The translations under genes and the position numbers were made by a program. From Catellatospora vulcania (lineage in GTDB: Bacteria; Actinomycetota; Actinomycetes; Mycobacteriales; Micromonosporaceae), in the NCBI RefSeq assembly GCF_009720385.1, contig NZ_WARX01000020.1, positions 186,001 through 250,000 on the forward strand: 64,000 bases of DNA, in the 5' to 3' direction. Positions 1-64,000 of this stretch are shown here, piece after piece (positions within the stretch are counted from its first letter, which is position 1; each line of letters begins with the position of its first letter). The notes under the pieces were generated by a model that worked only from the letters and a program-made list of their open reading frames with translations, did no database searches and had not been told where the DNA came from.

Positions 1-255
1 GGCCATGCCCATCTTGGTGATCTTGTTTCGCTTCTTGCCGCTGACCTGCTCGCCCTTGAACCGGATCTGGCCCTCGGTCGGCAGGTAGACACCGGTCATC
101 GCGTTGAAGCAGGTGGTCTTGCCGGCGCCGTTCGGGCCGATCAGACCGAGGATCTCGCCCTCGTACAGGGTGAAGTCCACCTGGTTCAGCGCGACCACGC
201 CGCCGAAACGCAGCGTGACGTTGTCGACCTCCAGCAGTGGCTTGCGCTCACTCAA
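1..255 (-). CDS. livG: Branched-chain amino-acid ABC transporter ATPase LivG (partial)
   Basis: The first 85 codons of an ABC ATPase; the rest lies beyond the window edge. It would energise uptake of Leu/Ile/Val with LivH, LivM and LivK. The Walker A motif GPNGAGKTT lies at about residues 43-51, followed by FNAMTGVYLPTEG, typical of LivG. The start is taken as TTG at 255: it overlaps the livM stop by 8 bp and has a strong AAGGAGG about 9 bases upstream, inside the last codons of livM. Translation is therefore probably coupled to livM. A LivF gene is expected next but is not visible. Confidence 0.93.
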   Translation of the reverse strand, partial: MSERKPLLEVDNVTLRFGGVVALNQVDFTLYEGEILGLIGPNGAGKTTCFNAMTGVYLPTEGQIRFKGEQVSGKKRNKITKMGMA

Positions 256-1456
256 CGGGGGCCACCTCCTTCTGACGGTCCTTGAGCTCGGCCGCACGGC
301 GGCGGTTCGGCCACAGGCCCTGCGGACGGTAGATCATCACGACGATCAGCAGCGCGCCGAAGATGATGAAGCGCAGCGACGTCGGGCTGGTGTCCAGGCG
401 GAAGATGCCGAACACGTCCACCGAGTGCGGCCAGCCGAACACGTCGCCGACCGAACGCAGCCACTCCGGCAGGTAGATCACCAGGAAGCCGCCCAGGATC
501 GCGCCGCCGATGCTGCCCGCGCCGCCCAGCACGACCGCCGCCAGCACCAGGATCGAGTTCTCCAGGCTGAACGTGGCCGAGTTGACGAAGTTGGCCTGGC
601 CCGCCCAGAGCGTGCCGGACAGACCGCCGACCGCCGCGCCGATCGCGAACGCCCACAGCTTGAACTTGAACGTGGGCACGCCCATCAGCTCGGCCGCGTC
701 CTCGTCCTCGCGGATCGCGATCCACGCCCGGCCGACCCGGCTGTTGGCCAGGTTCCGGATCAGGAAGATCACCGCGATGATCACGGTCAGCACGAGCCAG
801 TAGTACGGCGACCAGTCCAGGATGCCGAAGACCGGCGAGCCGTCGGACCAGGTGCCGGGCGGGTGCGCGACGCTCGGGATGCCCCGGTCGCCGTTCAGGA
901 TCCAGTCCTGGTTCTTCGCCACGATCCGGATGATCTCGGCAAAGCCCAGCGTCACGATCGCCAGGTAGTCACCGCGCAGTCGCAGCGTCGGCCAGCCGAG
1001 CAGCACACCCGACAGCAGCGCCAGCGACACGCCGATCGGCACCGTCACCAGCCACGGCCACGGGCTCTCCAGCCAGTTGTACTCCGTGATCAGCTTGCTG
1101 TCCGGCGAGGTCAGCAGCGCCACCGTGTACGCGCCTACGGCGAAGAAGCCGAAGAAGCCGAGGTCCAGCAGACCCGCGTAGCCCAGCACCACGTTCAGGC
1201 CCAGGGCCAGCAGAATGTAGTAACCGCACTGGAACAGCACGTTGGCCATGTCCGAGCCGGTGGTGTAGAAGGGCAGATACCCGCTGCCCACCGGGATCGG
1301 GAAGCCCAGGTTCTCGTAGAAGCCCTTGAGCGGCAGCACGTAGAGCAGCGCGATGCCGACGACGATCGCGGCGATGCGGGCCGGCTTCGGCAGCGCCCGG
1401 AAGCGGTCCCCGAGGTGCAGACCGCGACGCGGCTGCTTGATCGGTTCGGTCGTCAT
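248..1456 (-). CDS. livM: Branched-chain amino-acid ABC transporter permease LivM
   Basis: A 402-residue inner-membrane permease of the LivM type (BPD_transp_2 family). It has many hydrophobic segments, a central WPTLRLRGDYLAIVTLGFAEI stretch and a C-terminal RPQGLWP motif typical of LivM. It forms the translocation channel with LivH. The start ATG at 1456 overlaps the livH stop as ATGA, so the two are probably translationally coupled. The N-terminal cytoplasmic stretch of about 25 residues before the first membrane segment is normal for actinobacterial LivM. Confidence 0.95.
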   Translation of the reverse strand: MTTEPIKQPRRGLHLGDRFRALPKPARIAAIVVGIALLYVLPLKGFYENLGFPIPVGSGYLPFYTTGSDMANVLFQCGYYILLALGLNVVLGYAGLLDLGFFGFFAVGAYTVALLTSPDSKLITEYNWLESPWPWLVTVPIGVSLALLSGVLLGWPTLRLRGDYLAIVTLGFAEIIRIVAKNQDWILNGDRGIPSVAHPPGTWSDGSPVFGILDWSPYYWLVLTVIIAVIFLIRNLANSRVGRAWIAIREDEDAAELMGVPTFKFKLWAFAIGAAVGGLSGTLWAGQANFVNSATFSLENSILVLAAVVLGGAGSIGGAILGGFLVIYLPEWLRSVGDVFGWPHSVDVFGIFRLDTSPTSLRFIIFGALLIVVMIYRPQGLWPNRRRAAELKDRQKEVAPVE

Positions 1457-2403
1457 GCGCGGGCCCTCCCCAGCGATTCTCCCAGCAGACCGGTGGGGCG
1501 GAACATCAGCAGCACCAGCAGCACCACGAACGCGATGACGTTGGTCCAGTTCGAGCCGAACAGCGCGGCGCCGTAGGCCTCGACCAGCCCGAGCAGCAGA
1601 CCACCGATGAGCGCGCCGCGCAGGTTGCCGATACCGCCCAGCACGGCGGCGGAGAACGCCTTCAGACCGATCAGGAAGCCACCGTTGAAGCGGGTGTTTC
1701 CCTGCTTGAGGTTGTAGAAGACCGCGGCGACGCCGGCCAGCAGGCCGCCCAGGAGGAACACCAGCGCGATCACGCGGCCCTTGTTCACACCCATCAGTGC
1801 GGCGGTGTCGGCGTCCTGGGCCACCGCCCGGATGCCCCGGCCGAAGCGGGTCTTGGAGACGAACCAGTCCAGCGCGAACATCACGCCCAGCGCGACCACG
1901 AGGGTCATCAGCTGCACCGGCGTCACCGTCCAGCCGCCTGCGGTGAAGAGCGGAGTGCTCGGCAGAATGCTCGGAATGCCCTGCTGACGACGCTCGGTGA
2001 GCGCGCCCATCGCCTCAGCCAGCACGAACGACGCGCCGATGGCGCTGATGAGGAACGCCAAGGGTGGGGCGTTGCGTTTGCGTAGTGGCCGGTAAGCCAC
2101 GGTTTCCAGCAGCACCGCGACGCCGCCGGAGAACAGCGCGGCGACCACGAGGGCGACCAGAATCAGCAGCAGTGCCATGCCCAGGCTGGGGCGGGTGGAG
2201 TTGCTGTCGTAGCCCATCAGCCCCCAGGTCCACAGCGCGGCGAAGGTGCCGTACATGAAGACCTCGGAGTGGGCAAAGTTGATCAGGCGCAGCACGCCGT
2301 AGACCAGGGTGTATCCCAGAGCCACCAGCGCGTAGACCGACCCTTGGGCCAATCCGGTGGTGGTCAGATCCGGGAAACCCTGGATCAGGTCATCGAAATT
2401 CAC
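1453..2403 (-). CDS. livH: Branched-chain amino-acid ABC transporter permease LivH
   Basis: A 316-residue membrane permease, partner of LivM. It shows family features: LAQGSVYALVALGYTLVYGVLRLINFAHSE near the N-terminus (residues about 18-45), an AFLISAIGASF segment, and a C-terminal RPTGLLGE. It begins with GTG at 2403, preceded by GGGAG. It lies 103 bp downstream of livK across a strong hairpin, which would make permease transcripts rarer than livK transcripts. The length is usual for LivH. Confidence 0.95.
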   Translation of the reverse strand: MNFDDLIQGFPDLTTTGLAQGSVYALVALGYTLVYGVLRLINFAHSEVFMYGTFAALWTWGLMGYDSNSTRPSLGMALLLILVALVVAALFSGGVAVLLETVAYRPLRKRNAPPLAFLISAIGASFVLAEAMGALTERRQQGIPSILPSTPLFTAGGWTVTPVQLMTLVVALGVMFALDWFVSKTRFGRGIRAVAQDADTAALMGVNKGRVIALVFLLGGLLAGVAAVFYNLKQGNTRFNGGFLIGLKAFSAAVLGGIGNLRGALIGGLLLGLVEAYGAALFGSNWTNVIAFVVLLVLLMFRPTGLLGESLGRARA

Positions 2404-2433
2404 GGGGGCTCCCGAAGGGGTTTCTCTTAAATG

Positions 2434-2471
2434 CCGGGTGCGGCCGGAAGAGGACTTCCGGCCGCACCCGG
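2434..2471 (-). terminator. Strong hairpin between livK and livH
   Basis: A perfect 17-bp inverted repeat (CCGGGTGCGGCCGGAAG and its complement) with a 4-base loop, lying between the livK stop and the livH start. Only a weak U-rich stretch follows on the minus strand. It may act as a partial terminator or 3'-end stabiliser that raises LivK over the membrane subunits. Confidence 0.75.
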
Positions 2472-2506
2472 ATCAACTGCGGATCACAAACCGATCAGGG
2501 GGATGA

Positions 2507-3670
2507 TCAGCCCTTCGGGATCTGCGTGGCGTTGGCCCACGCGCCGTCCTTGGCAGTGAACGCCCAGACCGCGACCTGAGCCGGGTCCAGCTCGCCGTTG
2601 GCCTCCCACTTGTAGGTCACGCCGGTGGCGGAGCCCACACCGTTGTAGGTGCCCAGGAACGCCTGCAGGTCGGCACGCGTGGTCTTGCCGGCCTTGAAGC
2701 CCTCCAGGAAGACCTTGGTCAGGTCGTACGCCACGTCGGCGTACACGCCCGGGTCGGTGCCGAACTTGGCCTTGAAGTCGGCCACGAAGTTGCCCTTGGC
2801 CGCGGTGGCCGGGCCACAGGGGCACGTCACGACCGCGCCCTCGACGTCAGCCTTGCCGGTCACGCTCAGCATGTTGGCGTCGTAGAGGCCGTCGCCACCG
2901 ATGAAGGTGCCCTTGAAACCGCCGGCACGCAGCTGCTTCAGGAACGGGGCCGCCTCCGGGGTGTAACCGCCGTAGAAGACCGCGTCCGCGCCGCTGCTCT
3001 TGACCGCGGTCACGACCGGGCCGAACTCCTGCTGCTTCTCGGTGACCTTGTCCTGGCCGACGACGGCGGCGCCGAGGATCTTCTTGACCTCGTCACGCAG
3101 GCCGGTGCCGTACGCGGACTGGTCGTCGACGATGAAGACCTTGGTGGCCTTCGCGACGTCCTTCAGGTAGCGGCCGATGGCCGGGCCCTGGGACAGGTCG
3201 TTGCCGACGCCACGGTGGAAGATCTTCCAGCCCTTGCTGTTCAGGCTCGGGCGGGTGGCCGACTGGGTGATGATCGGCAGGCCGGCCTGGTCGAAGATCG
3301 GGTTGGCGACCTCGGACTCGCCCGAGAACGCCGGGCCGACGATACCGATGATCTTGGCGTCGGCAACCGCGCTGGTCGCCAGGGCGGCAGCCTTGTCCGG
3401 CGAGCCCTGCGAGTCGAACGGCACCAGCTGGACGTCTGCGCCGGGGTTCGCCGCGTTGTACTCCGCGATCGCCAGCTCGGCGCCGTTCTTGCCCGGCGTC
3501 ACCAGACCGGCGTTGTCACCGGTGAGGGCGCCGAAGAAACCGATCTTCAGCCCCGAAACCGTGCTGCCGCCCGGCGTCGTGGCTTCTTCCTTCTTGCATG
3601 CAGCGGCACCACCGGCGACGAGCGCCAGAATGGCGACGCCTCCGAGCACACGCGCGAGTCGTTGCCTCAA
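2507..3670 (-). CDS. livK: Branched-chain amino-acid binding lipoprotein LivK
   Basis: A 387-residue periplasmic-binding-type protein (ANF/peripla_BP_6 fold) that captures branched-chain amino acids outside the membrane for LivHMGF. Residues 1-24 are a lipoprotein signal ending in an AAAC lipobox, so Cys25 is the lipidation site, followed by KKEEATTPGG. Later segments IGFFGALTGDNAGL, GIVGPAFSGES and FYGGYTPEAAPFLKQLRAGGF are typical. The start is TTG at 3670, preceded by GGAGGAGGG about 9 bases upstream. It is the first gene of the liv unit and has its own promoter region. Confidence 0.94.
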   Translation of the reverse strand: MRQRLARVLGGVAILALVAGGAAACKKEEATTPGGSTVSGLKIGFFGALTGDNAGLVTPGKNGAELAIAEYNAANPGADVQLVPFDSQGSPDKAAALATSAVADAKIIGIVGPAFSGESEVANPIFDQAGLPIITQSATRPSLNSKGWKIFHRGVGNDLSQGPAIGRYLKDVAKATKVFIVDDQSAYGTGLRDEVKKILGAAVVGQDKVTEKQQEFGPVVTAVKSSGADAVFYGGYTPEAAPFLKQLRAGGFKGTFIGGDGLYDANMLSVTGKADVEGAVVTCPCGPATAAKGNFVADFKAKFGTDPGVYADVAYDLTKVFLEGFKAGKTTRADLQAFLGTYNGVGSATGVTYKWEANGELDPAQVAVWAFTAKDGAWANATQIPKG

Positions 3671-3738
3671 GGCTGAAACCCTCCTCCATCCGAGATCCGG
3701 ACCCGCTCGCCACGACCGTGCGGGCAGCAGGACCGGAA

Positions 3739-3759
3739 CAGATCGTGTACCACGATCTG
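3739..3759. promoter_or_regulatory. Perfect inverted repeat, candidate operator of livK
   Basis: CAGATCGTG, a 3-base spacer (TAC), then CACGATCTG: a perfect 9-bp palindrome. It lies just downstream of the putative livK -10 box, in the 5' untranslated region, a position suited to a dimeric repressor. The regulator is unknown. Confidence 0.5.
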
Positions 3760-3768
3760 GCCAGGGAC

Positions 3769-3796
3769 GTTATACGACTCACACCCTGATCGGTAA
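3769..3796 (-). promoter_or_regulatory. Candidate livK promoter
   Basis: On the minus strand a -10-like TATAAC (3774-3769) lies 16 bp from a weak -35-like TTACCG (3796-3791). TATAAC stands out in this GC-rich region. It directs transcription toward livK, with a leader of about 90 bases. Confidence 0.5.
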
Positions 3797-3871
3797 GACC
3801 TCGCCTAAGGGTTGACCCAACCGTTACTTGAGCAGCACCAATCGGGCGTACACGGCGGTGACCTGGGAGTA

Positions 3872-5041
3872 TCATCGACCGGCTGTCGGCAGATCCGTGA
3901 TCCACACATGTGCCCCAGAACCGTCGTCGCTCATCGCCAGAACGCGGCCGCCCGCCCCCGCGACACCCGCGGCGGAGACCCCGGCCGCGCGCAGCGGCGC
4001 CGGCGAAGTCACCGAGACCCAGCCCTGCTCAGGTGACATAAGCCACAACCTGTACATCTCGCCATCCGAGACGACGGTCACCAGTCCGGCGTCCACGACC
4101 GCCAGCCCGGCCACCCACGCCACCGGCCCCGGCCGCGTCGAACCGAACACCCCGGCCTCCGACCAGGCGCCGTCCACCAGCCGCCACGCCCCGAACCGCG
4201 CCCCACGCAGCCCCACCGCGTACGGCGTGCCCGCCAGCAGCGCCACCCGGTCGAACTCCTCGTAGTCCGGCGACTCCGGCGCGGGCAGACGGGTCCAGTG
4301 CTCGCCGTCCGGCGACCTCCAGGCCAGCGCGTCGCGGTCGATCCGGTCCGCGCGGGTCAGCGCCCCCACCATCAGCCAGCCGCCGCCCACCGGCAGCACG
4401 TCGTACGCCGTGGTCCGCCCCCGGGCATCGCCCGCCAGCTCCGGCAGGCCCTCCCGGATGGTGAACCCGGTCGCGTCCGGCGACAGCCACACCGCCGACC
4501 CCGCCAGCCGGTTCCCGGCGATCGCCCAGCCCAGGGGGCCGCCCGCGAGCCGGACCGTGTTCACGGCGTCCGGGCCGCCGTAGAGCTGGAACCCCGCGAT
4601 CACCTCGTGCAGCGGGCCGTCCGGGCCGCCGTACCACTGGGTGATCCGCGGGTTGCCGTGCGCTCCCCCGCTGCGCGCGCCGAGCATCGCGATCCGGTCG
4701 CCGCGGCAGCCGAGCGCGTAGATCACGGCCCGCTCGCCGTAGTAACTGGTCCCCTGGAACTCCAGCGACCGCCAGTTCTCGGCGTCGGCGCTGGTCCACA
4801 CCACGGGCCGGGTGACACCCGCCGGGTCGGCGAGCGCCCCAGACAGATACCACCGGCCGCCGCAGACCGTCGCGTCACGCAGCACCAGCCGACCGGACGG
4901 GCCGGGCGGTGCGGGCAGCGTCAGCTCGCGCCACTGCGGGCGCAGCACTGTCTCGGGCACCGGGGTCGGCACGGCGGGAGTGCACCCGCCGGCCAGAGCG
5001 ACCAGGAGCGTCAGCGCGACCATGCCACGACCGGACAGCAT
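3872..5041 (-). CDS. Putative lipoprotein with sialidase/BNR-like repeats
   Basis: A 389-residue exported protein of unknown function. An N-terminal membrane segment ends in the lipobox ALAGGC, predicting a lipid-anchored Cys near residue 20, followed by a Pro/Thr-rich linker. The body contains repeated Asp-box-like sequences (TSADAENW, SPDATGF, SPDGEHW), suggesting a beta-propeller like those of sialidase/BNR repeat proteins. I see no catalytic signature, so it may be a binding or structural protein. It stands alone between livK and the ANTAR regulator gene. Confidence 0.75.
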   Translation of the reverse strand: MLSGRGMVALTLLVALAGGCTPAVPTPVPETVLRPQWRELTLPAPPGPSGRLVLRDATVCGGRWYLSGALADPAGVTRPVVWTSADAENWRSLEFQGTSYYGERAVIYALGCRGDRIAMLGARSGGAHGNPRITQWYGGPDGPLHEVIAGFQLYGGPDAVNTVRLAGGPLGWAIAGNRLAGSAVWLSPDATGFTIREGLPELAGDARGRTTAYDVLPVGGGWLMVGALTRADRIDRDALAWRSPDGEHWTRLPAPESPDYEEFDRVALLAGTPYAVGLRGARFGAWRLVDGAWSEAGVFGSTRPGPVAWVAGLAVVDAGLVTVVSDGEMYRLWLMSPEQGWVSVTSPAPLRAAGVSAAGVAGAGGRVLAMSDDGSGAHVWITDLPTAGR

Positions 5042-5105
5042 CGCCCGATCGTAGGCGCGCCGCCGCGACCCCGCAGGCCCCCGCTCGCGGCGTATGTCTG
5101 AGCTG

Positions 5106-5735
5106 CTACTCGGCGGACTCCGCGGCCGCCGCCTCGACGATGATCCGCTCGGCCACCTCGCGCATCGTCAGGCGGTGGTCCATCGCCGTGCGCTGGATCC
5201 ACTTGAACGCCTGCGGCTCGTTCATGCCGTACTGCGTCATCAGCGCGCCCTTGGCCCGCTCGACCGCCTTGCGGGTCTCCAGCCGGTCGTTCAGCCCGGC
5301 GACCTCGGCCTCCAGGGCCGCCACCTCGGCGAACCGGGACAGCGCGATCTCGATCGCGGGCACCAGGTCACTCTGCTGGAACGGCTTGACCAGGTAAGCC
5401 ATCGCACCCGCGGCGCGGGCCCGCTCGACCAGGTCACGCTGGCTGAACGCGGTCAGGATGATCACCGGGGCGATACGCGCGCCGGCGATCCGCTCCGCGG
5501 CCGCCAGGCCGTCCATGATCGGCATCTTGATGTCCAGGATGCACAGGTCGGGGTGCAGCTCCTCGGCCAGCTTCACCGCGGTCTCGCCGTCACCGGCCTC
5601 GCCGACCACGTCGTAGCCCTCCTCGCCGAGCATCTCGGCCAGGTCCAGCCTGATCAGCGCCTCATCCTCCGCGATCAGCACCCGCTTGCGCGCGACACCA
5701 GCCTGCTTCTCGGTCACCGGAACCACAACCCCCAC
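5106..5735 (-). CDS. pdtaR: ANTAR-domain response regulator, PdtaR type
   Basis: A 209-residue two-component output protein that binds RNA rather than DNA. Residues 17-130 form a receiver domain: acidic residues in IAEDEA, the phospho-acceptor Asp68 in CILDIKMP, and the conserved Lys in YLVKPFQ. A short coiled coil (ALEAEVAGLNDRLETRKAVERAKG) leads into the ANTAR domain at about 145-200. ANTAR domains bind tandem hairpins and prevent termination. No histidine kinase gene is next to it, as with mycobacterial PdtaR. The GTG at 5735 is the first possible start; GTG at 5717 is also possible. Confidence 0.92.
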   Translation of the reverse strand: MGVVVPVTEKQAGVARKRVLIAEDEALIRLDLAEMLGEEGYDVVGEAGDGETAVKLAEELHPDLCILDIKMPIMDGLAAAERIAGARIAPVIILTAFSQRDLVERARAAGAMAYLVKPFQQSDLVPAIEIALSRFAEVAALEAEVAGLNDRLETRKAVERAKGALMTQYGMNEPQAFKWIQRTAMDHRLTMREVAERIIVEAAAAESAE

Positions 5736-5811
5736 ACCACGAACGGAACTGGGCTACCCGTAACCGGGTGCCGCACACGTCAGCCTAGTAGGTACGCTAA
5801 TGCCTGCCGTA

Positions 5812-5885
5812 GTCCCCGTACTCCAACCGGCAGAGAGACGGAGCTCAAACCTCCGACAGTGTGGGTTCGAATCCCACCGGGGGCA
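5812..5885 (+). tRNA. tRNA-like gene with CAA anticodon and short variable loop
   Basis: A 74-base cloverleaf: acceptor GTCCCCG/CGGGGGC (one G-U pair), a 3-bp D-stem CTC/GAG with GG in the loop, a perfect anticodon stem CGGAG/CTCCG around CTCAAAC, a 5-base variable loop, T-arm GTGGG-TTCGAAT-CCCAC and discriminator A. CCA is not encoded. The anticodon would be CAA (Leu), but leucine tRNAs normally have a long variable arm and this one does not. It may be an unusual decoding tRNA or a tRNA-like RNA. Confidence 0.75.
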
Positions 5886-5934
5886 CTCACCGCTGTTCAG
5901 GGGCAGTGTCATACCTCTCCGGCAGCCTGTCGGC

Positions 5935-6678
5935 GTGCACCCCCGATCTGTTCGCGACGCGGCCCGGGAACTCCACCACGCCGGCCTCACCGTCGCCGAG
6001 GTCTCCCGCCAGCTGGATCTGCGCTACCGGACGGTCTGGGAATGGTGCAACAGACCTATGCCCACCGACGACGTGGCGCAGCGGTGTCCGCGCTGCCAGG
6101 ACCCGCCGCGACCACCCGACGATCCCGCCGCGTATGCGTACCTGCTGGGGCAGTACCTCGGCGACGGCCACGTGTCGCTCACCGCCCGCGTTCCGGTGCT
6201 CCGGATCGCGTGCGCCGACGCCTATCCGGGCATCATGGACGACTGCGAGCAGGCGATGCTGGCGGTGCTGGCGCGGCGGGTCTCCCGCGTCCGTGCGATC
6301 GGGTGCACCACCGTGCAGAGCGTCGCCAAGCATTGGCCGTGCCTGTTGCCGCAGGCCGGCCCAGGCAGGAAGCACGAGCGGCGCATCGAGCTGACGGGAT
6401 GGCAGCAGGAGGTCGTCACCGCCGTGCCCGGATTGTTCGCCCGCGGGCTGTTCCACTCCGACGGGTGCCGGGCCGTCAACCGCATCGTCAAGGCCGGGAA
6501 GACCTACGAGTACCCCCGCTACCTGTTCGCCAACGAGTCCACGGACATCCTCGCGCTGTGCGGCTGGGCGCTGGACCTGCTCGGCGTGGCCTGGCGGCTG
6601 AACCGCCGCAACTCGCTGTCCGTGGCCCGCCGCGACGCCGTCGCCCGGCTCGACGAGCATGTCGGCCCGAAGTCCTGA
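5935..6678 (+). CDS. HTH plus LAGLIDADG homing-endonuclease-like protein
   Basis: About 247 residues. The N-terminal 40 look like a resolvase-type helix-turn-helix (RSVRDAARELHHAGLTVAEV then YRTVWEWCN). A CxxC follows at 51-54. Two LAGLIDADG-like motifs are visible: LLGQYLGDG (about 70-78) and GLFARGLFHSDG (about 166-177), each with the acidic residue expected at a nuclease site. This is the layout of single-chain homing endonucleases, often annotated in actinomycetes as regulators. It starts about 50 bases after the tRNA-like gene. The start is uncertain: GTG at 5935 is chosen by the HTH, with no clear ribosome site. Confidence 0.75.
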   Translation: MHPRSVRDAARELHHAGLTVAEVSRQLDLRYRTVWEWCNRPMPTDDVAQRCPRCQDPPRPPDDPAAYAYLLGQYLGDGHVSLTARVPVLRIACADAYPGIMDDCEQAMLAVLARRVSRVRAIGCTTVQSVAKHWPCLLPQAGPGRKHERRIELTGWQQEVVTAVPGLFARGLFHSDGCRAVNRIVKAGKTYEYPRYLFANESTDILALCGWALDLLGVAWRLNRRNSLSVARRDAVARLDEHVGPKS

Positions 6679-6750
6679 TCGCACCCGCTCTATCGGCACA
6701 GGCTGTGCTGTCCCGTGTGGCGGCACGCACAGGCTGTAAACCATCCTAGG

Positions 6751-6799
6751 ATTCCAGCCCACAGCGGAACCGCTGAGGCGGCCGGCTGCGGGCTGGAAT
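6751..6799. terminator. Terminator-like stem-loop between convergent genes
   Basis: A 15-bp inverted repeat with one mismatch (ATTCCAGCCCACAGC against GCTGCGGGCTGGAAT), loop of 19 bases. It lies between the LAGLIDADG gene and the converging TauE gene and could end both transcripts. Confidence 0.65.
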
Positions 6800-6806
6800 G
6801 CGCTGG

Positions 6807-7706
6807 TCAGGCGGCGGGCACAAGCTCCGGCTCGGCGGTGGCGGGCTGGACGGCACGGGTACGCCGCCAGGCGCTCACCGACAGGCTGATGGCGACCGCC
6901 CACAGCACCACCACGAGCGGGTAGGCGTACGGCCCGAACGCGGGTTCGACCTTGAACACCCGCAGCAGGCTGCGCGTGTTGACGAGGATGATGAGCCCGC
7001 CGACGAACGCGCCGAGCAGCTGCGCGGGCACGTGCCGGACCAGCCAGGCGGCGATCGGCGCGGCGATGACGCCGCCGACGAGCAGCGCGGCGACGGTCGG
7101 CAGCACGAAGCCTTCGGAACCGAGCCCGAGCAGGAAGCCGACGCTGGCGGCGCTGGCGACGAGGAACTCGGAGGTGCCGACGGAGCCGATGACCCGGCGG
7201 GGCTCCATGCTGCCGGAGGCGAGCAGGGTCGGCGTGGCGACGGGGCCCCAGCCTCCCCCGCCGGTGGCGTCGATGAAGCCGGCGAACAGGCCGAGCGGGG
7301 CGAGGAAGCGGCGCGGGAGCGCGCGCGGCCGGGTGGGCCGCAGCGGGCGGGCGAAGCGGATCAGCAGGTAGACGCCGAGCGCGAACAGGATGCCGGCCGT
7401 CCACGGGATGGCGGATGCGGTGGAGATGCTGCTCAGCACGGTGGCTCCGGCGAACGCGCCGGCGGCGCCGGGCAGGGCGATGTTGCGTACGACGCGCCAG
7501 TCGACGTTGCCGAAGCGCCAGTGGGAGATGCCCGAGGCCAGGGTGGTGCCGACCTCGGCGAGGTGCACGGAGGCGGACGCGGTGGCCGGGGAGATCCCGG
7601 CGATGAGGAGCAGGGTGCTGGAGGTTACTCCGTAGGCCATGCCCAGCGCCCCGTCGACGAGCTGGGCGGCGAGCCCCACCAACGCCATGACCAGCAGTTT
7701 CCGCAC
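6807..7706 (-). CDS. TauE/SafE-family (DUF81) membrane exporter
   Basis: A 299-residue membrane protein with about eight hydrophobic segments. Family signs are an N-terminal half containing VDGALGMAYGVTSSTLLLIAG and GATVLSSIS, and a repeat FAGFIDATGGGGWGPVATP in the second half; the GGGGWGP loop is characteristic of TauE/SafE anion exporters (sulfite, sulfoacetate and related). The substrate cannot be read from sequence. It lies 117 bp downstream of an Rrf2-type regulator whose probable operator overlaps its promoter, pointing to sulfur-related control. Confidence 0.88.
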   Translation of the reverse strand: MRKLLVMALVGLAAQLVDGALGMAYGVTSSTLLLIAGISPATASASVHLAEVGTTLASGISHWRFGNVDWRVVRNIALPGAAGAFAGATVLSSISTASAIPWTAGILFALGVYLLIRFARPLRPTRPRALPRRFLAPLGLFAGFIDATGGGGWGPVATPTLLASGSMEPRRVIGSVGTSEFLVASAASVGFLLGLGSEGFVLPTVAALLVGGVIAAPIAAWLVRHVPAQLLGAFVGGLIILVNTRSLLRVFKVEPAFGPYAYPLVVVLWAVAISLSVSAWRRTRAVQPATAEPELVPAA

Positions 7707-7742
7707 GGCTGTTGCCCCCCACTGATCCCAGCTTCTTGGTAT

Positions 7743-7778
7743 TTCCGATCAGTTTAATAGGAATGACAGGGAAGGCAA
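7743..7778 (-). promoter_or_regulatory. Promoter with overlapping Rrf2-type operator
   Basis: On the minus strand, -35 TTGCCT (7778-7773) and -10 TAAACT (7756-7751) are 16 bp apart. TTCCGAT and ATAGGAA (7743-7763; 6 of 7 bases complementary, 7-bp spacer) form an inverted repeat covering the -10 box. This suits repression of the exporter gene by the Rrf2 protein encoded just upstream. Confidence 0.55.
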
Positions 7779-7823
7779 GTCCCGGTTGTTAACTAATGGT
7801 GAAACGAGGCTGTCCGGAATCCG

Positions 7824-8261
7824 TCAGGAGGCGGCGAGCGGCAGGTGGGCGGCGACCGGCTCGGGCAGCACCCCGGCGATGACGTGCGCGATCGTGACCT
7901 GGGTCAGGATGGCGCGTTCCGACTCCTCCACCGCGGTCCACACCTGCTGCAGCGCCTGCGCCGCGCCGAGGGGGGCGTCGGCCTGCACAGCCCTGGGCGA
8001 GCCGAGCGGGCCGTCGATCACCTCGACGACCTCCACCAGGGAGATCTGCTCCGCCGGCCGGGCCAGCCAGTACCCGCCGTCCGGGCCGCGCTGGGCGAAC
8101 ACGATGCCGCCCCGCCGCAGCTGCAGCAGGATGCTCTCGCAGAACTTGGGCGGGATCTCCTGCGCACGGGCGATGCGCTCGGAGGTGACCGGCCCCTCGC
8201 CCGCCGAGGCGAGTTCGATCACGGCACGCAACGCGTAGTCGACACGAGCGGACAGTCGCAT
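7824..8261 (-). CDS. Rrf2-family transcriptional regulator
   Basis: A 145-residue winged-helix regulator beginning MRLSARVDYALRAVIELA, the family signature. The DNA-recognition region is about residues 26-55 (SERIARAQEIPPKFCESILLQLRRGGIV), followed by the wing GPDGGYWLARP. Only one cysteine is present (KFC), so it lacks the three-cysteine cluster of IscR/NsrR and is unlikely to hold an iron-sulfur cluster; a small-molecule or CymR-like mode is more plausible. The ATG at 8261 is chosen over an upstream GTG because it begins the conserved domain. It probably controls the adjacent TauE exporter. Confidence 0.9.
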   Translation of the reverse strand: MRLSARVDYALRAVIELASAGEGPVTSERIARAQEIPPKFCESILLQLRRGGIVFAQRGPDGGYWLARPAEQISLVEVVEVIDGPLGSPRAVQADAPLGAAQALQQVWTAVEESERAILTQVTIAHVIAGVLPEPVAAHLPLAAS

Positions 8262-8396
8262 GACCCGATTATCGCCCGAACGGATCACCCGCCCACCTGA
8301 ACGATCCCCACCCCGTGACCCATCCCATCCCTTGATCACACCGATCATGTGAACCGCGGGCAGTTTGCCCTGTTTTGGCGCGTCACTTGCGGCGAG

Positions 8397-8456
8397 GATC
8401 GCTGTTTGCGGTCAAACGTGGGGCGTCACCGCATGTTCTGACCGCAAACAGCGATC
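8397..8456. repeat. Interspersed palindromic element C1
   Basis: Perfect 18-bp inverted arms (GATCGCTGTTTGCGGTCA) around a 24-base loop. It is related to element C2 at 63400: both arms end in GTCA, the right arms begin TGAC, and both loops end in GTTC. It lies between the Rrf2 gene start and the tesB end. Confidence 0.8.
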
Positions 8457-8534
8457 TTCGCGGTTCCGCACAGGATCGCCACGGCGGACCGGCCACGCCG
8501 GCGTGGCGGGTGGTGGCGGCGGGGCACGGAGTGG

Positions 8535-9413
8535 TCAGGCGCCGACCGGGCGGAGGAGGCCTTCCTGGGCGGCGCTGGCTATGTGGCGGCCGTCGCGGGT
8601 GAACATGCGGCCGGTGGCGAGGCCGCGGCTGCCGGAGGCGGACGGGCTGGCGCAGTCGTAGAGGAACCACTCGTCGGCGCGGAACGGGCGGTGGAACCAG
8701 AGGGCGTGGTCGAGGCTGGCGCCGATGACGCCGCCGGGGCCCCAGACCTCGCCGTGGACCGACAGCACCGCGTCGAGCAGCGTCAGGTCGGACAGGTAGG
8801 TCAGCGCGCAGGCGTGCAGCAGCGGGTCGTCGGGCAGCTTGCCGTCCAGGCGCATCCATACCCGCTGCAGGGCGTTGGCGCCGCGCTTGCCGGGGCGCAC
8901 CCAGCCGGGCTCGTCGACGTAGCGCACGTCCATGGGGCGGGGAAGGATCTTCCAGATGCCCAGCCGCTCCGGGTACGGCGACAGTCGGTCGGCCATGGTG
9001 GGCAGCTCATCCGGGCCAGGCACGTCCGCAGGGGCCGGGTCGTGGTGGTCGAGGCCTTCCTCGCGCACCTGGAACGACGCCGACATCAGGAAGATCGGCT
9101 TGCCCCGCTGCATCGCCACGGAGCGGCGTACCGAGAAGGAGCGCCCGTCGCGGATCTTCTCCACGTGGTAGTCGATCGGCTCGGCCATGTTGCCGGCGCG
9201 CACGAAGTATCCGTGCAGCGAGTGCACGTGTCGCGACGGGTCGACGGTGCGGCCGCCGGCGACGAGGGCCTGCGCGGCGACCTGGCCGCCGTAGACGCGT
9301 GGGGGCCCGAGCGGCGGGTTCTGGCCCCGGAAGACGAGATCGTCGACCGGGGCCAGGTCCAGCAGCTCGACCAGGCTGTCCACGGCCGCCTGGCCGGTGA
9401 TGGGCTCGCTCAT
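8535..9413 (-). CDS. tesB: Acyl-CoA thioesterase II
   Basis: A 292-residue double-hotdog enzyme that hydrolyses acyl-CoA to free acid and CoA. Family segments visible are FRGQNPPLGPPRVYGGQVAAQAL, the N-terminal hotdog with VHSLHGYFVRAGN, and a C-terminal hotdog with SLDHALWFHRPFRADEWFLYDC, which carries the catalytic Asp region, and SRGLATGRMFTRDG. The length matches TesB. It is the gene after pyk on the same strand (48 bp gap), an order also seen in mycobacteria. Confidence 0.93.
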   Translation of the reverse strand: MSEPITGQAAVDSLVELLDLAPVDDLVFRGQNPPLGPPRVYGGQVAAQALVAGGRTVDPSRHVHSLHGYFVRAGNMAEPIDYHVEKIRDGRSFSVRRSVAMQRGKPIFLMSASFQVREEGLDHHDPAPADVPGPDELPTMADRLSPYPERLGIWKILPRPMDVRYVDEPGWVRPGKRGANALQRVWMRLDGKLPDDPLLHACALTYLSDLTLLDAVLSVHGEVWGPGGVIGASLDHALWFHRPFRADEWFLYDCASPSASGSRGLATGRMFTRDGRHIASAAQEGLLRPVGA

Positions 9414-9461
9414 GCCACTTCCGTTCGCGCGGGCCGAGCGTCGCCCGGCGTCGCGCTCACC

Positions 9462-10919
9462 CTAGCTCTGGGCGGGCGGGGCGGCCTGGGCCAGGGTCTG
9501 CGGCATGGCCAGCGAGCCGAGCTGGTGCACGCGCAGGGTGTTGGTGGAGCCGGGGGTGCCCGGCGGGCTGCCCGCGACGACGACCACGTAGTCGCCGACG
9601 TTGGCCCGGCCGAGGCTGAGCAGGCGCTCGTCCACCTGGCGGAACATGTCGTCGGTGTGGTGCACGAACGGCATCAGGAAGGTCTCCACACCCCAGGCGA
9701 GCGCGAGCTGGTCGCGGACCGCGGGCTCGGGGGTGAAGGCGAGCAGGGGCAGGTCGCAGTGCAGCCGGGCGAGCCGGTGCACGGTGTCACCGGTGACGGT
9801 GAACGCGACCAGGGCCTTGGCGCCGACGGCGCGGGCGATCTGGGAGGCGGCCACGGTGAGCGCGCCGCCGCGGGTCCGCGGGTCGTGCTGCAGGCGCGGC
9901 ACGGAGATCTGCCCGGCCTCGGTGGTCGTGATGATCTTCGCCATGGTGCTGACGGTGAGCACCGGGTACTTGCCGACGCTGGTCTCGCCCGAGAGCATGA
10001 CCGCGTCCGCGCCGTCGAGGACGGCGTTGGCGACGTCGGAGGCCTCGGCGCGGGTGGGCCGCGAGTTCTCGATCATGGAGTCGAGCATCTGCGTGGCCAC
10101 GATGACCGGCTTGGCGTACTCCCGGCCGAGCTGGACGGCGCGCTTCTGCACCAGGGGAACCTGGTCGAGGGGCAGCTCGACGCCGAGGTCGCCGCGGGCG
10201 ACCATGAGGCCGTCGAACGCGTCGGTGATGGCCTCGAGGTTGTCGACCGCCTCGGGCTTCTCGATCTTCGCGATGACCGGGCGGACGACGCCCACCTCGT
10301 GCATGATCGCGTGGACCAGCTTGATGTCCTCGGGAGAGCGCACGAACGACAGTGCGATGAGGTCGACGCCGAGCGCCAGCGCGAAGCGCAGGTCTTCGGC
10401 GTCCTTCTCGGACATGGCGGGCACCGACACGGCCACGTTCGGCAGCGAGACGCCCTTGTTGTTGGAGACCGGCCCGCCCTCGATGACGAGGCAGCGGATG
10501 TCCGGTCCGTTGACGCCGGTCACCTCGACGGCGACCTTGCCGTCATCGATGAGCAGGCGGTCGCCGGCCTTGACCTCGGCCGGCAGCTTCCGATAGGTGC
10601 AGGAGACCCGGTCGGCCGTGCCAAGGATGTCGTCGCTGGTGATGACAACACTGTCACCGGTACGCCACTCGTGGGGGCCGTCCGCGAACTTACCAAGTCT
10701 GATCTTCGGACCCTGCAGGTCGGCCAGCGTCGCCACAGCCTTGCCGGTGGCGGCCGACACCTCACGGACCCGCAGGTAGGCCTGCTCGTGGTCGGCGTGG
10801 GAGCCGTGGCTGAAGTTCATGCGGGCGACGTCCATCCCGGCCTCGACGAGCCCGCGGAGGCGCTCGGGGGACCAGGTGGCAGGTCCGAGAGTACAGACGA
10901 TCTTTGCGCGGCGTGTCAC
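9462..10919 (-). CDS. pyk: Pyruvate kinase
   Basis: About 485 residues; converts phosphoenolpyruvate and ADP to pyruvate and ATP in glycolysis. The N-terminus is TRRAKIVCTLGPATWSPERL; then MNFSHGSHADH, ADLQGPKIRLG, the active-site region VIAKIEKPEAVDNL, MVARGDLGVELPLDQVP and ATQMLDSMIENSRPTRAEASDVANAVLDGADAVMLSGETSVGKYP. The GTG at 10919 gives the conserved N-terminus. A TTG three codons upstream (10928) has a better ribosome site (AGAGGA), so the true start may be there. Confidence 0.95.
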   Translation of the reverse strand: MTRRAKIVCTLGPATWSPERLRGLVEAGMDVARMNFSHGSHADHEQAYLRVREVSAATGKAVATLADLQGPKIRLGKFADGPHEWRTGDSVVITSDDILGTADRVSCTYRKLPAEVKAGDRLLIDDGKVAVEVTGVNGPDIRCLVIEGGPVSNNKGVSLPNVAVSVPAMSEKDAEDLRFALALGVDLIALSFVRSPEDIKLVHAIMHEVGVVRPVIAKIEKPEAVDNLEAITDAFDGLMVARGDLGVELPLDQVPLVQKRAVQLGREYAKPVIVATQMLDSMIENSRPTRAEASDVANAVLDGADAVMLSGETSVGKYPVLTVSTMAKIITTTEAGQISVPRLQHDPRTRGGALTVAASQIARAVGAKALVAFTVTGDTVHRLARLHCDLPLLAFTPEPAVRDQLALAWGVETFLMPFVHHTDDMFRQVDERLLSLGRANVGDYVVVVAGSPPGTPGSTNTLRVHQLGSLAMPQTLAQAAPPAQS

Positions 10920-11049
10920 GACGGGCAAGCCTAGTCCTCTGATGTGACCTAGGTTGCAACGGGGCGTCACCGTCTCGACAAATCCCGGATACACGGGGGA
11001 CACTGACCGATCGTTCAGTGGGCGGAAACGGGACGTTCGACGCGCCCGG

Positions 11050-11940
11050 TCAGCCGCCGAACGCCGCCGCCACCGCGGCCGGGAGCTTCTCGTAAACGCC
11101 CTGGCCAGGGTCGAAACAGGTGCCCGGCACGGGGCGGTGGACGACGATCTCGTCGATGCCCAGCGCGGCGTAGCGGGCCGCGAAGTCGACGAATGCCTGC
11201 ACCGAGTCCAGCGGGTGCTCCCGGGTGAAGCCGGTGAGCAGGATATGCGACAGTTCCGCCGGGTCGCGGTCCTCCGCCGCGCACGCCTTCGCCAGCCCGT
11301 CGAGCTGGCCGGCGATGATGCCGGGCAGCAGCTCGGGGTCGGTCTCGTCGCCCTTGCGGGCCGGGCCGGTGGTGATCCAGGCCTGGCCGTGCCGGGCCGC
11401 CAGGGCGAGCCCGCGCGGGCCGGTGGCCGCGATCGCGAGCGGCACCCGGGGCCGCTGTACGCAGCCGGGGAGCATGCGGGCCTCGTACGCCGAGTAGTGC
11501 TTGCCGTGGTGGGTGGTGTCGCCGTCGGTGAGCAGCCGGTCGAGCAGCGGCACGAACTCCTCGAACCGCTCGGTGCGCTCCGCGGTGGACCAGGGCGCCT
11601 GGCCGAGCACCGAGGCGTCGAAGCCGATCCCGCCCGCGCCGATGCCGACGGTGATCCGCCCGTCCGAGACGTCGTCGAGGGTCATCACGTCCTTGGCCAG
11701 GGTGACCGGGTGCCGGAAGTTGGGCGAAGTGACCATGGTGCCCAGGCGCAGCCGCTCGGTGACGCCGGCGGCGGCGGTCAGCGTGGGCACCGCGCCGAAC
11801 CAGGGGCCGTCGCGGAACGTGCGCCAGGAGAGGTGGTCGTAGGTGTAGGCGGCGTGGAAGCCGAGGTCCTCGGCCTCCCGCCAGATGTGCCGGCCTTCGC
11901 GCCAGGGGTACACGGGCAGGATCAACGCGGAGACTCGCAT
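11050..11940 (-). CDS. LLM-class F420-dependent oxidoreductase
   Basis: A 296-residue luciferase-like (TIM-barrel) enzyme, probably F420- or flavin-dependent. Supporting segments are HIWREAEDLGFHAAYTYDHLSW near the N-terminus, LGTMVTSPNFRHPVTLAKDVMTLDDVSDGRITVGIGAGG (substrate and cofactor region), and RPRVPLAIAATGPRGLALAARHGQAWIT. The substrate is unknown. The ATG at 11940 is preferred to GTG at 11949 because homologues begin MRVSALILPVYPW. The unit ends 47 bp before the pyk leader region on the same strand. Confidence 0.88.
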   Translation of the reverse strand: MRVSALILPVYPWREGRHIWREAEDLGFHAAYTYDHLSWRTFRDGPWFGAVPTLTAAAGVTERLRLGTMVTSPNFRHPVTLAKDVMTLDDVSDGRITVGIGAGGIGFDASVLGQAPWSTAERTERFEEFVPLLDRLLTDGDTTHHGKHYSAYEARMLPGCVQRPRVPLAIAATGPRGLALAARHGQAWITTGPARKGDETDPELLPGIIAGQLDGLAKACAAEDRDPAELSHILLTGFTREHPLDSVQAFVDFAARYAALGIDEIVVHRPVPGTCFDPGQGVYEKLPAAVAAAFGG

Positions 11941-11967
11941 TGCACCCACGCTAGCAGCGCGGGCAGC

Positions 11968-12390
11968 TCACGCGGCCGCTCGGCGGGGCCGGTTGAGCAT
12001 GGCGCTGATCTCGGTGCGGCGCGCGTGGCGCTGGGCCTCGCGCAGCCCGGTGACGTACTCCATGAGTTCGGCCTTGGCCTGCGGGTCGAGGTCGGACTGC
12101 AGGATCGGCGTCATCTCCTCGTCGGATTCGTGGGTTTTCACGTTGGCGGCCGCGGTCAGGGCGTTGACCACGTCGTCGCCGAGCGCCTCGGCGACGCGGC
12201 GCACCGAGCCGACGGTCACCGACTCGCCGCCGTCCCGGATCCAGTCGAAGATCGTCTGCCGGGCGATGCCCGAGTCGCGGGCGAGTTTCGCGACGGACCA
12301 GCCCGGACGGCGGGTCATGCGGCGCAGATACCGACCCCACTCGGTGTCCGGCTGCGCTCTGTCCCCCGCTGCCGCTGATACGTCGCCCAT
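11968..12390 (-). CDS. XRE-type helix-turn-helix DNA-binding protein
   Basis: A 140-residue protein with an HTH at about residues 33-60 (GWSVAKLARDSGIARQTIFDWIRDG) and a following EALGDDVVNAL region, as in Cro/C1 regulators. The charged C-terminal third (LDPQAKAELMEYVTGLREAQRHARRTEIS) looks helical and may dimerise. It is divergent from the ECF sigma operon with about 430 bp between, so it could regulate that region; this is inference from position only. The ATG at 12390 is selected over an upstream GTG. Confidence 0.8.
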   Translation of the reverse strand: MGDVSAAAGDRAQPDTEWGRYLRRMTRRPGWSVAKLARDSGIARQTIFDWIRDGGESVTVGSVRRVAEALGDDVVNALTAAANVKTHESDEEMTPILQSDLDPQAKAELMEYVTGLREAQRHARRTEISAMLNRPRRAAA

Positions 12391-12518
12391 ACCTAACAGG
12401 CTACCGGGGACGTTCGAAACGCTGCCATCAACCACACGTCGTTAACAAGCGACGCATCTATGGGTAATGGCCTCGACGTGGGAAGCGTGATGAGCCGGTC
12501 GACGGTCACCCGTTAGAG

Positions 12519-12546
12519 GGAAATGGTCGTTTCCAAACGTCGTTAC
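12519..12546 (+). promoter_or_regulatory. Candidate ECF-type promoter
   Basis: GGAAAT (12519-12524), 16 bp, CGTTAC (12541-12546). This resembles the GGAAC-N16/17-CGTT pattern used by many ECF sigma factors and lies upstream of the sigma-factor operon, suggesting autoregulation. The leader would be about 270 bases. Confidence 0.45.
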
Positions 12547-12628
12547 TTGCGTCGTGCATGGACGACGGTTACCGTGACCTCCAGCGCCAGAACGACAGAT
12601 CCAGATGACGGTGCGTCGCCCGCAAACA

Positions 12629-12792
12629 ACGTGGTCCGCGCCCGGACCACGTCACCGTCTCGGGGTCGGCCGGCAGGCGCCGCAGCGGCACGCCGCTGCT
12701 CCCCCCTCGCGGTGTGGCCGTCCAAGGCACTGGGCGGCCACACCCGGGCCCGCCGGATCGTGAACCCCGGTCCGGCGGGCCCTCGATCGAGG
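12629..12792 (+). promoter_or_regulatory. Structured leader with three hairpins
   Basis: Three perfect inverted repeats precede the sigma-factor operon: 12629-12652 (10-bp arms ACGTGGTCCG, 4-base loop), 12711-12744 (10-bp arms GGTGTGGCCG, 14-base loop) and 12746-12782 (12-bp arms GGGCCCGCCGGA, 13-base loop). A 12-bp palindrome CCTCGATCGAGG overlaps the end of the last. They lie between the candidate promoter and the mini-ORF ribosome site and could form an attenuation device. Confidence 0.6.
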
Positions 12793-12821
12793 AATCCCCC
12801 CGCAGAAGAGGAGCCACCTAC

Positions 12822-12860
12822 GTGCTCATGACATGCAAGGGCCGGGTGTCGCACGGATGA
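12822..12860 (+). CDS. 12-codon upstream ORF coupled to the sigma factor
   Basis: GTG at 12822 follows AGAGGAG by about 9 bases, the best ribosome site in the region. The ORF encodes VLMTCKGRVSHG and stops at 12860, its TGA overlapping the ATG of the sigma-factor gene as ATGA. The sigma gene has no comparable ribosome site, so its translation probably depends on this mini-ORF. Confidence 0.5.
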   Translation: MLMTCKGRVSHG

Positions 12861-13486
12861 GCCCGACCGTCGTCACGCCGGAAGCCCGCACCGCCTACAC
12901 CGGGTCGGTGCCCGAGGAGCAGTCGTACGTATGGAACCTGGTCGAACGAGCGCAGCAGGGCGACACCGAGGCGTTCGGGAAGATCTACGCGCAGTACGCC
13001 CCCGCGGTCTTCCGATTCATCTACTTCCGGGTCCGGCACAGCCCCACCGCCGAGGACCTGACGTCCGACACCTTCCTGCGCGCCCTCAAGCGCATCGGCA
13101 GTGTGCGCTGGCAGGGCCGCGACTTCGCGGCCTGGCTGATCACCATCGCACGCCACATCGTGGCCGACTACTACAAGTCCGGCCGCTACCGCTTCGAGAT
13201 CAGCGGCGAGGTCCTCGACTTCGACCAGGAGGAGTTCAGCCTCGACGGCGCTCCGGACCGGGTCGCCATGGACCACGTGAACAACCTCGCGCTGCTCGCG
13301 GCGGTCAAGAAGCTCAACCCGTCCCAGCAGCGCTGCATCGCGCTGCGGTTCCTCGTGGGACTGTCCACCGCGGAGACCGCCCAGTCGATGGGCAAGAGCG
13401 AGGGCGCGGTCAAGGCCCTGCAGTGCCGCGCGGTGCGGATGCTCGGCCGCCTGCTGCCCGACGGATTCGCGGAGGGCAGGTCATGA
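12857..13486 (+). CDS. ECF-type RNA polymerase sigma factor
   Basis: A 209-residue group-4 sigma factor. Region 2 is at about residues 25-100 (WNLVERAQQGDTEAFGKIYAQY, FRFIYFRVRHSPTAEDLTSDTFLRALKRI, FAAWLITIARHIVADYYKS); region 4 is at about 140-200 (LNPSQQRCIALRFLVGLSTAETAQSMGKSEGAVKALQCRAVRML). It would direct RNA polymerase to a private promoter set. The ATG at 12857 overlaps the mini-ORF stop, and the stop overlaps the next gene as ATGA. No classical zinc-binding anti-sigma factor is adjacent; one of the downstream small proteins may fill that role. Confidence 0.92.
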   Translation: MSPTVVTPEARTAYTGSVPEEQSYVWNLVERAQQGDTEAFGKIYAQYAPAVFRFIYFRVRHSPTAEDLTSDTFLRALKRIGSVRWQGRDFAAWLITIARHIVADYYKSGRYRFEISGEVLDFDQEEFSLDGAPDRVAMDHVNNLALLAAVKKLNPSQQRCIALRFLVGLSTAETAQSMGKSEGAVKALQCRAVRMLGRLLPDGFAEGRS

Positions 13487-13944
13487 CGGTTTCGACCTCG
13501 TTCCTCTCCCTCTACACGGCGGCGGTGGCCGCGGTGAGCTTCTCCGCCACGCTGTTCCTGATGCGCGACCGGCTGACCCTGGTCGAGGAGGCGAAGTTGA
13601 TCCTGGACCGGGTCGACGACGCCGACGAGCAGTGGTGGGGCGCCGACGAGAGCCCGCAGACCGCGCGTCGGCGCGCGGTGGTGGGCTTCTGGCGCCGCGC
13701 CCTGAACCGGAGCCGACCGGGGGGATCCCGGTGGCGACCCACCGGCCCGGCCGGCGACCCGGTCCCTGCACCCCAGCCGACCGCGGTCGGGCAGGCCTCA
13801 CCGGTACGCCGGCCGGAGGCCGACCCCGAGACCACCGCGTACATCGAGGTGGTGCCGCCCTATCCGGCCGTGGACTACCACGGCAGGCACACCGCGACCG
13901 GGGCGTACCCGCAGGTCCCGTCGACCCGGCAGGCGTACCTGTGA
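13483..13944 (+). CDS. Membrane-anchored protein of unknown function in the ECF operon
   Basis: A 153-residue protein not recognised. Residues 5-25 form one hydrophobic segment (SLYTAAVAAVSFSATLFLM), followed by a charged helix (LTLVEEAKLILDRVDDADEQW), then a long Pro/Arg-rich, probably disordered tail ending in Tyr-containing motifs. Its ATG overlaps the sigma-factor stop and its stop overlaps the next GTG, so all three are translated together. Membrane anchor plus coupling make it a candidate membrane partner of the sigma factor, but no anti-sigma domain is visible. Confidence 0.8.
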   Translation: MTVSTSFLSLYTAAVAAVSFSATLFLMRDRLTLVEEAKLILDRVDDADEQWWGADESPQTARRRAVVGFWRRALNRSRPGGSRWRPTGPAGDPVPAPQPTAVGQASPVRRPEADPETTAYIEVVPPYPAVDYHGRHTATGAYPQVPSTRQAYL

Positions 13945-14258
13945 AACAACGTGCGTGGTGGCGGTGGCTGGCCCGGCTGTGCGACCGGGAGGCCATGCGG
14001 GCCGGGGTGGAGGTCAGCGCGCTGCGCTCGGCGCTGGTCGCCGAGGCCGTGCTCGCCCGGCGGGCCGAGGAACTCGCGCGGCGGGCCTGCCGGGAGCGTG
14101 ACCGCTACCGCGGTGAGGCGGTGGCGCTGCACGCCGAGCTGGCCGCGGTGCGCGACCTCCTTCCCAGCGGGGACGCCCGGTGGCCGGTCTGGACGGCCGA
14201 ACACCGGGGACCGTCCACCGGCGACAGGCCCGACACGAGGGAGCACGCCGGTGTCTGA
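13941..14258 (+). CDS. Small helical protein of unknown function in the ECF operon
   Basis: A 105-residue protein not recognised. It starts VKQRAWWRWLARLCDREAM and then forms an Ala/Arg/Glu-rich helix, probably coiled coil, at about residues 15-75 (LRSALVAEAVLARRAEELARRACRERDRYRGEAVALHAELAAV). The tail is polar. GTG at 13941 overlaps the previous stop (GTGA) and the end overlaps the BldC-like gene by 8 bp. The coiled coil suggests protein-protein contact within this operon. Confidence 0.78.
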   Translation: MKQRAWWRWLARLCDREAMRAGVEVSALRSALVAEAVLARRAEELARRACRERDRYRGEAVALHAELAAVRDLLPSGDARWPVWTAEHRGPSTGDRPDTREHAGV

Positions 14259-14589
14259 AGCCCCCACGCCCGTCCCCCGCCTGCCCGCACACGTGCGCGA
14301 GGTGGCGGTGCGCGCGTACGACGGCGACGAGCTGACCCCGCGGCTGGTGACGACGCTGGCCGCCGTCTACGCCGCGGGGCTGCGCGACGGGGCCGGCGTG
14401 CGCGTCGGCCGCCGCGACATGATGACCCCGGCCGAGGTGCTGGCACTGCTGCCGGTGGACCGCAAGACCGTCAAGCGCTGGGCCGACCGCGGCCTGCTGC
14501 GTGTCACCCGCACCGCCGGCGGGCACCGCCGGTATCTGCGCGAGGACGTCGCCGCTCTGCTGGTCAAGCACGGCTGGGTGCCACGCTGA
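14251..14589 (+). CDS. BldC-like MerR-type DNA-binding protein
   Basis: A 112-residue protein whose C-terminal half is a BldC-type winged helix (residues about 58-108): MTPAEVLALLPVDRKTVKRW, ADRGLLRVTRTAGGHRRY, then LREDVAALL. BldC is a small developmental regulator in streptomycetes that binds DNA cooperatively; this protein adds about 55 N-terminal residues. It starts with GTG at 14251, overlapping the previous gene by 8 bp. Encoding a BldC-like protein in an ECF sigma operon suggests a combined regulatory unit, perhaps developmental (inference). Confidence 0.85.
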   Translation: MSEAPTPVPRLPAHVREVAVRAYDGDELTPRLVTTLAAVYAAGLRDGAGVRVGRRDMMTPAEVLALLPVDRKTVKRWADRGLLRVTRTAGGHRRYLREDVAALLVKHGWVPR

Positions 14590-14600
14590 AGGAGTGGGTC

Positions 14601-14744
14601 ATGGCAACGTTGCTCTATCGCCGCAGGCACGGCCACACGCGGTTGCTGGGAATGCTGCTGCTGTTCGCCGAGGGCGTGATCTTCGGATTGGGCGTGTTCG
14701 TCTCGTTCGGAGTGTTCACGACCATGCTCGCCCTGGTTCATTGA
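14601..14744 (+). CDS. 47-residue membrane mini-protein
   Basis: ATG at 14601 follows AAGGAG by about 8 bases, 11 bp after the BldC-like gene. The product is a basic N-terminus (MATLLYRRRHGHTR) followed by a single long hydrophobic span of about 30 residues (LLGMLLLFAEGVIFGLGVFV and on), ending in VH. It is too short for standard ORF cut-offs, but the ribosome site, codon use and operon position support it. The function is unknown; it is the last gene of the operon. Confidence 0.7.
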   Translation: MATLLYRRRHGHTRLLGMLLLFAEGVIFGLGVFVSFGVFTTMLALVH

Positions 14745-15138
14745 TCAACACACAGTGATCGAGAACTACCCTGCGTAGTCTATTTTTGAAGGCAACTGCC
14801 CGATTCGATGTAACACCTCGTTAATGTGCATCGATGTCCGCTCACGCAGTCACTCACGGTGACGCACGGATCATCCGTTCATACGTTGTGATATCCGCAT
14901 TTTTAGACGTACCGTGCACGTGCGAATTGCAACATGCGTCTTCTTTGAATCGGTGATGTCCTCAGCGCCCGGAACCGATACGTCCGGATGATGGCGGGCT
15001 GACCTGCAGTCCACAATTCGGCGTCGTAAGTGAATTCGCTCTGTGTTACTAGCGCATCGGCGTCACTGGAGGCACGCTGAGTGTTCGTTCATTCGGCGCG
15101 TGCGCCCGGACGCCCGGCGGTCCCGGAAGGGAAGACAG
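14745..15138. other. AT-richer non-coding region after the ECF operon
   Basis: About 390 bases with no convincing gene and clearly lower GC than its surroundings (for example CTATTTTTGAAGG and CGCATTTTTAGACG). It probably holds the promoter of the membrane-protein gene at 15139. No terminator hairpin or named RNA could be recognised. Confidence 0.5.
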
Positions 15139-15681
15139 GTGATTGTCAAAGTCAAGAGCGGGGCTTTCTGGCTGTCGATTGTCGGCCTCTCCCTGGTCCT
15201 GGTCCTGGCGGCGTATCTCGTCGTCTGGCCGGCCGGCCAGGGAGTGAGTCGCGAGACCAGCGTGCTGGCCAGGGTGATAGCCGCGACGGCGATCGGTGTG
15301 GTGCTCATGCTCGCCGGCGCGGTGGCGCTGTCCAACCAGCATCTCGTGAACAAGTTGCACGAGGCGGAGACCCGGCAGCTGGCCCGTGACCACCAGCGCG
15401 GCGAGCACATGCGCATCGTGATCACGGCGCTGAGCGACATCGTCCAGCAGCTCGCCCAGTACGGCAAGACCCTGGAGGAGGCGGCCGGACGGGCCGTCAG
15501 CGGTGAGACTCCGCAGCTGCACGTGCGCGAGGACCTCGGCAAGCTCAGCGCGATGGTGGAGCTGCTGCGCGAGGACCAGGAGGAGCTGTTCGAGGTCGTG
15601 ACCCGGATGCAGGCCGACAATGTCACGGTCCTGCCGGTGCGCCGGGGCGACCCGAAGAGTCGCGGACCCGCCAGCCGCTGA
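15139..15681 (+). CDS. Two-pass membrane protein with coiled-coil cytoplasmic domain
   Basis: A 180-residue protein not assigned to a family. Two hydrophobic segments (about 9-32 FWLSIVGLSLVLVLAAYLVV and 43-65 RVIAATAIGVVLMLAGAVAL) are joined by a short loop. A soluble helical region follows (KLHEAETRQLARDHQ, DIVQQLAQYGKTLEEAAGRA, KLSAMVELLREDQEELFEVV), likely coiled coil. GTG at 15139 is chosen because GGAAGGGAAG precedes it; upstream starts would add a basic, non-conserved-looking stretch. It may be a small membrane scaffold or sensor. Confidence 0.8.
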   Translation: MIVKVKSGAFWLSIVGLSLVLVLAAYLVVWPAGQGVSRETSVLARVIAATAIGVVLMLAGAVALSNQHLVNKLHEAETRQLARDHQRGEHMRIVITALSDIVQQLAQYGKTLEEAAGRAVSGETPQLHVREDLGKLSAMVELLREDQEELFEVVTRMQADNVTVLPVRRGDPKSRGPASR

Positions 15682-15700
15682 GGCCACCCGGCCGCAAGCG

Positions 15701-15753
15701 AAAGGAAGGGCGCCTTCCACATCGGAATCCGATGTGGAAGGCGCCCTTCCTTT
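15701..15753. terminator. Long bidirectional terminator palindrome
   Basis: A perfect 26-bp inverted repeat with a single central base, containing AAAGGAAGGGCGCCTTCC. It lies between the convergent membrane-protein and gltD genes and ends in TTT on both strands. Palindromes with AAGGAAGGGC tips are, to my knowledge, common 3' elements in Micromonosporaceae. Confidence 0.85.
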
Positions 15754-15758
15754 GTCTG

Positions 15759-17244
15759 TCAGGCGGGGATGAGGGGGCGCGAGGAGGGCTCGACGGGAGC
15801 CGGCAGGCTCCCCTCCCCACCGAGGTACCGGTGGATCGCCGCCGCCGCGCTACGCCCCTCCGCGATCGCCCACACGATCAGCGAAGCGCCCTTGTGCGCG
15901 TCACCGGCCACGAACACGCCGTCAGCCGTGGTCTGCCAGTCCGGTCCGCACTCGACGGTGCCCCGCGCGCTGCGGGCCAGGCCGAGCTGTTCGAGAGCCT
16001 CCGTCGCGTCGGTGCCCTCGAAACCGATGGCCAGCAGCACCAGGTCGGCCGGGATCTCCCGCTCGGTGCCGGCGACCTCGGTCACCACACCACGGCCGTT
16101 CACCCGCTCGACGATCACGTCGACCAGCACGATCCCCCGGACGTTGCCCTGCTCGTCGCCCGCGAAGCGCTGCACGGCGACGGAGAAGACCCGGTCGCCG
16201 CCCTCCTCGTGCGCCGCGTAGTTGCGCAGCACCCACGGCCAGGTCGGCCACGGGTCGCGCTGCTCGTCACGGGCGTCCGGGGGCTGCGGGTAGCGGTCGA
16301 GCTGCGTCACCGACGCCGCGCCCTGCCGGTGGGCCACGCCCAGGCAGTCCGCGCCGGTGTCGCCGCCGCCGATGATGACGACGTGCTTGCCCGCCGCCGT
16401 GATCGTCGGCTGCGGGCCGCCCGCCACGGCCACGTTGGCCTGGGTCAGGTGCGGCATCGCCAGGTGGATGCCGGCCAGCTCGGCCCCCGGGGTGTCGGTC
16501 TGCCGTCCGGCCAGCGCGCCGGTGGCCAGCAGCACCGCGTCGTGCTCGGCACGCAGCTGCGCCGCCGAGACGTCCACGCCGACGTTCACGCCGGTGCGGA
16601 AGGCGACGCCCTCGGCCAGCAACTGCTCGACGCGGGCGTCGATGTGCTGCTTCTCCAGCTTGAAGTCCGGGATGCCGTAGCGCAGCAGGCCGCCGATGGC
16701 GTCGTCGCGCTCGTACACGGTGACCGCGTGACCGGCCCGCGCCAGCTGCTGTGCCGCGGCCAGACCGGCCGGGCCGGACCCGACCACGGCCACCGTCCGG
16801 CCCGACGGGGCGACGGCCGGCTGCGGGCGGACCCGGCCGTTCTCGTACGCCCGGTTGATGATCTCGACCTCGACCTGCTTGATCGTGACCGCGCCGCCGG
16901 ACGCGCCCGATGCCGCGGTGTCGCCGATGGCGAGCACGCACGACGCCTCGCACGGCGCCGGGCACAGCCGCCCGGTGAACTCCGGGAAGTTGTTCGTGCT
17001 GTGCAGCGACTGGATCGCGGCGTTCCAGTTGCCGGTGCGGACCAGGTCGTTCCAGTCCGGGATCCGGTTGCCCAGCGGGCAGCCCTCGTGGCAGAACGGG
17101 ATGCCGCAGTCCATGCAGCGGCCCGCCTGCTCGCGGATCAGCTCGTCGTCGGCGGAGGGGTACACCTCGCGCCAGTCCATGATGCGCACCGGCACCGGCC
17201 GGCGGGCCGGCATCCGCCGGCCGAAACGCAGGAAACCATTGGGG

Positions 17245-17252
<8 letters not shown>
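15759..17252 (-). CDS. gltD: Glutamate synthase small (beta) subunit
   Basis: A 497-residue NADPH-dependent iron-sulfur flavoprotein that feeds electrons to GltB for glutamate formation from glutamine and 2-oxoglutarate. The N-terminal cysteine pattern [24 protein letters not shown] (about residues 41-64) and [14 protein letters not shown] hold the 4Fe-4S clusters. [22 protein letters not shown] is the FAD-binding fold and [15 protein letters not shown] the NADPH-binding fold. [19 protein letters not shown] closes the FAD site. It overlaps gltB by 8 bp, so the two are coupled. Confidence 0.96.
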
Positions 17253-21891
<4,639 letters not shown>

Positions 21892-22543
21892 CGGGCCTCC
21901 TGTCGTCACGGGGAATGAACATCGGTATCGGCCACGAACGGGCTGGGATGCCTGCGACTGCGATGGCGCGGGGGCTATGCCGGGTTCGTTAGCGGTGCCT
22001 ATCCGAGCGGGACGACGTCGGCCCTGAGTGAACCCGCAGGTTCATCGGTACACGGACTCCCTCGCGCGGTCGCACGAGTATGGGGACGAGTCTGTGAGTG
22101 TTGAGTCTACGTTAAACGCCCTGGGTGTCCACCAGACACAGATTGATCACACGTCCACATGATGAGAAGCTACTTCCCAGTTACTAAGTACGCGCGAATG
22201 TCACAGGAGTCCTGCCCGGCCCGCCTTCACGCCCGTGGCGAGCACGTTTCCCGCGCGTGTCGGGCGCGTCGCCTACGTTAACGCCGCGCCGCCGGATCGA
22301 CCCGGCTCCCCCGCCCGCCACACCAGGACATCGACGCCGATCACGGCCGCCATCGACGCCCGCCGTTCGACCGGGCGGCCCGGCCCGAGCGATTCGACAT
22401 TTCGGCTGATGAGCGCCCTTATCGGGCTTAGTCTGCGGCTGGAAGGTCCGCTTCAGCGGGCCGCTCACGCGGGGTTCGGCCCTCCTCCGCCGACCGACGG
22501 GGCGAGCATCGGCCGGCACCGCACCGGCGGAAGGTGGACGACC
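21892..22543. other. Divergent intergenic region between gltB and the MscS-like gene
   Basis: About 650 bases without a convincing gene; short frames here are shadows. It holds the candidate gltB promoter (22104-22131), giving a gltB leader of about 200 bases with a small hairpin GAACC/GGTTC near 22030, and the upstream region of the MscS-like gene, where GCCC-TTATC-GGGC forms a small hairpin near 22410. Confidence 0.5.
22104..22131 (-). promoter_or_regulatory. Candidate gltB promoter
   Basis: On the minus strand TGGACA (22131-22126), 16 bp, TAGACT (22109-22104). This is close to the housekeeping sigma consensus and is oriented toward gltB. Confidence 0.5.
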
Positions 22544-23398
22544 GTGAATCCGACCCTGCAGGTCCTGTTCAGCGCGCTGGCGTACATCGGCCTAAAGGTG
22601 CTCGCCTGCGCCGCCATCCTGATCATCGGCTGGATCATCGCCAAGGTGATCGGCAACCTCGTCGACAAGGGCCTGGCCAAAGCCAGGTTCAACCACCTGG
22701 CCCAGCGCACCGGCATGGACCGGTGGACCGGCCGCTACACACCCAGCGGGCTGGTGGGCAAGCTCGTCTACTACGCGCTGCTGCTGTTCACGTTCCAGCT
22801 CGCGTTCAGCGTGTTCGGCCCCAACCCGATCAGCAACCTGATCGACACCGTGATCAGCTGGCTGCCGCGGCTCATCGTGGCCTGCGTGATCCTGGTGGTC
22901 GCGGTGGCCATCGCCAACGCCGTGTTCGACGTGATCACCAATGCGCTGTCGCACTTCTCGTACGGCCGCGCCGTCGGCCGCATCGCCCAGGTCGCGATCA
23001 TCGCGTTCGGCGTGATCGCCGCCCTCAACCAGATCGGCGTCGCCACCACCATCACCATGCCGGTGCTGATCGCCGTCCTCGGCACCATCGCGGGCATCCT
23101 CATCGTCGGCGTCGGCGGCGGCCTGATCGGCCCCATGCGGCAGCGGTGGGAGCGCGCGCTGAACAAGTTCGAGGAGGAGGGCACCCGGGTCACCGACCAC
23201 CTCAAGACCCGCGCCGCCGAACAGCGCGCCGCTGTGGACGCCGGCCTCACCAAGGACCGCGGCGACACCATGGTCCAGGCCAAGTACCCCGGCGAGAAGC
23301 CCGCCGACCGCAAGCCGTCGGCCAAGGAATCCGCCGACAAACTCACCGAGAAGGCCTCCGCCCTCCGCAACGACATGAAGTCCGGCCCCGAACTCTGA
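22544..23398 (+). CDS. Mechanosensitive-channel-like membrane protein
   Basis: A 284-residue protein with about five membrane helices. The motif LKVLACAAILIIGWIIAKVIGNLVDKGLAKARF at the N-terminus, repeated later as WLPRLIVACVILVVAVAIANAVFDVITNAL, is the conserved TM helix of the CmpX/MscS-like family. A Gly-rich pore-like stretch ILIVGVGGGLIGPM follows near residue 190, then a charged cytoplasmic tail of about 80 residues. It probably relieves osmotic stress. GTG at 22544 is chosen because GGAAGGTGG lies upstream and membrane helix 1 starts right after. Confidence 0.85.
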   Translation: MNPTLQVLFSALAYIGLKVLACAAILIIGWIIAKVIGNLVDKGLAKARFNHLAQRTGMDRWTGRYTPSGLVGKLVYYALLLFTFQLAFSVFGPNPISNLIDTVISWLPRLIVACVILVVAVAIANAVFDVITNALSHFSYGRAVGRIAQVAIIAFGVIAALNQIGVATTITMPVLIAVLGTIAGILIVGVGGGLIGPMRQRWERALNKFEEEGTRVTDHLKTRAAEQRAAVDAGLTKDRGDTMVQAKYPGEKPADRKPSAKESADKLTEKASALRNDMKSGPEL

Positions 23399-23417
23399 CC
23401 CGCCCTCCCTGCCGCGC

Positions 23418-23473
23418 TGATCATGAACTTATGGCACGGTTCAGCGGCGTGTCGCTGACATAACCTCATGATC
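23418..23473 (+). repeat. Interspersed palindromic element A1
   Basis: A 56-bp element with GATCATGA at one tip and TCATGATC at the other, and the internal sequence GGCACGGTTCAGCGGCGTGTCG. Four copies (A1-A4) occur in the window; A1 and A3 point one way, A2 and A4 the other. It lies just after the MscS-like gene and runs directly into a heptamer array. Confidence 0.8.
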
Positions 23474-23476
23474 GTT

Positions 23477-23576
23477 ACCGACTACCGACTACCGACTACC
23501 GACTACCGACTACCGGCCGGGCGGCAGGGCAGGCGGCAAGCGGCAAGCGGCAAGCGGCAAGCGGCAAGCGGCAAGT
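23477..23576 (+). repeat. Two 7-bp tandem arrays between elements A1 and A2
   Basis: ACCGACT is repeated five times (23477-23511, plus a partial copy) and GGCAAGC five times plus a variant (23535-23576). The first array begins four bases after A1 and the second ends at the first base of A2. Seven is not a multiple of three and no gene covers the arrays. Confidence 0.9.
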
Positions 23577-23632
23577 GATCATGAAGTTGTGGACGGGACA
23601 CGCCGCTGAGCCGTGCCATAAGTTCATGATCA
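23576..23632 (-). repeat. Interspersed palindromic element A2
   Basis: An inverted copy of A1: on the minus strand it reads TGATCATGAACTTATGG at one end and CCACAACTTCATGATCA at the other, around CGGCTCAGCGGCGTGTC. It lies 42 bp before the stop of the flavin mono-oxygenase gene. Confidence 0.8.
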
Positions 23633-23673
23633 ACGGACGCGGGGGCCGCGGCGGGGCGCGGCGGGCCAGGTGG

Positions 23674-24876
23674 TCAGGCGGCGGGGGGTTGCCAGTCGGC
23701 GGCGACGGTGGCGGCGCGGTCGAGTACACGGGGGGCCAGCGCGCCGAAGGCGCGGTCGCGGGCGCGGGTGACGAGGTTGCCGCGCGGGGCGAGCACCGCG
23801 CCGACGCGCTGGGTCTGGCGGACCACCTGGGCGGCACGGGCGCGGCGGGCGGCCGAGTACGCGGCGAGCGCGGCGTTGCAGGCCGGTCCGGGGATCGCGG
23901 GCAGCAGCAGGGAGCGCAGCGTGGCCGCGTCCTCCAGGGCCAGCCCGGCGCCCTGGGCGAGGTGGTGCGGCATGGCGTGGGCGGCGTCGCCGACCAGCGC
24001 GAACCCGCCGGTGCCGACCGGGAAGGCCAGCTCGTTGGGCAGCGGGCGCAACTGACGGCCGTCCTGCTGCACCAGGTCGTCGGGCTCGGTGGCGGCCAGC
24101 AGGTCCGCGATCGGCGCGTGCCAGCCCGCGAACCAGCGCTTGAGCAGCGTCAGCTGGGTCGCCTTCGACTCCGGCCGGGCCGCCCCCGCGACGGTGGCAG
24201 TCCAGTAGATGCCGCCCCGGCTGGACGCGCCGGAGCTGCCCCGGTCGCCGAGCGAGGCGGCCAGGAAGCGGTAGCCGCCGCTCAGCGTCTCCCCGGCCAA
24301 GACCAGGTCCTCGGGCAGCTTCGGGGCGCGATACCAGGGGATGACCGCGCGCCAGGCGGCGTAGCCGGAGCTGACCGCGATCGACTGCGGCGCGAGCCGG
24401 GCCCGCAGCGTGCTGTCGGCCCCGTCGGCGGCGATGATGACGTCGGCTTCCCAGGTGTGCCGGCCGTCGCCGACCGCGGGCCGGTCACCGGCCCGCGCGT
24501 GCATGCTGCGCACCGTGATCCCGGTACGGATCTCGATGTGGTCGCCGAGCCCGGCGATGAACGTGTCGTGCAGGTCCTCGGCGTGCACCACGACCGGCGC
24601 GGCCAGCGCCGCGGTCGGTGAGGGCTGGGCCAGCCACTGGCCGTCGGCGCGGCGCAGGCCGCCCATCGGCACCTTGGTCCCGATGGCGGCCAGGCCGGCC
24701 CCGAGTCCCAGCGAGCGCAGCGCGGCGACGGCGTTGGGCCACAGCAGCAGCGCGGCGGGGTCGGCACGCAGCCGGTCCGCCCGCTCCAGCAGGGTGACCT
24801 GCCAGCCGGTGCGCGCGAGCGCCCCCGCCGTGGCGAGGCCGCCGACGCCCGCACCGACCACCACCGCGCTGCGCAT
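23674..24876 (-). CDS. FAD-dependent mono-oxygenase
   Basis: A 400-residue class A flavoprotein hydroxylase. The dinucleotide fold VVVGAGVGGLATAGALARTGW is at the N-terminus, the DG motif is VIIAADGADSTLRARL near residue 150, and FALVGDAAHAMPHHLAQGAGLALEDAATL forms the FAD ribityl site. It would hydroxylate an unknown aromatic or related substrate with NAD(P)H and O2. The ATG at 24876 is used because the FAD fold begins there. It starts 4 bp after the lgt stop and is probably co-transcribed with lgt. Confidence 0.9.
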   Translation of the reverse strand: MRSAVVVGAGVGGLATAGALARTGWQVTLLERADRLRADPAALLLWPNAVAALRSLGLGAGLAAIGTKVPMGGLRRADGQWLAQPSPTAALAAPVVVHAEDLHDTFIAGLGDHIEIRTGITVRSMHARAGDRPAVGDGRHTWEADVIIAADGADSTLRARLAPQSIAVSSGYAAWRAVIPWYRAPKLPEDLVLAGETLSGGYRFLAASLGDRGSSGASSRGGIYWTATVAGAARPESKATQLTLLKRWFAGWHAPIADLLAATEPDDLVQQDGRQLRPLPNELAFPVGTGGFALVGDAAHAMPHHLAQGAGLALEDAATLRSLLLPAIPGPACNAALAAYSAARRARAAQVVRQTQRVGAVLAPRGNLVTRARDRAFGALAPRVLDRAATVAADWQPPAA

Positions 24877-24880
24877 CGCC

Positions 24881-25942
24881 TCAGTCCTTCGTCGAGGAGG
24901 TCTTCTGCGCGGACAGGTCCGATCCCTCGTCGGAGGGGTCGTCGAACTCGTCCGACACTGCGCGTGGCGTGTCGTCCGCGTCTCCGGCTGCGTCACCGTC
25001 GCCGGTCGCGGCCGGGCGGGTGCCGTCGGCCAGGAAGGCCTGGTACTGCGCCTCGGTGACGCTGGTGAAGCCCTTGACGGGCTCGCCGTCGGCGTCGATG
25101 TTGGGGATCAGGAACTCCTGCGGGCCCTTGCGGAGGAAGAAGAACGCCGCCGCACCCAGGAAGACGATGATCGAGGTCCACACGTTGAGGCGCATGCCGC
25201 CGATCATGGTGGCGGTGTCGGTGCGCATCGCCTCGATCCAGCCGCGGCCCAGCGTGTACAGCATCACGTAGAGCGCGAAGGCGCGGCCGCGGCCGAACTT
25301 GAAGCGCTTGTCCAGCGCGTACACGACACCCGCGACGCCGAGGTTCCAGACCAGTTCGTAGAGGAACGTCGGGTGGTAGAGGCCCTCGCGCAGCTCCGGC
25401 TCGCCGTCCGGGCCGAGCATGGCCTGGCCGGGCTGGGTGTCGGACATGACGTGCACCTGCAGGCCCCACGGCAGGTCGGTCTTGCCGCCGTACAGCTCGT
25501 TGTTGAACCAGTTGCCGAGCCGGCCCACGGCCTGCGCCAGCGGCAGCCCGACCGCGATGGTGTCGGCCACGAAGCTGAACGACATGCCGAGCTGGCGGCA
25601 GGCCAGCCAGGCGCCGACGGCCCCACCCGCGACGCCGCCCCAGATGCCGAGGCCGCCCTCCCAGATGTAGAGCGCCTTGACCAGGTCGCCGCCCTGCCCG
25701 AAGTACGCGTCGGGCGAGGTGAGCACGTGGTAGATCCGGGCGCCGACGATGCCGAACGGCACCGCCCAGACGGCGATGTCGAGCACGGCCCACGGCGGGG
25801 CTCCCCGGCTGCGCATCCGCCGGTCGGTGACGAAGCAGGCGAGCACGATGCCCGCGATGATGCACAGCGCGTACGCCCGCAGCGGCACTGGTCCGAGTTG
25901 CCAGACCGCCGTGGACGGGGACGGGATGGAGGCGAGGTTCAC
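24881..25942 (-). CDS. lgt: Prolipoprotein diacylglyceryl transferase
   Basis: A 353-residue integral membrane enzyme that transfers diacylglycerol from phosphatidylglycerol to the lipobox Cys of prolipoproteins. Family motifs are RAYALCIIAGIVLA, AVPFGIVGARIYHVLTS, IWEGGLGIWGGVAGG, and the signature GRLGNWFNNELYGGKTDLPWGLQV; HPTFLYELVWNLGV and GRGWIEAMRTD follow. The C-terminal 60 residues are acidic and low-complexity, an extension common in actinobacteria. GTG at 25942 is chosen because the conserved N-terminus starts MNLASIPSP; no strong ribosome site is visible. The lipoproteins LivK and the 3872 gene are among its likely substrates. Confidence 0.95.
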   Translation of the reverse strand: MNLASIPSPSTAVWQLGPVPLRAYALCIIAGIVLACFVTDRRMRSRGAPPWAVLDIAVWAVPFGIVGARIYHVLTSPDAYFGQGGDLVKALYIWEGGLGIWGGVAGGAVGAWLACRQLGMSFSFVADTIAVGLPLAQAVGRLGNWFNNELYGGKTDLPWGLQVHVMSDTQPGQAMLGPDGEPELREGLYHPTFLYELVWNLGVAGVVYALDKRFKFGRGRAFALYVMLYTLGRGWIEAMRTDTATMIGGMRLNVWTSIIVFLGAAAFFFLRKGPQEFLIPNIDADGEPVKGFTSVTEAQYQAFLADGTRPAATGDGDAAGDADDTPRAVSDEFDDPSDEGSDLSAQKTSSTKD

Positions 25943-26005
25943 GGGCCAGAACACTACCGCCCCCACCCCCCAACTCCACACCCCCGCCCGTCCTCTCATT
26001 TTGGC

Positions 26006-26062
26006 TGATCATGAACTTATGGGCGGGTTCGACGGTGTGTCGCGTCCACAACTTCATGATCA
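26006..26062 (+). repeat. Interspersed palindromic element A3
   Basis: A 57-bp copy of element A with tips TGATCATGAACTTATGG and CCACAACTTCATGATCA and the centre GACGGTGTGTCGCG. It lies in the same orientation as A1, between lgt and the small gene at 26076. Confidence 0.8.
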
Positions 26063-26075
26063 ACCGAATTGCGGG

Positions 26076-26390
26076 TCAGACCAGCCACTGAGCCCCGTGA
26101 CGGTGGTGGTACGGGAGCACGTCGAGATCGGGGTCGTGCGGGTCGCGTACGGCGGCACGGAGGGCCTTGCGCAGGCGCTGGCGGGCCTCGCGCTCGGCTC
26201 GGGCGGCGAAGCGGGCGGCGTCGTCGTCACCGGGCCGCCAGCGGGCCCAGCGGTGGACCTCCACACGGTGGCGCAGCCGCTGCGGGCGCGGGCGGCGGCC
26301 CTCCCGGCGGGCGTCGCGCAGGCAGGCATGGCTGTACCGCAGGTCGTACAGCTCCGCCACGCGCAGCGGCCGCGAGGTGGGCGGCAGCAT
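26076..26390 (-). CDS. Hypothetical Arg-rich small protein
   Basis: A 104-residue protein not recognised. It is basic and Arg-rich (RDARREGRRPRPQRLRHRVE; a helical AARAEREARQRLRKALRAAV stretch) and ends LPYHHRHGAQWLV. Nearly every codon ends in G or C, which argues for real coding. ATG at 26390 has no clear ribosome site. It is bracketed by inverted copies of element A (A3 and A4) together with an upstream 53-base hairpin, so the whole segment might move or be regulated as a unit. Confidence 0.65.
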   Translation of the reverse strand: MLPPTSRPLRVAELYDLRYSHACLRDARREGRRPRPQRLRHRVEVHRWARWRPGDDDAARFAARAEREARQRLRKALRAAVRDPHDPDLDVLPYHHRHGAQWLV

Positions 26391-26432
26391 GGACTGGTGA
26401 TTCGCGGAGAGATGTCGAACAGAACGAGACAA

Positions 26433-26485
26433 AGCGGCTCCTTCAGGCAGCCGCCAGGTGTTCCTGGCAGCTACTGAAAGCCGCT
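26433..26485. promoter_or_regulatory. Long stem-loop upstream of the small gene
   Basis: AGCGGCT and AGCCGCT form the outer stem, TTCAG/CTGAA continues it after a 2-base bulge, and GCCAGG-type arms close around TGTT or its complement. It lies between element A4 and the start of the small gene, in the position of a leader, operator or small RNA. Confidence 0.5.
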
Positions 26486-26540
26486 GGGTCCGTCCGCGCG
26501 TGGGATCACCGGGTGAGCAAAGCACACGCCCGCAACATCG

Positions 26541-26596
26541 ATCATGAACTTGTGGCCGCGACTCGCCGCCGAGCCGTGCCATAAGTTCATGATCAA
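26541..26596 (-). repeat. Interspersed palindromic element A4
   Basis: A 56-bp inverted copy of element A (GATCATGAACTTGTGG at the left tip, CCATAAGTTCATGATC at the right). It ends 6 bp before the trpA stop. With A3 it forms an inverted pair around the 26076 gene. Confidence 0.8.
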
Positions 26597-26602
26597 CGCG
26601 GT

Positions 26603-27382
26603 TTAGGGGGTGAGGCCGGAGCGGAGGTCCTGGGTGAGGGTGCGCAGGGCGGGGAGGCCGCCGTCGGCCAGGGCGGAGACCAGGGCGCTGCCGACGATGA
26701 CGCCGTCGGCGTAGGCGCCCACCTCGGCTGCCTGGGCGCCGCTGCGGACGCCGAGGCCGACGCCGACGGGCAGGCTGCCCGCGGCGGCCTTCACCCGGGA
26801 GACCAGGGTCGGGGCGGCGCTGGAGGTGCTGTCGCGGGCGCCGGTGACGCCCATGACCGCGGTGGCGTACACGAAGCCGCGGCAGTGCGCCACGGTCATC
26901 GCGATGCGCTCGTCCGTCGACGACGGCGAGACCAGGAAGATCCGGTCCAGCTTGTGCGCGTCGGAGGCGGCCAGCCACTCCTGCGCCTCGTCCGGGATCA
27001 GGTCCGGGGTGATCAGACCGGCCCCGCCGGCCGCGGCGAGGTCCCGGGCGAACGCGTCGACGCCGTACTTCTCGATCGGGTTCCAGTAGCTCATGATCAG
27101 CACTGGGACGCCCGCGCCGGAGACGGCCTCGACCGTGTGCAGCACGTCGCGGGTGCGCACACCGCCCGCGAGCGCCTGCTCGGTGGCGCGCTGGATGACC
27201 GGACCGTCCATGACCGGGTCGGAGTACGGCAGGCCGATCTCCACCAGGTCGACCCCGGATTCGATCATGGCCTTGACCGCGGCGATGCCCTCGGCCACCG
27301 ACGGGAACCCGGCGGGCAGGTAGCCGACCAGCGCGGCCCGCCCCTCGGCCCGCGCCTTCTCGAAAGCGACGCTGACGCTCAC
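26603..27382 (-). CDS. trpA: Tryptophan synthase alpha subunit
   Basis: A 259-residue TIM-barrel enzyme that cleaves indole-3-glycerol phosphate to indole and glyceraldehyde-3-phosphate, passing indole to TrpB. Motifs visible are VGYLPAGFPSVAEGI, the catalytic Glu in DLVEIGLPYSDPVMDGPVIQ, the second acid in AGLITPDLIPDEAQEW, FLVSPSSTDERI and GVGLGVRSGAQA. The GTG at 27382 overlaps the stop of a 28-codon mini-ORF as GTGA; GAAAGG lies upstream. Confidence 0.95.
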   Translation of the reverse strand: MSVSVAFEKARAEGRAALVGYLPAGFPSVAEGIAAVKAMIESGVDLVEIGLPYSDPVMDGPVIQRATEQALAGGVRTRDVLHTVEAVSGAGVPVLIMSYWNPIEKYGVDAFARDLAAAGGAGLITPDLIPDEAQEWLAASDAHKLDRIFLVSPSSTDERIAMTVAHCRGFVYATAVMGVTGARDSTSSAAPTLVSRVKAAAGSLPVGVGLGVRSGAQAAEVGAYADGVIVGSALVSALADGGLPALRTLTQDLRSGLTP

Positions 27383-27461
27383 TGAGCCACCTTTCCTTCG
27401 CGACTGCGGGGCTCGCTGCGCTCACCTCGGCCGGAGGTCGAGCCGGACACGCTGTTCGCGC

Positions 27462-27465
<4 letters not shown>
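27379..27465 (-). CDS. 28-codon mini-ORF bridging trpB and trpA
   Basis: Its GTG overlaps the trpB stop (GTGA) and its TGA overlaps the trpA GTG, so it exactly fills the gap. The peptide starts [13 protein letters not shown] and contains GERSEPRS, encoded by GAGCGCAGCGAG. The same 12-mer in the same frame occurs in the mini-ORFs at 32549 and 40374. It may keep ribosomes running between the genes rather than make a functional peptide. Confidence 0.45.
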
Positions 27466-28679
<1,214 letters not shown>

Positions 28680-28700
28680 GTGCCCCTCCTTCGGCGTAAG

Positions 28701-28722
28701 CCGCCCCGATGGCTCGGGGCGG
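28701..28722 (-). promoter_or_regulatory. Intercistronic hairpin before the trpB ribosome site
   Basis: CCGCCCCGA, a 4-base loop, TCGGGGCGG: a perfect 9-bp stem directly upstream of the trpB ribosome site. It may be an RNA-processing or attenuating structure between trpC and trpB. Confidence 0.55.
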
Positions 28723-28740
28723 TCCAGCACGGGGGAAGCG

Positions 28741-29622
28741 TCAGCGGGTCGGCCGCGGCGTTGCGGGGTGGTTTCCGGCGTTGACGAGTTCGGCGACCGC
28801 GTCGCGCGGGCTCTTCTGGGTCACCAGGCCCTCCCCGACGAGCACCGCGTCGGCGCCCGCCGAGGCGTACTTGATCAGGTCGAGCGGCCCCCGCACACCC
28901 GACTCGGCGATCTTGAGCACGCTGTTGGGCAGGCCGGGTGCGATCCGTTCGAACACCGACCGGTCCACCTCAAGTGTGCGCAGGTTGCGGGCGTTCACGC
29001 CGATGACGCGGGCGCCGGCCTCCAGGGCACGGTCGGCCTCCTCCTCGGTGTGCACCTCGACCAGCGGGGTCATGCCCAGCGACTCGATGCGGTCGAGCAG
29101 GCCGGTCAGCACCTTCTGCTCCAGCGCCGCGACGATCAGCAGCACCAGGTCCGCGCCGTACGCGCGCGCCTCGTGCACCTGGTACGCCGAGCACACGAAG
29201 TCCTTGCGCAGCACCGGGATCTTCAAGCGCGCCCGCACCGCGGCCAGGTCGTCCAGGGAGCCGCCGAACCAGCGGCCCTCGGTCAGCACGCTCACCGCGC
29301 GGGCGCCGCCCGCCTCGTACTCCGCGGCCAGCTCGGCCGGGTCCGGGATCTCCGCCAGCGCACCCTTGCTGGGCGACGAGCGCTTCACCTCGGCGATCAC
29401 ACCGACGCCGGAGCGGCGCAGCGCCGCATAGGCGTCCAGGGCAGGCGCAGCCGCCGCCGCGCGCTTCTTGATCTCGTCCATGGAGACCCGGTTCTGGCGC
29501 GCCTCGACGTCCTCACGGACCCCCGCGATGATCTCGTCGAGCACGCTGCCGCCGCTGTCTCGCATCGATGCGCTCGGGGCCGGTTCGCCAGGCTCCATGC
29601 TGCTCAGCTCGTCGGATGCCAT
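28741..29622 (-). CDS. trpC: Indole-3-glycerol phosphate synthase
   Basis: A TIM-barrel enzyme forming indole-3-glycerol phosphate from CdRP. Motifs are [35 protein letters not shown] (catalytic Lys and phosphate site), [44 protein letters not shown] and [15 protein letters not shown]. The listed start gives 293 residues; homologues begin near [10 protein letters not shown], so the first 20 or so residues may not be translated (an in-frame ATG lies at 29565). It is the first gene of trpC-trpB-trpA. Confidence 0.95.
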
Positions 29623-29770
29623 GGGCAGACTCTAGGCACTGCCCCGCCCCGCAAGGTGAACGGGGTATGGCGTGCCTCACCCAGTGGGCTAGTGCATAAT
29701 GCCCGCCCCCCGACCAGGCAACCCCCTCGCTCCACCGCCCACATGGCACGGGCCCGCCGCCGCCGGCCCC

Positions 29771-29832
29771 GCTGTTTCGGGGAGACTGCGGGTAAGCCGG
29801 GCCTGATTCGTGCAGTTTCCCGGAAATTGCAG
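29771..29832 (-). repeat. Interspersed palindromic element D2
   Basis: A degenerate, inverted copy of element D1 at 45223. The shared core is GAAACTGCACGAATC on the minus strand, then about 21 bases, then a GCAGTCTCCCCGAAAC-like module. It lies just after the stop of the spermidine-synthase-like gene. Confidence 0.6.
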
Positions 29833-29837
29833 GGGCG

Positions 29838-30635
29838 TCATTCGTCGCGGCGCGGTTGGGCGGTGCGGATGAAGTCGGCGAGTTTGGGGCCGTGTTCGAC
29901 GCGGGCGCGGGTGGGGTCGGCGGCTATGCGGCGGGTCAGGTGGCGGATGCCCTCGGGGGCGTTGCCGGCGACCATGAGGAGGTTGCCGGTGCCTCGGCCG
30001 CGGAGCAGGGCGGCGTCGGCGACCACGGCGACCTGGGGGAAGACCTCACGCAGGGTGGCGGCCTGGCGGCGGGCCACGGCCAGCGGGGCGACGTCCATGA
30101 TGTTGGCCAGGTACCAGCCGCCGGGGCGCAGGACGCGGTGCGCGGCCTGGGCGAACTCGACGGTGCTGACGTGCGGCGGGACCTTCGAGCCGGTGAAGAT
30201 GTCGGCGACGATCACGTCGGCCGATTCCGGATCGGCGGCCTCCAGCGCGGCGCGGGCGTCGGCGACGACGAGTTCGATGTCGTCGTCGTCCAGCGGCAGC
30301 CGGGTGGTGACCAGGTCGGCCAGCGCCCGGTCCAGTTCGACGACGCGCTGGCCGCTGCCGGGGCGCAGCACCGACAGGCAGCGCGGCAGGGTCATCGCTC
30401 CCCCGCCGAGGTGCAGCACGTCCAGCGCGCCGGGCGGGGCCACCGCGTCGATGACGTCGGCGAAGCGCCGGATGTAGTCGAACGCGATCAGCGTCGGGTC
30501 GTTGAGGTTGACGTGCGACTGGGCGGTGCCGTTGAGGCGCAGCAGCCAGGCGTCGGGCAGGTCCGGGTCGGGGATCAGTTCGGCGGTGCCGGTGTCCACC
30601 CGGACGATCAGCGCCCGGTCAGACACGCGTTTCAT
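29838..30635 (-). CDS. Spermidine-synthase-like methyltransferase-fold protein
   Basis: A 265-residue Rossmann-fold protein of the spermidine/spermine synthase superfamily. SHVNLNDPTLIAFDYIRRFADVID and VLHLGGGAMTLPRCLSVLRPGSGQRVVELD form the nucleotide-binding region; DADARAALE- and VIVADIFTGSKVPPH-type segments follow. It may be a polyamine aminopropyltransferase or a SAM methyltransferase; the sequence does not decide. It overlaps the preceding membrane-protein gene by 17 bp, making it part of the trpE operon. Confidence 0.82.
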   Translation of the reverse strand: MKRVSDRALIVRVDTGTAELIPDPDLPDAWLLRLNGTAQSHVNLNDPTLIAFDYIRRFADVIDAVAPPGALDVLHLGGGAMTLPRCLSVLRPGSGQRVVELDRALADLVTTRLPLDDDDIELVVADARAALEAADPESADVIVADIFTGSKVPPHVSTVEFAQAAHRVLRPGGWYLANIMDVAPLAVARRQAATLREVFPQVAVVADAALLRGRGTGNLLMVAGNAPEGIRHLTRRIAADPTRARVEHGPKLADFIRTAQPRRDE

Positions 30636-31005
30636 CGGTGAGGTCCTCGCCCCGGTCGAGCGCGTCCCACAGGTCGCGGGTGTCCTCGGCGCGCGGTGCG
30701 GCCGGGGCGGTGCGCCGGGCGTGGCTGCCCGAGCGCCGCCAGTACCAGACCGCGGCCACCCCGGCGGCGAGCGCGAGCAGCGCGGGACGCACCCACGACA
30801 CCGAACCGCCGGGCATGATCCACAGCACGACCAGCGCCGCGAACACCCCGATCACGATCATGCGGGTACGGCCGGAACGGGCACCCCGAGTCGCGGAAGC
30901 CCCGGCCACCGCGCCGCCGTCGACCGCGGCGTGCCTCGTCGACAGGTCCCTGGCCGAGGCGCCGTCCTCGGCCGCCACGTGGGCCGCCGGGTCGGGCGCG
31001 CTCAT
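30619..31005 (-). CDS. Small membrane protein in the trp region
   Basis: A 128-residue protein with a charged, Ala-rich N-terminal 48 residues, then two hydrophobic spans (about 49-66 MIVIGVFAALVVLWIMPG and 73-87 VRPALLALAAGVAAVWYW) and an acidic tail. It sits between trpE and the spermidine-synthase-like gene with ATGA overlap to trpE. It occupies the place where mycobacteria and streptomycetes have a Trp-associated membrane protein, but it is shorter and I cannot assign it to that family. Confidence 0.8.
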   Translation of the reverse strand: MSAPDPAAHVAAEDGASARDLSTRHAAVDGGAVAGASATRGARSGRTRMIVIGVFAALVVLWIMPGGSVSWVRPALLALAAGVAAVWYWRRSGSHARRTAPAAPRAEDTRDLWDALDRGEDLTDETRV

Positions 31006-32552
31006 CGGGCGGCCTGCAGGGTCTGCGCGGTGGCGATCGCGGCCAGCACGGCCATCGCCTTGTGCTGGGTCTCCAGTTCCTCCAACGCCGGGTCCGAGTC
31101 GGCCACCACCCCGGCCCCGGCTTGCACGTACGCGACGCCGTCGCGCAGCAGCGCGGTGCGGATCGCGATCGCCATGTCCAGGTCGCCGCCGAAGCCGAAG
31201 TAGCCGACCGTGCCGCCGTACAGGCCGCGCCGGGTCGGCTCCAGCTCCTCGATGATCTCCATGGCGCGCACCTTCGGCGCCCCGGACAGCGTGCCCGCCG
31301 GGAACGTGGCGGCCAGCGCGTCCAGCGGCGAGGTGCCCTCGCGCAGCTCGCCGACGACCGTCGAGACGATGTGCATGACGTGGCTGTAGCGCTCGACCAT
31401 GGCGAACTCCGGCACCTCGACGGTGCCCGCGCGCGACACCCGGCCCAGGTCGTTGCGGCCCAGGTCGACGAGCATGACGTGCTCGGAGCGCTCCTTCGGG
31501 TCCGCGATCAGCTCCGCGGCCAGCGCGGCGTCGGCCTCCGGGGACTCGCCCCGCGGCCGGGTGCCGGCGATCGGGTGGAGCAGGGCGCGGCGTACGCCGT
31601 CGTCGCCCTTGGTGATCTTCACGTGGGCCTCGGGGGACGAGCCGACGATGTCGAAGTCGTCGAAGCGCAGCAGGTACATGTACGGGCTGGGGTTGGTGGC
31701 CCGCAGCACCCGGTAGATGTCGAGCGGGTCGGCCTCGGTGCGGGTCTCGAAGCGCTGCGAGACCACGATCTGGAAGCAGTCGCCGGCCCGGATCGCCTCC
31801 TTGGCGACCTCCACCGCCTTGCCGAACTCCCCGGACGGCGTGCGCGACACGAGTTCCGTCGGCCGCACCGCGGTCACCGTCGAGATCATCGGCGGGGTGG
31901 GGCGGGCCAGCGCCGTGGTCATCGCATCGAGCCGGCCGATCGCGTGGTGGTACGCCGCCGCCACCTGCTCGGCGTCGGCGTGCTCGGGCAGCACCGCGTT
32001 GGCGACCACGATCGCCTGGCCCAGGTAGTGGTCCAGCACCACCAGGTCGGTGGCCAGGAACAGGCCCAGCTCCGGCACGTGCAGGTCGTCGTCGGCCAGC
32101 TGCGGCAGCCGCTCGAACCGGCGCACCAGGTCGTACGACAGGAAGCCGACCAGGCCGCCGGTCAGCGGCGGCAGGCCGTCGTCGTCGGTGTCCGGGCCGG
32201 TCAGCGCCTCGACGGTGGCCCGCAGCACGGCGACCGGATCACCGCTGCGCGGCACCCCCTCGGGCGGGCTGCCCAGCCAGCGGGCCTGCCCGCCGCGCTC
32301 GGTCAGCGTCGCCAGGCTGCGCACCCCGATGAAGGAGTACCGCGACCAGGCCGTGCCCGCCGCCCCGGCGCCCTGCTCGGCGGACTCCAGCAGGAACGTC
32401 CCCGGCCCGCCGGCCACCTTGCGGTACACGCCCACCGGCGTCTCGGCGTCGGCCAGCAACCGGCGGACCACCGGCACCACCCGGCGTCCGGCCGCGCGGG
32501 CCCGGAACCCGGCCAGGTCGGGGCTGACCGCCCCGCTGCTCGCTGTGCTCAT
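31002..32552 (-). CDS. trpE: Anthranilate synthase component I
   Basis: A 516-residue chorismate-utilising enzyme; with TrpG it makes anthranilate from chorismate and glutamine. The N-terminal region has TPVGVYRKVAGGPGTFLLESAEQG, including the Leu-Glu-Ser of the tryptophan feedback site. The catalytic domain carries FQIVVSQRFETRTEADPLDIYR, YMYLLRFDDFDIVGSSPEAHVK, HPIAGTRPRGESPEAD, DLGRNDLGRVSRAGTVEV and FPAGTLSGAPKVRAMEIIEELEP. No trpG is nearby. ATG at 32552 overlaps the stop of a 22-codon mini-ORF. Confidence 0.96.
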   Translation of the reverse strand: MSTASSGAVSPDLAGFRARAAGRRVVPVVRRLLADAETPVGVYRKVAGGPGTFLLESAEQGAGAAGTAWSRYSFIGVRSLATLTERGGQARWLGSPPEGVPRSGDPVAVLRATVEALTGPDTDDDGLPPLTGGLVGFLSYDLVRRFERLPQLADDDLHVPELGLFLATDLVVLDHYLGQAIVVANAVLPEHADAEQVAAAYHHAIGRLDAMTTALARPTPPMISTVTAVRPTELVSRTPSGEFGKAVEVAKEAIRAGDCFQIVVSQRFETRTEADPLDIYRVLRATNPSPYMYLLRFDDFDIVGSSPEAHVKITKGDDGVRRALLHPIAGTRPRGESPEADAALAAELIADPKERSEHVMLVDLGRNDLGRVSRAGTVEVPEFAMVERYSHVMHIVSTVVGELREGTSPLDALAATFPAGTLSGAPKVRAMEIIEELEPTRRGLYGGTVGYFGFGGDLDMAIAIRTALLRDGVAYVQAGAGVVADSDPALEELETQHKAMAVLAAIATAQTLQAAR

Positions 32553-32617
32553 GCCCCCACCTCGCTGCGCTCGCCGACGGCGCGGACCGCCCTGCCGTCC
32601 ATGGTCCACCTCTTCAT
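32549..32617 (-). CDS. 22-codon mini-ORF bridging hisI and trpE
   Basis: Its ATG overlaps the hisI stop (ATGA) and its TGA overlaps the trpE ATG, filling the gap exactly. The peptide begins MKRWTMDGR and ends [10 protein letters not shown], with GERSE from the same GAGCGCAGCGAG repeat seen at 27379 and 40374. It contains one Trp, not a Trp run, so it is not a classical attenuator leader. Confidence 0.45.
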
Positions 32618-33012
32618 CGGTGCGACTCCTCGAGGACCTCACCGGTGGCGACCGGCAGCTCGTCGGTGAAGCAGGTGCGGGTGCCGGTGTGGCAGGCCGG
32701 GCCGACCTGGTCCACGCTCACCAGCAGCGCGTCGCCGTCGCAGTCCAGCGCCACGGACTTGACGAACTGGTGGTGGCCGGACGTCGCGCCCTTCACCCAG
32801 TACTCCCCGCGGCTGCGCGACCAGTAGGTGGCCCGGCCGGTGGACAGCGTGCGGCGCAGCGCCTCGTCGTCCATCCAGGCCAGCATCAGCACCTCACCGG
32901 TGTCGTACTGGCGCACCACGGCCGCGACGAGCCCGTCGCGGTCGTGCTTGAGGCGGGTGGCGATCCGCGGATCCAGCTGCTCGGTCCCTGACACAGCCGA
33001 ATTCTCCCTCAC
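32614..33012 (-). CDS. hisI: Phosphoribosyl-AMP cyclohydrolase
   Basis: A 132-residue zinc enzyme that opens the adenine ring of PR-AMP in histidine synthesis. Signature segments are [55 protein letters not shown], and [15 protein letters not shown], with the metal-binding Cys residues. Homologues often begin nearer the GTG at 32994 (SGTEQLDP), which is an alternative start. It heads the trpE unit and is coupled to it through a mini-ORF. Confidence 0.94.
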
Positions 33013-33077
33013 CGCCGAGCACCCCGCCGCGCCGGTGCGGCCGAAGTCTCACCTGGGGCCCCGCTCCGCCGCCCACC

Positions 33078-33158
33078 CAAGATCGTCCGAGTTGCCTGGC
33101 ACTCGTGCGTATCTCGAGACGGCATACCCGCTACTGCCAGGCAAGTCCGATGATCAAG
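33078..33158. repeat. Interspersed palindromic element E1
   Basis: Imperfect inverted arms (left AAGATCGTCCGAGTTGCCTG, right arm complementary at about four of five bases) around a loop containing GTGCGTATCT. It is related to E2 at 48436. It lies between the divergent hisI and acidic-protein genes. Confidence 0.7.
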
Positions 33159-33284
33159 GTGGTCCCGGTCACAGTTATGGACGCTGGTATGACGCGAGAA
33201 CGGGCAGCCCGGCGGTAACTTGACGGGCATCTGCGCGCAGCGCCCGCGGGCGCTCTCCCCCACCGCGAGAGCCGAGGAATTCGC

Positions 33285-34958
33285 ATGACCAACCCCCACT
33301 TCGCGCCGCTCCCGGCGCACATCCCCACCTTCATTCCACCGGCGCGGCAGCCGGCCCCCGAGGCCGAGGCCGCCGACGAGCTCGAGCCCACCCTGCAGTT
33401 GAGCCCGCAGGAGCAGGCCGCGCTGCTGGAACACACCAGCGAGCTGCCCACCGTCGCCGCCCCGGAGGCCGCCGAGGCCGCGGACGGCGCAGCGGACCTC
33501 GAGGCCGACCAGGAGTCGCCCGCGGCGCAGGCCGACGCGGACGAGACCGCCGAAGCCGAAGCCGACGACGAGTCGGAAGCGGAAGCCGACGACGAGTCGC
33601 CTGACGCGGAGGCCGACACCGACGCCTCGCCCGAGGGGGAGGCCGCAGAGACGTCCGAGGCCCAGGCCGACGCGTCACCCGACGCCGATGACGACGAGAC
33701 GCCCGGGATGCCCGAAGGGCAGGCCGACGCGGACGAGTCGCCCGAGGCAGAGGCCGAGGCCGACGTCGCCGAGGCGGAGACCGAGGACGAGCCCGAGGCC
33801 CTGGCCGACGAGGCCGAGCCTGAGGCCCGGGCCGACGGGGACGACGCCGAGGTGACGATCGATGTCGACGCGGCGGCCGACCACGACGCGGCCGACGACG
33901 ACACCGCGGCGGAAACCGCCGACGAGTCCCCGGCGGCGCACGCCGACGACGACTCGCCGGAGGCCGGAGACGACGAGGCGATCGACGCTCAGGCCGACGA
34001 CGAGGAGTCCGCGGAGGCGGACCTCGACGCGAGCGCCGAGACCGATGCGGAGGACGCGGTCGACGCGGCGGACCCGGTCGATGCCGTCCAGCTCGAGGCC
34101 GACCATACGGCCGAGGCAGCAGCCGAGGACGTCGAGGAGCCGGAAGCGGAGGCCGACGCGCAGGTGGACGCGGAGGCCGATGCGGAGGTGGAGGTGGACG
34201 CGGAGGCCGATGCGGAGGTGGAGGCGCCGGCCGACACCGACGAGGACGAGACCCCGGACGCGGAGACCGTCGCCGCGGCGGAGGCCGTGGTGGACGCCGA
34301 GGCCGCGGCCGAGGAGGACGGGCCGTACGCCGTGGCGGACGAGGCCGCTGCTGCGGACGACGAGGTCGAGGTCGAGGCGACGGCCGCAGACGAGCCGGAG
34401 GACCCCGAGGCCGACGTGGTCGACGCCGAGATGGAGCCCGTCGGCGAGCCGGCCGAGGAGGTGACGGAGGCAGACGTCGAGGGGGCGTCCGCCGACGACA
34501 CCGCGCCGGTGGCGGCGATCATCGACGCCGCGGCCGAGGACGCGGCGGAGGAGGTGGCGCCGGTCGGGGGGATCGACGCCGCGGCCGACGCCGGGGCAGC
34601 CGACGACGTGGACGACGTGGACGACGAGGAGTTGGACGTGGCGCAGGTGGCGCCGACCGCGACCGCGTTGCGGCCGGGTGACGTGGCCGAGACGCCGATA
34701 GCGGTATGGGAGGCGGAGCAGGCGCAGCGCTTCCGCGACGCCTGGCGTGAGGTGCAGACCCGCTTCGTGGACGAGCCGGAGTCGGCGCTGAACGACGCGC
34801 AGGCGCTGGTCAGCGAGGCGGTGTCGGCTCTGGCCGCGCAGCTGCTGTCCGAGCAGGGCGACCTGGACCCGCGCCAGGGCGCCGCACCGGACACGGAGGC
34901 GATGCGCATCGCGATGCGCGGCTACAAGAACTTCCTCGACCGGGTGCTGGCTCTCTGA
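33285..34958 (+). CDS. Giant acidic low-complexity protein with C-terminal helical domain
   Basis: A 557-residue protein. After a short Pro-rich N-terminus and SPQEQAALLEHTSELP, residues about 55-460 consist almost only of Ala, Asp, Glu and Val with some Ser/Thr/Pro, in irregular repeats such as EADDES and DAEADAEVE; this region must be highly negative and disordered. The last 90 residues form an ordinary helical domain (QRFRDAWREVQTRFVDEPESALNDAQALVSEAVSAL and DTEAMRIAMRGYKNFLDRVL) found at the ends of many actinobacterial proteins of unknown role. GAGGA precedes the ATG. It may chelate cations or act as a polyanionic spacer. Confidence 0.85.
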   Translation: MTNPHFAPLPAHIPTFIPPARQPAPEAEAADELEPTLQLSPQEQAALLEHTSELPTVAAPEAAEAADGAADLEADQESPAAQADADETAEAEADDESEAEADDESPDAEADTDASPEGEAAETSEAQADASPDADDDETPGMPEGQADADESPEAEAEADVAEAETEDEPEALADEAEPEARADGDDAEVTIDVDAAADHDAADDDTAAETADESPAAHADDDSPEAGDDEAIDAQADDEESAEADLDASAETDAEDAVDAADPVDAVQLEADHTAEAAAEDVEEPEAEADAQVDAEADAEVEVDAEADAEVEAPADTDEDETPDAETVAAAEAVVDAEAAAEEDGPYAVADEAAAADDEVEVEATAADEPEDPEADVVDAEMEPVGEPAEEVTEADVEGASADDTAPVAAIIDAAAEDAAEEVAPVGGIDAAADAGAADDVDDVDDEELDVAQVAPTATALRPGDVAETPIAVWEAEQAQRFRDAWREVQTRFVDEPESALNDAQALVSEAVSALAAQLLSEQGDLDPRQGAAPDTEAMRIAMRGYKNFLDRVLAL

Positions 34959-35058
34959 GCTGACCCACGGGTCCCGGGCGCCGTCCAGGCGGCCGCCCGG
35001 GACCCGGATCCGAAATGTAGGCGCATTGCCACGCGCGCATAATTCACCTACCGTTGAG

Positions 35059-35074
35059 TTCAACACGCGTTGAA
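35059..35074. promoter_or_regulatory. Candidate TetR operator upstream of the ABC exporter
   Basis: TTCAAC, 4 bases (ACGC), GTTGAA: a perfect palindrome 18 bp before the exporter ATPase start and 10 bp before its ribosome site, next to further GTTGAGTT/GAATTC half-sites. It is likely bound by the TetR-family regulator encoded after the exporter. Confidence 0.5.
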
Positions 35075-35091
35075 TTCTACGGAGGACACCC

Positions 35092-35853
35092 ATGACATCC
35101 GCGATCGAGGTCGCCGACCTCGTCGTACACCGGGGAGCCAGGCCTGTGCTGCACGGCCTGAGCTGCACCATCCCGGAAGGCAGCGTGACCGGCCTGCTCG
35201 GCCCGTCGGGCAGTGGCAAGACCACGCTGATGCGCGCGATCGTGGGCGTCCAGGTGGTGCGTTCCGGCACGGTCACCGTGCTGGGCCGCCCGGCCGGCGA
35301 CGCGAAGCTGCGCAGCGAGATCGGTTACCTCACGCAGGCCCCCAGCGTGTACGCCGACCTGACGGTGCGCGAGAACGCCCGCTACTTCGCCGCGCTCTAC
35401 GGACTCGGCCAGGCCGAGGCGGATGCCGCGGTCCGTGACGTGGGTCTGGCCGAGGCCGCGTCGCAGCTGGTCGGGAACCTGTCCGGCGGGCAGCGCAGCC
35501 GGGCCTCGCTGGCCTGCGCGATCGTCAGCAAGCCGAAGGTGCTGATCCTGGACGAGCCCACCGTCGGGCAGGACCCGGTGCTGCGCGACGAGCTGTGGGC
35601 GCAGTTCCGCGGGCTCGCCGAGAGCGGCTCGACGCTGGTCGTGTCCAGCCACGTGATGGACGAGGCCAACCGCTGCGACCGGCTGCTGCTTATCCGCGAG
35701 GGTCTGCTGATCGCCGACGACACCCCCGCCGCGGTCAAGGCGTCCGCCGGCACCGAAGACCTCGACCAGGCCTTCCTCACCCTGATCCGGCGCCAGGGGA
35801 CCGGCGTCCCCGCCCCCCGCGCCACCGGCGAAGCGAGCGAGGTCCCGTCATGA
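35092..35853 (+). CDS. ABC transporter ATP-binding protein (drug-exporter type)
   Basis: A 253-residue ATPase. Walker A is GLLGPSGSGKTTLMRAI (about residues 37-53), the Q-loop is YLTQAPSVYADLTVREN, the signature is NLSGGQRSRASLACAI and Walker B is VLILDEPTVGQDPVLRDELW. This is the DrrA/ABC-2 class that exports drugs or lipids. It has GGAGG before the ATG. The stop overlaps the permease ATG as ATGA, and the last codons include GEASEVPS, close to the GERSE repeat of the mini-ORFs. Confidence 0.94.
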   Translation: MTSAIEVADLVVHRGARPVLHGLSCTIPEGSVTGLLGPSGSGKTTLMRAIVGVQVVRSGTVTVLGRPAGDAKLRSEIGYLTQAPSVYADLTVRENARYFAALYGLGQAEADAAVRDVGLAEAASQLVGNLSGGQRSRASLACAIVSKPKVLILDEPTVGQDPVLRDELWAQFRGLAESGSTLVVSSHVMDEANRCDRLLLIREGLLIADDTPAAVKASAGTEDLDQAFLTLIRRQGTGVPAPRATGEASEVPS

Positions 35854-36578
35854 TCCTGCTGCACACCACCGGGCGCATCCTGCGCCAGCTGCGCCACGAC
35901 CGCCGTACCGTGGCGATGCTGGTGGCCGTGCCGACGCTGCTGCTGACGCTGCTCTACTTCATGTACGACAGCCAGCCCGGCGTCTTCGACCACATCGCAC
36001 TGATCATGCTGGGCGTCTTCCCGTTCATCATCATGTTCCTGATCACCAGCATCGCCATGCTCCGCGAGCGCACCACTGGCACGCTGGAGCGCCTGCTCAC
36101 CACCCCGCTGCGCAAGACCGATCTGCTCTTCGGCTACGGCCTCGCGTTCGGCGTGGCCGCGGCGGTGCAGGCCGGCTTCGCCAGCGCGCTGGCCTACCTG
36201 CTGCTCGACCTGGACACCCAGGGCGCCGCCGGGTACGTCGTCATGATCGCGGTGGCGAACGCCGTGCTGGGCATGGCGCTGGGGCTGCTGGCCAGCGCGT
36301 TCGCCAAGACCGAGTTCCAGGCGGTGCAGTTCATGCCGGTGCTCGCGGTGCCGCAGCTGCTGCTGTGCGGGCTGTTCGTGCCGCGGGAGCTGATGGCGGG
36401 CTGGCTGCAGGCGATCAGCGACGTGCTGCCGCTGACCTACGCGGTCGAGGCCCTGCAGGAGGTCGGCGCGTACGCCGAGCCGACCGGCACGATGTGGCGC
36501 GACTTCGCCATCGTCGCCGGCGCGGTGGTGGTGGCGCTGGTCGCCGCGGCGGGCACGCTGCGCCGCCGCACCCCCTGA
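35850..36578 (+). CDS. ABC-2 type transporter permease
   Basis: A 242-residue permease with six membrane spans, partner of the ATPase just upstream. It starts ILLHTTGRILRQLRHDRRTVAML and contains RERTTGTLERLLTTPLRKTDLLFGY, the cytoplasmic loop typical of DrrB/ABC-2 permeases, then FMPVLAVPQLLLCGLFVPRELMAGWLQAISDVLPLTYAVEAL. The ATG at 35850 overlaps the ATPase stop. The substrate is unknown; a TetR regulator follows 110 bp downstream. Confidence 0.94.
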   Translation: MILLHTTGRILRQLRHDRRTVAMLVAVPTLLLTLLYFMYDSQPGVFDHIALIMLGVFPFIIMFLITSIAMLRERTTGTLERLLTTPLRKTDLLFGYGLAFGVAAAVQAGFASALAYLLLDLDTQGAAGYVVMIAVANAVLGMALGLLASAFAKTEFQAVQFMPVLAVPQLLLCGLFVPRELMAGWLQAISDVLPLTYAVEALQEVGAYAEPTGTMWRDFAIVAGAVVVALVAAAGTLRRRTP

Positions 36579-36688
36579 CCGACCCGCCCGGCCACGTCCG
36601 GGAGAATCGTCACCGACGAGCACGGACGTCCCCGGTGTGCCGCCTTCGCGGCGGGCCGGGGACGCGCCGCGTACCGAGGAAGGACCAG

Positions 36689-37354
36689 ATGAAGCGCAGC
36701 CGCTCCGGGCGCCGGCCGGGCAACCCCGACACCCGCGAGGCGATCCTGGCCGCGGCGCGCGAGCTGTTCGCCGAGAAGGGCTTCGACGCCGCCACGATGC
36801 GCGCCATCGCCGCCGCGGCCGAGGTCGACCCGGCCCTGGTGCACCACTACTTCGGCACCAAGGAGCAGCTGTTCGTCGCCACCATGCAGTTCCCGATGGA
36901 CCCCCGGGAGCTGATCGAGCAGGTCGTGGCGGGGGGCAAGGACGAGGCGGGGGTACGCCTGGCGCGGGTCTTCGTGACGATCTGGGACTCGCCGATCGGG
37001 GCGATCGGGGCGTCGCTGGTCCGGTCCGCGATGAGCAACGAGTGGACCATGCGCTTACTGCGCGAGTTCCTGATCACGCAGATCCTGCGCCGGGTGCAGA
37101 CCGAGCTGCGGCTCGACGCGGCCGACGCCCCGCTGCGCGCGTCGCTGGTGGCCAGCCAGATCAGCGGGCTGGCCCTGATGCGGTACATCATGAAGCTCGA
37201 ACCGCTGGCCTCGCTGCCCGCCGACCAGGTGGTCGCCGCGGTCGCCCCGAACCTGCAGCACTACATCACCGGCGACCTCGGCCCGTCGGAGGTCACCGGT
37301 TCCGGTGGGCAGGCCGGTCAGGCCACCGACGCGGCCGGCTCGGCCGCCGCGTAG
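36689..37354 (+). CDS. TetR-family transcriptional regulator
   Basis: A 221-residue repressor. The N-terminal HTH is TREAILAAARELFAEKGFDAATMRAIAAAAEVDPALVHHYFGTKEQLF (about residues 13-60), with a ligand-binding TetR_C domain after it. GAGGAAGGACC precedes ATG 36689. It probably controls the ABC exporter upstream through the palindrome at 35059. One leucine codon is TTA (near 37053), very rare in this DNA; in streptomycetes such codons make translation depend on bldA. Its 3' end overlaps the convergent gene by 37 bp. Confidence 0.92.
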   Translation: MKRSRSGRRPGNPDTREAILAAARELFAEKGFDAATMRAIAAAAEVDPALVHHYFGTKEQLFVATMQFPMDPRELIEQVVAGGKDEAGVRLARVFVTIWDSPIGAIGASLVRSAMSNEWTMRLLREFLITQILRRVQTELRLDAADAPLRASLVASQISGLALMRYIMKLEPLASLPADQVVAAVAPNLQHYITGDLGPSEVTGSGGQAGQATDAAGSAAA

Positions 37355-37779
37355 TCCTCGACGTCGATCTCGGTCAGGTGCCCGGTCGGGCACTCCAGCC
37401 GGACCTCGGCGACGTCCATCCGGTACAGCCGGAAGCCGCGGCCCACGTCGAGCAGGTCGCTGACCGGGTTCACGGCGGCGAACTCCAGCGCGGCGGCGCG
37501 GGCCTCGATGTCCTCCAGCGCCGCGGCCCAGCCCGACACCCACACCCGCGCCCCGCGGGACTCCCCCACGGCGAGCACGACGGCGGTGTCGTCGCCCTCC
37601 CCGTCCCGCGGGCGCAGCGCCTTGTCGAGCTGCCCGCCTTCGCGGCACAGCAGCAGCGGGCGTCCTTCGTGGTCGGTGGCGTGGCGCACCCGGTACGGGC
37701 TGGCGTGGAACGGGACCTGCGCCAAGCCCGGCAGGCGGCCGGCGGTCAGGGAGCGGGCGATCTCGGCGGGGTGCGGCAC
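37318..37779 (-). CDS. Putative haem/iron-related protein (HugZ/DUF2470-like)
   Basis: A 153-residue protein beginning VPHPAEIARSLTAGRLPGLAQV, with split-barrel-like strands (PYRVRHATDHEGRPLLLC, TAVVLAVGE, ARVWVSGWA) and a C-terminal RLYRMDVAEVRLECPTGHLTEIDVEDY segment. The last resembles the DUF2470 part of HugZ-type haem-degrading proteins. Family assignment is tentative, but an iron-box cluster directly upstream supports an iron-regulated role. GTG at 37779 has GGAGG 6 bases upstream. The 3' end overlaps the TetR gene on the other strand by 37 bp. Confidence 0.7.
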   Translation of the reverse strand: MPHPAEIARSLTAGRLPGLAQVPFHASPYRVRHATDHEGRPLLLCREGGQLDKALRPRDGEGDDTAVVLAVGESRGARVWVSGWAAALEDIEARAAALEFAAVNPVSDLLDVGRGFRLYRMDVAEVRLECPTGHLTEIDVEDYAAAEPAASVA

Positions 37780-37796
37780 GGCGGTCCTCCAACATC

Positions 37797-37830
37797 GGTT
37801 AGGCTTACCTTTGTTAGGCGAGCCTAACCT
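37797..37830. promoter_or_regulatory. IdeR/DmdR iron-box cluster
   Basis: On the minus strand AGGTTAGGCTCGCCTAAC is followed by AAGGTAAGCCTAACC. Both fit the actinobacterial DtxR/IdeR consensus (TTAGGTTAGSCTAACCTAA). The site lies 18 bp from the 37779 gene start and about 30 bp from the divergent S4 gene, so iron could repress one or both. Confidence 0.78.
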
Positions 37831-37858
37831 ATGACGTCTGGAAGTTGGAGGCACCCTC

Positions 37859-38467
37859 GTGAACCAAGCGCGGCCCAAGGCGAAGCTGTCCCGGGCTCTC
37901 GGCATCCCGCTGACCCGCAAGTGCGTGAAGTACTTCGAGCGGCGGCCGTTCCCGCCGGGCGTGCACGGGCGGGCCCGCAAGAAGCCCTCCGACTACCAGG
38001 TCCGCCTGCTGGAGAAGCAGCGCCTGCGCCACCAGTACTTCATCAGCGAGACCCAGCTGCGCAACCAGTTCGACAAGGCCGCCCGCAGCTCCGGCAAGAC
38101 CGGCGAGACGCTCCTCATCGCCCTGGAGTGCCGCCTTGACGCGCTGGTCCTGCGCGCCGGCTTCGCCCGCACCATCTACCAGGCCCGCCAAGCCGTCGGC
38201 CACGGCCACATCGCCGTGGACGGCCAGAAGGTGGACCGCCCCTCCTACCGGGTGAAGCCCTGGCAGACCATCACGGTCCGCGAGCGCAGCCGCACCAAGC
38301 CCCCGTTCCAGATCGCCGCCGCCGGCGCCCACCTGGACGGCCCCACCGCCCCATACCTCGAGGTCTCCCTCACCGACCTCCGCGCCACCCTGACCCGCGA
38401 ACCCCTGCGCACCGAGATCCCCGTCATCTGCGACGAGCAGCTGGTAGTCGAGTTCTACTCCCGCTGA
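37859..38467 (+). CDS. rpsD: 30S ribosomal protein S4
   Basis: A 202-residue S4, the primary 16S rRNA-binding protein of the small subunit. [46 protein letters not shown] is followed by the S4 RNA-binding domain [41 protein letters not shown]; it ends [10 protein letters not shown]. It lacks the N-terminal CxxC pairs of zinc-binding S4. It resembles the stand-alone Streptomyces S4, which also begins MNQ. It is not in a ribosomal operon here, so a second copy may exist. GTG at 37859 has TTGGAGG upstream. Confidence 0.93.
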
Positions 38468-38481
38468 CCCACCCCGAACAC

Positions 38482-38572
38482 CAAGATCGCGACGATCTTG
38501 CGTGAACCGTTGGGGACTCACCCGGTATGGGCGTGTCGTACCCGCGGTTCAAGCAAGATCGTCGCGATCTTG
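38482..38572. repeat. Interspersed palindromic element B1
   Basis: Two self-complementary 19-bp modules (CAAGATCGCGACGATCTTG and CAAGATCGTCGCGATCTTG) flank a 53-bp spacer containing GGGCGTGTCGTACCC. It lies between convergent rpsD and an ABC-exporter gene and ends 2 bp before the latter's stop. B2 at 49809 is a second copy. Confidence 0.85.
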
Positions 38573-38574
38573 GG

Positions 38575-40377
38575 TCAGCGGGTTTGTTCGAGCCAGCTGG
38601 CGTAGAGCTTGGCGTAGACGGAGTGCTCGGCCGTGATGAGGGTGTCGTGGGGGCCACGTTGGATCACCACGCCCTTGTCGACGACGATGACTTCGTCGGC
38701 GGACTGGGCGGTGGAGAGGCGGTGGGCGATGGCGACCGTGGTGCGGCCGCGGGTCACCGCGTCGAGGGTGCGCTGGAGGCGGACCTCGGTGGCGGGGTCG
38801 ACGGCGCTGGTGGCCTCGTCGAGGACGAGCAGGTCGGGGTCGGCGACGTAGGCGCGGGCCAGGGCCACGAGCTGGCGCTCGCCGACGCTGAGGGCCTCGC
38901 CTCGCTCGCCGACGGGAGTGTCCAGGCCGTGGGCGAGGCCCTGTGCCCAGTCGAGCAGGCCCAGGTCGGTGAAGGCCTGTTCGAGTTCGGTGTCGGTGAG
39001 GTCGGGGCGGGCGAAGCGCACGTTCTCGGCGACCGTGGCGTCGAACAGGAAGCCGTCCTGGGGGACCATCACGACGCGGCTGCGCAGGGAGGCGAAGCGC
39101 ACGTCGGTCAGCGGGGTGCCGGACAGCAGCACCCGGCCCTCGCTCGGGTCCATCAGGCGGGTGAGCAGCTTCGCGAACGTGGTCTTGCCGCTGCCGGTCT
39201 CACCGACCACGGCGACCCGGGTCTTGGCGGCGATGTCCAGGTGCACCTCGTGCAGCACGCGGGGGCCGGGCTCGCCGTCGACCGGGTAGCTGAAGCTGAC
39301 CCGCTCGAAGCTGATGTCCAGCGGGCCGTCGGGCAGGTGCACGCCGTTCTCGGCGGGGTCGGCCACATCGGGTTCGAGGTCGACGACGTCGAGCAGCCGC
39401 CGCCAGCCCGCCACCGCGTTCTGCGCCTCGTTGAGCACCTCGGTGGCGATCTGGACGGGCTGGATGAACAGCGTGACCAGGAACAGGAACGCGGTCATCT
39501 CGCCCAGGGTGATCTGCCCCGCGATACCCAGCCGCGCCCCGACCAGCACCACCGACGCCAGCGCGATCGCGGCCGCGATCTCACCGGTGGAGAAGCTGGT
39601 GACGCTGATCCGCATGGCCCGGCGCTGCGCCTGCTGGTAGTCGTCGATGGTCTCGGACAGCTTCGCGCCGCTGCGCTGCGAGACGCCGTACGCCCGGATC
39701 ACCGACGCGCCGACCACGGACTCCGAGATCGCGCCGAGCATCACGCCGATCCGGCGGCGGTTCTCGGCGTACGCACCCGACAGACGCTTCTGGAACGCCC
39801 GGATGACGATCACCGCGGGCACGAACGCGGCCAGCACCACGAGCGTGAGCTGCCACGAGTAGAACGCCATCACGATCGTGGTGACCACCAGCTGGCCGCC
39901 GTTGACCATGAGGATCACGCCGCCCCACTGGATGAACTGCGTGATCGAGTCGACGTCGCTGGTCACCCGGGACACCATGGTGCCGCGGCGCTCGGACTGC
40001 TGGTGCAGCATCGACAGGTCGTGGATGTGCCGGAACGTGCGCACCCGGATGTTGGCCAGCGCGGTCTCGCTGACCGTGAACAGCCGCCGCATCATGAAGT
40101 AGCCGCAGGCCGTGGTGACCACCAGGATCAGCGCGGTGACGGCGACGACGGTCACGATCACACCCATGTCCAGGTGACCGGTCTCGACGCCCAGCCCGCG
40201 GTCGATGCCCTGCTGCACCGCGACCGGCACCGCCGCCCGGCCGATCATGGCGATGAGGGCCAGCCCCAGCGTGCCGGCCAGCCCGGCCTTCAGCTCGGGC
40301 GACAGCGACACGCCGCGCCGGAAGGTCGCCCAGGCCGACTCGGACCGGGCGGTATCGCTGACAGCCGACGCGCTCAC
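38575..40377 (-). CDS. ABC exporter half-transporter (second subunit)
   Basis: A 600-residue protein with an N-terminal six-helix membrane domain (about 30-320) and a C-terminal ATPase. Walker A is VVGETGSGKTTFAKLLTRL, the signature SVGERQLVALARAYVADPDLLVLDEATSAVDPATEVRLQ, and the H-loop VAIAHRLST. The signature reads LSVGERQ rather than LSGGQ. It probably pairs with the 40511 gene as a heterodimeric exporter of unknown substrate. GTG at 40377 overlaps the stop of a 46-codon repeat ORF. Confidence 0.94.
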   Translation of the reverse strand: MSASAVSDTARSESAWATFRRGVSLSPELKAGLAGTLGLALIAMIGRAAVPVAVQQGIDRGLGVETGHLDMGVIVTVVAVTALILVVTTACGYFMMRRLFTVSETALANIRVRTFRHIHDLSMLHQQSERRGTMVSRVTSDVDSITQFIQWGGVILMVNGGQLVVTTIVMAFYSWQLTLVVLAAFVPAVIVIRAFQKRLSGAYAENRRRIGVMLGAISESVVGASVIRAYGVSQRSGAKLSETIDDYQQAQRRAMRISVTSFSTGEIAAAIALASVVLVGARLGIAGQITLGEMTAFLFLVTLFIQPVQIATEVLNEAQNAVAGWRRLLDVVDLEPDVADPAENGVHLPDGPLDISFERVSFSYPVDGEPGPRVLHEVHLDIAAKTRVAVVGETGSGKTTFAKLLTRLMDPSEGRVLLSGTPLTDVRFASLRSRVVMVPQDGFLFDATVAENVRFARPDLTDTELEQAFTDLGLLDWAQGLAHGLDTPVGERGEALSVGERQLVALARAYVADPDLLVLDEATSAVDPATEVRLQRTLDAVTRGRTTVAIAHRLSTAQSADEVIVVDKGVVIQRGPHDTLITAEHSVYAKLYASWLEQTR

Positions 40378-40514
40378 GCCTTCTCCTCGCTACGCTCGTC
40401 GGCAGCGTGAGAAACCTGCGACATGGTTCGCTCGCCCCGCCACGCCTTCTCCTCGCTGCGCTCGTCGGCAGCGTGAGAAAGCTGCGACATGGTTCGCTCG
40501 CTCCGCTCGCTCAC
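40374..40514 (-). CDS. 46-codon mini-ORF made of a 66-bp tandem duplication
   Basis: It fills the gap between the two ABC genes exactly, with GTGA overlaps at both ends. The DNA is two copies of a 66-bp unit differing at a few bases; the peptide repeats SHAADERSEEKA, preceded by MSQL or MSQV, with SERSERT at the N-terminus and RGERT between the copies. GAGCGNAGCGAG occurs in the same reading frame as in the trp mini-ORFs. It is likely a translational bridge; a peptide function is unproven. Confidence 0.5.
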   Translation of the reverse strand: MSERSERTMSQLSHAADERSEEKAWRGERTMSQVSHAADERSEEKA

Positions 40515-42394
40515 GCGGCGACCTCCTCTTCCTGTGCGGCGAGGGACACGTCGGCGTCGTCGTAGACGCGCTCGCGCTCGCGCTCCTCCTCGGCCTTCTC
40601 GTACGCGGTGACCAGGTCGGCGTATCCGCTCACCGTCGCCAGCAGCTGCTCGTGCGTGCCCTGCGCGACCACGCGGCCGGACTCGATGTAGACGACCTCG
40701 TCGGCCAGCGCGATGGTGGCCCGGCGGTACGCGACGACCAGGATCGTGGCCGTGTGCGCCGACCCGCGCAGCGAGGCGAGGATGCGCGCCTCCACGCGCG
40801 GGTCGACGGCGCTGGTCGCGTCGTCGAGCACGAGCAGCCGCGGCCGCCCGGCCAGTGCCCGCGCCAGGGTGACCCGCTGGCGCTGTCCGCCGGACAGCGA
40901 GGTGCCTCGCTCGCCGAGCTGGGTGTCCAGGTGCTCGGGCAGTCGCGCGACGAACGTGTCGGCCTGCGCCGTGGCCAGCGCCTCGTGCACCCGCTCGTCG
41001 TCGACGCCGGGGCGCTCCAGCGCGACGTTGCCGCGCACCGTGTCGTCGAAGACGAACGCGATCTGCGGCACCAGTGCGACGGTCGCGGCCAGCGAGGCCG
41101 AGGTCAGCCCGCGTACGTCGGCCCCGTCGAGGGCGATCTGCCCCTGGTCGGGGTCGAGCAGGCGGGCGGCCAGGGTCGCGATGGTCGACTTGCCGGAGCC
41201 GGTCGGGCCGACCAGCGCCACGGTGCGCCCTGCGGGCAGGGTGAAGGTGACGTCGTGCAGCACCGGCTGGGCCGGGTCGTACGCGAAGTCCACGTTGCGG
41301 AAGCTCAGCTCGGCCGCGGCGGAGCCGGGCAGCGTCTGCGTGCCGTACGGCATCTGGCCGGTCGCCTGCAGCACGTGCTCGACCCGGTCCCAGCCCGCGA
41401 CCGCGCGCGGCAGGTCGCCGAGCACCCAGCCGATGGCCCGCACCGGGAACGCCAGCACGGTGAACAGGAAGGTCACCTGGACCAGCTGCTCGAGCGAGAT
41501 CGCGCCCTGGTCCATCCGCCAGGCGCCGACCAGCAGCGCCAGCAGCGTGCCGAGGAACGGCAGCGACTCCATCAGCGGGTCGAACAGGCCGCGCAGCCGG
41601 CCGACGCTGATCAGCGCGTCGCGCAGCTCCTCGGCCCGCTGCGCGAACCGGCGGGTCTCCAGGTCCTCGCGGCCCATGGTCTTGACCACGAGTGCGCCGT
41701 CGAAGCTCTCGTGCGCGATCGCGGCGACCTCGGCCCGCATGTGCTGGGCGTGGGCCTGGCGCGGGGCCATCCGGCGGGAGAAGACCACGTTCATCACGAA
41801 CAGCACCGGGAAGACGACCAGCCCGACCAGGGCCAGCGCCCAGTCCACGGCGAACAGCACGGCCACCGCGACGAACAGCATGAACACGGTGCCGACGGCG
41901 AACGGCAGCGGCGCGACCGGGAACCACGCGGCCTCGACGTCGGAGTTGGCGTTGGACAGCAGTGTGCCGGTGGCGTGGCGCTGGTGCCAGGAGACCGGCA
42001 ACTGCAGGTAGCGGCGCGTCACCTCGTGGCGGTACTTGGACTGCAGGGCGAACTGCATGAAGCCCGCGCCGAGCCGGCGGCCGAAGATGGCCACGACCCG
42101 GCCCAGGCCCATCGCGATCAGCACCGACGCGCCGAACGCCAGCACCCCGGCGTCGACCCTGCCGCCGGAGGTGGAGGGCACCACGATGTCCTCGACCAGC
42201 CAGCCGATGACCTTCGCCTGCCCGATGACCAGCGCGCCGAACAGGCAGCTGCCCACGACGGCGACGACGAACAGGCGCGGCTCATCCCGGATCCCGCGCC
42301 ACATCACCCGGGCGCCGCGCGCGAGCACGTCGCGCCCTGTGATCTCCGGTTTGGCCGGCTCTTCGCCGGCGGTCTGCCCTGCCACTCGTGTCAT
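40511..42394 (-). CDS. ABC exporter half-transporter (first subunit)
   Basis: A 627-residue protein with a membrane domain (about 30-330) and an ATPase domain: Walker A ALVGPTGSGKSTIATLAARL, signature SLSGGQRQRVTLARALAGRPRLLVLDDATSAVDP. Walker B ends DDATS (Asp where the catalytic Glu normally is), and the H-loop His is replaced (ILVVAYRRATIALADEV). So this subunit probably holds the degenerate ATP site, as in heterodimeric exporters, and its partner at 38575 (DEATS, AHR) the active one. It is the first gene of the pair. Confidence 0.93.
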   Translation of the reverse strand: MTRVAGQTAGEEPAKPEITGRDVLARGARVMWRGIRDEPRLFVVAVVGSCLFGALVIGQAKVIGWLVEDIVVPSTSGGRVDAGVLAFGASVLIAMGLGRVVAIFGRRLGAGFMQFALQSKYRHEVTRRYLQLPVSWHQRHATGTLLSNANSDVEAAWFPVAPLPFAVGTVFMLFVAVAVLFAVDWALALVGLVVFPVLFVMNVVFSRRMAPRQAHAQHMRAEVAAIAHESFDGALVVKTMGREDLETRRFAQRAEELRDALISVGRLRGLFDPLMESLPFLGTLLALLVGAWRMDQGAISLEQLVQVTFLFTVLAFPVRAIGWVLGDLPRAVAGWDRVEHVLQATGQMPYGTQTLPGSAAAELSFRNVDFAYDPAQPVLHDVTFTLPAGRTVALVGPTGSGKSTIATLAARLLDPDQGQIALDGADVRGLTSASLAATVALVPQIAFVFDDTVRGNVALERPGVDDERVHEALATAQADTFVARLPEHLDTQLGERGTSLSGGQRQRVTLARALAGRPRLLVLDDATSAVDPRVEARILASLRGSAHTATILVVAYRRATIALADEVVYIESGRVVAQGTHEQLLATVSGYADLVTAYEKAEEERERERVYDDADVSLAAQEEEVAA

Positions 42395-42532
42395 CCCCGT
42401 CGTCAGGTCGGTTCGTCAGGTCGGTAAGTAATTAGCCTGGCTTCCTATCCTTACCGACGCCGCTGCTCCAGGCGAGCAGGTATGGCCTGTGCCGGGCATC
42501 ACACCGCCTCCGGGGTACGTAGGATCGCCGAC

Positions 42533-43165
42533 ATGACCCGGTACGCCTTCGCTGAAAGGCTAGCCCTGGCCGACCTGATGGCCGAGGTCGGACCAGACGC
42601 CCCCACCCTCTGCGGGGACTGGACCGTGCGCGATCTCCTGGCGCACCTGCTGCTGCGGGAACGGCGTCCCGACGCCGCCGCGGGCATCCTGATCAAGCGT
42701 TTCGCCGGGCACACCGCGACGGTGCAGCAGCGGATCGCGGCCCGCGACTTCGACGCCCTGCTGGCCGAGCTGCGGCGCCCGCCGCGGTGGAGCCCCGCCG
42801 GGCTCAGGCCGCTGGACGAGCTGGTGAACCTGGCCGAGATGTTCATCCATCACGAGGACATCCGCCGGGCGGTCCCCGACTGGACACCGCGCAAGCTGGC
42901 GCCGGGACTGTCCGAGGCGCTGTGGGGGCAGGCGCGGCGGCGCGCGTCGCTGGCGCTGCGGCGCTACCCGGTGCAGGTGCGGGTGATCTCACCGGGCCAC
43001 GGCACGGTGACCACCGGGCGGCCCGGCACCCAGCCGCTCAACCTCACCGGAACCCCCAGCGAGCTGCTGATGTTCCTGTCGGGCCGGCAGGGCCACGCGC
43101 GGGCGAGCCTGGACGGCCCGCCCGAGCTGACGAGCCGGCTGCGCGGCGCGCGGCTGGGCGTCTGA
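42533..43165 (+). CDS. TIGR03085-type metal-binding (DinB-like) protein
   Basis: A 210-residue protein of the mycothiol-dependent maleylpyruvate isomerase-like superfamily. It begins MTRYAFAERLALADLMAEVGPDAPTLCGDWTVRDLLAHLLLRE; the His of AHLLLRE and the later EMFIHHEDIRRA supply likely metal ligands. The function is unknown; members may be mycothiol-dependent transferases. ATG at 42533 is preferred over 42482 because the conserved N-terminus starts there. Confidence 0.85.
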   Translation: MTRYAFAERLALADLMAEVGPDAPTLCGDWTVRDLLAHLLLRERRPDAAAGILIKRFAGHTATVQQRIAARDFDALLAELRRPPRWSPAGLRPLDELVNLAEMFIHHEDIRRAVPDWTPRKLAPGLSEALWGQARRRASLALRRYPVQVRVISPGHGTVTTGRPGTQPLNLTGTPSELLMFLSGRQGHARASLDGPPELTSRLRGARLGV

Positions 43166-43236
43166 GCGCGCCGCCGGCAACCCCGTGACCATGAGAAAAG
43201 ATCTTCCCGAGGGGTTCCCCCAGCCGGTGCTCAGCA

Positions 43237-43250
43237 TTACCCTTCGGTAA
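43237..43250. promoter_or_regulatory. Inverted repeat upstream of the acyl-CoA ligase
   Basis: TTACC, 4 bases (CTTC), GGTAA, located 55 bp before the ligase ATG. It could be a TetR-type fatty-acid regulator site; no regulator is adjacent. Confidence 0.35.
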
Positions 43251-43304
43251 CACCAAGTTAACGTGTCCCCCGTCACTACTGCCTACCAGAGGCGGCCCCG
43301 ACTC

Positions 43305-45128
43305 ATGACCATTGACGTGCCCTACCGGTCTATTCCGGACATGTTCCTGCAGCGAGTGGCGGCGTCCCCCGACGCCCGCGCCTTCGGCGGCCCGGACGCG
43401 GACAACGCGCCGGTCTGGTACACCTGGGCCCAGATCGCTGAGCGCGCCAAGGCGATCGCCGCGGGTCTGACCACGCTCGGCGTCGGCAAGGAGGACCGCG
43501 TCGCGATCCTCGCCAACACCCGGCTCGACTGGATCGTCGCCGACCTCGGCATCATGTGCTCCAGCGCCGCGACGACCACGGTGTACCCCACCACCGAGCC
43601 CGAGGAGGCGTGCTTCATCGTCGCCGACTCCGGGTCCAAGGTGCTGATCGCGGAGAACCCGGCCCAGGCGGCCAAGATGAGCCCGGCCGCGGTGCCCGCG
43701 CTCACCCACATCGTGCTGATCGACGGCGAGGCCGACCCGGCCGCCGCCTTCCCCCAGCTCACCCTCGCCGACCTGGAGCGCCGCGGCGCCGAGGCGCTGG
43801 CCGCCAACCCGGGCCTGGTCGACGACCTGATCGCCGGCATCGGCCCGGACGACCTGGCCACCCTCATCTACACCTCGGGCACCACCGGCCGCCCGAAGGG
43901 CGTCGAGCTGCTGCACCGCGGCTGGACCTGGGAGGGTGTGGCGCAGTCGGACGTCGGCGTGCTGCTCCCCAGCGACGTGCAGTTCCTCTGGCTTCCGCTG
44001 TCGCACTCGTTCGGCAAGACGCTGATCTGCGGCATCATCCACGTCGGCGTGCCGACGTACGTGGACGGCCGGGTCGACAAGATCATTGACAACCTGGGCC
44101 TGATCAAGCCGACGCTGATGTGCGCGGCCCCGCGCATCTTCGAGAAGGTCTACAACCGGGTCGTCGGCCAGGCCACCGAGGCCGGCGGGCTCAAGGCGAA
44201 GATCTTCGGCTGGGCGGTGCGGGTCGGCCGCGAGCGCGTCGCGCTGGAGCAGGCCGGCAAGCCGGTCCCGAGCGGCCTGCTGCGCAAGTACGGCATCGCG
44301 CACAAGCTGGTCTTCAGCAAGCTGCACGCCCGGCTGGGCGGCAACATCCGCTACATGGTGTCCGGCTCGGCCGCGCTGTCGGTGCCGATCGCGGAGTTCT
44401 TCGCCGCGGCCGGCCTGCCCATCAGCGAGGGCTACGGCCTGACCGAGAACTGCGCGGGCGCGTTCGTGAACCGGCCCGGCGCGCTGAAGATCGGCTCGGT
44501 CGGCCAGCCGCTCGGCGACCTGGAGATCCGGATCGACGAGGACGGGGAGATCCTGCTGCGCGGTGCGCCGATCATGCGCGGGTACCACAACCTGCCCGCG
44601 GAGACCGCGGCCGTGTTCACCGAGGACGGCTTCTTCCGCACCGGCGACATCGGCGAGCTGGACTCCGACGGCTTCCTGAAGATCACGGACCGCAAGAAGG
44701 ACCTGGTCAAGACGTCAGGCGGCAAGTACATCGCGCCGAGCCACATCGAGGGCCTGTTCAAGGCGCTGTGCACGTACACCTCGCAGGTGCTCGTGATCGG
44801 CAACTCGCGCAACTACTGCTCGATGCTGATCACCCTCGACCCCGAGGCGATCACCGGCTGGGCGGCGGGCACGCCGCTCGAGGGGAAGTCCTACGCGGAG
44901 ATCGTGGGCTCGGACGAGGCGAAGGCCATGGTCGCGGGCCACATCGACGAGCTGAACGCGAAGCTCAACCGCTGGGAGACCATCAAGAAGTTCACCATCC
45001 TGCCGCGCGACCTGACCATCGAGCACGGGGAGATCACCCCCTCGATGAAGCTGAAGCGACGCACGGTGGAGACCAATTTCGCATCGGATATCGAGAAGAT
45101 GTACGCGGGTTCCCTCGTCGAAATCTGA
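43305..45128 (+). CDS. Long-chain fatty-acid CoA ligase (FadD15 type)
   Basis: A 607-residue ANL-superfamily enzyme that activates fatty acids with ATP and CoA. The P-loop is LATLIYTSGTTGRPKGVELLHRG, then WLPLSHSFGKTLICG, ISEGYGLTENCAGAFVNRPG (A5), FFRTGDIGELDSDGFLKITDRKKDLVKTSGGKYIAPSHIEGLFK (A7-A8) and a C-terminal catalytic Lys region MKLKRR. This matches FadD15-like ligases. A GTG at 43263 is an alternative start. A strong intrinsic terminator follows. Confidence 0.94.
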   Translation: MTIDVPYRSIPDMFLQRVAASPDARAFGGPDADNAPVWYTWAQIAERAKAIAAGLTTLGVGKEDRVAILANTRLDWIVADLGIMCSSAATTTVYPTTEPEEACFIVADSGSKVLIAENPAQAAKMSPAAVPALTHIVLIDGEADPAAAFPQLTLADLERRGAEALAANPGLVDDLIAGIGPDDLATLIYTSGTTGRPKGVELLHRGWTWEGVAQSDVGVLLPSDVQFLWLPLSHSFGKTLICGIIHVGVPTYVDGRVDKIIDNLGLIKPTLMCAAPRIFEKVYNRVVGQATEAGGLKAKIFGWAVRVGRERVALEQAGKPVPSGLLRKYGIAHKLVFSKLHARLGGNIRYMVSGSAALSVPIAEFFAAAGLPISEGYGLTENCAGAFVNRPGALKIGSVGQPLGDLEIRIDEDGEILLRGAPIMRGYHNLPAETAAVFTEDGFFRTGDIGELDSDGFLKITDRKKDLVKTSGGKYIAPSHIEGLFKALCTYTSQVLVIGNSRNYCSMLITLDPEAITGWAAGTPLEGKSYAEIVGSDEAKAMVAGHIDELNAKLNRWETIKKFTILPRDLTIEHGEITPSMKLKRRTVETNFASDIEKMYAGSLVEI

Positions 45129-45161
45129 TCGAACGCGAGGCACTTTCCCACGCAGTGAGGT

Positions 45162-45196
45162 ACGTAGGGGCGGCCACAAGCCGCCCCTACGTTTTT
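45162..45196 (+). terminator. Intrinsic terminator of the acyl-CoA ligase gene
   Basis: Perfect 13-bp arms (ACGTAGGGGCGGC), loop CACAA, followed by a run of T. A textbook rho-independent terminator 34 bp after the ligase stop. Confidence 0.92.
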
Positions 45197-45222
45197 GCCC
45201 AGGTCACCCGCCGAGCCGGCGT

Positions 45223-45282
45223 GCAGTTTCGGGGAAACTGCACGAATCCGCGCACCGGATGCTGCAGTTTCCCCGAAACTGC
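45223..45282. repeat. Interspersed palindromic element D1
   Basis: Two self-complementary 19-bp modules (GCAGTTTCGGGGAAACTGC and GCAGTTTCCCCGAAACTGC), also complementary to each other, around a 22-bp spacer starting ACGAATC. It lies between convergent genes. D2 at 29771 is a degenerate inverted copy. Confidence 0.82.
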
Positions 45283-45289
45283 GCCAGGG

Positions 45290-45892
45290 TCAGCTGCCGT
45301 CGCGGAGGTCGGAGAGGCGGCCCGGGGTCAGGTGGGCCTGGTCGAAGACGACGGTGCAGCCCGCGCCGACCGGGGACTGCGCCTCGACGCCGATCAGCGG
45401 CGGGCCCGCGTCCGGGCCGAGGCTGAAGTAGCGGACCAGCTGCCAGACCTCGCCGTCGGGGCTGCTGTGGAAGGCCCAGGCGGGGCCGAGGCGGCTGGCG
45501 CGCAGCCACACCGTGTCCCCGGCGACCGGCCAGGCGTTGGCGTCGTCGGAGTCGCCGCGGGTGATGACGGTGACGACGGTGTTCTCGCCGGCCGGGGAGC
45601 GCTCGAAGCACAGCTTGGCCCAGTGCCGCTCACCGGTCCAGACGAGGATCACCCCGGCGTCGTACTTCTCGCCAAAGTCCACCCGGGCCCGCACCGTGAA
45701 CCGGAAGTCCCCGGCGGGCGCGGTGGCGAGCGCGCGGGGCGCGTTGAGCACCGGTGGCGCTTGCGGGTCGCCCGGGTCGACGAACATGTCGGTCTGCGGC
45801 CCGGCCGCCACGGACAGCACGCCGTCCGCGAGGTGCCAGGAGGCGGGTTCCGGTTGCCAGCGCAGGTCCAGCCCGCCGAAGGTCACGTTCAT
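45290..45892 (-). CDS. DUF1349 (concanavalin-like) protein
   Basis: A 200-residue beta-sandwich protein. It starts VTFGGLDLRWQPEPASWHLADGVLSVAAGPQTDMFVDPGD; later DFRFTVRARVDFGEKYDAGVILVW, HWAKLCFERSPAGENTVVTVITR and WLRASRLGPAWAFHSSPDGEVWQLVRYF are typical of DUF1349/regulation-of-enolase proteins. The biochemical role is unknown, possibly glycan binding. There is no signal peptide, so it is probably cytosolic. ATG 45892 is preferred over the upstream 45940 start by conservation. Confidence 0.85.
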   Translation of the reverse strand: MNVTFGGLDLRWQPEPASWHLADGVLSVAAGPQTDMFVDPGDPQAPPVLNAPRALATAPAGDFRFTVRARVDFGEKYDAGVILVWTGERHWAKLCFERSPAGENTVVTVITRGDSDDANAWPVAGDTVWLRASRLGPAWAFHSSPDGEVWQLVRYFSLGPDAGPPLIGVEAQSPVGAGCTVVFDQAHLTPGRLSDLRDGS

Positions 45893-45943
45893 GCGGCGGA
45901 TTGTGCCACGGTGCGGGCGCCGGTGGGCGGCGCGCGGCATCGG

Positions 45944-46048
45944 CAGCGCACTGCCACAGCCATTCGATCAGGGCGCGACAGCGCACTGCCGCGGCTCAGA
46001 CGATCCGGGCGCGGCAGCGCACTGCCGCGGCTCAGGCGATCAGGGCGG
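45944..46048. repeat. Three 35-bp tandem repeats
   Basis: Units start at 45944, 45979 and 46014 and contain CAGCGCACTGCCGCGGCTCA followed by a GATCNGGGCG segment. Each unit folds as a GGCAG-CGCA-CTGCC hairpin. The third copy runs into the last codons of the MocR gene. Confidence 0.85.
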
Positions 46049-47483
46049 GCTCGCTCCACTGTGGACGGCCGGTGCGGTCCAGGTCGTAGCGGGCCGCGGC
46101 GATCCGGCGTACGCCGTCGACCAGTTCGGGGACGGGCTGGGTGAAGGGCAGCCGGATGAAGCGCTCCAGGGTGCCGTCCACGCCGAACCGGGGGCCGGGG
46201 GCGAGGCGTACGCCCAAGGGTTCCACCGCGCGTGCCAGCGCGCTGGACACCGGGCCGTCCAGCTCGGCCCACAGGGTGACCCCGCCCGACGGCACGGTCA
46301 CCCGCCAGCTGGGCAGGTGCTCGCGCACCGCGGCCACGAGCGCGTCGCGCTGCGCGGCCAGCTGCGCCCGGCGCTGCGGGATGACCTCGCCCGCGCGGGC
46401 CAGCAGGCGCACCGCGACGAGCTGGTCCAGCACCGGCCCGGCGGTGTCCACGCCGACCCGGACCGCCGCGAGCCGCTGCACGATCGGCGCGGAGGCGCGG
46501 ATCCAGCCGACGCGCAGGCCGCCCCAGAACGGCTTGCTCATGCCGCCGATGGTGAGCACCCGGCCGTGCCGGTCGAACGAGGCCACCGCGGGCGGCATCG
46601 GCACGCCGTCCAGCGGCAGGTCCACGAAGGACTCGTCGATGACCAGGTCGGTGCCGGTGCGCTGGGCGGTGGCGACGAGCTGCTCGCGCAGCGCGGCAGG
46701 CATGACGTGGCCGGTCGGGTTGTGGAACTCGGGGATCAGGTACGCCAGGCTGGGCCGGGTCTGGCGGAGTGCGCCGAGCAGCAGCTCGGCGTCCCAGCCG
46801 CCTTCGTCCAGGCCGTGCGTGCTGATCCGGGCCCGGCGGGCGGCGAACGCGGCCAGCGCGTTGGGGTAGGTCGGCGACTCGACCAGCACGGACGCGCCCA
46901 CCGGCACCTGCAACCGCAGGATCAGGTCGAGCGCGTGCAGCACCCCATTCGTGATCATGATCTGTTCGGGGCTGGTCGGCAGGCCACGCTCGGTGTACTG
47001 GTCGGCCACGGCCTCGCGCAGCTCGGTGATACCGCTCGGGTGGTAGCCGGCCCCGCCCAGGTAGTTCGGCAGCTCCTCGACGGCCTCGCGGGCCGCCGCC
47101 AGCAGCGGCTCGGGCGCGGGCAGGGCTGCGCAGCTCAGGTCGATCAGGTCGAGCTCGTCGTCGGCCATCCACAGGCCGCTGCTGGCCACCCGGTGCCCGC
47201 TGGGCAGGGTGGTCCAGCTGCCCGCGCCGCGGCGGCTGGTCAGGTGGCCCGAGTCGCGCAGCTCACGGTAGGCCGCGCTGACCGTGGTGCGGGAGATCTC
47301 CAGAGCCTCGGCGAGTTCGCGCTCGGCGGGCAGGCGTACACCCAGGGGCAGCCGGCCGTCGGCGAGCAAGCCGCGTACGGACGAGGCCAGGGCCGCGTAG
47401 TCGGGGCTGCGCCGCCGGGCGGGCAGCGCGTGCCAGCGCCCGAGCAGTCGGGCCAGCTGCACACCGCGTACGGAGACGGACAT
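46032..47483 (-). CDS. MocR-type regulator (GntR HTH fused to aminotransferase fold)
   Basis: A 483-residue regulator. Residues about 25-95 are a GntR winged helix (YAALASSVRGLLADGRLPLGVRLPAERELAEALEISRTTVSAAYRELRDSGHLTSRRGAGSW). The rest is a class I aminotransferase-like domain with FHNPTGHVMP, DESFVDLPLDG and the PLP lysine in GGMSKPFWGGLRVGWIRAS. MocR proteins sense PLP-linked signals and activate a neighbour. It is divergent from a YczE-like membrane gene, matching the YczR-YczE pairing. ATG at 47483 is chosen by family start. Confidence 0.92.
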   Translation of the reverse strand: MSVSVRGVQLARLLGRWHALPARRRSPDYAALASSVRGLLADGRLPLGVRLPAERELAEALEISRTTVSAAYRELRDSGHLTSRRGAGSWTTLPSGHRVASSGLWMADDELDLIDLSCAALPAPEPLLAAAREAVEELPNYLGGAGYHPSGITELREAVADQYTERGLPTSPEQIMITNGVLHALDLILRLQVPVGASVLVESPTYPNALAAFAARRARISTHGLDEGGWDAELLLGALRQTRPSLAYLIPEFHNPTGHVMPAALREQLVATAQRTGTDLVIDESFVDLPLDGVPMPPAVASFDRHGRVLTIGGMSKPFWGGLRVGWIRASAPIVQRLAAVRVGVDTAGPVLDQLVAVRLLARAGEVIPQRRAQLAAQRDALVAAVREHLPSWRVTVPSGGVTLWAELDGPVSSALARAVEPLGVRLAPGPRFGVDGTLERFIRLPFTQPVPELVDGVRRIAAARYDLDRTGRPQWSEPALIA

Positions 47484-47521
47484 CGCAGGCACTCCCCCGC
47501 CGCAAGAGCCAGTCCTGCTGG

Positions 47522-47561
47522 ATTGGCCCTTTCTGGCTTGTCGATTGGCTTCCAGACTGGC
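47522..47561. promoter_or_regulatory. Direct-repeat candidate operator for the MocR regulator
   Basis: ATTGGC occurs at 47522 and 47544, 22 bp apart, each followed within 10 to 12 bases by CTGGC. MocR-type proteins bind direct repeats on one DNA face, so this is a good candidate site in the divergent promoter region. Confidence 0.5.
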
Positions 47562-47565
47562 AGAC

Positions 47566-48342
47566 ATGACAGGCGCACGCAAGCCACTGCACATGCCACT
47601 CCGGACGACCCAGCGCCGGGCGTCCACCGCCGCCCCGACCTCCCGCCGCCCGGCCCCCATGCCGCTGCGCGAGCGCCTCCCCCGCCGCCTGTTCCAGCTG
47701 CTCATCGGCCTGATCGGGTACGGCGTCAGCATCAGCCTGATGCTGCGCGCGCACCTGGGCAACCAGCCCTGGGACGTACTCCACCAGGGCGTCGCCCTGC
47801 GCGCCGGGCTCAGCGTCGGCACCGTGCTGATCATCGTCGGCGCGGCCGTGCTGCTGTGCTGGATCCCGCTGCGCCAGCGCCCCGGCATCGGCACCATCGC
47901 CAACATCGTCGTCATCGGCCTGGTCGTCGACGTGGCCAACCAGCTGCTGCCCGAGCCGTCGCACGTGCTCGCCCGCTGGGCCTTCATGATCGGTGGCATC
48001 GTGCTGTGCGGCTTCGCCAGTGGCCTCTACATCGGAGCCAATCTGGGCCCGGGACCGCGCGACGGGCTGATGACCGGCTTGGCCGCCCGGACCTGGTCAC
48101 TGCGTGGCTGGCGCACCCTGCTGGAGATCACCGTGGTCGCCGTCGGCTTCGCGCTCGGCGGCAAGGCCGGGCTCGGCACCATCCTGTACGCCCTGGCCAT
48201 CGGCCCGCTCGCCCAGTTCTTCCTGCCGATGCTCACCGTCCGCAGCCGCACCGCCGCCCCCGCCCCGGCACCGGCACCGGCATCGGCATCGACACCGGCA
48301 TCGACACCGGTAGCCACGGCCACGGAGCCCGCCTCCTGCTGA
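47566..48342 (+). CDS. YczE/YitT-family membrane protein
   Basis: A 258-residue membrane protein with five hydrophobic spans. LFQLLIGLIGYGVSISLMLRAHLGNQPWDVLHQGVALRAGLSVGTVLIIVGAAVLL and IGANLGPGPRDGLMTGLAARTWSLRGWRTLLEI are signatures of YczE-like proteins. The tail is a Pro/Ala/Ser/Thr-rich stretch of about 35 residues. The transported substrate, if any, is unknown. The start is uncertain: ATG 47566 or 47593; neither has a clear ribosome site. Confidence 0.87.
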   Translation: MTGARKPLHMPLRTTQRRASTAAPTSRRPAPMPLRERLPRRLFQLLIGLIGYGVSISLMLRAHLGNQPWDVLHQGVALRAGLSVGTVLIIVGAAVLLCWIPLRQRPGIGTIANIVVIGLVVDVANQLLPEPSHVLARWAFMIGGIVLCGFASGLYIGANLGPGPRDGLMTGLAARTWSLRGWRTLLEITVVAVGFALGGKAGLGTILYALAIGPLAQFFLPMLTVRSRTAAPAPAPAPASASTPASTPVATATEPASC

Positions 48343-48640
48343 CCCGCGCCCTGCCCCACCGCAGGCGCTCGCGCCCCGGCCCCACCTCAGGCCCTCGCGC
48401 CCCGGCCCCACCTCAGCCGCTTGCGCCCGCCTCATGATCGCTCGACTTGCCCGGCACCTGTACGTATCTTGGGCACGCTTTCGCACACCTGCCAGGCAAG
48501 TCGAGCGATCTTGTGCGGGCGGCGGTCGAGCGTGCCGCGCGGAGTTGGCACAGCGTGGCGGGCGCGTCACACAGGGTAAATGCGGCCAAATGGGCTTTAT
48601 TGGTATGGACACCTGACCCTGCCCGCCGGAGGCAAACTTC
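48343..48640. other. Intergenic region between YczE-like and ScyD-like genes
   Basis: About 300 bases with no gene. It contains a GC-rich repeat CGCCCCGGCCCCACCTCAG present twice near 48372 and 48396, element E2 (48436-48510), and the promoter region of the ScyD-like gene. Confidence 0.5.
48436..48510. repeat. Interspersed palindromic element E2
   Basis: Inverted arms GATCGCTCGACTTGCCCGGC and GCCAGGCAAGTCGAGCGATC (one mismatch) around a loop containing GTACGTATCTTGG. It is the second copy of family E. Confidence 0.82.
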
Positions 48641-49789
48641 GTGTTCGTATCCATGAAACGGCTGGCCATCGCGTCGGCCGTGCTCCTGTCCGCCATCGCC
48701 CAGGGCGTTCCCGCCACCGCGGCGCCGGACGTGACCGTGCTGGCCACCGGGCTGAGCAACCCGCGGGGCCTCGCCTTCGACCGCGACGGCACCCTCTACG
48801 TGACCGAGGCCGGGCGGGGCGCCGACGGCGCCGCCAACCCGACCTGCCTGCCGAGGCCGCAGGGCATCGGCTGCCTGGGCGCGACCGGCGCACTGGCCCG
48901 CCTCAACCGCGACGGCACGCTGACCCGCGTGCTGACCGGCCTGCCCTCGCTGGCCGGGCCCGATGGCACGGAGGCGATCGGGCCCGACGACATCGCGTTC
49001 AACCGCTACCACCCCGCCCTGCTCACCGTCGGCCTCAGCGAGGCCCCGGCGATCCGGGACGGGCTGCCCGAGCCGGGCGCCCAGATGGGCCGCCTGCTGA
49101 CGGTGCGCCGGGACCCGTCCGGGAACTGGCACTCGCAGCAACTGACCACCCAGCGCACCGCCGACATCGCCGGCCACGAGGCGGCGAACAACTCCGACGG
49201 CGGCGAGCTGGACTCCAACGCGCAATCGGTCGCGTTCGGGCCCGGCGGGGCAGCGGTCGTCGACGCCGGCGCGAACGCACTGCTGTTCGTCACCACGGCG
49301 GGCCAGGTGAGCACCCTCGCGGTGTTCCCCGAGCGGCAGATGCCCGCGCCGCCCTCGTTCAACCTGCCGGCGGGCACCATGCTGCCGATGCAGTCGGTGC
49401 CGATGGGCGTGGTCTACCGCGACGGCGCCTACTACGTCGCCGAGCTGACCGGCCGCCCGTTCACCCAGGGCTCGGCCCGCATCTTCAAGGTCGTCCCCGG
49501 CCAGGAGCCCACGGTGTACGCCGAAGGCCTGACCACGGTCGTCGACATCGCCTTCGGCCCCGACGGCTCCCTGTACGCCCTGGAGTTCACCCACACCTCG
49601 ATGTTCGGCCCCAGCCGAGGCGTGGGCGCCCTGATGCGCATCCGCGGCGAGGGCCAGGCCCCCGAGCTGGTCCTCGACAAGGTCGACCACCCCGGCGGCA
49701 TCGCCATCCGCAACCGCAACGCCTACATCACCACCTGCTCCGTCTGCGCCACCACGGGAAGCGTCATGAAACTCCGCCTCCCCGCCTGA
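48641..49789 (+). CDS. Secreted ScyD/ScyE-like beta-propeller protein
   Basis: A 382-residue exported protein. The signal peptide is RLAIASAVLLSAIAQGVPATAAP with likely cleavage after ATAA. NHL-like repeats follow: GLSNPRGLAFDRDGTLYVTEAGRG, GALARLNRDGTLTRVLTGLPS, VVDIAFGPDGSLYALEFTH and DHPGGIAIRNRNAYITTCSVC. This matches the ScyD/ScyE family, whose role in most bacteria is unknown. A GTG at 48641 and an ATG at 48653 are both possible starts. It converges on the polyketide operon at element B2. Confidence 0.85.
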   Translation: MFVSMKRLAIASAVLLSAIAQGVPATAAPDVTVLATGLSNPRGLAFDRDGTLYVTEAGRGADGAANPTCLPRPQGIGCLGATGALARLNRDGTLTRVLTGLPSLAGPDGTEAIGPDDIAFNRYHPALLTVGLSEAPAIRDGLPEPGAQMGRLLTVRRDPSGNWHSQQLTTQRTADIAGHEAANNSDGGELDSNAQSVAFGPGGAAVVDAGANALLFVTTAGQVSTLAVFPERQMPAPPSFNLPAGTMLPMQSVPMGVVYRDGAYYVAELTGRPFTQGSARIFKVVPGQEPTVYAEGLTTVVDIAFGPDGSLYALEFTHTSMFGPSRGVGALMRIRGEGQAPELVLDKVDHPGGIAIRNRNAYITTCSVCATTGSVMKLRLPA

Positions 49790-49808
49790 CCCTGCGCCGC
49801 TACCGCGG

Positions 49809-49892
49809 CAAGATCGCGACGATCTTGCGCGAACTGTTGCCGATATGCCCGTTAGGGGCGTGTCGTACCCACAGTCCGCGCAAGATCGTCGC
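49809..49892. repeat. Interspersed palindromic element B2
   Basis: A left module CAAGATCGCGACGATCTTG, a spacer with GGGGCGTGTCGTACCC, and a truncated right module CAAGATCGTCGC. It is the same family and orientation as B1. It ends 3 bp before the stop of the last gene of the polyketide operon. Confidence 0.82.
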
Positions 49893-49895
49893 TTT

Positions 49896-50360
49896 TCAGT
49901 TGGCGGCGGGTGGGGCGGCGTCGGGGGTGACGTGGCGGGAGGCGACCAGCCAGCCTTCGGGTTCGGCGGGGGCGGGGACGAGGACGTCCTCGCAGATGCA
50001 GTGGCGGTGCATGCGGGGCGTGCCGTCGGCGGTGACGGCGATGACCATGCCGTAGCAGCGGACGTGGGCGGCGCCGTCCGCGCCGGGGGTGACCCAGACC
50101 ATGCCGTGCCAGTGGCGGTGAGTCTCGCCGTTGGCGGCCAGGCGGGCGTGGGTTTGTTCGACGGCGGCGGCCAGGGCTTCGCGGCCGCGGACCGGGGCGT
50201 CGAGGCCGGGGGCGGTGAAGGTGCCGTCGGGGGCGAAGGTGTCGGCCCACTCGCGGGCGCGGCCGGAGTCGAGCAGGTGCATGTGGCGGGCGTAGAACTG
50301 CTGGACGGACAGGTACAGCGCCGAGGTGTCGGTGAGCTCGGGCAGGGCGGTCATCGCCAT
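49896..50360 (-). CDS. NTF2-fold (SnoaL-like) polyketide tailoring protein
   Basis: A 154-residue protein of the NTF2/SnoaL fold: YLSVQQFYARHMHLLDSGRAREWADTFAPDGTFTAPGLDAPVRGREALAAAVEQTHARL, then HRHWHGMVWVTPGADGAAHVRCYGMVIAV. In aromatic polyketide clusters such proteins act as cyclases, hydroxylases or dehydratase-like enzymes. It is the last gene of the minus-strand operon; AAGGAG lies before the ATG at 50360. The exact reaction cannot be read from the sequence. Confidence 0.82.
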   Translation of the reverse strand: MAMTALPELTDTSALYLSVQQFYARHMHLLDSGRAREWADTFAPDGTFTAPGLDAPVRGREALAAAVEQTHARLAANGETHRHWHGMVWVTPGADGAAHVRCYGMVIAVTADGTPRMHRHCICEDVLVPAPAEPEGWLVASRHVTPDAAPPAAN

Positions 50361-50404
50361 GGTGTTCTCCTTCGGTCGAGGTGCGGACAGCAGGTCGGGC
50401 GAGG

Positions 50405-51172
50405 TCAGAGGATGGCTACGGCGCGGGCCCAGCCGGCGCCGGCGCCCTTGATCTTGATGGGCAGGCAGGACACGGTGAAGCCGTACGGCTGGGGCAGCGC
50501 GTCGAGGTTGGCCAGGCGTTCGATCTGGCAGAACTCCCTGTCGCGGCCGGTGAAGTGGGCCGGCCACAGCACGCCGCGGTCGCCGGTCTCGTTGAAGCGC
50601 TTGAGCATCGCGCCGAACGGGGCGTCCAGGCTGAAGGCGTCGGTGCCGATGACCCGGATGCCCTTGTCCAGCAGGAAGTTCGTGGCGCTCGCGTCCAGGC
50701 CGGTGAACTCGGTGAAGTAGCGCGGGGTGCCGGCCCAGGCCGAGGCACCGGTGTGCAGCAGCACGATGTCCAGTGGCTGCGGCTGGTAGCCGATGCGGGC
50801 CAGCTCCTTGTCCAGGAAGTCCGCGTCGACGGTCGGGCCCGTCGCCGAGCGCAGGTCCAGGCAGAACGCGGGCCGGTGGAACCAGTCCAGCGGCATCTCG
50901 TCGATGTGGCGCGGCACGCCGTAGCTGGCCTTGCTGCCGTAATGCGACGGCGCGTCGATGTGCGTGCCGGTGTGCGTGGTCAGTTTGAGCGTGTCGACCG
51001 ACAGCAGCTCGCCGTCGGGCAGCACGGACGGGTCGAAGTCGACGCCGAAGTGCAGGGCCATCTCCTCGGCCATGTGCACCGCGCCCTGGGCGGGGGTCAT
51101 GACGTCGTGGATGACGGGCTCGGGTTCCCAGGCCGCGGCGTCGACGGCCGTGGACAGGTCGATGATGGGCAT
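50405..51172 (-). CDS. Metal-dependent cyclase (PF04199 family)
   Basis: A 255-residue protein of the putative cyclase/kynurenine-formamidase family. The metal site is HTGTHIDAPSHYG (His67, His71, Asp73). Further family segments are LDLRSATGPTVDADFL, DIVLLHTGAS and GIRVIGTDAFSLDAPFG. In anthracycline-type clusters related proteins close later rings of the polyketide; here that role is inferred from context. AAGGAG precedes ATG 51172; it lies 40 bp after the FAD mono-oxygenase gene. Confidence 0.87.
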   Translation of the reverse strand: MPIIDLSTAVDAAAWEPEPVIHDVMTPAQGAVHMAEEMALHFGVDFDPSVLPDGELLSVDTLKLTTHTGTHIDAPSHYGSKASYGVPRHIDEMPLDWFHRPAFCLDLRSATGPTVDADFLDKELARIGYQPQPLDIVLLHTGASAWAGTPRYFTEFTGLDASATNFLLDKGIRVIGTDAFSLDAPFGAMLKRFNETGDRGVLWPAHFTGRDREFCQIERLANLDALPQPYGFTVSCLPIKIKGAGAGWARAVAIL

Positions 51173-51212
51173 GATCGGTCTCCTTGCTGGAAAGGGTGGG
51201 TCGAGGCGGGCG

Positions 51213-52481
51213 TCAGTTCGGCGACGCGGGGCTGGTGCCGGTCGCGGTGGCGTACAGGTCGGTGCGCACCCGGCAGCGCGGGTTGCCGAAGGCGACCATC
51301 CGGGTGAGCTTGTGGCCGATCGGGGTGCGGTGCACGATCGAGGCCACCGCCTGCCGGCCCATCTCCAAGGTCCGGTTGCGGCTGCCGAGCATGCCCTTGG
51401 CCTGCAGGTGCTGGAACTTGAGCACCTTGTTGATGTCGGCATTACGGGGCGTGGTGTATGCCGACAGCGCCGCCGCGTCCACCGGACCGGGCTTGCGCAG
51501 CGCCGCGACCAGCGCCGGGTGGGCCAGCACCGCGTCCTGCAGGGCCAGGTTGAGGCCCTGCGCGCCGAGCGGGCTGTGCGTGTGCGCGGCGTCGCCGATC
51601 AGCAGCAGGCCGTCGCGCGCCCACTCGCGGGCGGTCCCGGCGAACACGTCGAGCAGGCTGAGGTCGGCCAGGCCGCGCACCTTCTCGTACACCCGCCCGG
51701 CGTACTCCGGCACCGCCTGGCACAGCTGGTCGCGGAACTCGGTGAACGGCCGCGCCGCGAACTGCCGGTAGCCGCCGTGCGGCAGCGCCCAGCCGAGCTG
51801 GATGCCCTCCGGGTAACTGCTGTAGCTGAGCAGCATGCGGCCGCCGCCGCCGCGGATCGTCACGTCGCGCACCGACTCGCCCGCCGCGGGCAGCTTGAAC
51901 CACAGCAGGTCGAAGGTGAACACGTCGCGCCGGTCGTACGGGATGCCCGACAGCTGACGCGTCTTGGAGTAGCGCCCGTCCGCCCCGACCACGCAGCGGG
52001 ACCGGATGGTGCGATGGCCGCGCGGGCCGGACACGACAGCCCCGCGCACCGCGCCGCCGTCGCGGACCAGGTCGGTGATCCGGGTCCCGGCGAGGTAGCG
52101 GAAGGTCGGCTCCCGGCGGCACGCCGCCAGCAGCTCTTCCAGGATGTACTGCTGCGGCACGCTGAGCATGTAGTTGTACGGCCCCGGCAGCGCCCGGTAG
52201 TCCACCCCGAGCACCGCCTTGCCCTTGTTGACCAGCTGGAAGCGGTCGTGCACGTGGCTGCCGCGGTTGCTGGCCGCGGCCAGCACCCCGAGTTCGTTCA
52301 GCACGGCCAGGCCGCCGGGCTGCAGGATCTCCCCGCGGTACGCCCGATCGAAGCTGGACGACTTCTCCACCACCGTGACGTCGACGCCGGACCGCGCCAG
52401 CAGCAGCGCGAGCGCCAGCCCGGCCGGTCCGCCGCCGATCACGCAGACATCGGTGAGGACGTCGCTGTCCCTGTCAGCCAA
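51213..52481 (-). CDS. FAD-dependent aromatic mono-oxygenase
   Basis: A 422-residue class A flavin hydroxylase. The N-terminal fold is VCVIGGGPAGLALALLLARSGVDVTVVEKS, followed by FDRAYRGEILQPGGLAVLNELG. The DG motif is CVVGADGRYSKTRQL and the FAD site is GLLLIGDAAHTHSPLGAQGLNLALQDAVL. It probably hydroxylates or oxidatively rearranges the aromatic polyketide. It overlaps accC by 8 bp, so the two are co-translated. Confidence 0.9.
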   Translation of the reverse strand: MADRDSDVLTDVCVIGGGPAGLALALLLARSGVDVTVVEKSSSFDRAYRGEILQPGGLAVLNELGVLAAASNRGSHVHDRFQLVNKGKAVLGVDYRALPGPYNYMLSVPQQYILEELLAACRREPTFRYLAGTRITDLVRDGGAVRGAVVSGPRGHRTIRSRCVVGADGRYSKTRQLSGIPYDRRDVFTFDLLWFKLPAAGESVRDVTIRGGGGRMLLSYSSYPEGIQLGWALPHGGYRQFAARPFTEFRDQLCQAVPEYAGRVYEKVRGLADLSLLDVFAGTAREWARDGLLLIGDAAHTHSPLGAQGLNLALQDAVLAHPALVAALRKPGPVDAAALSAYTTPRNADINKVLKFQHLQAKGMLGSRNRTLEMGRQAVASIVHRTPIGHKLTRMVAFGNPRCRVRTDLYATATGTSPASPN

Positions 52482-53859
52482 TGGATGCCTCCTCGGTCAG
52501 GCCCCGCGCCCCGGCGCACTTGATGCCGCCGACCAGCGAGGTGTCATGGGTTCCGTCGATGAACTGCGGATGGTCGAGCACCGCGAGCAGGAAGTCGCGG
52601 TTGGTGGCCAGGCCCGGCCCGGCGGCGTGGAACTCGCCCAGCGCCCGCCGCATGCGCAGCAGCGCCTGCGGCCGGTCCGGCGCCCACACCACGACCTTGG
52701 CCAGCAGCGGGTCGTACGCCGGGGACACCCGGCCGCCCGGGTAGGCGTCGGTGTCGACGCGCACGAACGGGCCGGCTGGCAGCCGCAGCTCGACCAGCCG
52801 CCCCGGTGCGGGCACGAAGTCGCGGGCCGGGTCCTCGGCGTTGATCCGGCACTCCATGGCCGCGCCGCGGGGCACCAGGTCCTCCTGGCGCAGGCTGAGC
52901 CGCTCCCCCGCGGCGATCAGCAGCTGCTCGCGGACCAGGTCGATGCCGTGGGTCAGTTCGGTGACCGGGTGTTCGACCTGGATGCGGCAGTTGACCTCCA
53001 TGAAGTGGAAGCCGCCGGCGCCGTCGACGAGGAACTCGAAGGTGCCCGCCCCGACGTAGCCGGTGGCCAGGGCCCCGCGCAGCGCCGCCTCGCCCATCTG
53101 CCGGGCCAGGTCGGCGGGCAGGCCCGGCGCGGGCGTCTCCTCGATGATCTTCTGCCGCCGCCGCTGCGCCGAGCAGTCGCGCAGGCCCAGGTAGACGCCG
53201 TCGCCGTACTGGTCGCAGAGGATCTGCACCTCGACGTGGCGCGCGGTGGGCAGGTAGCGCTCCAGGTAGAGCCGGTCGTCGCCGAACAGCGACTGCGCCG
53301 CCGACTTCACCTCCCGGAACTGCCGGACCAGGTCGCCCGGCTCGTGCACGACCTGCATGCCGCGCCCGCCGCCCCCGGCCACCGCCTTGACGATGACCGG
53401 GTAGCCGATCTGCTCGGCGACCTTGACCGCGAGGTCCGGGCACTGCACCGGCCCGTCGCTGCCGGGCAGCATGGGCAGCCCGGCGGCGGCCATCGCGGCG
53501 CGGGCGGCGGCCTTGTCGCCCAGCCGCTCGATCACCGCCGCCGGCGGGCCGACGAAGGTGATGCCGTACGCCTCGCAGGCCTCCGCGAAGTCGGGCACCT
53601 CGGAGAGGAAGCCGTACCCGGGGTGGACCGCGTCCGCGCCGGTGCGCCGGGCCGCCTCCAGGATCGCGGACATGTTCAGGTAGCTGGAGCGCGCCGGGCC
53701 GGGTCCGATGCAGACGGCCTCGTCCGCGGCGTCCACCACCGCGGCGTCGCGGTCCTCGGTGGAGTAGACGGCGACCACGCGCAGCCCCAGCTCGCGGCAG
53801 GTACGGGCGACGCGCAGGGCGATCTCGCCCCGGTTGGCGATGAGCACGGTGGTGAACAC
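52474..53859 (-). CDS. accC: Acetyl-CoA carboxylase, biotin carboxylase subunit
   Basis: A 461-residue ATP-grasp enzyme that carboxylates biotin on BCCP with bicarbonate and ATP. It begins FTTVLIANRGEIALRVARTCRELGLRVVAVYS; ATP-grasp segments are PVIVKAVAGGGGRGMQVVHEP, RDCSAQRRRQKIIEETPAP and FMEVNCRIQVEHPVTEL. Together with accB and the accD-accA fusion it forms a dedicated malonyl-CoA supply for the polyketide synthase. Most actinobacterial carboxylases fuse this domain with BCCP; here it is separate. GTG start, 9 bp after accB. Confidence 0.95.
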   Translation of the reverse strand: MFTTVLIANRGEIALRVARTCRELGLRVVAVYSTEDRDAAVVDAADEAVCIGPGPARSSYLNMSAILEAARRTGADAVHPGYGFLSEVPDFAEACEAYGITFVGPPAAVIERLGDKAAARAAMAAAGLPMLPGSDGPVQCPDLAVKVAEQIGYPVIVKAVAGGGGRGMQVVHEPGDLVRQFREVKSAAQSLFGDDRLYLERYLPTARHVEVQILCDQYGDGVYLGLRDCSAQRRRQKIIEETPAPGLPADLARQMGEAALRGALATGYVGAGTFEFLVDGAGGFHFMEVNCRIQVEHPVTELTHGIDLVREQLLIAAGERLSLRQEDLVPRGAAMECRINAEDPARDFVPAPGRLVELRLPAGPFVRVDTDAYPGGRVSPAYDPLLAKVVVWAPDRPQALLRMRRALGEFHAAGPGLATNRDFLLAVLDHPQFIDGTHDTSLVGGIKCAGARGLTEEASIG

Positions 53860-53868
53860 GGCGGCCCC

Positions 53869-54651
53869 CTAGTGCCCGGTCGCCGGGGCGAGGGTGAGCA
53901 GCCGGTCGCCGTACTCCACCGACGTGCCGTCGGTGACGTGCACGGCGACGATCTGACCGTCCCGTTCGGCCTCGACCGGGATCATCAGCTTCATCACCTC
54001 GATGATCGCTACCTGCTGGCCGCGCCGGACGTGGTCGCCCTCGGCGACGAACGGGGCCGTGCCCGGCTCCGCGGCACGGTAGAACGTGCCGACGGTGCCC
54101 GCGCAGATGTCCACGAAGCCGTCGCCCGCGGCCGGGCCGGAGCCCGCCGTGGCGACCGCCGTGCTCTGGCCCTGGGCGGCCGCGGCACCGCTGCCCGCCG
54201 CACCGTGGCCGGACGCGGCGTTGCCGTGGCCCGCGGCGCCGTTGGCGGCGGCGCCATGGGCTTCAGGGCCGTGGCCCACGGTGGCGTTGCCGCCGTGGTG
54301 CTCCGGGTACTGGACGCCGGGCTGCCAGGGCAGGTAATGCACCGCCGGCGCGATCGCACCCGGCGTGGACAGGGCAGCCACCGCGGCGGCGGCTGCCTGT
54401 GCCGCGCCGGCGGGTGTGGACTCGTCGGCCCACTCCAGTTCGACGAGCACCTCGCCGGCCCGGATACGCAGCACGCGGGGTTGCCTGTCCACTCCGGACA
54501 GCAGTTGCTGGGCGCTGCGGCGCACGTCGTCGAGGTCGTCGGCGACGGTGCGGCCGGTGTCGGGCAGTGAGCCGTGCATGGGACAGGCGTCGGCGGTGTC
54601 CACCGGAACGGGTGGCACGCGCAGATGTGGATCCAGCAGACCGGTCACCAC
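53869..54651 (-). CDS. accB: Biotin carboxyl carrier protein of acetyl-CoA carboxylase
   Basis: A 260-residue BCCP. The C-terminal biotinyl domain (about 180-256) has the biotin lysine Lys221 in [11 protein letters not shown]; the usual EAMKM is EVMKL here. The N-terminal part ([34 protein letters not shown]) is typical of AccB from type II clusters. A middle linker of about 60 residues is rich in His, Gly and Ala ([18 protein letters not shown]). GTG at 54651 overlaps the accDA stop and has GAAGGAGG upstream. Confidence 0.92.
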
Positions 54652-56384
54652 GAACCTCCTTCGGTCGGGATCAGTACGGCCTCATCGGGCCGGCGCGAGC
54701 TGCCGAAGCGCCGGAAGCGGGCACGCCGCTGCGCGACGAGGCGGGTCTGGTCGAGCCCCGCGAGATCGGCCAGCTCGGCATGGACGGCGGCGCGCAGCGC
54801 GGCGGCCGCGCCGGTGTGGTCGGCCTCGGCGCCGCCCGGCGGTTCCGGGATGACCCCTTCCACCACACCGAGTTCGAGCAGGGAGCGGGCATCCACGCGC
54901 AGCGCCTGGGCAGCGGTGGGTGCGGCGGCGGCGTCGCGCCACAGGATCGCCGCGCAGCCCTCGGGGCTGATGACGGTGTAGAACGCGTTCTCCATGATCA
55001 GTACGCGGTCGGCGACGGCGATGCCGAGTGCCCCGCCGCTGCACCCCTCACCGGTGATCACCGTGACCACCGGGACGGGCAGTGAGCCCATCAGGCGCAG
55101 GTTCTCGGCGATCGCCGTGGCCTGGCCCTGCTCCTCGGCGTCGACCCCCGGGTGCGCCCCGGGCGTGTCCACCAGCGTGACCACGGGCAGCCCCCACTTG
55201 GCGGCCAGCCGCAGCAGCCGGGCGGCCTTGCGGTAGCCCGCCGGTCCCGGCATGCCGTAGTTGCGCAGGGCCAGCTCGCGGGTGGTGTGGCCCTTCTGGT
55301 GCCCGATCACGACCAGCGGCGTGCCGCCGAGCCGGCCGACCCCGCCGATGATCGCCGGGCAGTCGCCGCCGACCCGGTCGCCGTGCAGTTCCTCGAAGTC
55401 GTCGAGGATCATGCTGAGGTAGTCGGAGGTGGTGGGCCGCGCTATGTTGCGTGCCCGGCGGACCGCCTCCCAGGCGCGCCGCTCGGCCAGCAGCGCGGGA
55501 TCGCGGACCACGGTGTGCGCGCCGCCCTCGACCGGGGCCGGCGGCACCGCGTCGCGGCGGGTGCCGATCGCCAGCAGCCGGCCGAGGCGGTGGCGCAGCG
55601 CCGGGCGCGGGCAGATCAGATCGAGGAAGCCGCGGTCCAGCAGGAACTCCGCCGTCTGGAAGCCGGGCGGCAGCTCCTGTTTGATGGTCTGGGCGATGAC
55701 CCGGGGCCCGGCGAAGCCGAGCCGCGCGCCGGGTTCGGCGACCACGACGTCGCCGAGCATCGCGAAGGAGGCGGCGACCCCGCCGTAGGTCGGGTCGGTG
55801 ACCAGGCAGACCGTGGGCAGCCCGGCCTCGTCGAGCTGGTGCAGCGCCTGGGCGGTCTTCGCCATCTGCATCAGGCCGATGACGCCCTCCTGCATGCGCA
55901 CCCCGCCGGACGCGGTGACCAGCAGCAACGGCAGCCGCTGCGCCAGCGCCGTCTCGGCCGCGCAGGTGATCAGCTCACCTACCGCGCCGGACAGGCTGCC
56001 GCCCATGAAGCGGAAGTCCATCACCGCGGCGATCGCCGGGGTGCCGGTCATCCGCAACTTGCAGCAGACCACCGCCTCGGCCAGCCCGGTCGCGTGCCGG
56101 GCCTCGGCGATACGCTGCGGATAGGGCTTGTCGTCGACGAACCGCAGCGGATCCGCGGCGTCGGCGACCAGGTCCAGCGGCTCGACCGAGCCGGGATCGG
56201 CCAGCAGGGCCAGCCGGTCCCAGGCGCCCAGCGGGCGGCAGTGCCCGCACTGCGGGCAGATGCCGTTGCTGCGGGCCAGCCGCTTGCCGTACACGACGGC
56301 CTGGCAGCGGCCGCAGGAGACCCACGGCGCGGCCGGTCCGGCCGGACCGGGCAGTTCGCCCGATCCGGCCGCGTCTCCGGTCAC
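54645..56384 (-). CDS. Acetyl-CoA carboxylase carboxyltransferase, fused beta and alpha subunits
   Basis: A 579-residue fusion. Residues 1-280 are AccD-like with a zinc ribbon (Cys24, Cys27, Cys43, Cys46 in CGRC and CPQC) and [44 protein letters not shown]. Residues about 300-579 are AccA-like: [56 protein letters not shown] and [22 protein letters not shown]. It transfers CO2 from biotin to acetyl-CoA, giving malonyl-CoA. GTG start overlaps the ACP stop (GTGA). Confidence 0.93.
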
Positions 56385-56641
56385 GACAAAACCCCTGTCC
56401 GGGTGGAGCTGACCAGGTCGATCAGCTGTCCAGGCGTGCTCACCGCCAGCACCGCGTCGTCGGGCAGGCGGATGCTGAGGTCGCGTTGCAGTCGTGCGGT
56501 GGTCTCCAGCAGCGCCAGGGAGTCATACCCCAGGTCGGCGAAGCTGGTGTCGGCGATGTCCCCGTCCAGGTCCACTCTCTCGTCCGCCCCTGCGACATCG
56601 CGCAGGATGCGCCGCACGTCCTCGATGGTGAAGTCGTTCAT
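56381..56641 (-). CDS. Type II polyketide acyl carrier protein
   Basis: An 86-residue ACP that carries the growing polyketide on a phosphopantetheine arm. The attachment site is Ser41 in [13 protein letters not shown]. The helical pattern [21 protein letters not shown] and [30 protein letters not shown] is typical of aromatic PKS ACPs. It lies 36 bp after the ligase/ABM gene and is coupled to accDA. It is separated from the two ketosynthase genes, which is unusual because minimal PKS genes normally sit together. Confidence 0.94.
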
Positions 56642-56677
56642 GACGCGCTCCCTTCCGTTTAGGCATCGGCGTACGGC

Positions 56678-56980
56678 TCAGCGGGAGGCGACCGGGGCGT
56701 GGTCGCCGACCGCGTCGTACAGGTCGTGCTCCGGGACGGCCAGCCCGGCCAGCTTCATGACCTGCTCCCGGAAGCCCGGGGCCTGCACCGCCTTGGCGTG
56801 GGCCGCCGCGTCGGCCCACTGCGCGGTCTCGATGAAGACCTCGGGCTGGCGGCGCGAGCGGTAGAGCTGGCGGCCGATGAAGCCCGGCTGGGCGCTCATG
56901 TACGCCGAGATCTCGTCGAGCACCTGCTCGAACTGGGCTACGTCGCCGTTGACGGTGATCTTGTTGATGAACGTGACCAT
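56678..56980 (-). CDS. ABM mono-oxygenase, possible internally initiated product
   Basis: A 100-residue ABM domain beginning MVTFINKITVNGDVAQFEQV, with AYMSAQPGFIGRQLYRSRRQPEVFIETAQW. ATG at 56980 lies 7 bases after AAGGAG, a near-perfect ribosome site inside the ligase frame. Stand-alone ABM enzymes are about this size and work as small dimers. The cell may therefore make both a fusion and a free enzyme, or the ligase stop codon may have been lost. Confidence 0.6.
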   Translation of the reverse strand: MVTFINKITVNGDVAQFEQVLDEISAYMSAQPGFIGRQLYRSRRQPEVFIETAQWADAAAHAKAVQAPGFREQVMKLAGLAVPEHDLYDAVGDHAPVASR

Positions 56981-58603
56981 GTGGTCGCTCCTTCGGGTGT
57001 GGGCGGCGCCGTGCCGCTCGTGTACGTGGGTGCGCACGTCCCGGCGGCGGGCTTTGCCGTTGGGCGAGCGCGGGATCTCCTGCACCAGCTCGATGCCGTG
57101 CAGGTGCTGGTATTCGGGCAGGCCCGCGTTGACGAACGCGATGACCTCGTCCGGGCCGAGCTGCTCGTCGTCGGTGACGACCAGGGCGTACGCGACAGCG
57201 CCGCGGTACTCGTGCGGCATGTCGACGACCATGCAGTCGGTCACCGCCGGATGGCGCATGATCACCCGTTCCAGCTCCACGGGTGAGACCAGCCAGTTGT
57301 CGCACTTGAAGACGTCCTTGAGCCGGTCGACCAGGAACAGCGTGCCCTCGTCGTCGAGGCGGCCCACGTCTCCGGTGTCGAACCAGCCCTCGGCGTCGAA
57401 CGGGCGCTGCACCCCGTCTGGGGTCAGGTAGCCCGCCATCAGCTGCGGGCCCCGGACCTGCACCTCACCCGGGGTGCCGACGGGCAGCGGCTGCCGGGTG
57501 TCCAGGTCGACGACCCGGCACTCGGTGCCGGCGACCGGCCGGCCCACCGAACCCGCCGACGGCCGGTCGATCCGGTCGCAGTGGGTCAGCGGCGCGGTCT
57601 CGGCCAGGCCGTACCCCTGGATGACCGGGACCCCCAGCCCGGCGCAGAGCCGGGCCGCGGCGGCCGGGGCCAGCGCGGACCCTCCGGAGAGGATCGCCCG
57701 CACCCCCGGCATGTGCCAGGTGGGCAGCCGCGGGTCGGCGGCCATCCGGGCCAGCCGCACCGGCAGGCTGTAGAAGTGCGTCGCCCCGGTGCGGGCCGCC
57801 GTGATGACGGCCTGCGTCGGGTCGGCGTCCGGGCACAGCACCTGGGTCGCCGCGGCGCAGACCGCCGAGTTCAGGTGCATCGGGTGGTACGTCGGCAGGT
57901 GGTTGAGCGTCACCGTGTCCGGACCGAGTCCGTGCACCCCCGCCACCTGGGCCGCGTTGTAGACCAGGTTGCGGTGGGTCAGCAGCACCGCCTTGGGCCG
58001 CCCGGTGGTGCCGCTGGTGAACTGGACCACCGCCACCTCGTCCGGGTCCTCGACCGGCGAGGTGAACCGGGCCGACCGGCCCGCCGGCGCGCCCGCGGCC
58101 GGCACGCAGTGCTCACCCGGACGGTCCAGGTAGAACACGTGCGCCAGTCCGGGCAGGTCGAGCCGGATGCGCTGGAGCTTGTCGGCCATGTCGGCGACCC
58201 CGACGAGCACCCGCACCCCGGCCGACTCCAGCGCGTACGCCAGCTCCTCCTCGCCCTGCAGCGGGTTGATCACGGCGCACACGTGGCCCGCCCGCACCGT
58301 GCCGTAGTAGGCCACGGCGAAGGCCGGGTGCAGCGCGGCCGCGATGCCGACGACGGCGCCCGGCAGGCCCGCCCGCGGTGGTGCCGCGTCCCGTGGGAGC
58401 AGGGCGGTGAGCTTCGCCGCGAAGCCGTCCGCAGCCGCGTCGAGTTCGGCGAACGTCATCGCCCTTGACCCGGTCTGCACCGCGATCCGGTGCGGGGCGC
58501 TGACCGCGGCGCGGCGCAGCAGCCCGTCGAGGGTGCCGCCGGAGCGGGCCAGCAGGTCGGCCAGTTCCCGCTCGGCGGCGACGGCGTCGGTGCTACTTGG
58601 CAC
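56678..58603 (-). CDS. Acyl-CoA ligase with C-terminal ABM mono-oxygenase domain
   Basis: A 641-residue continuous frame. Residues 1-535 are an ANL ligase: P-loop VVQFTSGTTGRPKAVLLTHRN, VIQGYGLAETAPLTHCD, EGWFDTGDVGRLDDEGTLFLVDRLKDVFKCDNWLVSPVELE, and the catalytic lysine in RSPNGKARRRD. Residues 542-641 are an antibiotic-biosynthesis-mono-oxygenase (ABM) domain of the type that oxidises polyphenols to quinones. No stop separates them, yet the ABM part has its own AAGGAG and ATG at 56980. The ligase may activate an acid starter. It overlaps the cyclase gene by 11 bp. Confidence 0.88.
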   Translation of the reverse strand: MPSSTDAVAAERELADLLARSGGTLDGLLRRAAVSAPHRIAVQTGSRAMTFAELDAAADGFAAKLTALLPRDAAPPRAGLPGAVVGIAAALHPAFAVAYYGTVRAGHVCAVINPLQGEEELAYALESAGVRVLVGVADMADKLQRIRLDLPGLAHVFYLDRPGEHCVPAAGAPAGRSARFTSPVEDPDEVAVVQFTSGTTGRPKAVLLTHRNLVYNAAQVAGVHGLGPDTVTLNHLPTYHPMHLNSAVCAAATQVLCPDADPTQAVITAARTGATHFYSLPVRLARMAADPRLPTWHMPGVRAILSGGSALAPAAAARLCAGLGVPVIQGYGLAETAPLTHCDRIDRPSAGSVGRPVAGTECRVVDLDTRQPLPVGTPGEVQVRGPQLMAGYLTPDGVQRPFDAEGWFDTGDVGRLDDEGTLFLVDRLKDVFKCDNWLVSPVELERVIMRHPAVTDCMVVDMPHEYRGAVAYALVVTDDEQLGPDEVIAFVNAGLPEYQHLHGIELVQEIPRSPNGKARRRDVRTHVHERHGAAHTRRSDHMVTFINKITVNGDVAQFEQVLDEISAYMSAQPGFIGRQLYRSRRQPEVFIETAQWADAAAHAKAVQAPGFREQVMKLAGLAVPEHDLYDAVGDHAPVASR

Positions 58604-59525
58604 TGGCCGGCTCCTCGGCGTACGCCTGCGCGTGGCGCAGCGTCTGCAGCGAGTTGGTGCTGAGCACCCGGCGCAGGTAGCGGCGCGCGTCGGCGACCGT
58701 GGTCTGCTCGCCGAGCAGGTTCAGCGCCGACGGCTTGATGGTCGCCGTGTGCCGGGCGTGCACGGTGACACCCTCGGGCGTCTCGACGAAGTGCCAGTGC
58801 CCGGTGTGCGCGTCGAGCAGCTTCGGCAGGCCGATCTGCTTGTAGATGATTTTGTGCGGCAGGCAGACGCGCACCGAGCGGGTGGTGTGCGCGCGGCCCT
58901 CCGGGGTCACCGTGTCCATGTCGAAGAACTGCACGCCGGGCTGGTCCTCGGTCATCGACAGGGCGGTGACGTGCGGGACCCGCTCGGGCCACTTGTCGGC
59001 CGCGTACAGGAACTCGTAGACCTGCTGCGGCTGCCCGGCGATGAACAGCGGGTCCTCGAAGGAGATGACCAGCTGCTCCAGCTCGTCCCACTGCTCGGCC
59101 AGGGCCTTGACCCGGGCGACGATCTCCGCGGCCCCTTCGAGCTGCGCGGCGGCGGCGTCCGCGCCCTGCTCGCCCGGGGCAGCGGTGACGGTCACCGTCA
59201 GCTCGGCCTCGCAGGCCTGCTCGCCCTGCGGGGCGAACGTCCACTCGGTGCGCACCGACACCAGCGGTGCTGCGCAGTCCCGCTGCTCGGTGACGACCCG
59301 CAGGCCGGCCTTGTCCACGGTGCGGGTGGTGCTCCACTGGCGTACGGCGTCACCGTCCAGTGCCCACCAGCGCACGTTCGCGCCGTCGGCGTCCGGCTCG
59401 GCGTGCACGCCGTCCGGGAAGAACTGCGGCCAGTGGCGCAGGTCGTTGATGATCTCGAAGGCGACCGCGGCCGGCGCGGAGACCTCCGCGCGCTGGGTCT
59501 CGGTGTACACCTTGTTCTTGGACAT
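58593..59525 (-). CDS. Di-domain polyketide aromatase/cyclase
   Basis: A 310-residue protein of two START/SRPBCC domains (about 5-145 and 150-305). The first has VSAPAAVAFEIINDLRHWPQFFPDGVHAEPD, the second FEDPLFIAGQPQQVYEFLYAADKWPERVPHVTALSMTEDQPGVQFFDMDT and HTGHWHFVETPEGVTVHARHTATIKPSAL. This architecture is the ARO/CYC of reducing and some non-reducing type II clusters, setting first-ring cyclisation and aromatisation. It is the first gene of the ten-gene operon; SARP-like repeats lie upstream. Confidence 0.93.
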   Translation of the reverse strand: MSKNKVYTETQRAEVSAPAAVAFEIINDLRHWPQFFPDGVHAEPDADGANVRWWALDGDAVRQWSTTRTVDKAGLRVVTEQRDCAAPLVSVRTEWTFAPQGEQACEAELTVTVTAAPGEQGADAAAAQLEGAAEIVARVKALAEQWDELEQLVISFEDPLFIAGQPQQVYEFLYAADKWPERVPHVTALSMTEDQPGVQFFDMDTVTPEGRAHTTRSVRVCLPHKIIYKQIGLPKLLDAHTGHWHFVETPEGVTVHARHTATIKPSALNLLGEQTTVADARRYLRRVLSTNSLQTLRHAQAYAEEPASAK

Positions 59526-59615
59526 CGGCGCTCCTCTACGGGCCGGGATGGGGATTTCGGCCGCACGCGGTCATCCGCGGCGAACCGGTCTGCCATGAAC
59601 CGTCGCAGCCCGCCA

Positions 59616-59642
59616 CTTGAGGACCGCTGGAAGTCGGCTTGA
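59616..59642 (-). promoter_or_regulatory. SARP-type repeats upstream of the cyclase operon
   Basis: On the minus strand TCAAGCC (from 59642), TCCAGCG (from 59631) and TCAAGTG (from 59620) are spaced exactly 11 bp apart. SARP regulators bind such heptamers on one helix face. The site is about 90 bp before the aromatase/cyclase ATG. Confidence 0.65.
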
Positions 59643-59820
59643 ATGCCCAGGTCAAGCCACCACGCCGCGATCACGGCAGGCCGGCGCCGCCGACCGCCGG
59701 CCGAGCCAGAAAGATCGTCACCAGTTCCGTCGAATGGGACAGATCGCCCCTCGCGAGCACTAATAGTGGTGGAGGCGGCTTTCGCACATTGCGAGCGCGA
59801 CGAGCCATTCGGGGGTGCAC

Positions 59821-60678
59821 ATGCAATGTCGAGTACTCGGCCCGCTGGATGTACGCAGCGGCGGGATGTCGGGTGACCTGACCGCGCCCAAACCGCGCAA
59901 GGTGCTGGCACTGCTGCTGATCCACGCCGACCGGGTGGTGCCGATCGACCTGCTCACCACCGAGCTGTGGGACGACGAGCCGCCCGCGAGCGCGCTGACC
60001 ACGCTGCAGACCTACATCCTGCAGATCCGGCGGATGCTGGCCCGCACCTGCGCCATGGACCCGGCCCGGGTGGCCCGGGAGCTGCTGGTCACCCACGCCG
60101 ACGGCTACCAGCTGCACCTGGCCGACGGGTCGCTGGACCTGCACGAGTACGAGCGCCTGGCCGACCAGGGCCGGTTGGCCCAGCTCTGCGGCGACCACGG
60201 GCACGCCTCGCGGCTGCTCGGCGCGGCGCTGGCCGTGTGGCGCGGCTCGGCGCTGGTCGACGTGCGGCTCGGCCCGGTGCTGCGGGTCGAGGCGCAGCGC
60301 CTGGAGGAGGCTCGGCTGGCCACCTGGAAGCAGCGCATCGACGCCGACCTGGAGCTGGGCCGCCACCGCGAGATCCTGGGCGAGCTGGGCTGCCTGGCCG
60401 CCCGCCACCCGCTGCACGAGGACCTGCAGGCCCAGTTCATGATCGCGCTGTACCGGGCGGGCCGGCGCACCGACGCGCTCGACGCCTTCCGCCGCCTGCG
60501 CGAGGTGCTCATCGGCGAGCTGGGCCTGGAGCCCTCGCGGCGCATCCAGCGCGTGCAGCACGCCATCCTCACCGCCGACCCGGTGCTGGACACGGCGTCC
60601 GCCCTGGACACCGCCTGGACCTGGGAGTCCGCCTCCGCCGGGGCCGAACTGGTCTCCGCCGGCCGCGGCCTGCACTGA
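59821..60678 (+). CDS. SARP-family pathway activator
   Basis: A 285-residue Streptomyces-antibiotic-regulatory-protein homologue. The N-terminal OmpR-like winged helix covers about 1-95 ([45 protein letters not shown] and [16 protein letters not shown]). The bacterial transcriptional activation domain covers about 100-245 ([73 protein letters not shown]). It should activate both arms of the cluster. GGGGG precedes ATG 59821; GTG 59815 is an alternative. Confidence 0.94.
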
Positions 60679-60690
60679 ACAGCCCATTTC

Positions 60691-60730
60691 TCAAGCAGGC
60701 CTCAAGTCGGCGCGAGGGACGCTCGACGGA
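60691..60730 (+). promoter_or_regulatory. SARP-type repeats upstream of KS-alpha
   Basis: TCAAGCA (60691) and TCAAGTC (60702) are followed at the same 11-bp period by CGAGGGA (60713) and CGACGGA (60724). They lie between the SARP gene and the ketosynthase ATG at 60758. Confidence 0.65.
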
Positions 60731-60757
60731 GGTCCACCGACCCCGCAGGAGGCGTCC

Positions 60758-62026
60758 ATGCAACGACGTGTCGTCATTACCGGGTTGGGCGTGGTGGCGC
60801 CGGGCGGCATCGGCGCCAAGGCGTTCTGGGAGCTGCTGACCTCAGGACGCACCGCGACCCGCACCATCAGCTTCTTCGACCCCTCGCCGTTCCGGTCCCA
60901 GGTCGCCGCGGAGTGCGACTTCGACCCGGCCGCACACGGCCTGTCCCCCGCGCAGACCATCCGGATGGACCGGGCCGCGCAGTTCGCCGTCGTCGCCGCC
61001 GCCGAGGCGGTCGCCGACGCCGGCCTGGAGCTCGCCGAGCTGGACCCGTACCGGGTCGGCACGGTGGTGGGCAGCGCGGTCGGCGCGACCATGAGCCTGG
61101 AGCGCGAGTACGTCATCGCCTCCGACAGGGGCCGCCGCTGGCTGGTCGAGAACGCGCGCACCTCACCCCACCTGTACGACTACTACGTGCCCGGCTCGTT
61201 CGCCGCCGAGGTGGCCTGGTCGATCGGCGCGGAGGGCCCGGCCGCGGTGGTCTCCACCGGCTGCACCTCCGGATTGGACGCCGTCGCGTACGCCGCCGAG
61301 CTGATCCGCGAGGGCAGCGCCGACGTGGTGGTCGGCGGGGCCAGCGACGCGCCCATCTCCCCGATCACGGTGGCCTGCTTCGACGCCATCAAGGCGACCA
61401 CGCCCCGCAACGACGACCCCGCGCACGCGTCCCGGCCGTTCGACAACAGCCGCAACGGTTTCGTGCTCGGCGAGGGCTCGGCGATGTTCGTGCTGGAGGA
61501 CCTGGAACGGGCCCGCCGCCGCGGCGCGCCGGTGTACGCCGAGATCGTCGGGTTCGCCTCGCGCTGCAACGCCTTCCACATGACCGGGCTGCGCCCCGAC
61601 GGCCGGGAGATGGCCGAGGCGATCCGCAACGCCCTGGACACGGCCCGGATGGACCCGACCGCGATCGGCTACGTCAACGCGCACGGCTCGGGCACCAAGC
61701 AGAACGACCGGCACGAGACGGCCGCCGTGAAGCTGGCCCTGCGCGAGCACGCGTACGCCACCCCGATGAGCTCGATCAAGTCGATGGTCGGGCACTCGCT
61801 CGGCGCGATCGGCGCGATCGAGGTGGCCGCCTGCGCGCTGGCCATCACCAACGGGGTGGTGCCGCCGACGGCCAACCTGCACGAGCCCGACCCCGAATGC
61901 GACCTGGACTACGTGCCCCTGGAAGCCCGCGACCGGCGGCTGGACGCGGTCCTGTCGGTGGGCAGCGGGTTCGGCGGCTTCCAGAGCGCCATGCTGCTGG
62001 CCCGCCCGGAAGGAGACGCCCGATGA
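60758..62026 (+). CDS. Type II ketosynthase, alpha subunit
   Basis: A 422-residue condensing enzyme. The nucleophile is Cys169 in [16 protein letters not shown]; the two catalytic histidines are in [16 protein letters not shown] and [13 protein letters not shown]. It forms a heterodimer with KS-beta and extends the ACP-bound chain with malonyl units. GCAGGAGG lies before ATG 60758. The stop overlaps KS-beta as ATGA, standard for this pair. Confidence 0.97.
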
Positions 62027-63300
62027 GCGAGCGCAGCATCCCGGACGCACCCGCCGCCGCCGCGCGAAGCGGGCGGACGGCCACCGGCGCACCCGTGGTC
62101 ACCGGTATCGGCGTGGTCGCCGCGACCGGACTGGACACCGAGACCTACTGGAAGGCCGTCCTGGACGGGCGCAGCGGCATCGGCCGCATCGCCCGGTTCG
62201 ACCCGGCGCAGTACCCGTCCCGGCTGGCCGGCGAGATCCGCGACTTCGACCCCGCCGCCCACCTGCCCGACCGGCTGCTGGCGCAGACCGACCACGTCAC
62301 CCGGTACTCGCTGACCGCGGCGGCGCAGGCCCTCGCCGACGCGGCGGTCGACCCGGCGGCACTGGGCGACTACGACATGGGCGTGGTGACCGCCAGCTCG
62401 GCCGGGGGCTTCGAGTTCGGGCAGAAGGAGCTGGAGAAGCTGTGGTCCAAGGGTGGTGACCACGTCAGCGCGTACCAGTCGTTCGCCTGGTTCTACGCGG
62501 TCAACACCGGGCAGATCTCCATCCGGCACGGCCTGCGCGGCCCCAGCGGGGTGCTGGTCACCGACCAGGCCGGCGGGCTCGACGCGATCGGCCAGGCCCG
62601 CCGCCACCTGCGCGCGGGCACCGCGCTGGCGATCACCGGCGGCGTCGACGGCTCGCTGTGCCCGTGGGGCTGGATCGGGCAGCTGGCCACCGGGCAGATC
62701 AGCGAGTCCGACGACCCGGAGCGGGCCTACCTGCCCTTCGACCGGGACGCGAACGGCTTCGTGCCGGGCGAGGGCGGCGCGATCCTCGTCGTCGAGCAGC
62801 GCGAGGCCGCCCGCCGCCGGGCCGCGCCGAAGGTGTACGGCGAGATCAGCGGCTACGCCGCCACCTTCGACCCGGCCCCGGACCGCAACCGCCCGCCGGG
62901 CCTGCGCCGCGCGATCGAACTGGCCCTGGCCGACGCGCATTGCGCCGCAGCAGAGATCGATGTCGTCTTCGCCGACGCAGCCGGAGTGCCCGAACTGGAC
63001 CTCGCCGAGGCCAAGGCGCTGAACGGAGTGTTCGGCGCGGGCCGGGTGCCGGTCACCGCGCCCAAGACGATGACGGGGCGGCTGGCCGCGGGCGCGGGTG
63101 GGCTCGACGTCGCCACCGCGCTGCTGTCCCTGCGCGACCAGGTCATCCCGCCGACCGTCAACGTCGGCTCGCTCGCCGACGGCTGCCGGGACCTGGACCT
63201 CGTGCTCGACGCGGCCCGCCCCGCGCCGCTGCGGCGGGCGCTGGTGCTGGCCCGCGGCATCGGCGGCTTCAACGCCGCCGTGGTGGTCACCGCCCCGTAG
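62023..63300 (+). CDS. Type II ketosynthase, beta subunit (chain-length factor)
   Basis: A 425-residue partner of KS-alpha. The active-site Cys is replaced by Gln182 in [16 protein letters not shown], the hallmark of chain-length factors, which decarboxylate malonyl-ACP and set chain length. HGSG and GHS motifs are likewise lost, and [12 protein letters not shown] and [24 protein letters not shown] are family segments. The first 23 residues ([16 protein letters not shown]) form an extra N-terminus whose DNA resembles the GAGCGCAGC repeat of the mini-ORFs. ATG overlaps the KS-alpha stop. Confidence 0.96.
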
Positions 63301-63330
63301 GACCGCCAGGCCGTCCCGCGACTCGGTCAC

Positions 63331-63400
63331 CGCCCGCCGCCCGCCGCCGGTCGCCCGCCGCCCGCCGCCCGCCGCCCGCCGCCGGTCGCCGGTCGCCCGA
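63331..63400 (+). repeat. Ten-unit 7-bp tandem array
   Basis: Ten heptamers of the form CGCCCGC or CGCCGGT (last unit CGCCCGA) run without interruption and end at the first base of element C2. The arrangement parallels the heptamer arrays at elements A1 and A2. Confidence 0.88.
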
Positions 63401-63464
63401 AGATCGCCGTTTCGTGTCATAACCTTCGGTCCCACCCCAGGTTCTGACACGAAACGGCGATCTT
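63400..63464. repeat. Interspersed palindromic element C2
   Basis: Perfect 20-bp arms (AAGATCGCCGTTTCGTGTCA) around a 25-base loop that can extend the stem with AACC/GGTT. It is related to C1. It may also terminate the ketosynthase transcript. Confidence 0.85.
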
Positions 63465-63660
63465 GGCGTGCGCGGCGGGCGCGGGAGGCGGCGCGGGCGC
63501 GGGGGCGCGGTGGGATCTGGGGGTGGGTGTGCGGTGCGCCTGTTTGGGCTGGTGGGTGTCGGTGGTTAGGGTGGCGGAGTTCCTGGCAAATCGGACAAAT
63601 TGGGTTCCCTAGTCCTGTGCCGGTCGCCAGGTCTTCCGACATCGCGACCGAAGGGCGACC

Positions 63661-64000
63661 GATGCCTTCCCGACGACAACTTCTCACCACCGGCGTGCTG
63701 TCCGGCGCGGCCATGCTGATCCCGGCCCCGGCGAGCGCTGCGCGCGCCGCGGCCGCGGCGATGGCCGCCGGAAAGCTCGACGCCTCGAAGATTCACAAGT
63801 ACAAGACGCGGCTGCCGATCCCGGCCGCCATGCCGGCGGTCTCCAGGAACGGCAAGGCCGACCGGTACGCCGTGGAGGTGCGCCAGTTCCGCCAGCAGAT
63901 CCTGCCGCCGGGTATGCCGCAGACCACAGTCTGGGGATACGGCTCCGCGGGCCACCCGAAGACGTTCGGGTACCCGGCACGCACCATCGAGGCCACCGCC
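63661..64000 (+). CDS. Multicopper oxidase, Tat-exported (partial)
   Basis: The first 113 codons; the gene runs off the window. The N-terminus SRRQLLTTGVLSGAAMLIPAPASA is a twin-arginine-type signal with cleavage near ASA. The mature start (KYKTRLPIPAAMPAV, YAVEVRQFRQQILPPGMPQTTVWGYGS, YPARTIEA) matches bilirubin-oxidase/CotA-type laccases; copper ligands lie beyond the edge. GAAGGGCGACCG precedes the ATG. It may oxidise or couple the polyketide outside the cell, or simply flank the cluster. Confidence 0.82.

Follow-up and report, generated by a model that had tools for sequence, protein, structure and literature searches.

A candidate repressor switch of mobile-element type at the operon of a BldN-paralogue sigma factor in Catellatospora

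How is an ECF sigma factor operon controlled when no recognizable anti-sigma partner accompanies it? The locus that raises this question lies in a 64-kb window (the whole stretch of DNA analyzed, 64,000 nucleotides) from Catellatospora (Micromonosporaceae). A first-pass annotation had described a 12-codon ORF, a sigma gene and four partner genes, nearly all overlapping, and this layout held up: the 12-codon ORF (12822 to 12860, + strand) is followed on the same strand by the sigma gene (12857 to 13486) and by genes at 13483 to 13944, 13941 to 14258, and 14251 to 14589, each of which overlaps the gene before it, and then by a gene at 14601 to 14744. The order of the five-gene operon is kept in 8 of 11 Catellatospora genomes and in every one of the eight that carry the island defined below, in which the five proteins are 67 to 98% identical to those of the window.

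The operon first described was thus real and conserved, but its coordinates left out what is probably the main control, as well as two genes that belong to the same unit, a divergent gene for a helix-turn-helix (HTH) protein (11968 to 12435, − strand) and a membrane protein gene at 15139. Together with the five operon genes these form an island, which is missing as a block from 3 of the 11 genomes of the genus, where the flanking genes abut. The eight island genomes and the three without it form separate clades (support 95 and 97). Comparison of the genomes establishes the unity and distribution of the island, and it is reasonably probable that the island constitutes a genus-restricted regulatory switch.

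Classification of the sigma factor revealed an identity that had been missed earlier, namely, that of a diverged BldN paralogue. The protein is 67% identical to the product of the genome's own bldN and scores 178.6 bits against the BldN model TIGR02952, below the cut-off of 206.45, versus 209.6 bits for the canonical copy. It does not have the long N-terminal pro-region of BldN, since 28 residues precede the VERAQQGD motif, compared with 127 in the canonical protein (start assumed). In unrooted splits, the island sigma clade (support 100) joins four Catellatospora bldN genes (67), and the two together fall within the Micromonosporaceae bldN group (86). Descent of the island sigma factor from the bldN type is established by these comparisons. 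A plasmid origin was considered and rejected, as all 91 matched plasmid records show less than 60% identity; among the best 15 of the 91, the best true plasmid match reaches 43.8%, and the one of 56.5% is an 11.9-Mb record.

The protein encoded at 14251 is a BldC-type, MerR-like DNA-binding protein, in agreement with the earlier description: its best NCBIfam match is the BldC profile NF033787 (71.0 bits, below the cut-off of 77), and its HTH is invariant across the eight genomes. It shares the MerR-like HTH with the BldC family and differs from it in an N-terminal extension of about 55 residues, in its location in a sigma operon, and in its score below the cut-off. Against phages, one short match was obtained. 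The sites of head-to-tail BldC binding on AT-rich direct repeats are reported not to be predictable from sequence (PMC6428758). The 13941 product is a coiled-coil protein with a core conserved in 8/8 genomes, and its sole Pfam match (E up to 0.1) lies below the cut-off. The last gene of the operon encodes a 47-residue membrane peptide with a single span (by eye), again conserved in 8/8 genomes.

The 13483 product deserves closer attention, as it would be the anti-sigma factor in a classical arrangement. By eye it has a transmembrane helix at the N terminus; two helices are predicted, and the tail, rich in Pro and Tyr, is conserved. Clear matches occur in 8 of 354 family genomes; weaker ones in 46 of the 354 (E 1.8e-5 to 0.01) were judged to be due to chance in low-complexity sequence. 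In a classical sigma/anti-sigma system, this protein would be a noncanonical anti-sigma factor that retains the sigma factor at the membrane and releases it in response to a surface signal, and transcriptional control would be secondary. Its gene overlaps the sigma gene by ATGA, its single hydrophobic helix and two predicted helices would suit such a role, and the canonical BldN gene is itself followed by a gene for a DUF5667 protein that is RsbN-like by position. The transmembrane helix comes first, the reverse of the order in RsbN, which counts against this reading. The sigma-domain-binding helices of CnrY and RsbN, as described in PMC7406223, were counted in its favor. However, neither the 13483 nor the 14601 product has a Pfam or NCBIfam match at E up to 0.1, which for the 13483 product agrees with the earlier claim that no known anti-sigma domain is visible. 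The structure model of the 13483 product (helices 5 to 51 and 58 to 76, mean pLDDT 59) gave no match in a fold search, and its best match among PDB sequences has an E value of 0.69. No RsbN-like anti-sigma gene was recognized next to the sigma gene of the island, a highly diverged one being still conceivable. We regard the 13483 product as a doubtful candidate for a membrane anti-sigma factor or tether, and the classical arrangement as a rather unlikely account of the locus.

Evidence for a different kind of control came from the divergent gene, which starts at GTG 12435 or ATG 12390 and accompanies the operon in 8/8 island genomes. Its XRE-like product finds its best PHROGs matches among families of transcriptional repressors (E 2e-6 and 5e-6), and we call it a repressor because of its gene context together with these weak matches. 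No match was found in plasmids (E 1e-5) or phages (E 1e-2), and the structure model is poor (mean pLDDT 55). The protein is homologous to HTH proteins of Micromonosporaceae; of the 13 loci examined, 10 have a gene for an integrase or recombinase next to the HTH gene.

The two groups also share an 18-bp palindrome with a 6-nt spacer. A strict form, CGTCGY-N6-RYGACG, was defined from the island and occurs twice on the + strand of the 64 kb, both times in the island. It lies 5′ of the HTH gene in 5 of the relatives' 13 loci, as against a mean of 0.03 and a maximum of 1 in shuffles. A relaxed form, YGYYGY-N6-RCRRCR, which was drawn after some of the relatives' palindromes had been seen, gives 21 sites in 10 of the 13 loci (shuffle mean 0.4, maximum 3), and the same arms at any other spacer length give 0 to 3 sites. 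The three loci in which the palindrome is absent are those of the weakest homologues. The background of the relaxed form is 0.039 per 350 nt; with 22 matches in the window, single matches are not rare. The island has three sites, and none of 500 shuffles reached two. Candidate operator 1, CGTCGTTAACAAGCGACG (12437 to 12454), matches the pattern in six of the eight genomes and is one base off in L044 and L045; candidate 2, CGTCGTGCATGGACGACG (12550 to 12567), matches in seven and is one base off in L039; candidate 3, CGTCGCCCGCAAACAACG (12614 to 12631), lies in the transcribed leader, fits the relaxed pattern only, and is identical in 8/8 genomes. The palindrome is thus common to the island and the HTH family, and the HTH protein very probably binds these palindromes as its operators.

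The position of candidate 2 connects the palindromes with transcription of the operon. The ECF promoter proposed earlier near 12519 proved not to be conserved, its elements being altered in several of the eight genomes (in L041 they have no match, L042 has GTAAA, and L044 and L045 have CGCC at the −10 position). By comparison, a sigma-A-type element, TTGCGT-N17-TACCGT (12547 to 12575, + strand; predicted start near 12582), is conserved as TTGCG(T/A)-N17-TA(T/C)(C/G)GT in all eight, and candidate operator 2 fills its spacer. A stricter consensus promoter scan did not list this element. Among the relatives' 21 sites, TA follows the operator by 1 to 2 nt at 11, and TTG precedes it at 3. The operon promoter is likely to be at 12547.

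The kinship of the HTH protein raises the possibility that an integrative element has decayed into the island, with the sigma operon as a former cargo that still serves the element's regulation and not host development. The element-borne state of the HTH family in 10 of the 13 loci and the fact that a genome has either the whole block or none of it would fit this account, as would the occurrence of BldN-type sigma genes on Micromonospora plasmids. The pVMKU-like plasmids carry a sigma-Lsr2-GGDEF operon that, like the island operon, is overlapping and headed by a BldN-like sigma gene. However, its partner genes differ, and the island sigma factor is only 42 to 45% identical to the plasmid proteins, versus 67% to chromosomal BldN. 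The plasmid genes are not its nearest relatives in a tree that was rooted on them and so does not bear on their own placement. Moreover, no integrase or recombinase was found among the seven island-block proteins scanned, and the proteins are conserved across eight species. We therefore consider a decayed element unlikely.

Between the promoter and the sigma gene lies a structured leader (12607 to 12782, + strand). The three perfect hairpins reported earlier are present (12629 to 12652, 10 pairs; 12712 to 12743, 13 pairs; 12746 to 12782, 15 pairs), together with an additional fourth (12682 to 12699, 7 pairs) and an outer stem (12607 to 12612 with 12654 to 12659). Folding z-scores were −4.71 for 12501 to 12860 (0/100 shuffles as stable) and −5.76 for 12582 to 12830 (0/200). 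The leader is conserved among the island genomes, where 99.5% of 403 cells are paired across the eight; in each of the three genomes that lack the operon, the best of the matches listed is 31 to 37 nt long (E 8e-5 to 3e-4). The hairpins are thus conserved in relatives, but their covariation is weak, with one doubly changed pair in five stems, a level reached by 51 of 500 shuffles. For this reason a role at the RNA level is possible, and we propose it tentatively.

A ligand- or protein-sensing RNA, that is, a riboswitch or attenuator acting as the main switch, would account for the strong conservation and stability of the leader, for the doubly changed pair, and for single changes that preserve pairing. 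It is nonetheless improbable: the covariation barely exceeds that of the controls, the invariant block coincides in part with operator candidate 3, both Rfam matches in 12300 to 15200 fall below the gathering score, and no terminator-like site with a U-tract was found. An activator role of the HTH protein, to which the position of operator 1 upstream of the −35 element would be suited, is more improbable still, because operator 2, which takes up the spacer, and operator 3, which is downstream of the predicted start, are placed as is usual for repression. The HTH protein probably represses the sigma operon.

The coupled ORF described earlier is likewise present and conserved. It starts with GTG, has an AGAGGAG ribosome site 8 nt upstream, and overlaps with its stop the sigma ATG at 12857 as ATGA, the sigma gene having no ribosome site of its own. 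Its product reads VLM(T/S)(C/R/H)KGRVS(H/R)G in the eight genomes (translated for five, read from alignments for the other three), and a 6-nt deletion in L043 retains the overlap.

Downstream of the operon, the gene at 15139 to 15681 (+ strand) encodes a protein with two spans (by eye) and a helical part. It was found in 8 of 200 sampled family genomes, precisely the eight with the island. Two BldN-like promoter candidates, GTAAC-N17-CGATG (14810 to 14836, + strand) and GCAAC-N17-CGGTG (14929 to 14955, + strand), precede it, and GNAAC-N17-CG(A/G)TG occurs twice in this region in 8/8 genomes. For comparison, GTAAC-N16/17-CGTT lies 3′ of bldN in 17 of 24 loci; the island motif, which was defined from its own two sites, has a −10 unlike that of the bldN-locus sites. 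It is fairly likely that the 15139 gene is a target of the sigma factor. A search with GNAACA-N15-TCGRTG returned six sites in the genome of the window, two of them in the island; of the other four, the two that were inspected lie inside long ORFs. Eight such loci of the genus were inspected, including those two; at least four (L149, L154, L156, and L167) are inside long ORFs, and none is a clear further target. The leaders of the sigma operon and the 15139 gene are not significantly similar (33/300 shuffles reach the score). Two one-mismatch matches and no exact match to a BldD-box consensus occur in the intergenic region before 15139 and were not used.

Taken together, control of the operon through 18-bp palindromes and a repressor-type protein has the best support, ahead of the ECF promoter plus RNA of the first-pass annotation; of the sigma-control module proposed there, the conserved order, structured leader, coupled ORF, membrane protein, and BldC-type factor all stand. 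We favor, with some reserve, control of the BldN paralogue by an element-type repressor switch. The HTH protein would bind the three operators and cover the spacer of the promoter, silencing the sigma operon, and would probably restrain its own expression via operator 1. Once repression is lifted, a leader of about 240 nt would be made, and ribosomes would load at the 12-codon ORF and reach the shortened sigma gene through the ATGA coupling. The sigma factor would be produced along with its four partners and would then transcribe the 15139 gene from the two BldN-like promoters.

This arrangement resembles two known ones. With the sigma-BldN/RsbN system of Streptomyces, whose canonical copy is present in this genome, it shares a BldN-type sigma factor with a nearly identical region 4.2 helix, a GNAAC-type −35 in candidate targets, and a partner gene directly downstream; it differs in a sigma N terminus about 100 residues shorter, in lacking the DUF5667 partner, and in the −10, the operon partners, and the upstream control. 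With the repressor-operator regions of actinomycete integrative elements it shares the HTH family, 18-bp palindromes in the divergent upstream region, and a −10-like TA beside the operator, and it differs from them in that no integrase was found and that the genes behind it are those of a chromosomal sigma operon and not of an element.

The chances that the module plays a part in development appear even. More tentatively, a lysogeny-type repressor switch of an integrative element may have become domesticated as the control of a duplicated developmental sigma factor, and one Catellatospora clade would thereby have gained a bistable, membrane-coupled BldN/BldC module for a lineage-specific developmental or envelope program. 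For the integrase-adjacent HTH family of Micromonosporaceae, we offer the relaxed palindrome as an operator rule. If the proposal is true, a mobile-element-type repressor switching an extra sigma copy would be a new way of wiring a developmental regulator. It would show the duplication and rewiring of the core developmental regulator BldN, in which the rewired copy would have lost its long N terminus and usual partner, retained its −35 specificity, and shifted its −10, and the evolution of new developmental switches in actinomycetes would become testable.

Eight of the 11 genomes of the genus encode the sigma factor (12857) at 93 to 100% identity, and in all eight (the window and seven others) the gene order is identical: pyk, LLM, the HTH gene (11968 to 12435, minus strand), sigma, 13483, 13941, 14251, 14601, 15139, and gltD. 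The operon that the first-pass annotation had proposed as a sigma control module thus proved to have a conserved gene order. In the remaining three genomes, LLM immediately precedes gltD, the HTH-to-15139 block is absent, and HTH matches reach only 30 to 32%. Since a tree of pyk and gltD sets the eight island genomes (support, 95) apart from the three block-less ones (97), this pattern is explicable by one gain or one loss. The 13483 product shares 79 to 88% identity in three Catellatospora records; when up to 10 candidates per genome were scored across 354 family genomes, clear relatives were found in eight. Matches in 46 further genomes (E values of 1.8e-5 to 0.01) were discarded as low-complexity chance. 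Relatives of the 15139 product occur in 8 of 200 sampled family genomes, and BldC-type matches to the 14251 product were present in all 61 sampled, full-length ones being confined to the two island genomes within that sample.

The gene layout described in the annotation (12822 to 14744, in a genome of 8.83 Mb) was likewise borne out. The 12-codon ORF (GTG at 12822) has the sole good ribosome site ahead of the sigma gene (ATG at 12857), with which it overlaps as ATGA. Genes 13483, 13941, and 14251 each overlap the preceding gene, and 14601 begins 11 nt after the 14251 gene. The mini-ORF frame is unbroken in all eight island genomes, although one synonymous change and no fewer than three amino acid changes have occurred, so that translational coupling is a more probable role than any activity of the peptide itself. 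No description of the module was found in the open-licence literature on Catellatospora sigma factors, BldN-like proteins, ECF/BldC in Micromonosporaceae, or Micromonospora integrative-element repressors.

The sigma factor was placed with BldN by its match to the BldN model TIGR02952, which at 178.6 bits does not reach the cut-off of 206.45, and by a gene tree. In this tree of 34 sequences, all island sigmas fall into a single clade (support, 100), whose branch measures 0.62 substitutions per site; its neighbors are the four Catellatospora bldN genes sampled (67), and both lie within a group of Micromonosporaceae bldN genes (86). The only solved chain matching the sigma at an E value of 1e-20 was 6dxo_A, an ECF sigma factor. 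The second BldN-type gene of the same genome (canonical bldN) scores 209.6 bits with TIGR02952, its product is 67% identical to the island sigma, and the gene after it encodes a DUF5667 protein, a type that we take to be RsbN-like. The region 4.2 helix is almost the same in the island and canonical proteins (KSEGAVKALQCRAVR versus KNEGAIKALQYRAVR), and the stretch ahead of region 2.4 has diverged (VRWQGRDF versus FTWQGRDL). Compared with canonical BldN, the island copy is shorter by about 100 residues at its N terminus; Streptomyces BldN is synthesized as a proprotein, according to the title of a work cited in PMC9205884.

The rsbN gene of Streptomyces venezuelae is served by a separate promoter that depends on BldN, according to PMC4255298. 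GTAAC-N16/17-CGTT was found within 260 nt past the sigma stop in 17 of 24 bldN-type loci (L002, L017 to L038, and L145; missing in L024, L032, L034 to L037, and L145), and it is likely a conserved BldN-dependent promoter of the gene in the rsbN position. In the 394-nt gap upstream of the gene at 15139 to 15681, all eight island genomes carry two GNAAC-N17-CG(A/G)TG sites, 119 bp apart; on the plus strand of the window, GNAAC-N17-CGNT has four sites, two of them in this gap. Retention of the −35 element alongside a shifted −10 would be in keeping with an unchanged region 4.2 and with the divergence ahead of region 2.4. Genome-wide, the candidate motif has six sites in its own genome, a rarity that is only supportive, since the motif was drawn from the two 15139 sites. 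A GCAACAGGAC...TCGATG site in another locus, L169 (1501 to 1527, outside its listed ORFs), resembles these promoter candidates and has counterparts at G010:C10:34587 and G004:C16:47526, making three genus genomes. Near the candidate promoters, the stretch from 14920 to 15040 contains several AATT motifs, including a pair spaced by 18 bp; these are compatible with the loosely defined site of BldC, and the BldC-type protein of the operon could use them.

That protein, the 14251 product, is of the BldC type by best match (71 bits versus a cut-off of 77), and BldC of S. venezuelae acts as both activator and repressor, as an excerpt of PMC6428758 states. The model of the 13483 product (mean pLDDT, 59) has a long helix at residues 5 to 51 that by eye starts as a transmembrane segment, a second helix at 58 to 76, and a disordered tail, and a fold search with it returned no match. 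Toward the C terminus, the protein hardly varies around PPYPAVDYxGRHTATGAYPQVPS. It may be a minimal anti-sigma factor or tether. Two Micromonospora plasmids (pVMKU, L141 5929 to 8546; a Verrucosispora plasmid, L142 5863 to 8435) also carry an overlapping operon headed by a BldN-like sigma, annotated with an Lsr2-type protein, a GGDEF protein, and two small proteins.

The divergent HTH protein has relatives in 25 of 354 family genomes (up to 10 candidates per genome scored), eight being the island genomes. From the other 17 genomes, 13 loci were compared, leaving out G161, G189, G198, G340, and a second copy in G213. An integrase or recombinase (six of tyrosine type, four of serine type) lies downstream of the HTH gene in 10 of the 13 loci, and all 10 proteins had Pfam matches when submitted. 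In 5 of the 13 loci, the 350 nt preceding the HTH gene contain the strict palindrome CGTCGY-N6-RYGACG, first derived from the island itself (shuffles: mean, 0.03 loci; maximum, 1). The relaxed form YGYYGY-N6-RCRRCR, drawn up after the relatives' palindromes had been viewed, gave 21 sites in 10 loci, those of the ten best-scoring homologues (shuffle mean, 0.4; maximum, 3); it was absent from the same 350 nt in L214, L215, and L216. Other spacers (0 to 12) yielded 0 to 3 sites each, and the background elsewhere in the HTH loci is 0.039 per 350 nt. An integrase accompanies the palindrome in nine of the 10 loci that bear it. The exception is L205 of genome G334 (HTH domain, 6014 to 6386), where a palindrome lies upstream but no integrase was seen in the vicinity; this may be a further domesticated member. 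At L209, a GGDEF-like protein (by eye) is encoded about 1.3 to 2.0 kb upstream of the HTH gene, on the divergent side of the element.

The island has three such operator candidates, at 12437 to 12454, 12550 to 12567, and 12614 to 12631, whereas the whole 64-kb window has 22 relaxed matches; shuffled 12391 to 12860 held a mean of 0.03 sites, and 0 of 500 shuffles reached two. Candidate 3 is identical in all eight island genomes; candidates 2 and 1 fit the pattern in seven and six, respectively, the exceptions being one base off. Candidate 2 occupies the spacer of TTGCG(T/A)-N17-TA(T/C)(C/G)GT (12547 to 12575), present in all eight, from which transcription of the sigma operon would start near 12582. 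The elements of the ECF promoter suggested in the first-pass annotation are not conserved among the island genomes. Read in the divergent-gene direction, TA follows the operator by 1 to 2 nt at 11 of the relatives' 21 sites (9 of 10 loci), and TTG immediately precedes it at only 3 of 21; thus, the elements share the −10 side of this layout, but just some of them its −35 side. No sigma-70-type promoter was listed at this element by a more stringent consensus scan.

The leader (12557 to 12736) is invariant at 82 to 87% of positions across the eight genomes, comparable to coding sequence. Its fold is stabler than 200 of 200 shuffles (z = −5.76), and 99.5% of cells in five stems are paired, with gaps on both arms of the stem at 12712 in two island loci (L044 and L045). 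Covariation gave little backing to the hairpins proposed earlier: one pair was altered on both sides, in one genome, and 51 of 500 shuffles reached that. RNAalifold added one doubly changed pair outside the five stems, in two genomes, and an Rfam search of 12300 to 15200 gave no match above threshold, its two hits both scoring below the gathering cut-off. Since operator candidate 3 lies inside the most conserved block, leader conservation may be partly at the DNA level.

Taken as a whole, the proposed wiring of HTH protein, palindromes, and BldN paralogue is supported by comparison and is somewhat better than an even prospect, slightly lowered by the promoter missing from the consensus scan and by the TTG side being common to few relatives. 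The island itself is real and conserved: a diverged BldN paralogue is preceded by an HTH protein from a mobile-element family, together with the palindromes of that protein.
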